Shown here: piece by piece, positions 1-25,568 of the stretch | Numbering within the stretch: the first letter of the stretch is position 1 | Layout of the letters: the number at the start of each line of letters is the position of its first letter | IMG/VR virus record: IMGVR_UViG_3300038421_000076 | Coordinates: 1-25,568 of that record | DNA: 25,568 bases | Source of the DNA: a virus | Strand: one strand, 5' to 3' | Translations under genes and position numbers: made by a program | Notes under the pieces: generated by a model | Database searches by the model: none | Seen by the model: only the letters and a program-made list of their open reading frames with translations | Told to the model about the DNA's origin: nothing

Positions 1-162
1 AAGGACTCGTGTGGTGGTGAAGAGGGAGAATGGGTCAATCCCGTTAACTCGGGGGTTGAGGAGTGCTGAGAAGTCTGTGATGGCGCTGTCTGGGCTATCT
101 GCCAGCACATATGCGCAATGCGCCATGGTAATGCGGTAGAGTGTGGTGGGTTTACTCAGCAC
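1..162 (-). CDS. Hypothetical leftward protein, cut by the left edge
   Basis: This is the third gene of a leftward cluster. It is open to the window edge, so only the first 54 codons are seen. Translation from GTG at 162 gives a protein beginning MLSKPTTLYRITMAHCAYVL. The start lies inside the end of the gene before it (11-base overlap), which suggests translational coupling. No motif or family is recognised. The residue mix (Tyr, Cys, Leu, regularly spaced hydrophobics) looks like a real protein, and the frame has no stop to the edge. Function unknown; an early or accessory phage protein is the natural guess because the cluster points away from the structural genes. Confidence 0.55.
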   Translation of the reverse strand, partial: MLSKPTTLYRITMAHCAYVLADSPDSAITDFSALLNPRVNGIDPFSLFTTTRVL

Positions 163-301
163 TCGCGCCTCCTTCCCGTAGCCAACGCGAGCGTATCTCC
201 TGCCTTGAAGGGGCCGATGGCTTGAGGGTGATGGGGAAAAACTGGAATGAGGCAGTGTCTAGGGGGCTCCACTCGTCCCAATCAAACAGATCCTGCTCCA
301 T
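152..301 (-). CDS. Hypothetical 49-residue acidic protein
   Basis: A short leftward gene whose ATG shares one base with the TGA stop of the upstream gene (TGATG arrangement at 299-303), the usual mark of translational coupling in compact phage operons. The protein starts MEQDLFDWDEWSPLDTASFQ, with an acidic, Trp/Phe-rich first half and a basic Arg-rich segment near residues 35-42. No domain is recognised. It overlaps the following leftward gene by 11 bases. Its reality rests on the chained overlaps on both sides, not on similarity. Confidence 0.6.
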   Translation of the reverse strand: MEQDLFDWDEWSPLDTASFQFFPITLKPSAPSRQEIRSRWLREGGASAE

Positions 302-486
302 CACTCCCCCCCAAGGTCTGCCGCTTCCGCGGCGTTAACACGTTCTACGATGAAGGCGGCGAGGGAGGCGTCGTCCTTCCACGTCCCACGACCATTGACA
401 ATTGCTACGGACTGCTCGTTTGCGTCTAGAAGCAGCTCTTCTTGAGCCTTCCAAGGTCTGGGATACTTAGTCCACACTGGTTCCAC
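301..486 (-). CDS. Small phage protein of the 'DANG...FIVxxVNA' type
   Basis: A 61-residue protein from GTG at 486. An AAAGG stretch lies directly against the start, so the ribosome site is weak. Residues 20-30 read LLDANEQSVAIV and residues 44-52 FIVERVNAA. That layout, a short strand pair around 'DAN' followed by a helix with FIV..VN, recalls a very common class of small uncharacterised proteins in phage early regions. I recognise the pattern from general experience only and know no function for it. It is the first gene of the leftward cluster. No convincing leftward promoter is visible upstream. Confidence 0.7.
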   Translation of the reverse strand: MEPVWTKYPRPWKAQEELLLDANEQSVAIVNGRGTWKDDASLAAFIVERVNAAEAADLGGE

Positions 487-713
487 CTTTTATCCCCCTT
501 CCCCGAAGTGGGCAAAATGGAGGGAGTGCTTGTGACGGGGAGGGTGGGGCAGCTTCCCACCTTCCCCTACCCCCGATTGCTTCCTCCCTCCACTCGGGAT
601 AATAGGCCGGGGTGGGGAGGTTGTCAAGGGGAGGCGGGCATGGGCTAGGCCCTCGCCCTTAGGTATGCCCTAGCCTTCCCCTATGCCCTCCCCGCCAACG
701 CATGTTTTTCGCA

Positions 714-731
714 CGCCAAAATCGCCAAAAT
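714..731. repeat. Tandem 9-base repeat (two copies CGCCAAAAT)
   Basis: Two exact back-to-back copies of CGCCAAAAT sit at the left edge of the AT-rich island of the divergent region. Such iteron-like repeats can bind an initiator or repressor. Only two copies are present, so chance cannot be excluded. Confidence 0.5.
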
Positions 732-877
732 TCCGAAAACATCGCAAGGTCTTTAGAATCAACCCTGTGACCTGTTGAAAAGTCCTCGTTTTTCTTCCTA
801 TATAAAGGAATAAAGAATTGATTGGAGGAGGCGGGGGCGTCAAATCTGCGCCCCTCCCCCATTCTCCCCAACCCGGT

Positions 878-922
878 GCAAACGGAGTCTCATCTCCGTT
901 TGCCTCTCTATTTATAGAGAGG
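878..922. repeat. Two abutting perfect hairpins
   Basis: GCAAACGGAG at 878-887 pairs perfectly with CTCCGTTTGC at 894-903, a 10-bp stem with a 6-base loop. It is followed at once by CCTCTCTA at 903-910 pairing with TAGAGAGG at 915-922, an 8-bp stem around TTTA. Neither has a T-run in the right place for a simple intrinsic terminator on either strand, so a cruciform, operator or origin role is more likely. Confidence 0.75.
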
Positions 923-945
923 AAAAACGAGAGAAAAAACGAGAG
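923..945. repeat. Tandem AAAAACGAGAG repeat
   Basis: Two copies of AAAAACGAGAG (923-933 and 935-945) follow the double hairpin directly. The reverse complement of the core, CGTTTTTC, also occurs at 788-795, so the AT-rich island has some inverted symmetry. Confidence 0.5.
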
Positions 946-1121
946 TTGATTTGTTGAAAACAAAGGACTTACGTTATTGGCGGTTTTTGAGGGGGTAAAA
1001 ACAACGAAGAAAAGGCGAAAGTGCCCATGCCGCCGGGCACCTTCGGGTGGTTGGAACGACCTTGGGTGGAAGATAGGGCGGGGGAGGCCAAAGGTCAAGC
1101 CCCAACATGCTGTGTTCCTCC

Positions 1122-1149
1122 TTGCACTCCCCCCAACATATGGTATAAT
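1122..1149 (+). promoter_or_regulatory. Sigma-70-type promoter for the terminase operon
   Basis: TTGCAC at 1122-1127 and a perfect TATAAT at 1144-1149 are separated by 16 bases, with TGG immediately before the -10 box (extended -10). The start point would be near 1156, leaving a leader of about 120 bases before the first gene. The promoter at 4886-4914 shares the TGGTATAAT string and a preceding CCCCAAC tract. Confidence 0.8.
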
Positions 1150-1162
1150 CCCCTCAGTGCTT

Positions 1163-1239
1163 GGGGAGGTAGTGCCAACCTCCCCTCCCTCGGGGGCTCC
1201 CCTACAGAGCCCCCAGCGCGCCTACCCCGCGCCAGGCGC
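1163..1239 (+). promoter_or_regulatory. Leader with three consecutive hairpins
   Basis: Within the inferred leader RNA, GGGGAGGT (1163-1170) pairs with ACCTCCCC (1178-1185); GGGGGCTC (1192-1199) pairs with GAGCCCCC (1207-1214); and GCGCCT (1218-1223) pairs with AGGCGC (1234-1239). The first two stems are perfect over 8 bp with 7-base loops. No T-run follows any of them, so they are not obvious terminators. A processing signal, an antitermination element or a translational control element would all fit. The region ends before the ribosome site (AAAGGGGAG) of the first gene. Confidence 0.65.
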
Positions 1240-1278
1240 TCCTCCCCAAGCACTTCTTCGAGGGAAGAAAGGGGAGAT

Positions 1279-1449
1279 ATGTCAGATCCGAAGTCGGAAG
1301 TGGTTGAGATCATTGAGGGCTCCTCGCTGGGGAACTGGGATAGCATCCTCGAACGTGCGACGAGTCACCCGGCCAAGGGGCCTACGGCCGGCCAGCGCCT
1401 CTTTGCACGCGACCCCTCCCTCCCCTCCTTCTTCCGCGCCGATGCTTGA
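1279..1449 (+). CDS. Hypothetical 56-residue protein, first gene of the rightward operon
   Basis: The ATG at 1279 follows a good ribosome site (GAAAGGGGAGAT), the first such site after the promoter and leader. The protein begins MSDPKSEVVEIIEGSSLGNW; it is acidic at the N-terminus and ends in a basic, Pro/Phe-containing tail. No domain is recognised. The end overlaps an ATG at 1442 (ATGCTTGA arrangement), so it is probably coupled to the small-terminase gene behind it. An accessory role in packaging is possible from position alone. Confidence 0.6.
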   Translation: MSDPKSEVVEIIEGSSLGNWDSILERATSHPAKGPTAGQRLFARDPSLPSFFRADA

Positions 1450-1795
1450 GCAGGTTAGAACCCTCAAGCTCCTCCTAGATGTCCTCGCATCCCCCAACAC
1501 CCGCCGCGCTCTCGCCCGCCTCTCACGCCTCGACGAGGGAGGAGGTGGGGAGGGTGGCACAGCGCCTCCACCTGGACGAGTCGAGTACTTCGACCCTTCA
1601 AAGGCTCGTAGCTACACGGAGGAGAGGGAAAGATGGATGGAGCGCACTGGCAAAAGACTCCCTTGGGGCGCGGATATCCCGGGAGTTGGAGAGGCTGACG
1701 GAGGAAGAGTCGCGGCTTTTACTTCGCCTCTTGGAGCGTGGGGACTTCCGGGTGTTGGAGAGGGAGGACAAGACTCGCGCGGTGCTTGCAGTTAG
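1442..1795 (+). CDS. Overlapping frame; probable N-terminal piece of the small terminase joined by frameshift
   Basis: From ATG 1442 this frame reads MLEQVRTLKLLLDVLASPNT and continues with an Arg/Leu-rich helix up to about position 1536, using the same CTC/CGC-rich codons as the neighbours. After the purine run at 1535-1554 (GAGGGAGGAGG followed by TGGGG) it turns into Gly/Pro-rich low-complexity sequence while the frame one base ahead becomes protein-like. Skipping a single G there would join this start to the small-terminase frame and give a product of about 369 residues. A stand-alone 117-residue protein overlapping the next gene by some 240 bases is much less likely. A sequencing error, a natural mutation and programmed frameshifting are all possible. 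Confidence 0.35.
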   Translation: MLEQVRTLKLLLDVLASPNTRRALARLSRLDEGGGGEGGTAPPPGRVEYFDPSKARSYTEERERWMERTGKRLPWGADIPGVGEADGGRVAAFTSPLGAWGLPGVGEGGQDSRGACS

Positions 1796-2552
1796 TGCGC
1801 ATACACCCGGCCTCGGGACCATCAAGATCAAGAAGGGGAGTGGGAGTGTGGTGAGGAACAAGGCGGCGAAGGCCGCGGATGCCTTCCTCGCGAGGGTGGG
1901 GGGGATTGGGAGGTTGGTGGAGTGGTTGGAGGTGAGTGAGAATGACCCTAGGATGCCATTGCCACTACAGAACCTCCTCACTATTGCCAGGCGGGCGCCG
2001 ACGAAGCAGCTTTCGAGGCTTCTTGCGGAAACTGGTGCGAGTCATGCGGAGCTGGTGAAGTGGGCTCTCACGGGGGCGAGCCTGATTGGGGATGCGGAGG
2101 CGGCCCTCGCGCTGAAGGCAGGTCAGCCGAAGGCAGTTAGGAACCTCCTCCGCATCGCACATAGTGGCCTTGGGAAGTGTGGGGCGTGTAGGGGGACGGG
2201 GGCGACGAAGGAGGAGGAGCCCCGGGAGTGCCCGAGATGCACAGGCACTGGCCGCAGGCCGGAGCACCCAGAGGCAATGAGTGCCATCAAGCTCGTTGCG
2301 GAGGCTGGGAGGATGCTTCCCCAGAAGGGCGGGGACACCAATGTGAACGTTGGCGTGAAGGTAGAAGCGCCGAAGGCGCAGGGGTTCTTCGAAGACCAGA
2401 TGAAGTTCATGCAGAAGATGCTCGCGATGCCGGTGCCGGCGCTGGGTGCCGGGACTATAGATGCGGAGGTAGTCAGTGAAGCTCAAGTTGAAGGGCGTGT
2501 TGAATCTGTTGTTGAAGCTCCTCACGGTGGGGAAGGAGACGGGGTTGTTTAG
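1554..2552 (+). CDS. Probable terminase small subunit with DnaJ-like zinc motif
   Basis: A 332-residue protein directly ahead of the large terminase, the usual place of the small subunit, which recognises phage DNA and recruits the large subunit for packaging. The N-terminal half is helical and charged (for example LERLTEEESRLLLRLLERG). Residues 209-233 hold a paired CxxCxGxG motif (C209, C212, C226, C229), as in DnaJ-type zinc fingers. The C-terminus is Met/Pro-rich and probably flexible. I chose GTG 1554 because a perfect AGGAGGT lies 7 bases upstream; ATG 1479 follows a stop directly and has no ribosome site. The true start may instead be ATG 1442 through a frameshift. The function is inferred from position; the motif is directly visible. 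Confidence 0.6.
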   Translation: MAQRLHLDESSTSTLQRLVATRRRGKDGWSALAKDSLGARISRELERLTEEESRLLLRLLERGDFRVLEREDKTRAVLAVSAHTPGLGTIKIKKGSGSVVRNKAAKAADAFLARVGGIGRLVEWLEVSENDPRMPLPLQNLLTIARRAPTKQLSRLLAETGASHAELVKWALTGASLIGDAEAALALKAGQPKAVRNLLRIAHSGLGKCGACRGTGATKEEEPRECPRCTGTGRRPEHPEAMSAIKLVAEAGRMLPQKGGDTNVNVGVKVEAPKAQGFFEDQMKFMQKMLAMPVPALGAGTIDAEVVSEAQVEGRVESVVEAPHGGEGDGVV

Positions 2553-2589
2553 GGAAGGGCAGCGGGTGGAGAAGCGGGGCTAGTTCTTC

Positions 2590-4593
2590 GTGTATAGCCG
2601 GAAGGTCATTGCTGCGCGAAGCGCGATGGTGGAGCGCCTGACGGGGGTGGCCCTCCGGGAGTATTCCATTCGGGAAACCGATGGGTTGATTCAGGAGTTG
2701 GAGGAGATGAAGGACACCCCCATCTCCTCCCTCCCCGAGCGCCTCCAGAGCTTCATCATCAACGAGCAGAGGCTGTGTTGCATTGACTTTAGGTATTGGT
2801 GCAAGTACGCGAAGATCGTAACGGATAGGAGACGGGAGGAGCGGTTCACCCCCTGGCCGTCACAGGAGTTCTTCCTTGCGCGCGTAGCGCGCGAGGAAGA
2901 GAGGCAGTGGGATGCGTGGTTGGGGGCTGGGGGCACTGGCGAGTTCCGCTTTAAGGGCCGCTTCATCTTCCTGAAGAGCCGCCAGGTTGGTGCGACTAGG
3001 GTTGGGAACATCCTCGGCGCGCACGTTACCATCAACAGTGAGAATACATATTCCCTAATTGCATCGGACACCCCCGAGAAGGGGCTGGAGCTGTGGAGGC
3101 TGTGGGATCGCCTATACAGTAGCCTCCCTTGGTGGCTCGCGCCCGCGCGTGACTCCCGCGTCAAGGGGGAGGAGCAGTACTTCGCGGGGACCAATTCCAC
3201 ACTCGTCGTTGGGGCAGGAAATCAGAAGGCGTCCTTCGGGCAGGGGGTGACCGTTGACTTCTTCCACCTGACGGAGATCTCCAGGTGGAATAGGGATGTT
3301 ATTGAGCTGGTGGACCAGGATCTCTTCTGGGCATTTGAGTCAAGCAGGAAGGTCTCCAGCATTGGTATCTTGGAATCAACCGCAGAGGAAGGCGTCGGTG
3401 GTTGGTTCAAGCAGCAGTGGGATCTGAGCGTCAGGGAGAAGAGCCTCTTCATCCCAACGTTCCTTGGGTGGTTTTTATGTCCTGAGAAGTTCACCCTAGA
3501 GGATCCATCCATTGTCCTCACCTCCGAGACGCTAGCCCTCGGGAAGCAAATCGAGGAGAGGTTCCCGGATGTCCACCTTTCCACCTCCCAGCTCCGGTGG
3601 TATCAATCCCGCAGGGGAGAGATGGAAGGGAAGGGGAAGCTCGGGGAGTTCCTCTCCCAAGTTCCCAGCTTCCCCGAGGAAGCCTTCCAGTTCGCCAACA
3701 AGAGCATCTTCTCCCCCTCGGTGATTGAGGTGATGAGTAGGGGGGTGCAGAAGCCCATTCAGGTAAAGGAATGGCGGGGTGGGGCGTTCGTAGACGCCAC
3801 GTGGGATGGGGATCCCGTCAAAGCGGATGGGCTCTTGCTCGTGTGGGCGCCCCCGATGGTGGGGAGGACATACTACATTGCGGTAGATGGCGCCCACGGG
3901 CGCGAGGGCGGGGATGCACATGCGGTCCAGGTAATGGCCGCGCCCGTTGGCTCTGCCAAGGCGGAGCAGGTAGCGGAGTGGAGGGGGGTTGGGGGCGGGC
4001 TAGCGTCGGTGGGGGCAGTGACCAGCATTGCTATGACCCTTGGGGAGCTATATAGGGATCCCATCACTGCCCGCCCGGCGTGTATCGCCCCAGAGAGCAA
4101 CCCGGGGAGCCCGAGTGCGTTCGTGACGTTGAAGCTAGTAGAGATCGGGTATTCCAACATCTACATCCACCGCCAAGTTGGGAGGATCAGGGGGGAGCAA
4201 CTGAGGCCGGAGCTGGGGTGGCAGACAACCTCCGCCACGCGCACACCCTTGGTGCTACGTGGGAAGGAGGCGTTGGACGCTGGGGATATCCTCATCCGCT
4301 CCCCGAGGGTTATCGCAGAAATGCGCACCTTCGAGAAGAAGTGGACGGAGAGCGGGAGGGTTGTTAGGTATGAACACTCCGAGGGGGAGCATGATGATGT
4401 GTTGATCTCCCTCTTCATCGCATACTGGGTAGCGACGGAGGAGTTCGCGTTGATGGATGCGGAGAGGAGCGCACGCGCTGCGCGCGTGGAGGAAGTGAAG
4501 ACCCCGAAGTGGGATCCGGGGATGATCGTCCTCTCGGGGGAACCGACTAAGGTGCCGGGGTTGCCTACGGATTTGTTTGGGCGCTTCTACTAA
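2590..4593 (+). CDS. terL: Terminase large subunit (ATPase and nuclease)
   Basis: This 667-residue protein powers DNA packaging into the procapsid and cuts the concatemer. The ATPase half shows a Walker A-like KSRQVGATR (residues 129-137) and a Walker B-like VTVDFFHLTE (220-229). The nuclease half shows three acidic clusters of the RNase H-like fold: VDGAHGREGGD around D433, APESNPG around E502 and EHDD around D602/D603. Order, spacing and length fit the family. The start is GTG 2590, the first after an in-frame stop at 2581; its ribosome site is poor (GGGGC), and ATG 2626 is an alternative. It sits 37 bases after the small subunit gene and ends just before two convergent tRNA genes. Confidence 0.93.
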   Translation: MYSRKVIAARSAMVERLTGVALREYSIRETDGLIQELEEMKDTPISSLPERLQSFIINEQRLCCIDFRYWCKYAKIVTDRRREERFTPWPSQEFFLARVAREEERQWDAWLGAGGTGEFRFKGRFIFLKSRQVGATRVGNILGAHVTINSENTYSLIASDTPEKGLELWRLWDRLYSSLPWWLAPARDSRVKGEEQYFAGTNSTLVVGAGNQKASFGQGVTVDFFHLTEISRWNRDVIELVDQDLFWAFESSRKVSSIGILESTAEEGVGGWFKQQWDLSVREKSLFIPTFLGWFLCPEKFTLEDPSIVLTSETLALGKQIEERFPDVHLSTSQLRWYQSRRGEMEGKGKLGEFLSQVPSFPEEAFQFANKSIFSPSVIEVMSRGVQKPIQVKEWRGGAFVDATWDGDPVKADGLLLVWAPPMVGRTYYIAVDGAHGREGGDAHAVQVMAAPVGSAKAEQVAEWRGVGGGLASVGAVTSIAMTLGELYRDPITARPACIAPESNPGSPSAFVTLKLVEIGYSNIYIHRQVGRIRGEQLRPELGWQTTSATRTPLVLRGKEALDAGDILIRSPRVIAEMRTFEKKWTESGRVVRYEHSEGEHDDVLISLFIAYWVATEEFALMDAERSARAARVEEVKTPKWDPGMIVLSGEPTKVPGLPTDLFGRFY

Positions 4594-4595
4594 AA

Positions 4596-4672
4596 TGGCC
4601 CCCGCGGTGGGGCTCGAACCCACATCGTCCACTTACGGCCACCCGCTTAGGAGGCGGGGCCGGTACGCGGGG
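4596..4672 (-). tRNA. Aberrant tRNA-Arg (anticodon CCT) without a normal D-arm
   Basis: Seen on the minus strand. The acceptor CCCCGCG (4672-4666) pairs with CGCGGGG (4606-4600), followed by G and an encoded CCA. The T-arm GTGGG-TTCGAGC-CCCAC is standard. The anticodon arm CCCGC-CTCCTAA-GCGGG gives anticodon CCT, which reads AGG. Total length is a normal 77 bases, but only 7 bases lie between acceptor and anticodon arm, where a D-arm of about 17 should be, and 18 bases lie between the anticodon and T arms. Those 18 contain TAAGTGGAC, closely matching the D-loop TAACTGGAC of the neighbouring tRNA. CGGCC at the 5' side can also pair with GGCCG, lengthening the anticodon stem. It may be a functional D-armless tRNA, a rearranged one or a decaying copy. 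Confidence 0.7.
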
Positions 4673-4673
4673 G

Positions 4674-4749
4674 TGGGGCGCCCGGAAGGATTCGAACCTT
4701 CATCTCTGGCTTAGAAGGCCAGCGCTTTGTCCAGTTAAGCTACGGGCGC
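4674..4749 (-). tRNA. tRNA-Arg (anticodon TCT)
   Basis: A complete cloverleaf of 76 bases on the minus strand: acceptor GCGCCCG/CGGGCGC, D-arm GCTT-AACTGGACA-AAGC with the conserved GG, anticodon arm CTGGC-CTTCTAA-GCCAG with U33 and anticodon TCT, T-arm GAAGG-TTCGAAT-CCTTC, then C and an encoded CCA. It reads AGA (and AGG by wobble). The discriminator base C is unusual for arginine. It lies upstream of the CCT tRNA with a single base between them, so the two are probably cut from one transcript. No clear minus-strand promoter is visible. Confidence 0.93.
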
Positions 4750-4753
4750 ATTG

Positions 4754-4787
4754 CCGGGGGCTACCTGCCGTGAGTCCTCGCCCCCGG
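4754..4787. repeat. Perfect 8-bp inverted repeat beside the tRNA genes
   Basis: CCGGGGGC (4754-4761) pairs with GCCCCCGG (4780-4787) around an 18-base loop. It lies between the tRNA pair and the next rightward promoter. No T-run follows on either strand, so it is not a standard intrinsic terminator. It could still slow convergent transcription or mark tRNA transcript processing. Confidence 0.5.
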
Positions 4788-4885
4788 GTACGACATCTTT
4801 GTGCCCCCACATCGTCCCTCACGGCGTATGAGGGGCACCGTTTCTAGAGGGGAATGTAGGCCACCTGCTCCGCCTTGTCAACCCC

Positions 4886-4914
4886 TTGCCCCGACCCCCA
4901 ACCCGTGGTATAAT
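4886..4914 (+). promoter_or_regulatory. Sigma-70-type promoter
   Basis: TTGCCC at 4886-4891 and TATAAT at 4909-4914 are 17 bases apart, with TGG just before the -10 box (extended -10). The start point would be near 4921, about 48 bases ahead of the next gene. The upstream sequence resembles that of the 1122-1149 promoter. Confidence 0.82.
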
Positions 4915-4968
4915 ACTCTCCATCAAACCCAACATATAGACCCGCACCCCCGCCGTGGAGGCCAAGTA

Positions 4969-5358
4969 GTGCCCATCCTCGCCCTCGTTCTTGATGACGC
5001 AACGCATGCGAAGCTGGCGGCTAGGAGCCCCGAGGAGCCCCAGAAGGCCATTGTGGCAACCCTGGCCCGTTTCGCCGACGTTGACCCCGCCACGGAGCCC
5101 GTGGTGCTCCACGGGGGGGTTCTAGGGGAGATCCGGGCATTGCTTGGGAGGTTCTCCGACCAGGATGAACTCCTCCGCCTCGTGCAACGGGGGGCGACGG
5201 TCAACTTGAAGGGGGCATCCAGTGGGGTGCACCTCTCCCTGACGGAGCACCAGAAGAAGCGCCTCAAGGAAATGGCGGCGGGGGCGCATTGTTCGGAGCT
5301 GAAGGCCCTTCAGGATGTTCTGAAGGGGGCCTTGGTCGCGCGGTTTGGGCCGTATTGA
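4969..5358 (+). CDS. Hypothetical 129-residue protein, possibly DNA-binding
   Basis: First gene after the second promoter. GTG 4969 has GGAGG 7 bases upstream. The protein begins MPILALVLDDATHAKLAARS. It has a strand-then-helix layout near the N-terminus and again near residues 88-105 (VNLKGASSGVHLSLTEHQ, then KKRLKEMA). That alternation resembles small phage proteins with ribbon-helix-helix-like or other winged DNA-binding folds, but the similarity is impressionistic. The C-terminus is helical. It could act in late-gene control or packaging. No catalytic motif is seen. Confidence 0.75.
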   Translation: MPILALVLDDATHAKLAARSPEEPQKAIVATLARFADVDPATEPVVLHGGVLGEIRALLGRFSDQDELLRLVQRGATVNLKGASSGVHLSLTEHQKKRLKEMAAGAHCSELKALQDVLKGALVARFGPY

Positions 5359-5373
5359 GGGAGGGAGGGGCGC

Positions 5374-5601
5374 ATGCGCTGGGACCACGACGGGCACCCG
5401 CAGGGGATTGATAAAAATGGGCGGCTGTATTGCCTGAAAGACGGGGTGAAGCTGTCCAAGGCGGGGCAGCGGGTGACGGCGGAAGACACACACGACTTCT
5501 CCGATGGCATCCACCACATCGCCCCCCACGCGACACTTTTCTCCCACCGGAAGGCCAGTGGTTGGGAGGATGCCTTTAACTGTGGCCTGGAGGAGTTGTA
5601 G
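5374..5601 (+). CDS. Hypothetical 75-residue His-rich protein
   Basis: ATG 5374 follows a strong purine ribosome site (GAGGGAGGGAGGGG). The protein begins MRWDHDGHPQGIDKNGRLYC and contains a His-rich stretch (DGIHHIAPHATLFSH) around residues 44-58. Two cysteines and several histidines could bind metal, but the spacing fits no family I know. Its stop overlaps the next start by one base (TAGTG), so the two are probably translated together. Confidence 0.7.
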   Translation: MRWDHDGHPQGIDKNGRLYCLKDGVKLSKAGQRVTAEDTHDFSDGIHHIAPHATLFSHRKASGWEDAFNCGLEEL

Positions 5602-6335
5602 TGCCTGAGCCTGCTAAGTTTGAGCTGAAGATCGAGCCTGCCGTTGCGGCTATTCTACTCACCATCGTCCCCGACGAGGCGGTTGTTGGCGGGAAGATGG
5701 TCAAGGTCCGTGCGACCCTCGCGAAGATGTTGGAGGATGGGAAGCTGGATGCGGGGGATTTCTTGACGGCCCTCGCGGCGTTTGCTGTGGGCGTGCCTGC
5801 GGATTCGAGGCCGGCCCCTCCGCCCATCCCTAATCCCATCCCTGCTCCGCCGGAACCTGCACCTCCGGTGCAACCGGACGAAGTGACCCTTGAACTGAAG
5901 TGGGCCTTCGAGCCGGGCACGGATGATGAGGGGCAGCAGGTGTTGGTGAATGTGCCTGTTGAACTACGCGGCAGCACTATCGTCTTCCCTTCCCACCCCG
6001 ATGTGACCAATGACCGCACGAAGATCACCATCGAGGCGGGGTTGCGGAAGGACGGGAAGGGCCTGCACTTCTCCGATCACCCCCATCTGATCGGTAGTAT
6101 CGAATTCATCGCAGAGCGCGATGGGGTGGTGTTGGGGACGATCGGTGGAAATGGCCTCGCGAACCCGCGGAGGGTTGATAACGGCGTGGGTTGGGGTGGG
6201 GATCGGTATGTGAAGACCCAGGGCACCCAGGGCGTCGCCAACATCCGCGTGAAGGGCGGGGCGATTCAGTTGTTCGCCCGTCACACCGCGAGTGGGGTTT
6301 CCAGCCCCCGCTTCTCCACCACCCCGAGCGTGTAA
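5601..6335 (+). CDS. Hypothetical two-domain protein with proline-rich linker
   Basis: A 244-residue protein from GTG 5601, coupled to the previous gene. Residues 1-66 form a small, mostly helical domain. Residues 67-93 are a proline/alanine linker (PAPPPIPNPIPAPPEPAPP). Residues 94-244 look beta-rich, with alternating hydrophobics and many glycines. No motif is recognised. A linker joining a small helical base to a beta domain is common in phage surface or accessory virion proteins, but the position ahead of the portal gives no firm clue. Confidence 0.75.
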   Translation: MPEPAKFELKIEPAVAAILLTIVPDEAVVGGKMVKVRATLAKMLEDGKLDAGDFLTALAAFAVGVPADSRPAPPPIPNPIPAPPEPAPPVQPDEVTLELKWAFEPGTDDEGQQVLVNVPVELRGSTIVFPSHPDVTNDRTKITIEAGLRKDGKGLHFSDHPHLIGSIEFIAERDGVVLGTIGGNGLANPRRVDNGVGWGGDRYVKTQGTQGVANIRVKGGAIQLFARHTASGVSSPRFSTTPSV

Positions 6336-6336
6336 C

Positions 6337-6717
6337 GTGCCCCTCTACGTCTTTAGGTGCGAGGGCGTAGAGCATGAAGGGGGGGCTCGGGAGTGGGAAG
6401 GGTATCTTCCGACCTGGGACTCCCCGAACGCCCTGTGCGCCTGTGGCGCACAGGGCGAACGTGTCTGGAGGGGGCGGCAGTACCATGCGGGCCTGGCGGG
6501 GTTCCCCCTCACAACTAGGATGTTGGACGGGGTTGAACGCACCTATGAAACACGCCAGGACTGGGAACTCGCCGTGAAGTCCAGGGGGTTGCGGATTCGG
6601 GACGATGCATCTTGGCTGGACGAGGAACCCGGCGAGCCGCGTTACGACTGGAAAACCGGTAAGGTCTCCTACCCAAACATGCACACCGTCCTCGGAGGGC
6701 GTGGCACGTGGATCTGA
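6337..6717 (+). CDS. FmdB-like protein with degenerate zinc ribbon
   Basis: A 126-residue protein from GTG 6337 beginning MPLYVFRCEG, the typical opening of FmdB-type zinc ribbons (MPxYxYRCxxC). The family normally has two CxxC knuckles. Here the first is reduced to C8 and the second reads CACG (C33, C35), so the full zinc site is missing. Residues after 50 resemble the long tails of phage FmdB-like proteins often found near the portal gene (Tyr/Arg/Asp-rich, HTVLGGRG near the end). The DNA of the second knuckle is part of a 13-bp perfect inverted repeat. The function of phage members is unknown to me. The end overlaps the next start by 10 bases. Confidence 0.65.
   Translation: MPLYVFRCEGVEHEGGAREWEGYLPTWDSPNALCACGAQGERVWRGRQYHAGLAGFPLTTRMLDGVERTYETRQDWELAVKSRGLRIRDDASWLDEEPGEPRYDWKTGKVSYPNMHTVLGGRGTWI
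6429..6457. repeat. Perfect 13-bp hairpin with 3-base loop, inside a gene
   Basis: CGCCCTGTGCGCC (6429-6441) pairs without mismatch with GGCGCACAGGGCG (6445-6457) around TGT. It encodes the zinc-knuckle segment of the FmdB-like protein. It is the longest short-loop stem I found in the window. Confidence 0.9.
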
Positions 6718-7010
6718 CACAAAGGCCCCTCCTAGTGATCGCAACTACCATCGCTGCCCTCTCCATCCCAACTGCTGATGCGGTGCTGATCGATGCGGTT
6801 GCGACAGCGATCAAGATCGTCGGCAGCGCGTGCGGGTTCATGTTGATCTGGTACGCGAAGAGGGTGGTGAGGAAGTTGGAAGTTGCCCTCGACTTCTTCG
6901 AGAAGGCCCCAGAGGATGCGTGGGTTAAGTTTGGGGAGTTGCAGGGTGATGTGCGGGCGTTGAAGGGGAGCGTGGCGGAGTTGCAACGCCTTGCGGGGGT
7001 GCCTAGGTAA
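6708..7010 (+). CDS. Small membrane protein, holin candidate
   Basis: A 100-residue protein from GTG 6708, overlapping the previous gene. Residues 8-25 (LLVIATTIAALSIPTADA) and 31-52 (AVATAIKIVGSACGFMLIWY) are hydrophobic and could form two membrane helices. Residues 53-100 are charged and helical (KRVVRKLEVALDFFEKAPED, then a Leu-rich stretch that may coil). Two helices plus a charged tail fits small phage holins, which open the host membrane at lysis. A coiled-coil virion or assembly membrane protein is the alternative. No endolysin gene is seen in the window to support the lysis role. Its stop overlaps the portal start (TAATG). Confidence 0.6.
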   Translation: MDLTQRPLLVIATTIAALSIPTADAVLIDAVATAIKIVGSACGFMLIWYAKRVVRKLEVALDFFEKAPEDAWVKFGELQGDVRALKGSVAELQRLAGVPR

Positions 7011-9031
7011 TGTGGAGCCTCCCTCTCAGTGTGCAGGAGGAGAATGCCCTGCTGGCGGCCCTTCAGGAGAAGGTCACGGCGGGGTGGCTGGCGTTGCAGG
7101 ATGAGCCTGCGTTTCTCGGCATTCAGGACACCATCCACTTCGTGAATGGCGCCCACGGGCTGGTGGAGAGCAACGCCCTCAGCAAGGTCCATCTCAACCG
7201 CGTCAGGAAGATCCACAGTGAACTCGCCGCGGTGCTCACTGATGTGAGGCCGTATGGGAGTTATGAGACGCAGGACGACAATGCGAAGCTCCTCGGGGAG
7301 GCCCTGAGTAATTGCAACACCCACTGGTGGCGGACGAGTAGGGTTGATAGGACTATTAGGGAAGCACTGTCGTTCGCTGGGGTTGGGGCGAGTGGGTATG
7401 TGTTGCTCCAACACATGCCGGATAGGGATGATATTGTCGCGAGTGTGGTAGACCCGCGGGATGTGGTCCCCATCGAGCCAGTCAATAGCGTTAGTATTCA
7501 AGACTGGCGTGGGGCCTGCATCCGCATTCGGATGCCACTGTCGGATGCACATAGGAGGTTCCCGGAGAAGCGGGCGTTCCTGAAGGAGTCGAACGGGAAC
7601 GGGTGGTTCGGGCCGGAGACATCCAGGGTGGCGGGGGCGGTGCGGCAGATTTGGAGCAGTTTCTGGGATAGTGTTCTAAATAGAAAGCGTCGGGTGGACC
7701 CGCCCGGGGTGGAGATCATGTTGATCCACTACCGGGATGATAGTGTTAACAGGACCGATGTGCCTATTGAAATGGGCGAGCCGGGGACGAATTGGGCGTA
7801 CACGGTGCAGCCGGGGGAGCGGATGTTCCCGCGGGGGCACGTGGTGATCTGCACGCCGGACACCATTTTGTGGAACGGACCCAATAGGTACTGGCATGGG
7901 AAGATTCCACTGGTGAAGTTCACCTTTGTGACGGCCCCGTGGACTATTTTGGGCCTGTCTATCATCCAGGACATCCTCCCCCTCCAGCATTCCCTCAATG
8001 AGAGCGTCCGTGGTCTCGACGATGCACGGAACAAGATCCTTCGCCGGGATGTGATCGCGGATCAGAAGGCCCTGCCTGAGAACGAGCTGAAGAAGATCGA
8101 TACCCGAATGCCTGGGGGGACATATTGGGTGAATACCCAGCTCACGGGGAGTGAGGGCTTCAGGTTTGGCGAGCCCCCGGACCTCGGCCCCTACTACCTC
8201 CAATACATGCAATTCCTCCTTGACCAGATGGACGATGTGAGTGGTGTGAGGGGCATCCAGGCATTCCAGCAACTGAAGCAGATGCCGTCGAGTAATACCA
8301 TTCAGGAATTCCTGAATGCGATGTCCCCCCTCCTGCGGGATATGGCGAGGAACTTGGAGGCATCTGTCGCGGAGTTGGAGGAGCTAATGCTCTTCAACTT
8401 CCTCCAGTTCTACTCCACGGAGAAGCGGAGGGAGATCCTCGGGGCGGATGGGCTGGCGGGGACGGACTTCGAGGGGGAGGCCGGGACGATGGTGCCGGGC
8501 GGGGGTGGGTCGCTCGAAGAGCGAGCGAGAAGGAGCGCGAAGCAGTTCAAGTTCGCCGTGGCCCCCAACACCTTTCTGAACATCAACAACATTACTGCCC
8601 GGATGATGAAGTACCAGCTCTGGAGTCAGGGCGGGTTGTCCACGAGGAGCATTTGGGAGGCGTTCGACATCCCCAACATCGGGAAGGCCCAGGGCGCGAC
8701 CGAGGCCGAGCAGATGATGTGGGAGCGGGAGAACGGCCTCCTGCAAGGCCCGACGAGGGAGTTGGTCCAAGTGCAGCTGGAGGCCCAGAAGGCCGCAGCC
8801 CTCGCGCAGGCGGCCCAGGCACAGCAGGCCCTCGCGCAGATGGGGATGCAGGCAGCGGGGGCTCCGCCGCAGGTTGGAGGAGCCGCTCTTGGAGGGGCTG
8901 CCCCTGAGGGGGCAGCTCCCGGCGGTGGGGCTCCACGTGGCCCGGGCCGGCCCCCAGAGGGAATCGAGGCCCCCCAGCTAGTAACCCGTGATGGGGGCAC
9001 TAGGCAGGTTGTGAGTAGGACTGGAGGTTAG
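7010..9031 (+). CDS. Portal protein
   Basis: A 673-residue protein placed before the scaffold and capsid genes. Portals form the dodecameric ring at one capsid vertex through which DNA enters and leaves. The length and helix-rich layout fit. Recognisable portal-like parts are the early VRKIHSELAAVLTDVRPYGS stretch, the region of VDPRDVVPIEP, the clip/stem-like LNESVRGLDDARNKILRRD and the long crown-like helices around LLRDMARNLEASVAELEELM. The last 80 or so residues are Ala/Gln/Gly/Pro-rich (QAAQAQQALAQMGMQAAG onward) and likely disordered, with a perfect 8-bp hairpin in the DNA. The identification rests on sequence character plus gene order. Confidence 0.85.
   Translation: MWSLPLSVQEENALLAALQEKVTAGWLALQDEPAFLGIQDTIHFVNGAHGLVESNALSKVHLNRVRKIHSELAAVLTDVRPYGSYETQDDNAKLLGEALSNCNTHWWRTSRVDRTIREALSFAGVGASGYVLLQHMPDRDDIVASVVDPRDVVPIEPVNSVSIQDWRGACIRIRMPLSDAHRRFPEKRAFLKESNGNGWFGPETSRVAGAVRQIWSSFWDSVLNRKRRVDPPGVEIMLIHYRDDSVNRTDVPIEMGEPGTNWAYTVQPGERMFPRGHVVICTPDTILWNGPNRYWHGKIPLVKFTFVTAPWTILGLSIIQDILPLQHSLNESVRGLDDARNKILRRDVIADQKALPENELKKIDTRMPGGTYWVNTQLTGSEGFRFGEPPDLGPYYLQYMQFLLDQMDDVSGVRGIQAFQQLKQMPSSNTIQEFLNAMSPLLRDMARNLEASVAELEELMLFNFLQFYSTEKRREILGADGLAGTDFEGEAGTMVPGGGGSLEERARRSAKQFKFAVAPNTFLNINNITARMMKYQLWSQGGLSTRSIWEAFDIPNIGKAQGATEAEQMMWERENGLLQGPTRELVQVQLEAQKAAALAQAAQAQQALAQMGMQAAGAPPQVGGAALGGAAPEGAAPGGGAPRGPGRPPEGIEAPQLVTRDGGTRQVVSRTGG
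8897..8916. repeat. Perfect 8-bp hairpin in the portal gene tail
   Basis: GCTGCCCC (8897-8904) pairs with GGGGCAGC (8909-8916) around TGAG, within the Gly/Ala/Pro-rich end of the portal gene. It lies about 200 bases before another, larger hairpin. Confidence 0.8.
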
Positions 9032-9033
9032 GA

Positions 9034-9852
9034 ATGCCAATTCCCATTTTACCGTTCCCGGATGAGGGGAATTGGAGTATTCCGGAGCAACCGCCTGGGC
9101 CTGCTCCGCAGGAGGGGGCGCCAGAGGCGCCCCCTCCGGAGGAGGCACCGGCCCTCCCCCAACCCCCAGGCAGGCGTAAGACCTCCATGTACAATGGAAG
9201 GGAATACTACTGGGATGGAAGGTGGTTGGTTGATAAGGAGGCGGTGGATAGCGCGGCGGCCGCTGCGGGGATCGATGCTGGGACGCTGTTGGAGGATCCG
9301 AGGTTCTCGGATCTAGTTATTGGTAACAGGATCTCCCGGAGAGACGCAGCGGTTAAGGACCGCATGCGGAACGTCGCCGCGTGGAATGATGCTAACTGGA
9401 CCCCCGGGGCGAAGGAGGCGGGCTTCGGGAACTGGCGTGCCATGCGGAAGGCCCTTGTGGACAGCCCGGCCTTCAAGGCCCTCCCGCAGAGCGAGCAGGA
9501 ATATCTCTGGCAGGCTGGCCCGGGTGCGTGGGTGGAGAGTGGGATTTTGACGGGCCGAGGGGCGCCCCAGGCGCCTCCAACAGACCCAGCGGAGCAACTC
9601 CCGCCGCCCCCGACCAACCGCCCCGCCCCCACCGGCCCAATTTACTCTGCCCCGCGCGTTGCGCCGACCACTCGGCCGGTTTCCACCGCGCGGACGGCCC
9701 CAACAATCCCAGTCCCCTCCCCAACCCCCTACTCCCTCCCCGCCCCGCCAACAACGAAGCCCTTCGCCCCACCCGCGACTGACAACACTGGCATCGGACA
9801 GTTCCCCGGGGGCGGGAAGATTGCTTTCCCGAAGTTGAAGGGGCTCTTGTAG
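9034..9852 (+). CDS. Hypothetical proline-rich protein between portal and scaffold
   Basis: A 272-residue protein starting at ATG 9034, two bases after the portal stop, behind GGAGGTTAGGA. Residues 1-48 are Pro/Glu/Ala-rich, residues 50-175 form a compact, Trp/Tyr/Arg-containing domain (YNGREYYWDGRWLVDKEAV onward), and residues 176-255 are a long Pro/Thr/Ala tail with repeats of the type APTTRP and PTTKP. The order disordered-folded-disordered suggests a virion-associated or portal-binding protein, such as one lost or ejected during infection. I know no family. The 5' part carries a 12-bp perfect hairpin. Confidence 0.75.
   Translation: MPIPILPFPDEGNWSIPEQPPGPAPQEGAPEAPPPEEAPALPQPPGRRKTSMYNGREYYWDGRWLVDKEAVDSAAAAAGIDAGTLLEDPRFSDLVIGNRISRRDAAVKDRMRNVAAWNDANWTPGAKEAGFGNWRAMRKALVDSPAFKALPQSEQEYLWQAGPGAWVESGILTGRGAPQAPPTDPAEQLPPPPTNRPAPTGPIYSAPRVAPTTRPVSTARTAPTIPVPSPTPYSLPAPPTTKPFAPPATDNTGIGQFPGGGKIAFPKLKGLL
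9111..9137. repeat. Perfect 12-bp hairpin with 3-base loop, inside a gene
   Basis: GGAGGGGGCGCC (9111-9122) pairs exactly with GGCGCCCCCTCC (9126-9137) around AGA. It is flanked by a smaller CCTGC/GCAGG pair on the left and by the palindrome CCTCCGGAGG on the right, so about 45 bases are nearly all self-complementary. It encodes the Pro/Glu-rich N-terminus of the protein at 9034-9852. Confidence 0.9.
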
Positions 9853-9881
9853 TTGACCCCCTCACCCTAGTGTGATATAAT
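9853..9881 (+). promoter_or_regulatory. Strong sigma-70-type promoter ahead of the capsid assembly genes
   Basis: TTGACC at 9853-9858 begins right after the stop codon of the previous gene. TATAAT lies at 9876-9881, 17 bases away, with TGA before it (extended -10). This is the closest match to consensus in the window. It should add transcripts for the small basic peptide, scaffold and major capsid protein, which are needed in large amounts. Confidence 0.9.
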
Positions 9882-9917
9882 ACCCACATTCACCAGTTTT
9901 CCCAAATAGGAGACCCC

Positions 9918-10013
9918 ATGGCCTACGGTAAGGGGGGTAAGTTGGGTGCTGCTAAGAAGCAGCCGCCCATCGTCACCCCCTTCAAGGACGCGCTGAAGAA
10001 GAGGGCCACCTAA
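9918..10013 (+). CDS. 31-residue basic peptide
   Basis: Found by eye downstream of the promoter. ATG 9918 has AGGAG five bases upstream. The peptide starts MAYGKGGKLGAAKKQPPIVT and ends with a Lys/Arg helix (DALKKRAT); it has eight basic residues and one acidic. It is the first gene of a transcript from the window's strongest promoter, so it should be abundant. Basic peptides of this size in virion operons can bind DNA or capsid interiors, but no family is recognised. A leader-peptide role for downstream genes is also possible, since its stop sits in a small hairpin just ahead of the next start. Confidence 0.7.
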   Translation: MAYGKGGKLGAAKKQPPIVTPFKDALKKRAT

Positions 10014-10020
10014 CGGTGGC
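10005..10020 (+). repeat. Small hairpin over a stop/start junction
   Basis: GCCACC (10005-10010) pairs with GGTGGC (10015-10020) around TAAC, which contains the stop of the basic peptide. The ATG of the next gene follows two bases later. Ribosomes ending the peptide would open it, a plausible coupling device. Confidence 0.55.
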
Positions 10021-10021
10021 A

Positions 10022-10240
10022 ATGCCAGACCGTCAGCGCCTCCTGGCGCTGTACGAGTGCGAGAAGGCCATCTCCAACCTGGCGAAGCTCGTGCCAGAGG
10101 CGGCGGCGGAACTCGCAGAGTTGAAATCTCGGGTAAGGGGCATGGTTGTCCAACCCGAGGGGGGGATGGAAGAGCCCCCCGAGCCGTTCGAGGAGGAGGA
10201 GGACATCTCCCCCTCTCTAGGCTTCAGCCTAGACCGCTAA
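10022..10240 (+). CDS. Small coiled acidic protein
   Basis: A 72-residue protein. Residues 1-40 are a Leu/Ala-rich amphipathic helix (LLALYECEKAISNLAKLVPE), probably a coiled coil. Residues 44-62 are Pro/Glu-rich and very acidic (EEPPEPFEEEED). ATG 10022 is preferred; GTG 10016 in the same frame lies inside a hairpin. There is no strong ribosome site, so translation probably depends on the gene before it. The charge is opposite to that of the basic peptide upstream, so the two might interact. A head-assembly helper role is suggested by its position only. Confidence 0.65.
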   Translation: MPDRQRLLALYECEKAISNLAKLVPEAAAELAELKSRVRGMVVQPEGGMEEPPEPFEEEEDISPSLGFSLDR

Positions 10241-10263
10241 CCGCCGTTCCGGCGGGGCGTTTT
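10217..10263 (+). terminator. Double hairpin, possible partial terminator before the scaffold gene
   Basis: CTAGGC (10217-10222) pairs with GCCTAG (10227-10232) around TTCA, and CCGCCG (10241-10246) pairs with CGGCGG (10250-10255) around TTC. The second is followed by GGCGTTTTC, with only a short T-run (10260-10263). It resembles a weak intrinsic terminator or an RNA processing site. Since scaffold and capsid genes follow without a new promoter, complete termination here is unlikely. Confidence 0.5.
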
Positions 10264-10285
10264 CAGATAGAAAGGACGGCACATA

Positions 10286-11131
10286 GTGCCTAAGCCGAAG
10301 GAGAAGGATCCGGGCTTCGCGGAGTTCATCGCGGAGATTCGCGGGGAGACCGCGAAGATTGAGGACGCGGAGACGAAGGCAGCTTGGGAGAAGGTGCTTG
10401 GGGATGAGGAGCGGGCGAGGCAGATTTTCCGAGGGGGCCTGCGCGAGAAGGACTACTACCGCCGCCTGAATGATGTGAATGCGGAGAAGGAGAAGCTGAC
10501 GGCGGACCGGGTGAAGTGGGAGGCGTGGCACGCTAAGGCTAACGCGGATTACACGAAGGCCCTCGCGGAGCGAGACGCCGCTGTTGCGGAGTTGGAGAGT
10601 CAGGCGAGTGCGTTCGAGAAGGCAGGGTTGGACGATGATGCTGCCCGCCTGCGCGCGAAGAAGGACATCCTCCCGGCGGAGTCGGCCCTTGCAGAGATGC
10701 GGAGGGAGCTGGATGAGCTGAAGGCGGGCAGGGCGCAGTTGGAGACGGGCCTTAACAACGTGACCGCCGGTGCCCCTGCTCTCACCGCCGCCTTCGTCAA
10801 AAAGGCGCGCCAGCTCTCGAAGGAGGGCTTCGAGTTTGATGAGGAGGAGGTGCTGAGGCAGGTTTACAAGGGCACCGACCCCAACCTCGCGTTCGAAGAT
10901 GCCGTGCGTGAGCAGCGTGAAAAGCGTGCTGCTGAGGACTTGGAGAAGAGGCTCGCAGAGGCCAGGAAGGCCGGTCGCGAGGAGGCGTTAACAGCAAAAG
11001 CCGCCCCAGATGCGTTCGCACCGGGGTTCATGAGTCCGTTCTTCGCGAGTGGGGGCAAGCCGGTGGATAAACTGGCGGAGGCCCGACAGGAAGCGGCGAA
11101 GATGGCGATGAGCTTCGGCAGGCCGGCGTAG
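10286..11131 (+). CDS. Capsid scaffolding protein
   Basis: A 281-residue, highly charged, almost entirely helical protein directly before the major capsid gene, which is the classic scaffold position. Scaffolds fill the procapsid, guide shell assembly and leave before packaging. Long coiled-coil runs are evident (residues 70-160 and 190-240, rich in Glu/Lys/Ala/Arg heptads). The C-terminus, with PGFMSPFFASGG followed by a basic/Met-rich helix, is where scaffolds usually touch the capsid. GTG 10286 has AAAGGA 9 bases upstream. No protease motif is seen, so no fused maturation protease is evident. Confidence 0.85.
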   Translation: MPKPKEKDPGFAEFIAEIRGETAKIEDAETKAAWEKVLGDEERARQIFRGGLREKDYYRRLNDVNAEKEKLTADRVKWEAWHAKANADYTKALAERDAAVAELESQASAFEKAGLDDDAARLRAKKDILPAESALAEMRRELDELKAGRAQLETGLNNVTAGAPALTAAFVKKARQLSKEGFEFDEEEVLRQVYKGTDPNLAFEDAVREQREKRAAEDLEKRLAEARKAGREEALTAKAAPDAFAPGFMSPFFASGGKPVDKLAEARQEAAKMAMSFGRPA

Positions 11132-11158
11132 ATAGCTGGGAGCGGGTGGAGGTAGTAG

Positions 11159-12223
11159 ATGTTTGAAATGTCGGGCTTCTTGCCCCTGGTCAACACTCTT
11201 GCCCAGAGGTATGTGGAGCCCATCCTGCATGATGGTGTTCTGCGAAACGACCCGCTCCCTGCAATGCTGAAGAGGAAGTGTCTGAAGCCGTATCGGGGTG
11301 GCATTTCCTGGCAGCAAAACGCGACGTACGACCTGTTGGATGTGTTGGATGTTGCGAAGTCCAACGTTAGCTACCCGACTTCCACGAACACTCATCAGGT
11401 TGAGACGGGCTACCAGTTCGACATCCGGAGCAAGTTGGTTCCGCTGAGTGTGGACCTGGCGCAGTTGTCCACCGACCTCTGGGGCACTAACGTGAATCTG
11501 GACTACCTGGAGACGCGACTGCAACTCGCGGCCCTCTCGATGAGCGCGAAGATTGCGACGGACTGCTATCGGGATGGCACGCAGGCGGGCCGGACGCTGG
11601 CGATGAATGGCCTTGATGAAGCCCTCAATGATGGTAGCACCAATGGCTGGCAGGGCGTGACCTTCGCGAACTACGGTACGGTCGCGCGGAGCGCGGTGAA
11701 CGGTGCGACTAGCTCCCCCATGACCGGCCCGACGGCCAACTTCGCGGGCGGCAGCCTCACCCTCACCAGCGTCGAAGACGCATGGGCGAGTGTGTGGTAC
11801 GGAGACGAGAAGCCCGACTACATGCTGACGACCATCAAGGGCTTCAGCATCCTGAAGAGGGTGATCTACAACCCGGCCATTCGGCTGGAGCAGGCGCCCG
11901 ATCAGGAGTTCGGCTTCCTGAGTTATGTGTACAACGGCACCCCCGTTCATGCGAGCCACTACGCCCCCGGCTCCCGCACGGCGAGTGCCGCCGATACCAA
12001 GATCGGCTACAGCGCCATCACGGGCGAGACGCTTTGGTTCCTCAACAGCAAGCACATCAACTTCCACGTGAGCACCAACCCGATGCGGAGCTTCGCCCTT
12101 TGGCCCTTCCAGTTGATCCCCGGCACGCAGCAGGCCGTGGCGCAGTACATCGCGGACGTTAACCTCACTGTGACCCCAGGCAGTAACCGCTTCATGCGCT
12201 ACCTGTTCGGATTCACGGACTAA
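11159..12223 (+). CDS. Major capsid protein
   Basis: A 354-residue protein following the scaffold gene, with a good ribosome site (GGTGGAGGTAGTAG) before ATG 11159. It forms the icosahedral shell, presumably with the HK97-type fold. Features are a long N-terminal arm (VNTLAQRYVEPILHDGVLRN), mixed alpha/beta sequence with TDLWGTNVNLDYLETRLQLA as a likely spine helix region, a glycine-containing insertion around residues 170-200 and a C-terminal TNPMRSFALWPFQLIPGTQQ segment that looks like P-domain strands. No cleavage propeptide is obvious. The call rests on order, length and composition. Confidence 0.87.
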   Translation: MFEMSGFLPLVNTLAQRYVEPILHDGVLRNDPLPAMLKRKCLKPYRGGISWQQNATYDLLDVLDVAKSNVSYPTSTNTHQVETGYQFDIRSKLVPLSVDLAQLSTDLWGTNVNLDYLETRLQLAALSMSAKIATDCYRDGTQAGRTLAMNGLDEALNDGSTNGWQGVTFANYGTVARSAVNGATSSPMTGPTANFAGGSLTLTSVEDAWASVWYGDEKPDYMLTTIKGFSILKRVIYNPAIRLEQAPDQEFGFLSYVYNGTPVHASHYAPGSRTASAADTKIGYSAITGETLWFLNSKHINFHVSTNPMRSFALWPFQLIPGTQQAVAQYIADVNLTVTPGSNRFMRYLFGFTD

Positions 12224-12238
12224 GGAAGGGGGATAGAG

Positions 12239-12868
12239 ATGGCGACTGGTAACCTGTTCGTCCCCCGTCTGGACATCACCACGGGCGACCCTGCGACCGT
12301 TAACGACACTTCCTCGCAGCTCCACTACACCGGGCAGCTCGGGCAGTGGGGCTTCGTGTACCCGACGACCTCCTACTGGAGCACCTTCGGGCTTGGTGGG
12401 CGACCCCTCGCGATTCAGTACGTCCAGCGAAGCGCGACCGACGCAACCACCCTCGCGGTGGGTGCGTTGGCATTCATCAAGGACTACGATGATTTCGTCG
12501 TCACCGCGGACTCCAGCGACTCCCTCAGTGATGCTAATAACATCTACAACTGTGTGGGGGTGTTTCTGGGCTCCACCCTCGCGGCAGGCAACCGCGGCTT
12601 CATCGCCATCGGCGGTGTTGCCCCGATCCTGCTGAAGGGCTCTCCCACGGTCGCTGCGGCTGCGACGGGCGCGCAGGTGGCGATCCCGGAGAGCACGGTT
12701 GACCTCGCGGCTGATAGCGTTGGTGCTACCGAAATCGCGGCCACCCCCGACATCTTCCGCCGAGTCGTCGCGAAGATCCTGAGTGCGAAGAACACCCCCA
12801 CTGGCATCGGCACGAACGTGGTCAAGGGGGAGCTGTTCCCGTACAAGGGCGGCTTGGGGGGCTTCTAA
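12239..12868 (+). CDS. Probable capsid decoration or head protein
   Basis: A 209-residue protein 15 bases after the capsid gene, behind GGAAGGGGGATAGAG. It is beta-rich with many Gly/Ala/Thr and few charges. Residues near 100-130 (GVFLGSTLAAGNRGFIAIGG) and a Thr/Ala-rich middle are typical of small phage capsid-surface proteins. Genes at this position often encode decoration proteins that cement the shell. No signature residue proves it; a minor head or completion protein is the alternative. The stop overlaps the next start (TAATG). Confidence 0.6.
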   Translation: MATGNLFVPRLDITTGDPATVNDTSSQLHYTGQLGQWGFVYPTTSYWSTFGLGGRPLAIQYVQRSATDATTLAVGALAFIKDYDDFVVTADSSDSLSDANNIYNCVGVFLGSTLAAGNRGFIAIGGVAPILLKGSPTVAAAATGAQVAIPESTVDLAADSVGATEIAATPDIFRRVVAKILSAKNTPTGIGTNVVKGELFPYKGGLGGF

Positions 12869-13227
12869 TGGCTGTGACCTTCACTGCTGCCAGGCAGGGC
12901 GACCGGCAGCGGGTGGGGACTGAGGCTATGGGTCACTTCCGGGTGACCTGTGCGGGGACTACGAGTGATAACGGGGACACGTTGTCCCCGTCCACCTTTG
13001 GAATGGCGGCTCTCCGGCACGTGATCCTCAGCTCCAACGCGGTTGACTCTGCTAGTAACCCCGAGAACGCCCTTGTGCTGGGCCTTGTTGAGCCCACCAC
13101 GGGGACGTTCAAGGTGACCTTCCATTCGCAGGCGACGGCGGGGGCCACTACCCCCCTCGCGGCGATCACCGACGGTACATCCGTTGCTAACTACGTCTTC
13201 CATGTGACCGTGTTCGGGACGGAATAA
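12868..13227 (+). CDS. Small beta-rich virion protein
   Basis: A 119-residue protein coupled to the previous gene. It is almost all beta-type sequence with Thr/Val alternation (HFRVTCAGTTSDNGDTLSPS, later TGTFKVTFHSQATAG). The size and composition suit a second capsid-surface or stabilising protein. No family is recognised. Confidence 0.65.
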   Translation: MAVTFTAARQGDRQRVGTEAMGHFRVTCAGTTSDNGDTLSPSTFGMAALRHVILSSNAVDSASNPENALVLGLVEPTTGTFKVTFHSQATAGATTPLAAITDGTSVANYVFHVTVFGTE

Positions 13228-13239
13228 GGTAGGTAGATA

Positions 13240-14190
13240 GTGCCCGGCGACGCGACGTTTGGCACGCTGTGGAGGATGTTGGAGCTGTATGCACCGAAGG
13301 TGCCAGTTCCACTCCTGAAGCAGTTTGTCAACAACTCGTACAGCCGGGCACTCGTGCAGTTTCCGTGGAGTGAGCTGAGGAGGACCGGGGCGCTACGACT
13401 GGCGGCGCCATACACGACGGGGACGGTTACAGTTACTAACGGTAGCGTGACGGTGGTTGGGAGTGGGACCAGTTGGACCAGCGCCGACCACGCGACGTTG
13501 CAGTTGGTGGTTGGGAACAGGGGGCCATTCTTCGACATCGCTAGTGTTGAGTCGGGAACGTCGCTGACACTGGCGAGCCCGTTTGTCGGCACCAGCGCGA
13601 GTGGGGCCAGTTACACCATCCAGCAGATCTACATCGTCCCCCCAGCCAACTTCATCAAGTACACCTCCTTCCTCGACACGACCCCCGCCACCCCTGCCCA
13701 ACTAGACTTCTCCATGACGCAGGAGGTGTTGGACTTCTACGACCCAGGGAGGACCATCACGGCGGGGAGGCCGACACACCTGGTGAATGCGGAGTCTTCC
13801 CCCTTCGCAGCTACGCTGCGGAGGCCACGCTACGAAGTCTGGCCCCGTCCATCTGAGGCGTTCATCGCAGCGTTCAGGTATGTTGTGAAACCAGACCTGC
13901 TAGTCGGAGATGATGACACCATCATCTACCCACTCCGGGGGGATGTGATTCGGGAGGGGGCATTCGCCGACCTCGCGGCCTGGCCTGGGACGGACGACTC
14001 GCCCAACACCTACTACGACGCGAGTGGGGGGCGGAGTCAGTTCCATGACCGTAGGTTCCAGGAGGGGATCGCGCTGTGTAAGGGGGAAGATAGCGAGATC
14101 GCGTCGAAGATGGTGGCGTACAAGGAGGAGTGGCGGAAGCTATCTCCTTTCAGAATGCCAACGGCTGGCACCGCCACAGTTAGCCTCTGA
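13240..14190 (+). CDS. Head-tail connector (adaptor-like) with beta insertion
   Basis: A 316-residue protein from GTG 13240. The N-terminal helices (TLWRMLELYAPKVPVPLLKQ onward) and the C-terminal part (long helix, SKMVAYKEEWRKL) resemble gp6/adaptor-type connector proteins, which bind beneath the portal. Residues 55-130 are a Thr/Val/Ser/Gly-rich beta domain (GTVTVTNGSVTVVGSGTSWT) inserted between helices. I have seen this kind of insert in phage connector proteins and take it to be an Ig-like fold. It is the first of three connector-like proteins in the cluster. Confidence 0.65.
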   Translation: MPGDATFGTLWRMLELYAPKVPVPLLKQFVNNSYSRALVQFPWSELRRTGALRLAAPYTTGTVTVTNGSVTVVGSGTSWTSADHATLQLVVGNRGPFFDIASVESGTSLTLASPFVGTSASGASYTIQQIYIVPPANFIKYTSFLDTTPATPAQLDFSMTQEVLDFYDPGRTITAGRPTHLVNAESSPFAATLRRPRYEVWPRPSEAFIAAFRYVVKPDLLVGDDDTIIYPLRGDVIREGAFADLAAWPGTDDSPNTYYDASGGRSQFHDRRFQEGIALCKGEDSEIASKMVAYKEEWRKLSPFRMPTAGTATVSL

Positions 14191-14200
14191 GGAGCATGAG

Positions 14201-14380
14201 ATGATTAAGACGCACGCGACGAAGGATTTGATGGCTGTGGTGGGTGGGATGCCTGGGACGAAGGGGGACTTTGTCAAGGGCGAGAAGACCTACCGGGTCG
14301 GGAAGAGTAGCACCATTCGGGTGGGCGATGTGGTGGAGGTTGGTGGGAGCCCTGTCGATCCCCTTGAGGGCCTCTGCTAG
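14201..14380 (+). CDS. 59-residue hypothetical protein
   Basis: ATG 14201 follows GAGGAGCATGAG. The protein begins MIKTHATKDLMAVVGGMPGT and holds a compact strand-rich core (KTYRVGKSSTIRVGDVVEVG) like a small barrel. Ten bases separate it from the previous gene, and the next ATG follows its stop with no gap. It is probably a minor virion component. Function unknown. Confidence 0.65.
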   Translation: MIKTHATKDLMAVVGGMPGTKGDFVKGEKTYRVGKSSTIRVGDVVEVGGSPVDPLEGLC

Positions 14381-14680
14381 ATGGCGTTTCAGACAAAGCA
14401 GGTCGCTGTGACTACCTCTGCACAGTCCCTCACCGCGTTGATGGGGCTGTCGGTGGGGGTGCCATTCTTCGCCCTCAGCGTTGACCTCCCCGCTGGTGCG
14501 ACCGAGACGGTGTACGGAGCGCACGCTGACACGGTGACCAACGTCCCGGCGAACGCTGGGTTCAAGGCCACCGCGACGGTGCCATTTAGGAGCCCCGGGC
14601 TGCCGTTTCAAGTCGGGCACACCGATAAGACCTTCCTAGTGGCAACGGCAAACGTGGCGGGGTTGGTCACCCTCTACTAA
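14381..14680 (+). CDS. Small beta-rich hypothetical virion protein
   Basis: A 99-residue protein starting directly after the previous stop. The sequence is strand-rich and Thr/Val/Ala-dominated (QVAVTTSAQSLTALMGLSVG; later AHADTVTNVPANAGFKATAT) with few charges. Nothing specific is recognised. Its place among connector genes suggests a head-completion or neck role. Confidence 0.65.
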   Translation: MAFQTKQVAVTTSAQSLTALMGLSVGVPFFALSVDLPAGATETVYGAHADTVTNVPANAGFKATATVPFRSPGLPFQVGHTDKTFLVATANVAGLVTLY

Positions 14681-14682
14681 CC

Positions 14683-15360
14683 ATGACCCTTGTGAGTGAG
14701 GCGCTTGATAGGTTGGAGGGGAGGTTGCAGGCTCCCTTCGGGAGCTATTGGGCGCGGGCGGAGGCGCGCTTCGCCCTCACAGAGGCCCTCCGGGTCTGGC
14801 AAGCGCTGACGGGGCAGGTTACAGGGAGTGTCAGGGTGCCGGTCGGAGCGGGGGATGTCTGGATCACCTCTCCCCACCAGTTGGTGAGTGTTAGCCGCAT
14901 CAAGAGGGTTGATGGCACCCCGTTGGTGCAGTATTCAACGTCGGAGCTGGACGCGGAGTTTCCAACGTGGGAGGCAGCAACGGGGGCGGTGGTGCTTCGG
15001 TGGGCGCCTGAAGGCGCGAGGTTGGTCGCGATCAATCCGGCCCCAACGGGGCCGGTGACGCTGGTGATGGAAGGCATCTTGGATGTCGGCCTCCTTGAGG
15101 AGGGGGACACCTTGGCTGTGGGGGATGAGGAGTTGACCATCCTCCTGGAGTACGCAAGGAGCCCATACCTGGCATTCAAGGAGGCCCCGGGGGAGTTGAA
15201 CACGGAAAGCCTCTCGCGAATGGCAACTGCGGCGGGGCGGAGGAACGCGGTGCTGCGGAATAGTAGCTTCTACGCTCGCTATGCGGGGATGGATCGGGTG
15301 ATGGCAGGGAAGCAGGGCGGGGTGCCGGAAGTGGGAGCCGAGGGGATGGGGGCGAGGTAG
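14683..15360 (+). CDS. Second connector/adaptor-like protein
   Basis: A 225-residue protein. Residues 20-45 (FGSYWARAEARFALTEALRV) form a charged amphipathic helix, followed by beta segments and a C-terminal helical part (LTILLEYARSPYLAFKEAPG onward). That helix-beta-helix pattern recalls phage adaptor proteins that extend the portal channel, and the position fits. Similarity to the 13240 protein is structural in feel only. The stop is followed immediately by the next ATG. Confidence 0.55.
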   Translation: MTLVSEALDRLEGRLQAPFGSYWARAEARFALTEALRVWQALTGQVTGSVRVPVGAGDVWITSPHQLVSVSRIKRVDGTPLVQYSTSELDAEFPTWEAATGAVVLRWAPEGARLVAINPAPTGPVTLVMEGILDVGLLEEGDTLAVGDEELTILLEYARSPYLAFKEAPGELNTESLSRMATAAGRRNAVLRNSSFYARYAGMDRVMAGKQGGVPEVGAEGMGAR

Positions 15361-15678
15361 ATGCTTTGGCTCGATAAGCAGCTTGGGGTGGTGTTGGAGG
15401 TTGACCCGAGCGGGCGCTCTAGGGAGCTACCAAGCTACGTGTGCGGGCACTGCTCGGACGTGGTGGTGCTGAACCCCCTCCGCACACGGGAGCGAAGGAA
15501 GTGCATCCGGTGTGGGAGTTTGATCTGTGAGGAGCGGGCGATTTGCATGGCTGAGTGCCTCCCGCAACACGCGCTGGCGTTGGAGAACAGCTCCTCCCCC
15601 CTGGCGCTTCGCGCCAATGCAGTCCTCGACGGTGCGCGCACGTCGGAAGAAGTTGATCGCATGTTGGCCTTGACCTAG
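15361..15678 (+). CDS. Zinc-ribbon protein
   Basis: A 105-residue protein. C28xxC31 and C48xxC51 form a CxxC-x16-CxxC zinc ribbon, and C56, C62 and C66 could bind another metal ion together with a histidine. The C-terminal 40 residues are helical. Small zinc-ribbon proteins are often seen among phage neck and tail genes, where they probably stabilise a fold. Its own function is unknown. Confidence 0.7.
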   Translation: MLWLDKQLGVVLEVDPSGRSRELPSYVCGHCSDVVVLNPLRTRERRKCIRCGSLICEERAICMAECLPQHALALENSSSPLALRANAVLDGARTSEEVDRMLALT

Positions 15679-15691
15679 GAGAAGGAGAAAG

Positions 15692-16159
15692 ATGGGCATC
15701 TACAACATTTCCCTCGCGGGAGCCACGGCTAACACGAGCAATGACTCCCTGACGTTTGTGACCGCCGCTAGCGGCCAGGACTCGCGCTTTCATATTGTGG
15801 AAGTGTTCTTCGGCGGGGAGAGCGCGAGCGCGAGCAAGGTGCGGTTTCATTTTGACAGGAGCACCGGTGGGACCACGCCGGGTGGGGCGGCAAGTGTCAT
15901 CCCGCTGGACGAGAATGGCGAAACCGGCGCCGAGATCCTCCTGAATGCTTACACCACCTGGAGCGCCCAGCCGACGTTGAGCGGTAATAGGGTTCTCACG
16001 CCCCTCTTTGAAGGTGCGGGCGGGCAGTATAGGTGGTTCGCGGTGCCGGGAAGGGCGATTGTGGTCGGCACGGGCGCTGCGGCCAAGAACCTCTCCATTC
16101 GGGCGGGGAATGGTGGTGGTACCTCCTTCTCTGCTGACATCAAGATCGAGAGGATCTAA
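15692..16159 (+). CDS. Beta-rich virion protein
   Basis: A 155-residue protein, ATG 15692 behind AGGAGAAGGAGAAAG, a very strong ribosome site that suggests a high copy number. Strand-rich, Gly/Ser/Thr-rich sequence, for example GATANTSNDSLTFVTAASGQ, and a closing RAGNGGGTSFSADIKIERI. It looks like a jelly-roll or sandwich domain, as in neck or decoration proteins. The N-terminal part of the next protein has a similar feel (a 'PGRAIVV'-like strand against 'PGESIVLYA'), so the two may be related; this is weak. Confidence 0.65.
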   Translation: MGIYNISLAGATANTSNDSLTFVTAASGQDSRFHIVEVFFGGESASASKVRFHFDRSTGGTTPGGAASVIPLDENGETGAEILLNAYTTWSAQPTLSGNRVLTPLFEGAGGQYRWFAVPGRAIVVGTGAAAKNLSIRAGNGGGTSFSADIKIERI

Positions 16160-16164
16160 AAGGT

Positions 16165-17631
16165 GTGCCCACCTTCTCGGTGTATGTTGAAGGCCGAAGC
16201 CCCCTAGCGATCCAGCTCACCGCAGCGAGCACGCTTCGCGTGCTCGGGTGGGATGTGGTGGGGGATAGTGCATTCGGGCAGACGAGCAGGCCAGTGCTGT
16301 ACCGGCCGTCTACCCCTGGTATCGGACGTGCGAGTGGGGAGACATCCCACTCCACCTGTCTCGATGGGGATAGCGAGAAGATCGCGCCCACAGCGCAGGT
16401 TGTGACCGTTTTCGCCGTCTACCCCTCCCTCCCAGAGACATTTCAAACCAGCAATGCCCTCCCGTATAGGAGTAGTAGGGTGGGGGTGGGGGCAGTGTTG
16501 CACCCCGGCGAGAGCATCGTCCTCTACGCCTCCACGGACTTCGAGGGGAGCTTTAGGGGGGAGGCCCCGAGCGTCCACACGTGGTCTGGGACGTTGTGGT
16601 GGGAGGAGGACACGGCCCCCTCTGCGGGGGAGGTGGTGTTCGCGTCGGATGGAGAAGACACCACCAAGGGCCTGAGTTGGTTCCCCATCAACTGGCCGAG
16701 CGGGTTTGACGTGATGCTTGGCGAGGGTGGGGAGGTGTTGCCTATTCAGGGGGGCGGGTCGTTGGTGCCGCCCGGGGTGGTGGAGGAGTTTGGGGATGAC
16801 GGGGAGGAGAGCGTCTTCCACCCCCTCCTCCAGCTCCTGGCCGAAGCGCCGGATCAGGGAGTTGTTGTCTCCTCCCCGGAGGGGGTCTGGGTTATCTCCC
16901 CGCCAGACGGGTGGGAGAGGGATGTTCTACTCGACTGGGCCAGTGCGTGGGTGGCGCCGGATGAGGGTGGAGCGCTCCCAGCTATCCTCCCATGGACGGT
17001 GTGGAGGATCCAAGTCAAGGATCTCCTAGATGAGATCCAGTATCACATGCTAGAGGCTACGGTAGATGGTGGGCAAACGTGGCAATTTAGTGCCTGGACA
17101 GCGAGTAGGGTTGAGAAGTATCTGAGGGAGCGCGTGACGAGGTGGTTGTATGAGACGCGCTTCGTCAGGAGCCGCCAGACCTTCACCACCGTCGCGGGGG
17201 AGGGGGAGTATGCGTTGGATTCGGCTGTCTCCCTCCTCCAGCGCGTCTACGCAACGAAGCCCCTCTCGCGGGTTGATAGGTGGATGTTGGACCACTCGAA
17301 TGTGGGGTGGGAGGGGGCTAGCGGGGCGCCAGCGGCATTTGTTGAAGACACTGGGAGTGTGAGGCTGACGCCAACCCCGCAGAGGTCGGCCGCTGCCTCC
17401 TACATCTTCGTCCCAACCACCCCAGTAGAAGGCGGCGCCGTGTTCATCTTCAACACCCTCACAATCCCCGCTACCTTCTCCTGGGGAGTGAAGTATGGGG
17501 TGATGGCGGACATGCTGATGGCGGAGGGGGAGGGGAACGACCCGACGAGGGCGGCGTACTGTGAGACGCGCTTCGCCGATAGTGTGGCCCTGGCGAGGAT
17601 GATGATGGGGGAGAGCGTTGGAGCTAAGTAG
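16165..17631 (+). CDS. Fusion: beta-rich N-terminus plus connector-like C-terminus
   Basis: A 488-residue protein from GTG 16165. Residues 1-160 are beta-rich (VLGWDVVGDSAFGQTS; VLHPGESIVLYASTDFEG). Residues 160-270 are Gly/Glu-rich and may be a linker. Residues 275-488 match the pattern of phage connector proteins: helix (EKYLRERVTRWLYETRFVRS), then TFTTVAGEGEYALDSAVSLL, a WxxxSGxPxxF-like stretch (GWEGASGAPAAF) and a final helical segment (YGVMADMLMAEGEGN onward). The combination suggests a neck protein that both seals the portal channel and carries an outward domain. A perfect hairpin lies near the 5' end. Confidence 0.6.
   Translation: MPTFSVYVEGRSPLAIQLTAASTLRVLGWDVVGDSAFGQTSRPVLYRPSTPGIGRASGETSHSTCLDGDSEKIAPTAQVVTVFAVYPSLPETFQTSNALPYRSSRVGVGAVLHPGESIVLYASTDFEGSFRGEAPSVHTWSGTLWWEEDTAPSAGEVVFASDGEDTTKGLSWFPINWPSGFDVMLGEGGEVLPIQGGGSLVPPGVVEEFGDDGEESVFHPLLQLLAEAPDQGVVVSSPEGVWVISPPDGWERDVLLDWASAWVAPDEGGALPAILPWTVWRIQVKDLLDEIQYHMLEATVDGGQTWQFSAWTASRVEKYLRERVTRWLYETRFVRSRQTFTTVAGEGEYALDSAVSLLQRVYATKPLSRVDRWMLDHSNVGWEGASGAPAAFVEDTGSVRLTPTPQRSAAASYIFVPTTPVEGGAVFIFNTLTIPATFSWGVKYGVMADMLMAEGEGNDPTRAAYCETRFADSVALARMMMGESVGAK
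16227..16245. repeat. Perfect 8-bp hairpin with TTC loop
   Basis: GAGCACGC (16227-16234) pairs with GCGTGCTC (16238-16245) around TTC, inside the 5' part of the connector fusion gene. Shorter stems around TTC occur at 14731-14745, 15603-15617 and 20424-20438. Confidence 0.8.
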
Positions 17632-18550
17632 GACTTACACACCGGGGTTTGCAGGGTTGCTCCCATTTAGTGTGGGCATTGCGGGGACGCCCATTAACAA
17701 AGAAGCCATCCTCGCGTGCGTTTTGCAGGAGGATGGGGCGTATGCCCGTTGGCGTTTGAACGAGAGCGTCCCCCCATTCGCGTCCCTCGCGTGGACAATC
17801 AACTACGACAGCGCGATTCCGAGTGGGGCAACCATCACGAGTCTGGATTGTGCCTATCGCTATGCTGGTGGCACGGTCGCAGATTTGCAGGCCAAGGTCT
17901 GGAGTGGCTTCCCCTCTCCAGTCGAGGCGGGGGTTCTCCTCCCTCTCCCCACAACCGCAGCGGGGGACGACGAGCCGAAGTCAGAGAACTTCGTTGAGGC
18001 AACTGGGGTGCTAACTGAAGATGGCTTCGCCCAGCCCTTCACCGTCAGCGGCCTGCAAACCAACGCCTATGCATTTGAGTGGACGGTCGGGCCGGATCAT
18101 GCGGCCCCGGGCACGTGGTATGTGGATAAATGCGCGCTCACTGTGCGTTTCCAACTCCCCACCCCTACCTCCGTCGGCGCTGTTGCTTTCCACGCAGTCA
18201 AGCGGAATAGCGTTGGGGTGAGGGGGAGTGTGGGGCTCACAATGGGGGCGTTGAGTGCTGAATATCCCCTCACGTGCTGGTTCGAGTACACGAAGATGGA
18301 TCCAGCAGCAGAGGGCTTCGTAGACGCAACCCTCGGGCAGGGGCGGGTGGAGAGTTCGGACAAGCAGGTCATCAGCGGCCTCCCCAGCGACGCCAGCCGC
18401 GCGGTGAGTGTGAGCGGGACGCTGGTGGGACTCACACCTGGGAGCACCTACTACGTGCGGTTGGCGACATCCACCGCTGGGAATGACGAGACCTTCGGGC
18501 CGTGGACAGCAGTCACCACCCCTATCTTCGATAGCAAGGCCAGCTTCTAA
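17618..18550 (+). CDS. Neck/tail protein with fibronectin-III-like C-terminus
   Basis: A 310-residue protein starting with a rare TTG (17618), supported by GGGGGAG upstream and a 14-base overlap with the previous gene. The first 180 residues are beta-rich with a conserved-looking WTINYDSAIPSGATITSLDC stretch. Residues about 200-305 read like a fibronectin type III or similar Ig-fold domain, with LVGLTPGSTYYVRLATSTAG near the end, the typical 'GLxPxTxYYVR' strand. Such domains in virions often bind cell surfaces loosely. The stop overlaps the next ATG by one base. Confidence 0.65.
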   Translation: MELSRTYTPGFAGLLPFSVGIAGTPINKEAILACVLQEDGAYARWRLNESVPPFASLAWTINYDSAIPSGATITSLDCAYRYAGGTVADLQAKVWSGFPSPVEAGVLLPLPTTAAGDDEPKSENFVEATGVLTEDGFAQPFTVSGLQTNAYAFEWTVGPDHAAPGTWYVDKCALTVRFQLPTPTSVGAVAFHAVKRNSVGVRGSVGLTMGALSAEYPLTCWFEYTKMDPAAEGFVDATLGQGRVESSDKQVISGLPSDASRAVSVSGTLVGLTPGSTYYVRLATSTAGNDETFGPWTAVTTPIFDSKASF

Positions 18551-21500
18551 TGGACTACCAGCAGGTTGAGGTAACGGCGCTCTCCCGGGGGGTGAACCTC
18601 AGAGATGTGCCTGACGGTCTGGCCGAAGGCGAGTGGCGGAGGCTCACCAACGTAAGGGCTCTCGCGGAGGGGGCTATCTCGACGCGGCCCGGGCGGAGGT
18701 GGGTTGCGGGAGTGCAGAATGGGAGGGATGTCCACACCCTAACCACCCTTGGGGAGAGGGTTATTAGCGGGAGCGGGCGGGAGTTGTTCAGGGATGGGGA
18801 AGCCTACCCGACCACCTTCACCGGGCGGCCCGTCAGTTGGGTGAAGCACCGGGGGAGTGACGGGGACGAGAGGTGGCTGTACGTCGCGGACGGCGGGCAG
18901 TTCAGGATGCTGGGGGAGGATGGGAGTGATATCAAGTGGGGGATTACAGAGCCCACGAAGGGGGTTGTTGTTAACGTACTGACAGACACAGGGTTGTTGA
19001 ACTCCAGTGTCTACGGCGCCTTCGTCTATGACTGGAGATATGTGTATAAGAACTCCAGAACTGGCGCGAGGTCGAACCCATCTCCGATCTTGACTGGCAC
19101 CGCGGTGGTCAACAAGAAGGTCAAGCTCATCGCTGAGTGCTCCCTCGACGGGCAGGTTGATACGATTGAGTTTTGTCGAAGGGGTGGGTTGAATGGGCTG
19201 GATACGTGGAGGGTGGTTGGGGCTGCGCCCAACAAGGGGGTAGACCCCTCCACCGGTGCCCCACAAAAGGTGGAGTTCATCGATAACGTCTCCGACGCGA
19301 ATGCGGTGGATGGGTTTGTTATGCGGACAGATAACAACGTCCCCTTCACCACCACCGATGCGAGGGGGAATGCGGTGAAGGAGGCCGCGTTCGCCTACAT
19401 CTGGGGGCCGCTTGAGGGGAAGTGGATCTTCGCGTGTGGGGATCCGAATAGGCCCGGGCATGTTTACTGGACGAACCCAAGTAGGCCACATAGTGCAAGT
19501 CCATCCAACAACATCGCCGTTTCCTCCCCCGAGGAGCCGTTGGTGGGGGGTTTCATCTTCGGGGGCACGTGCTATTGTTGGACGGCGGAACACCTCTACG
19601 CCCTCGACTATCAGGGGGACGATGCTATTGTCAGCTTCGTCCCACGAAGGACGTTCGTTGGGCGGGGCCTGTCGCTCCCCTTCGCCTTCGCAGTCGGCCC
19701 CCTGATCTGGTTCTTCTCCAAGGATGGGTTGTATGTGACGGATGGGCAGAGCCCGGCGGAGCCATTTACCGAAACTGCCCTCCGCCCGTTGTTCTCCCCC
19801 CACGTGGAGGAGAGGAAGTACATCGCCCCGGGAGCGCTCGGGCAGATCCAATGGCCGGCTTTCACAACAGCGGTGGAGGAGTTCGAGGGCGGGCAGGGGG
19901 TTAGTGGTGTCATCCGGGATTTCTCCATCAGCGCCCCGCCCTCGGCGACGGTAGCAATTGGAGGGAGTGGGAGTGTTCAGGTGACAGTCTCCTCCCTCGG
20001 GCAGTTCTGGGGAGATGTGGGGTTGGGAGTGAGTGGAACGCCCCCACCTGGAGTGACTTTCTCTTTCTCCCCACAGAGCGGGGTGCCGGGGACGGGGAGC
20101 TTCACTTCCACCCTAACCATCTCCGCAAGCGCAAGCGCAGTTGCAGGGAGTTTCACTATCCAGGTCCGCGGCCAGCGCGTTGGGGGCTCCCTCTCCCATT
20201 TGAGTGACCCAATCACGGTGACCATTAGCGGCGCTGCCCCCACCCCTCCCCCCACCGGGAGCTTCACCCTCTCCGCAGTTCCCTCCACCCTCAGCGTGCA
20301 GCGGGGCGGGGTGGTGATGGGGGAGGTTAGGGTAGAGGCCCTTGGTGGCTTTGCCGCGGAGGTAGCGCTGGTGCCTGCGGGACCAGCCGGGGTGCAGGTG
20401 ACCATCTTGCAAACCTCCATCCTCCCGCCTTCGGCGGGGGCGACCATTCAAGTGGAGGCAGCAGGGACTGCCTTGCTGGGCACCTACACCATCACCATCA
20501 CCGGCACGTCGGGGGCACTGAGCGCCACTACTACCATCCTCCTAACCATCACCGCTGAGAGCGCCCCAGTCCCCGCCGAGAGCATCATCGGAATGCTCCG
20601 GGTGGTGTATGGTGGGCAGGAGTTGCACGTCCACTACAAGGATGTCCTTGGGCAATGGGTGCATCTACGGAATCATCTCCCATATAACAGGTGGAGTAAT
20701 GATGAGAGTCCGGAGGTTTCTGGATATGGGAGCATCTATGAGACTATCTCCTACCTCGATGAAGCCCAGCCCAACACAACCCTGTTGATCGGCACCAACA
20801 CGGGGCTGGTGGCCGTCGAGAGGGGCACCTACGATTACGTTGAAGGCAACAAGATCCAGTGCAGGATCAGGAGTAGGAGCGAGCACTTCGGCGCGCCGAG
20901 GACGTTGAAGGAGCTTGGGAACGTCATTGTTGAGGCGGATCTGGGGGATGCAGTGTTGCCCCTAGCCCTCAACCCCTCCCAACCCACCGGCATCGCCTTC
21001 ATCCCCTTCATCAACGCAGAGACGACGATGTTGGCGTGGCAGAGGGTGGGGACGGGGGCGGGCCGAAGGCGCTTCCCGCGGGCCTTCAAGGACTCCAACA
21101 ACGGGGAGTTGGTGTTCGCGTATAGTGTCGCGGTGGATTTGGAATGGAATGGGAATGCGACCATTTATGGCTGGCTCCTCCAGTTCCACCCAGACGAGGA
21201 GTTCATTACCAACTGGTCCTTCGGGCCTTCCACAATGGGGGGGACGGGATATACCCACATCCGCGATGTCTACCTCACCATCACCAACCCGAATGGGGCG
21301 CTGACGCCGAGGGTTCAGGTGGATGGGGTTTGGTATGCGTTGAAGGGGGATGATGGGAGTGTTGGTATCCCGGCTGGCACTGTCAAGAGGAAGGTCCACC
21401 TCTGGGGGCCGCCTGTTAAGGGAAAGGTCTACAGGTGGGACATCGCAGGTGCGCAGTTCAAGCTGTACGGGAATGAGTGTGAGGTGCGGATGAAGCACTT

Positions 21501-21561
21501 TGCAACGGGCCTGACGTATAGCGTTCCAAACCCCTTCGCGGGTGGGAGTGCAGAGGTGTGA
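18550..21561 (+). CDS. Tail nozzle/propeller-like protein with two inserted Ig-like domains
   Basis: A 1003-residue protein. The N-terminus (LSRGVNLRDVPDGLAEGEWR, then a RPGRRW motif) fits proteins such as the T7 gp12 or P22 gp4-region nozzle/stabilisation class, where repeated strands form a beta-propeller around the DNA channel; residues 1-450 and 680-1003 have that repetitive strand character. Residues about 457-565 and 571-670 are two tandem Ig-like domains (DFSISAPPSATVAIGG and SFTLSAVPSTLSVQRGG openings) joined by a PTPPPTG linker, a type common on bacterial secreted proteins. They are probably surface-exposed and could aid adsorption. Assignment as nozzle is inference from order and pattern. 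Confidence 0.65.
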   Translation: MDYQQVEVTALSRGVNLRDVPDGLAEGEWRRLTNVRALAEGAISTRPGRRWVAGVQNGRDVHTLTTLGERVISGSGRELFRDGEAYPTTFTGRPVSWVKHRGSDGDERWLYVADGGQFRMLGEDGSDIKWGITEPTKGVVVNVLTDTGLLNSSVYGAFVYDWRYVYKNSRTGARSNPSPILTGTAVVNKKVKLIAECSLDGQVDTIEFCRRGGLNGLDTWRVVGAAPNKGVDPSTGAPQKVEFIDNVSDANAVDGFVMRTDNNVPFTTTDARGNAVKEAAFAYIWGPLEGKWIFACGDPNRPGHVYWTNPSRPHSASPSNNIAVSSPEEPLVGGFIFGGTCYCWTAEHLYALDYQGDDAIVSFVPRRTFVGRGLSLPFAFAVGPLIWFFSKDGLYVTDGQSPAEPFTETALRPLFSPHVEERKYIAPGALGQIQWPAFTTAVEEFEGGQGVSGVIRDFSISAPPSATVAIGGSGSVQVTVSSLGQFWGDVGLGVSGTPPPGVTFSFSPQSGVPGTGSFTSTLTISASASAVAGSFTIQVRGQRVGGSLSHLSDPITVTISGAAPTPPPTGSFTLSAVPSTLSVQRGGVVMGEVRVEALGGFAAEVALVPAGPAGVQVTILQTSILPPSAGATIQVEAAGTALLGTYTITITGTSGALSATTTILLTITAESAPVPAESIIGMLRVVYGGQELHVHYKDVLGQWVHLRNHLPYNRWSNDESPEVSGYGSIYETISYLDEAQPNTTLLIGTNTGLVAVERGTYDYVEGNKIQCRIRSRSEHFGAPRTLKELGNVIVEADLGDAVLPLALNPSQPTGIAFIPFINAETTMLAWQRVGTGAGRRRFPRAFKDSNNGELVFAYSVAVDLEWNGNATIYGWLLQFHPDEEFITNWSFGPSTMGGTGYTHIRDVYLTITNPNGALTPRVQVDGVWYALKGDDGSVGIPAGTVKRKVHLWGPPVKGKVYRWDIAGAQFKLYGNECEVRMKHFATGLTYSVPNPFAGGSAEV

Positions 21562-22022
21562 CGGTAGATCAGCTTCTCTCCCGGCCGCCCCCCGGGCCAT
21601 TCGTCGGGCCGGTCAATGTTCCGGAGCTGAACCGCATCCTGGCGAGGGTGCAGGCTAGGTTGGGTGTGTTGGAGAGGGTGGAGGCGGCGGCTGGCGCCGC
21701 GGTCACCAGTACCGACATCTTTGCATCTCTCCCACTAGACGCGGACACCAACGAGCTTGATAGCGGAAATGCCACTGTTCTCCGCATTACCCCGAGTGGG
21801 GTGTTCAGAATCAATGGCCTGCGGCCGCCTGCGGCCGCCGAGCGCAAGCGCATCTACAACATCGGTGGCGTTAACATGTTGCTAACGCATAACTCCGGCG
21901 CTGCCCCTGCGGGCAGCGCCTTCACATGTCAGGGGCTCGGGGATATCCGCCTCGGCCCAGGGTTCGGGGCGGATTGCGTGTATGATCCTGTCTCTACCGT
22001 CTGGAGGGCGAGTGCGTTGTAG
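21558..22022 (+). CDS. Short tail-fibre-like protein
   Basis: A 154-residue protein from GTG 21558, overlapping the previous stop by four bases. Residues 20-45 are a coiled-coil helix (VPELNRILARVQARLGVLER). Residues 75-154 are beta-rich and end in a Gly/Cys-containing tip-like segment (GSAFTCQGLGDIRLGPGFGA). A short trimerising stalk followed by a compact tip is typical of small fibre or knob proteins. The second half also carries a 10-bp perfect hairpin. It may assemble with the large fibre encoded next. Confidence 0.65.
   Translation: MTVDQLLSRPPPGPFVGPVNVPELNRILARVQARLGVLERVEAAAGAAVTSTDIFASLPLDADTNELDSGNATVLRITPSGVFRINGLRPPAAAERKRIYNIGGVNMLLTHNSGAAPAGSAFTCQGLGDIRLGPGFGADCVYDPVSTVWRASAL
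21897..21920. repeat. Perfect 10-bp hairpin with 4-base loop, inside a gene
   Basis: GGCGCTGCCC (21897-21906) pairs with GGGCAGCGCC (21911-21920) around CTGC. Just upstream, CGGCCGC and GCGGCCG near 21824-21839 form another close inverted pair. Confidence 0.88.
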
Positions 22023-23511
22023 GAATTGGTTGTTGTTTGTACTGGCGTTGCTTGGTGCCCTACCTGCGTTTTCTCAGGTTGGGGTCTACAACTGGAGGGT
22101 GTTGGACGCATCGCAAACCCCCACCGCGAGACCCCCGAACTACTACGTCGCGGAGACCTTCCTGGAGCTCAGCGCCCTCCCCGACCTGGAGGAGAAAGAC
22201 CTCGGACGGGCCAACGACACGGGGGAGCTCTACTACTACGATGGAAGTAGCTGGTTGAGCCTGACGGCCACTACAGTGGTTGGTGGGGCAGACACGCAGG
22301 TCCAGTTCAACGATGGTGGGAACTTCGCTGGGGATAGTGCCTTTCTCTGGGATAAGACCAACAATGTCCTCGGTATTGGCACCGCAACTGCATCAACCTC
22401 TGTCATCGCTGGGAGGAAGGACCAAGACGCGGCGAGTATCTTCAACATCACCAACGCTAGTGCTGGCACGGCTGGGCACTCCGCCTTCCAATGCAATTCA
22501 GACACGGTGAACGCCGCGTTGCGGTGCCATAGTTCCACGCGCACAAGCACACAGTGTGGGGGGTTGGGGAACACCGCGGATATTGTGGCTGTCTCCGCAG
22601 GCTCTTTGAACATCTGCGGGCTATCTACTACCCCCATTCGATTAGTTAATGGTAATACCTACCGGGCGGAGGTGTCGGGAGGGGGGCTATTTAGGATCCT
22701 CGACTGGGGGACGAAGCCAACGTGTGACTCCTCCGCCGCAGGGGGGTTTTTCTTCGACACCGGCACCCCTGACACTTTTGAGGTGTGTACGAAGGACTCG
22801 GGGAGTTCATATGCCTGGCGCCCAGCGCAGTTGATGGATGGGGACAGGGGGGATATTACGGTATCCGCCGCAGGGGCCACGTGGAACGTCGATGCAGGCG
22901 CCATCTCCCTGACGACCGACGTTACCGGAGTCCTCCCCACCGCGAACGGCGGGACTGGCCTCGATACAAGTGCAACGGGCGATGATCGTGTCCTCGTCAG
23001 CAACGGAAGTGGCTGGCAGACGAAGGCCCTCGCAAACGGGACGTTGGTTTATAACTCGACCACCAACACGTTCTCGGCTGGGGGGAGTACTGGGACGATT
23101 GCGAGGGTGACGGCGGATAGGGCCACCACCTCTGCCGCCTTCAGTGATGTGACAGACCTGACCTTCGCCATCGCCGCAAGCACCACCTACAGCTTCACTT
23201 GTGAACTGGCCTACACAACCGCGGCGAGCACCACCGCCCTCCAGTTGGCTATCAACGGTCCTGCATCGCCCACGGCGATGCAATATAGCGTCTTCACGAC
23301 CACCGCGGCTGTAGCGGTGCATGGGGCGGTGCAGACTGCCTATGACACGGTGACAAACCCGGCCACTGGTGGCGGAGCCACGGCCCTCCCGGTCCGCATC
23401 ACCGGAACCCTTGAGAACGTTAACAGCGGGACTCTCGCAATCCGCTTCCGTACGGAGGTGGCAGCTAGTACGGTGACCATCCTACGTGGGGGTTGGTGTG
23501 TGTTGTTTTAG
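22012..23511 (+). CDS. Large tail-fibre-like protein with an N-terminal signal peptide
   Basis: GTG 22012 is chosen because GGAGGG lies just upstream, giving 499 residues; ATG 21982 would only lengthen the N-terminus. Residues 1-21 (MRCRNWLLFVLALLGALPAF, then S) are a textbook Sec signal peptide with an AFS|Q cleavage site. The rest is fibre-like: Gly/Thr/Ser-rich strands, DTQVQFNDGGNFAGDSAFLW, the GDITVSAAGATWNVD and LPTANGGTGL motifs common in phage fibres, and a C-terminal head ending GGWCVLF. The mature part has eight cysteines, more than usual for a cytoplasmic protein. It overlaps the short fibre gene by 11 bases. A secreted or periplasmic adhesin is an alternative to a virion fibre. 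Confidence 0.75.
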   Translation: MRCRNWLLFVLALLGALPAFSQVGVYNWRVLDASQTPTARPPNYYVAETFLELSALPDLEEKDLGRANDTGELYYYDGSSWLSLTATTVVGGADTQVQFNDGGNFAGDSAFLWDKTNNVLGIGTATASTSVIAGRKDQDAASIFNITNASAGTAGHSAFQCNSDTVNAALRCHSSTRTSTQCGGLGNTADIVAVSAGSLNICGLSTTPIRLVNGNTYRAEVSGGGLFRILDWGTKPTCDSSAAGGFFFDTGTPDTFEVCTKDSGSSYAWRPAQLMDGDRGDITVSAAGATWNVDAGAISLTTDVTGVLPTANGGTGLDTSATGDDRVLVSNGSGWQTKALANGTLVYNSTTNTFSAGGSTGTIARVTADRATTSAAFSDVTDLTFAIAASTTYSFTCELAYTTAASTTALQLAINGPASPTAMQYSVFTTTAAVAVHGAVQTAYDTVTNPATGGGATALPVRITGTLENVNSGTLAIRFRTEVAASTVTILRGGWCVLF

Positions 23512-23534
23512 ATGACGATGAAAGGAAGGCCCAA

Positions 23535-23798
23535 ATGGCGAAGGCACTTGTGACTGGTTATGGACGGGGCTCCGCCCTTAGCAACGGCGACTTCGAGATC
23601 ACGGTGGAGTATCAGGTTTATGACTCCGGAGTTAATGGCGGCCTAACCCAGTTCTCCACTGCGATCTACACGGCCCCTGCAACCACCCTCGGCCTCGTCG
23701 TCAGCACCCTTCGCACCAACGCCATTGCCGCAGTGATTTCGGACGCTAGTACGATGGGCTACACGTTGGGTGCGTTGGACGTTGTCCTCCTGGCCTGA
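23535..23798 (+). CDS. Hypothetical 87-residue protein
   Basis: ATG 23535 follows AAAGGAAGG at good spacing. The protein begins MAKALVTGYGRGSALSNGDF, with strands (FEITVEYQVYDSG) and then a helical half (TTLGLVVSTLRTNAIAAVIS). It lies between fibre and ejection-protein genes. A small fibre chaperone or virion component would fit, but there is no motif. Its last codons contain the -35 box of the next promoter. Confidence 0.7.
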   Translation: MAKALVTGYGRGSALSNGDFEITVEYQVYDSGVNGGLTQFSTAIYTAPATTLGLVVSTLRTNAIAAVISDASTMGYTLGALDVVLLA

Positions 23799-23810
23799 GT
23801 GTAGTATAAT
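23782..23810 (+). promoter_or_regulatory. Sigma-70-type promoter for the ejection-protein genes
   Basis: TTGTCC at 23782-23787 and TATAAT at 23805-23810 are 17 bases apart. Unlike the other three promoters there is no TGN before the -10 box. The start would be near 23817, about 25 bases before the next ATG. Confidence 0.8.
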
Positions 23811-23841
23811 ATAGTCTCTCCCACCCCATACGAGGACCAAA

Positions 23842-24873
23842 ATGGCCGCTCTTGAGCCCGGCGGGGGCCTGCCCCAGGCCCCCCGTCCCACAACCCCCTG
23901 GTCGAACCCATACGGAGTCCCACCCCCTACCCAACCCACCCGCCCCACCTTCGACTACAGCGCGGAGGGGGGTTTGGGTGGGGCGGATGCGGAGGGACTC
24001 CGCAGTGTCTTCTCCTCCCTAGTCGCGCGGATGGGAGGGGATGAACAACGCGCAGCGGCCGTCTTCCGTCGCTACATGGACGAGTACAACAGGGGGAGGG
24101 CTATTCAGGATCCGCTGATTGCGGAGGATCAGTGGGTTGCGGGGGCGGGGAACTTGAATCCCGACGACCCTCGGACATTCGGCCGTTACGCCGCCGATGC
24201 GAGGGGGTTCGCCCGGCAGCGGGACGACGTGCTCGCGCAGCTTGAAGAGGCGGGGTTGGAGGGCGGGGAGCTGGATGCCGCTAGGGCGGCGGCCATCACG
24301 GGGCTTGCGGGGAGGCTCGCAGACGCCCGCGCTGGGGCGGTGGAAGGTGCGAGGAACCGCCTCTATGACGTTTCCACGGGGATGAAGACGGGGTATTCCC
24401 CTGGGGATGACTCCGGCAGCGCCCAAGCCCTCATGGGCTACTACGCTAACAAGGAAGAGGGGGAGGCGAACAGGGCGCTTCAGCGTTATGGAATCGATAC
24501 TAACCGCGACATGGCCCTATATCAGGGTGATAGGGACTACATGCTCCAGAAGTATGGGATCGATATTGGGGCGGCGGGGCAGTATCGAGGACAGACTCTC
24601 CAGGATGAGGCCAGCAGGCGGATGGAGGCACTGGAGCGCGCGAAGTTGAAGGCAAGCAAGGGCGGGTTCTTGGGCGGCTTGCTTGGTACTCTCGGGAGTA
24701 TTGCTGGGACTGCCTTCGGCGGGCCGATCGGAGGGGCGGCAGGTGGTTGGCTCGGGGGGTTGTTCGGGAGCAGGGGTGGCTCCTCCACAAGTGGCAACTC
24801 TATGTTCTTCAACCAAGATCCCGGCCGCCTCGGCGGTGGGGCCGGCAGTGGCTATCAGGTGAACTTCCCATGA
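23842..24873 (+). CDS. Candidate internal virion/ejection protein with glycine zipper
   Basis: A 343-residue protein, ATG 23842 behind CGAGGACC. Residues 1-40 are Pro-rich, 45-270 helical and charged with two copies of a YGID-containing repeat (about 216-222 and 238-244), and 274-312 form a Gly-rich hydrophobic segment (FLGGLLGTLGSIAGTAFGGP) resembling a glycine-zipper membrane insert. Short-tailed phages keep such proteins in the capsid and eject them to build a channel across the cell envelope; DNA-pilot proteins share this style. The function is inferred from layout and position at the end of the tail genes. The stop overlaps the next ATG. Confidence 0.6.
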   Translation: MAALEPGGGLPQAPRPTTPWSNPYGVPPPTQPTRPTFDYSAEGGLGGADAEGLRSVFSSLVARMGGDEQRAAAVFRRYMDEYNRGRAIQDPLIAEDQWVAGAGNLNPDDPRTFGRYAADARGFARQRDDVLAQLEEAGLEGGELDAARAAAITGLAGRLADARAGAVEGARNRLYDVSTGMKTGYSPGDDSGSAQALMGYYANKEEGEANRALQRYGIDTNRDMALYQGDRDYMLQKYGIDIGAAGQYRGQTLQDEASRRMEALERAKLKASKGGFLGGLLGTLGSIAGTAFGGPIGGAAGGWLGGLFGSRGGSSTSGNSMFFNQDPGRLGGGAGSGYQVNFP

Positions 24874-25568
24874 CATCCATTCTAGGCGACGCGGGGGGGC
24901 TCTCTGCGGGGCAGGGCAAGGGGATTAACTGGAAGGCCATCATCCCCGCCGCTGTTGCTTCCGGCATCGCCGGGAGCATTGGTGGGGATGATATCAACTG
25001 GGGGGATGCAATTGCTGCCTTCGGGCAGGGCGTTGCGGGGAGCAAGCTTCAACAGGCCCTGGAGAAGAGGAAGCGCGACAATGAACAAGGCGACTTCCTC
25101 ATCAAGAAGGCGTATGAGGATGTAGATGCGCTGGCGGGGAGTGACATCTCCGGGATTGACGTCCCTGAGGGCCTAAAGACCCGCCTCGCGGAGCTTCATC
25201 AAAAGGCCAACGAAGCCCGGATGAACGACGGGATTGTCACGCCGAGGGAGGCCCAGGAACTCATCGCCCTTGCAGCCCCGATCAAGTCGGCTCTTGCGGA
25301 GGCGAAGACCCAGCAAGCTTCGCCTGCTGCGCAGGCGAAGCGGGAGCAGGAGGCGGCGCTTGCGAGGTTTGTGGAGCAGGCGAGGCTGACGCAGCAGTTT
25401 CCATTTACAGAGGAAACGTCCGGGCCGGAGGGAGAGGAGAGTGTTATCTATGACTCTCCTGAAGCGCTCGGGAAGGCCCGCTTCGCGCGGGATCTGGAGA
25501 GCAAGGACGTTGTTTACGATGCGGAGATGGGCTGGATCCCGCGCAAGGACGCCCTTCGTACTCGCGAG
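24870..25568 (+). CDS. Second candidate ejection protein, cut by the right edge
   Basis: Starts at ATG 24870, overlapping the previous stop (ATGA), and stays open to the window end, 233 codons. Residues 1-45 are Gly/Ala-rich with a short hydrophobic stretch (AIIPAAVASGIAGSIGG). From residue 55 it is charged and helical (LQQALEKRKRDNEQGDFLIK; LARFVEQARLTQQFPFTEET), which suits a large internal virion protein. A 10-bp hairpin lies at 25317-25341. The true length and function cannot be judged without the missing part. Confidence 0.7.
   Translation, partial: MTSILGDAGGLSAGQGKGINWKAIIPAAVASGIAGSIGGDDINWGDAIAAFGQGVAGSKLQQALEKRKRDNEQGDFLIKKAYEDVDALAGSDISGIDVPEGLKTRLAELHQKANEARMNDGIVTPREAQELIALAAPIKSALAEAKTQQASPAAQAKREQEAALARFVEQARLTQQFPFTEETSGPEGEESVIYDSPEALGKARFARDLESKDVVYDAEMGWIPRKDALRTRE
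25317..25341. repeat. Perfect 10-bp hairpin with 5-base loop, inside a gene
   Basis: GCTTCGCCTG (25317-25326) pairs with CAGGCGAAGC (25332-25341) around CTGCG. It is the last of the set of long short-loop stems embedded in coding sequence. Confidence 0.88.

What the first reader, a model, noticed from the sequence alone, without database searches (positions are those of the whole stretch)
4596..4672. Arginine tRNA (CCT) lacking a D-arm in the normal position
Acceptor stem, T-arm, CCT anticodon arm and CCA end are intact and the total length is a normal 77 bases. Only 7 bases lie 5' of the anticodon arm, and an 18-base segment with a D-loop-like TAAGTGGAC lies 3' of it. The 5' CGGCC can pair with GGCCG to give a 9-bp anticodon hairpin with a 2-base bulge. 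This looks like a D-armless tRNA or one with D and anticodon arms in swapped order, which I do not know from phages. It could be a functional minimal tRNA, one resistant to host nucleases, or a pseudogene.
Basis: partly seen in the sequence, partly recalled or inferred. Interest (0 to 1): 0.72.

Follow-up and report, generated by a model that had tools for sequence, protein, structure and literature searches.

The report
Phage tRNAs with a permuted D-arm
The odd gene is a real transfer RNA whose D-arm has been cut and re-ordered around the anticodon arm, and the same re-ordered design, kept in register by compensatory mutations, recurs in hundreds of phages (including ordinary E. coli phages) where standard software misses or mislabels it.

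Summary
At 4672-4596 (minus strand) lies a 77-nt Arg(CCU) tRNA directly 3' of a normal tRNA-Arg(UCU). It is not D-armless. The D-stem 3' strand precedes the anticodon arm, and the D-stem 5' strand plus a complete D-loop (A14, A15, G18, G19, A20) follows it, so the D+anticodon domain (nt 10-43) is internally permuted. The two strands still pair and extend the anticodon helix. I found 196 distinct sequences of this architecture (0 in reversed-sequence controls). In 206 sequences chosen without using the D-stem, it pairs in 95% of cells, against 20-39% out of register. The Levitt pair 15-48 covaries (A-U 31, G-C 6, crossed 0). Nearly all decode Arg (A20) or Ile (U20), as bacterial ArgRS and IleRS require. 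Permuted anticodons are rarely duplicated by a canonical tRNA in the same array. One subtype occurs in about 250 sequenced phage genomes, mostly unannotated. A covariance model built without the window finds it at E=1.4e-23. I found no description in the open literature searched. Charging and translation remain inferred; why phages use this form is unknown.

The parts
4596..4672 (-). permuted-D-arm tRNA-Arg(CCU), whole gene incl. CCA
   Evidence: sequence; CM R1 built without it: 86.8 bits, E=1.4e-23; alignment A2
4666..4672 (-). acceptor stem 5' strand CCCCGCG (pairs with 4600-4606)
4664..4665 (-). U8 A9, invariant in aligned relatives (U8 was required by the finder)
4659..4662 (-). D-stem 3' strand CGGC, placed 5' of the anticodon arm
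   Evidence: pairs with 4636-4639; register and covariation
4642..4658 (-). anticodon arm CCCGC-CUCCUAA-GCGGG, anticodon CCU at 4649-4651
4640..4641 (-). 2-nt linker/bulge UG joining anticodon stem to D-stem 5' strand
4636..4639 (-). D-stem 5' strand GCCG, placed 3' of the anticodon arm
4624..4635 (-). D-loop (A14 4634, A15 4633, G18-G19 4630-4629, A20 4628) running into the variable region, U48 at 4624
   Evidence: same motif in canonical neighbour's D-loop (UUAACUGGACAA); Levitt 15-48 covariation and A20/U20 rule
4607..4623 (-). T-arm GUGGG-UUCGAGC-CCCAC
4596..4606 (-). acceptor 3' strand CGCGGGG, discriminator G73, CCA
4674..4749 (-). canonical tRNA-Arg(UCU), 1 nt upstream of the permuted gene
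   Evidence: ARAGORN, Rfam RF00005 74.2 bits
4853..4881 (-). promoter-like TTGACA-17-TACATT upstream of both tRNAs
   Evidence: consensus scan; not evidence of function
2590..4593 (+). terminase large subunit gene, convergent with the tRNA pair (context only)
   Evidence: PHROG phrog_2, E=2.3e-11

Best explanation
The element is a functional phage tRNA-Arg of a previously unrecognised architecture: a non-circular permutation of the D-arm/anticodon-arm domain. The canonical order 10-13 / D-loop / 22-25 / 27-43 is replaced by 22-25 / 27-43 / linker / 10-13 / D-loop. In the canonical L-shaped tRNA the D-stem stacks coaxially on the anticodon stem, so the end of the anticodon stem lies next to the start of the D-stem. 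Re-joining the chain there, and opening it at the D-loop near A9 and the variable region, should keep the same contacts: D/AC coaxial stack, U8-A14, 15-48, G18G19 with the T-loop, and A20 exposed to the synthetase. SHOWN: conserved architecture, compensatory D-stem changes, Levitt-pair covariation, identity bases, anticodon non-redundancy, and spread across unrelated phages. INFERRED: the molecule folds as an L, is processed and CCA-ended like other tRNAs, is charged with Arg by the host ArgRS (Ile relatives by IleRS), and reads AGG, the most used Arg codon of this phage.
For: Architecture: a finder requiring acceptor, T, anticodon and permuted D stems gives 246 hits in 4.4 Mb of fetched loci and 0 in the same sequences reversed; after removing false positives, 243 genes in 217 loci, 196 distinct. 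Unbiased D-stem test: 206 distinct sequences chosen without using the D-stem have 95% of D-stem cells paired in register against 20-39% slid; 179/206 pair all three positions against a shuffled mean of 39 and maximum of 59. Covariation: all three D-stem pairs of the 75-sequence alignment have double changes (CG, AU, GC, UA), with 0/500 shuffles reaching the whole-structure covariation score; the 22-sequence set with the window gives 98.2% of cells paired against 38-47% slid. Levitt 15-48 in 39 sequences not fixed by a seed pattern: A-U 31, G-C 6, crossed 0, p=4e-7. Identity: Arg types carry A20 in 156/158, Ile types U20 in 41/42 and A73 in 42/42, matching bacterial determinants (A20, C35, U/G36, A/G73 for Arg; U20, A35, U36, A73 for Ile; PMC9976931). 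Non-redundancy in arrays of >=8 canonical tRNAs: with a permuted UCU, canonical UCU present in 1/36 against 27/71 without (p=4e-5); ACG 0/13 against 36/94 (p=0.004); GAU 2/19 against 45/88 (p=0.0016). Spread: one subtype in 262 phage records, 249 over at least 80% of its length, most 85-100% identical across Felixounavirus, Justusliebigvirus, Klebsiella phages and jumbo phages. AGG is 37% (174/470) of Arg codons in the window's ORFs.
Against: There is no RNA, charging or structural data. In the window's own sequence the folding energy is not exceptional (z=-0.12). The window phage has no close relatives in the collections, so conservation is shown for the class, not for this phage lineage. Two minor inconsistencies: the Magritte phage carries both a permuted and a canonical UCU, and a crAss-like permuted Ile gene has two acceptor mismatches.
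Confidence: 0.88

Rival explanations
1. The permuted tRNA is selected because it escapes host tRNA-cleaving defences (anticodon nucleases, VapC-like toxins, Septu/retron PtuAB, PARIS) or host tRNA quality control that recognise the canonical core, while ArgRS/IleRS and the ribosome still accept it. This is a reason for keeping the architecture, additional to the best explanation.
For: The class is concentrated in phages: 0 of 397 other genomes sampled in a prophage-bearing isolate's phylum have it. Of 29 genome-collection pattern hits, 8 are true members, one of them in a prophage with terminase and tape-measure genes. Phage tRNAs are known or proposed to counter tRNA-depleting defences (PMC10264068; PMC11555353). 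Only two amino-acid families dominate, which suggests target-specific pressure.
Against: No defence that spares this topology is shown. The anticodon loop, the usual cleavage site, is ordinary (CUCCUAA, CUUCUAA). The class could equally persist by horizontal spread alone.
Confidence: 0.25
2. D-armless (mitochondria-like) minimal tRNA: the D-arm was lost and the 3' extra segment is a spacer.
For: No D-arm in the normal position; such tRNAs exist in animal mitochondria (PMC4013460, listed; PMC7609411).
Against: The D-stem strands are both present and covary; D-loop bases A14, R15, G18, G19 and N20 are conserved in canonical spacing; length is normal.
Confidence: 0.02
3. Decayed tRNA pseudogene, or assembly/rearrangement artefact.
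For: Standard tools do not recognise it.
Against: Same arrangement in 217 loci and about 250 sequenced isolate genomes, with compensatory changes in every helix.
Confidence: 0.01
4. A tRNA mimic or regulator (for example an ArgRS/IleRS decoy or riboregulator) rather than a translating tRNA.
For: Unusual topology; no direct proof of decoding.
Against: Standard 7-nt anticodon loops with cognate anticodons, encoded CCA in 94 of 158 Arg types, location inside tRNA arrays (82 of 244 within 20 nt of a canonical tRNA) and anticodon non-redundancy with canonical tRNAs.
Confidence: 0.07
5. The gene order is restored after transcription to a normal cloverleaf, as for circularly permuted tRNA genes of algae and an archaeon.
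For: Precedent for permuted tRNA genes (PMC3978253).
Against: Termini here are the normal acceptor ends, so circularisation cannot restore order; two internal cuts and re-ligation would be needed. The D-stem pairs correctly in the encoded order, and linkers fall into conserved motifs (UUGAAA, CGUUAAYC) rather than splice motifs.
Confidence: 0.02

Closest known systems
Canonical bacterial tRNA-Arg / tRNA-Ile
   Same: acceptor, T- and anticodon arms, U8, A14, R15-Y48, G18G19, A20 (Arg) or U20 (Ile), U33, discriminator, often encoded CCA
   Different: D-stem strands in swapped order flanking the anticodon arm; linker of 2-8 nt between anticodon stem and D-stem; D-loop runs straight into the variable region
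Metazoan mitochondrial D-armless tRNAs (e.g. tRNA-Ser AGY/N)
   Same: no D-arm between positions 9 and 26
   Different: normal length; D-arm present but permuted; bacterial viruses, not mitochondria
Circularly permuted tRNA genes (unicellular algae, one archaeon; PMC3978253)
   Same: segments of a tRNA in non-standard order
   Different: [quoted passage not shown] here the termini are normal and an internal block is permuted
8/4 and 9/3 tRNAs, allo-tRNAs, tRNA-Sec (PMC7609411)
   Same: natural tRNAs of non-canonical structure
   Different: those change stem lengths, not strand order
[quoted passage not shown]
   Same: internal re-ordering that keeps the same fold; described in 2023 as the first such natural RNAs
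   Different: a self-cleaving ribozyme, not a tRNA

Membership tests
tRNA (functional adaptor) | 7-bp acceptor stem, 5-bp T-arm with TTCRA loop, 5-bp anticodon arm with 7-nt loop and U33 | tested here: met
tRNA (functional adaptor) | D-arm between nt 9 and 26 (canonical cloverleaf) | tested here: not met
   7 nt only; ARAGORN and Rfam RF00005 give no match
tRNA (functional adaptor) | core tertiary elements U8-A14, R15-Y48, G18G19/T-loop | tested here: met
   bases present in sequence; 15-48 covaries; the fold itself not observed
tRNA (functional adaptor) | aminoacylation and decoding | not testable with these tools
   identity bases present
permuted-D-arm tRNA class defined here | UA + D-stem 3' strand + anticodon arm + linker + D-stem 5' strand + D-loop with GG, strands complementary | tested here: met
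   CM R1 built without the window: 86.8 bits, E=1.4e-23; in 24 test loci true members score >=40 bits and canonical tRNAs <=31 bits
D-armless mitochondrial-type tRNA | D-arm absent, shortened tRNA | tested here: not met
   77 nt; D-stem strands present and covarying
Circularly permuted tRNA gene | 3' half upstream of 5' half | tested here: not met
   acceptor strands at the normal ends
8/4, 9/3 or allo-tRNA | altered acceptor/T-stem lengths (8/4, 9/3) | tested here: not met
   7/5 acceptor/T-stem in the model and alignment; the window could add an eighth C-G pair with the discriminator, but the T-stem stays 5 bp

The most novel reading that the evidence does not exclude
A topologically permuted tRNA isoform, spread horizontally through phages for Arg and Ile codons, that is charged and used by host machinery while escaping host systems that recognise the canonical tRNA core: a counter-defence built by re-threading a tRNA.
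Probability: 0.25. Interest if true: 0.96.

Novelty: new variant of a known kind. Interest (0 to 1): 0.92.

Why it matters
The strand order of mature tRNA is generally taken as fixed. This class would be the first tRNA with an internally permuted mature order and, after the hammerhead ribozyme (PMC10085705), only the second natural RNA known to me with a non-circular permutation. It suggests that the L-shape tolerates re-threading, gives designers of orthogonal tRNAs a natural scaffold, and corrects the tRNA inventories of several hundred sequenced phages, including E. coli K-12 phages, whose codon analyses currently miss an Arg(UCU) tRNA. Because carriers grow on laboratory E. coli, charging, decoding and defence evasion are directly testable.

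Tried and rejected
D-armless tRNA, pseudogene and assembly error: rejected (see rivals). Other cloverleaf registers of the window sequence were checked by eye: no alternative D-stem or anticodon arm. Relatives of the window phage by terL: one viral contig at 21% identity and named phages at 22-28% identity, so no same-lineage test. The first BLAST of the tRNA pair mostly found canonical tRNAs. Plasmids: no match for the Bradyrhizobium form. Ro60-like proteins near some arrays: 3 of 87 permuted-bearing arrays against 3 of 20 others, no association with the permuted tRNAs. Three anticodon outliers are false positives of the finder (L062 AGA, L316 GCA, L488 AGA: normal tRNAs); two more oddities (AAU, GCU, AUG) are also normal tRNAs caught by the looser scan. 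A survey with the CM in 398 genomes of one phylum found only the genome used as its centre (strict filters, 12 candidates scored per genome). Literature: ten full-text searches found no description of this architecture; bioRxiv preprints and most subscription journals are not covered.

Full report
1. The observation. On the minus strand, 4672 to 4596, the sequence is CCCCGCG UA C CGGC CCCGC CUCCUAA GCGGG UG GCCG UAAGUGGACGAU GUGGG UUCGAGC CCCAC CGCGGGG G CCA. ARAGORN and Rfam see only the canonical tRNA-Arg(UCU) one base upstream. The two genes lie convergent with terL; a TTGACA-17-TACATT promoter-like site lies about 100 nt upstream of the pair. The minimum-energy fold is the 9-bp hairpin with a 2-nt bulge, but its energy is no better than that of shuffles, so comparative evidence was needed.

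2. What the parts are. The 3' extra segment UAAGUGGACGAU matches the D-loop of the canonical neighbour (UUAACUGGACAA) and ends like its variable region (GAU before the T-arm). The strand just before it (GCCG) is complementary to the strand just before the anticodon arm (CGGC). In tRNA numbering the canonical order 10-13, D-loop, 22-25, 27-43 has become 22-25, 27-43, linker, 10-13, D-loop, variable. The D-arm is permuted, not lost.

3. Relatives. Two IMG/VR pattern scans gave about 25 contigs with the same arrangement; later scans raised this to 246 finder hits in 4.4 Mb, with 0 in the reversed sequences. After removing recognised false positives there are 243 genes in 217 loci, 196 distinct. 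Linkers fall into three subtypes: short 3-5 nt (the window), UUGAAA with a U-U at the base of the anticodon stem, and 8-nt CGUUAAYC-like.

4. Structure tests. Selecting 206 sequences without any use of the D-stem, the permuted D-stem pairs in 95% of cells in register and 20-39% when slid; 179 pair at all three positions against a shuffled mean of 39. In the 75-sequence alignment every D-stem pair has CG, AU, GC and UA forms; that set had been filtered for D-stem pairing, so one search is the unbiased figure. The 22-sequence set that includes the window gives 98.2% paired cells and 0/500 shuffles as good. The tertiary Levitt pair 15-48, measured on 39 sequences whose seed patterns did not fix these bases, is A-U in 31 and G-C in 6 with no crossed case, plus two G-G. 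This supports a canonical-like core, although relatedness of the sequences is not fully controlled.

5. Function. Among 201 sequences, Arg types have A20 in 156 of 158 and Ile types U20 in 41 of 42, with A73 in all Ile types. Part of the A20 figure comes from seeds that contained A20; among sequences not matched by any seed it is still A in 23 of 25 Arg and U in 12 of 13 Ile types. A review of identity elements gives A20, C35, U/G36, A/G73 for bacterial Arg and U20, A35, U36, A73 among those for Ile (PMC9976931). Distinct anticodons: Arg UCU 82, CCU 31, ACG 17, UCG 5, CCG 1, GCG 1; Ile UAU 28, GAU 23, CAU 6; single Val (UAC) and CUU cases. A scan that excluded A20 returned only Ile types as true members. 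In arrays with at least 8 canonical tRNAs the permuted anticodon is rarely duplicated (UCU 1/36 against 27/71; ACG 0/13 against 36/94; GAU 2/19 against 45/88). For example L008 has 30 canonical tRNAs including Arg ACG and CCG, and its permuted pair supplies CCU and UCU. In the window AGG is the commonest Arg codon, 174 of 470, and CCU is its cognate anticodon.

6. Named carriers. The UCU subtype is in 262 INPHARED records, 249 over at least 80% of the query, including Escherichia phage EC6, Justusliebigvirus 'cardinal', Klebsiella phages and jumbo phages; a related form is in Salmonella SSBI34. Most are unannotated; some are 'tRNA-OTHER / Nd_NNN'. Streptomyces phage Yaboi carries CCU (unannotated) and UCU (annotated tRNA-Val). 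Mildred21 carries UCG annotated as tRNA-Phe. Cellular genomes rarely hold it: 8 true members among 29 pattern hits, one in a prophage and two in Bradyrhizobium tRNA arrays; a CM survey of 398 genomes in one phylum found only its own centre.

7. Independent membership test of the window. A covariance model from 19 relatives without the window finds 4672-4600 at 86.8 bits, E=1.4e-23; the canonical neighbour scores 29 bits. In 24 test loci true members score at least 40 bits and canonical tRNAs at most 31.

8. Known biology. D-armless mitochondrial tRNAs, 8/4 and 9/3 tRNAs and circularly permuted tRNA genes all differ in a tested defining feature (membership table). The 2023 paper on non-circular RNA permutations states that none were known in natural RNAs before its hammerhead ribozymes, and lists tRNA only as reversed-order genes restored by processing (PMC10085705). 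Ten searches of open full text found no description of this class; preprints were not searchable.

9. Origin (inference). Tandem duplication of nt 10-43 followed by loss of the first 10-21 and the last 22-43 gives this order. No intermediate was seen.

10. What is not shown. Expression, charging, decoding, three-dimensional fold, any advantage over canonical tRNAs, and why only Arg and Ile. The predicted fold rests on the known coaxial stacking of D and anticodon stems in canonical tRNA.

Noticed in passing
L155:1971-2048 (Streptomyces phage Mildred21, NC_042008) and L375:495-574 (Yaboi, NC_048730): Deposited annotations call permuted tRNA-Arg genes tRNA-Phe(gaa) and tRNA-Val(aac); the finder reads Arg(UCG) and Arg(UCU).
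   Followed up: partly
L150:3-1259 (Felixounavirus EC6, beside the 23-tRNA array): The annotated RNA-binding protein next to the array carries DUF2828 and DUF7788 domains.
   Followed up: no
L123:2882-4501 (Bradyrhizobium sp. C9); L126: A Ro60-like TROVE + vWA protein is encoded within a large tRNA array that also holds a permuted tRNA-Arg(ACG).
   Followed up: partly
UUGAAA subtype, alignment A1 columns 14-15 and 31-36: A nearly invariant internal loop 5'-CU / 5'-UUGAAA replaces the 26-44 junction and the base pair 27-43; it may be a structured joint that sets the D/anticodon stack.
   Followed up: partly
L153:2995-3070 (crAss-like Kehishuvirus tikkala): Permuted tRNA-Ile(GAU) with two mismatches in the acceptor stem, in a phage whose canonical Ile tRNA is UAU.
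   Followed up: partly
window 1-25568: An orphan tailed-phage fragment: terL, portal and capsid match PHROGs only distantly, terL relatives are at 21-28% identity, and AGG is the preferred Arg codon.
   Followed up: partly
all permuted tRNAs: The class is almost limited to Arg and Ile isoacceptors; no reason was found.
   Followed up: no

Follow-up and report, generated by a model that had tools for sequence, protein, structure and literature searches.

The window, which is the whole stretch of DNA analysed here, spans 25,568 bases and is an entire IMG/VR virus record. Its virion genes form a run on one strand: terminase, a P22-type portal, the major capsid protein, an SU10-like adaptor, a 1003-aa tail protein, a 154-aa fibre-like protein and a fibre gene with a predicted export signal (Table 1). 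The fibre gene sits among late virion genes, with terminase, portal, capsid protein and adaptor on the same contig and strand. No relatives of the 1003-aa tail protein were found in the viral contigs searched; by eye, two apparent Ig-like repeats (GGSGSVQVTVSSLG.. and RGGVVMGEVRVEALG..) lie in the middle of this protein, without Pfam match. The whole fibre protein matched no PHROG or Pfam family, and searches with it retrieved little: one viral contig (L002) and two cyanophages, whose fibre body has no signal. An AlphaFold model of the whole fibre had a pLDDT of 30 and was unusable.

Table 1. Genes and features of the window around the fibre gene and its virion operon
Feature	Position	Strand	Remarks
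Terminase large subunit	2590..4593	+	
P22-type portal protein	7010..9031	+	
Major capsid protein (phrog_9953)	11159..12223	+	
SU10-like head-tail adaptor	13240..14190	+	match below Pfam cut-off; relative in Bryobacterales provirus
Putative tail protein, 1003 aa	18550..21561	+	4-nt overlap with next gene, same operon
Fibre-like gene, 154 aa, without signal	21558..22022	+	11-nt overlap with the signal-bearing fibre gene, different frame
Shine-Dalgarno GGAGG	22003..22007	+	within 3' end of preceding gene; 4 nt before GTG
Fibre ORF	GTG 22012 to TAG 23511	+	499 aa
Predicted Sec signal peptide, VRCRNWLLFVLALLGALPAFS	22012..22074	+	21 codons; predicted cleavage before Gln22; like signals in homologues
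Mature fibre-like protein	22075..23508	+	478 aa; 8 Cys at mature 140, 151, 161, 181, 217, 238, 376, 475
Fibre body region	22078..22413	+	directly after signal; 36.6% over 112 aa to cyanophage S-LBS1 tail fibre
Two-Cys fibre tip domain, GTKPTCDSSAAGGFFFDTGTPDTFEVCTKDSGSSYAWR	22681..22836	+	Cys codons 22723-22725 and 22786-22788
GDITV...LPTANGGTG fibre motif stretch	22849..22959	+	GDITV 22849-22863; LPTANGGTG 22933-22959
C-terminal region with last two Cys (mature 376, 475)	23197..23508	+	possible second disulphide-bearing domain

The earlier note had described a fibre ORF at this place with a 21-residue signal, the motifs GDITV and LPTANGGTG and eight cysteines. The ORF coordinates, the signal and both motifs were correct in the sequence, and exactly eight cysteines lie in the mature protein, a ninth falling inside the signal. 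The N-terminus reads VRCRNWLLFVLALLGALPAFS, then the predicted cut, then QVGVYNW. It has a positive n-region (RCR), the hydrophobic core LLFVLALLGAL and the cleavage site A-F-S↓Q (the arrow marks cleavage), and it contains neither a lipobox cysteine nor a twin arginine. Signals were scored with a home-made fixed heuristic on simple ORF calls, and by this heuristic the N-terminus has the n-, h- and c-regions and the small residues at -3 and -1 of a Sec/signal peptidase I substrate. The hydrophobic N-terminus might nevertheless go unused, if translation began at a downstream start or ran on from the preceding gene and the product were an ordinary cytoplasmic virion fibre. The GTG start overlaps the preceding gene, and sequence alone leaves other starts possible. 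Use of the in-frame ATG at 21982 would merely lengthen the n-region. Against an unused signal, the Shine-Dalgarno sequence is good, and the preceding gene lies in a different frame with its own stop and a plausible natural C-terminus, so that the run-on raised in the earlier note is not supported.

The relatives of the window protein bear directly on whether the signal is used. The two-Cys domain has the signature GTKPTCD...DTFEVC.KD...YAW in the window fibre. A search with the domain alignment gave 14 loci and a broader alignment gave 47 loci, and the domain led to approximately 36 distinct ORFs from uncultivated phage contigs. Terminase matches were present in 10/34 records, and the source records are therefore phages of several kinds; the IMG/VR contigs used are mostly fragments. 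Because the family was found via its C-terminal domain, the N-termini are an unbiased read-out. The heuristic detected a signal in 31 of the 36 distinct ORFs, which bears out the conservation in relatives that the earlier note had proposed as a check. L047, which is among the 31, was scored via an internal start, and its own N-terminus is also signal-like. The N-termini of the five missed by the heuristic (L006, L010, L014, L015 and L063) are hydrophobic by eye. All N-termini with a readable start are Sec-like, and they frequently end in A-x-A↓Q or A-F-S/G↓Q. A start downstream of the signal, the other possibility raised beforehand, was not seen in homologues with the two-Cys domain, which keep the signal. 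As a control, fibres were taken from viral contigs picked by a DNA pattern for P[AITV]ANGGTG, a motif also present in the window protein. The heuristic signal occurred in 2 of the 72 NGGTG-motif phage fibre ORFs with a readable start. The difference between 31/36 and 2/72 gives a Fisher p of 1.6e-19, a guide figure since the sequences are related and not independent. The background rate on the contigs of two relatives was 1/48 and 1/43 genes of at least 100 aa. Outside the family, two NGGTG-motif fibres on viral contigs (L083 and L141) also carry a signal, that of L083 being lipoprotein-like, and other lineages too may have gained exported fibres.

The cysteine pattern follows the signal. The two cysteines of the domain were invariant in 37/37 sequences. 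The median number of cysteines per 100 aa of mature chain was 1.03 in the family and 0.23 in the control fibres (p 5e-11). Even cysteine counts were found in 26/30 relatives, a figure that takes in eight chains having solely the two domain cysteines, and also in the window protein; when those eight chains are left out, 19/23 counts are even with the window protein included (p ~0.001, calculated by hand). The N-terminal module '(T)AVFPGAV.TD..L' allows the same sequence to be compared with and without a signal, because it follows the signal in some proteins and the initiator Met region in others. One branch of the family (L017, L040, L063 and L073) starts after the signal with this module. A cysteine occupies alignment column 120 in 9/9 copies with a signal and 0/5 without; for column 101 the figures are 7/9 and 0/5, respectively. 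In one signal-less copy, Ser replaces Cys in a nearly identical stretch. The chains of the family are adapted to an oxidising compartment, with paired cysteines. The reduced cytoplasm offers no reason for such pairing, and the combination of signal and cysteine pairing therefore indicates that the signal is used. Export of these fibres is well supported by these sequence comparisons. An unused N-terminus is very improbable, since the signals recur in the large majority of divergent relatives, even across three tandem paralogues, and the cysteine pairs track them.

Several lines of evidence connect the family with virion proteins. Cyanophage tail proteins contain matches to the AVFPGAV module, as do the 'tail tube B' of a Pelagibacter phage and the 'constituent protein' of a Roseobacter phage. 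In L037, L041 and L063 the fibre bodies match PHROGs of tail spikes, of which one family is polysaccharide-degrading. The two-Cys domain had no credible match in Pfam or PDB, and Foldseek against PDB returned none. An AlphaFold model of the domain had a core pLDDT of 83-90, and in a comparison with BFVD its first matches were the tail spike of Goe8 and further phage fibres, with weak E-values and probabilities near 1. Gene position points in the same direction. Virion structural genes flank the signal-bearing fibres in L011, L017 and L037. In a provirus of a Bryobacterales MAG, such a fibre lies inside the virion operon between a 295-aa gene and the SU10-adaptor gene, and the 295-aa gene has a counterpart in L017 by place and N-terminal sequence. 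No large fibre gene other than the signal-bearing one was seen in the contigs of L011 (47-kb) and L022 (43-kb). Fibre-like genes with signals and cysteines form a block in a 56-kb phage, which also has a strong P22-type portal. In L002, three tandem genes after the portal each have a Sec signal, and two of them end in the same two-Cys domain.

The main rival to virion attachment is a secreted binder. Here the protein would be exported and fibre-like but no part of the virion; it would fill the periplasm, be freed at lysis, and bind receptors or degrade surface polysaccharide. Its targets could be debris, vesicles or neighbouring cells, and its effect would be to prevent wasted adsorption or to keep off rival phages. 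The signals and cysteine pairs also speak for such a protein, and some bodies match tail spikes, including the polysaccharide-degrading family. The tandem genes in L002, beside L007, L009, L021 and L041, and in the 56-kb phage could represent a set of secreted binders, so that tandem arrangement fits both this and a virion fibre. The same N-terminal module, however, is found on signal-less fibres and known virion tail proteins, where it would be needless if the protein were free, and the two larger contigs had no other large fibre gene that could be seen. The exported genes could also be additional to normal fibres that were not recognised. We regard a free binder of this kind, with any of these targets, as somewhat unlikely.

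A second alternative is a cell-surface or periplasmic protein, comparable to a moron, that blocks superinfection or makes the infected cell or lysogen adhere differently. A pattern for bacterial relatives, AGVADT[FY]E, found none, and a second bacterial pattern gave 12 matches across approximately 85,000 genomes. The two-Cys tip domain is also present in exported cell-surface proteins of Patescibacteria, Acidobacteriota and others (L067, L068-L072 and L075-L077). The tip domain is thus common to cells and phages and alone is no proof of a virion role. These cellular proteins, which have signals as well, and the location of one of the phage fibres in a provirus would agree with a moron-like role. 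On the other hand, no lipobox, anchor or sortase signal was seen, the proteins are large modular fibres unlike the known small exclusion lipoproteins, and their position in the virion operon with overlapping starts points to late expression. A moron-like role is therefore quite improbable. Two narrower candidates were rejected. A superinfection-exclusion lipoprotein of the Llp/Cor type was ruled out, as there is no cysteine at +1 and the 478-aa mature chain is not small; a spanin or SAR endolysin was ruled out by the presence of fibre modules, and no lytic domain was found. Of the possibilities offered in the earlier note, a genuine Sec signal with probable disulphides has held up and an unusual assembly route or release on lysis is among the options, while display on the infected cell and a block of superinfection gained no specific support. 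Particle attachment is favoured by the virion-type modules.

Our analysis indicates that the window gene probably encodes a fibre or spike of the virion type that leaves the cytoplasm through Sec, is then oxidised and joins particles at or after lysis. The fibre precursor, with a cleavable Sec signal, would be produced from the late virion operon and cross the inner membrane via SecYEG, and signal peptidase I would cut after Ser21. The mature fibre may then trimerise in the oxidising compartment, where disulphides would form, at least Cys217-Cys238 (mature numbering). Heads and tail tubes would form in the cytoplasm, and the fibre would meet the particles only at cell lysis, so that its attachment after lysis would be the last assembly step. 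In this scheme we infer actual export, disulphides, trimers and virion attachment after lysis; attachment to particles is suggested because of the virion-type modules and the gene position. We give an even chance to the broader proposal that there is a widespread class of uncultivated tailed phages in which receptor-binding fibres pass through Sec, are oxidised in the periplasm and join particles at or after lysis, with assembly split between compartments.

Comparison with known systems shows both likeness and difference. The tail fibre of the isolated cyanophage S-LBS1 (ATS93183.1) resembles the window protein in its body and in the location of its gene in the virion region, but it has no signal, only one cysteine and no two-Cys domain. 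The tail spike of Bacillus phage vB_BmeM-Goe8, which is of the pectate-lyase type, has a tip domain 50% identical over 42 aa to the domain of L002 and a fold match to the two-Cys domain with a Foldseek probability of 1.00. This spike is the sole signal-less phage relative, and the first of its two cysteines is missing. The 'tail tube B' of Pelagibacter phage Skadi and a cyanophage tail sheath stabiliser/tail fibre contain the AVFPGAV module, which in one branch of the family comes after the signal. They are different proteins, in which the column 101 cysteine is absent in 5/5 and the column 120 cysteine in 3/5. Spikeless particles of P22 accept added tailspike (gp9) in vitro as a final step. 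This tailspike may serve as a model for a separately made fibre that joins finished particles, but it is cytoplasmic and has no signal. Filamentous and membrane-containing phages such as M13, PM2 and PRD1 have virion proteins that cross or enter a membrane. They are precedents for membrane-routed virion proteins, but they are not tailed phages. With the tail fibres and spikes of Caudoviricetes the window fibre shares the late virion position and modules, but it differs from them in carrying an export signal.

Tail fibres are usually regarded as cytoplasmic proteins, and we know of no tailed phage that assembles fibres outside the cytoplasm. If our interpretation is correct, exported disulphide-bonded fibres break the rule of the cytoplasmic fibre and place the last step of virion assembly outside the cytoplasm. 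Such fibres would be easily missed or misassigned in metagenomes. Two surveys of diversity-generating retroelements (DGRs) read a signal peptide as a mark of cellular rather than phage target proteins (PMC6199706, PMC8144416). No description of exported tail fibres was found in the open-access literature searched, which is weak evidence because few subscription papers were covered. A testable reason for this design might be that disulphides harden fibres for harsh surroundings and that no loose fibres would be present inside the cell. The Bryobacterales provirus points to possible hosts in which exported fibres could be tested.

Two of the contigs have other features. The contig of L061 (G031; 51686-55881 and 1-8028) contains, besides fibres, further candidates for export near lysozyme- and holin-like genes, namely a 162-aa HNH-like protein, a 765-aa protein with 22 cysteines and a 96-aa protein with 10 cysteines. 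On the contig of L016 (IMGVR_UViG_3300037502_002252; G011:C1:9236-10417), seven TGA codons lie in frame within a terminase-like match; the phage may decode TGA as an amino acid, or the gene may have decayed.
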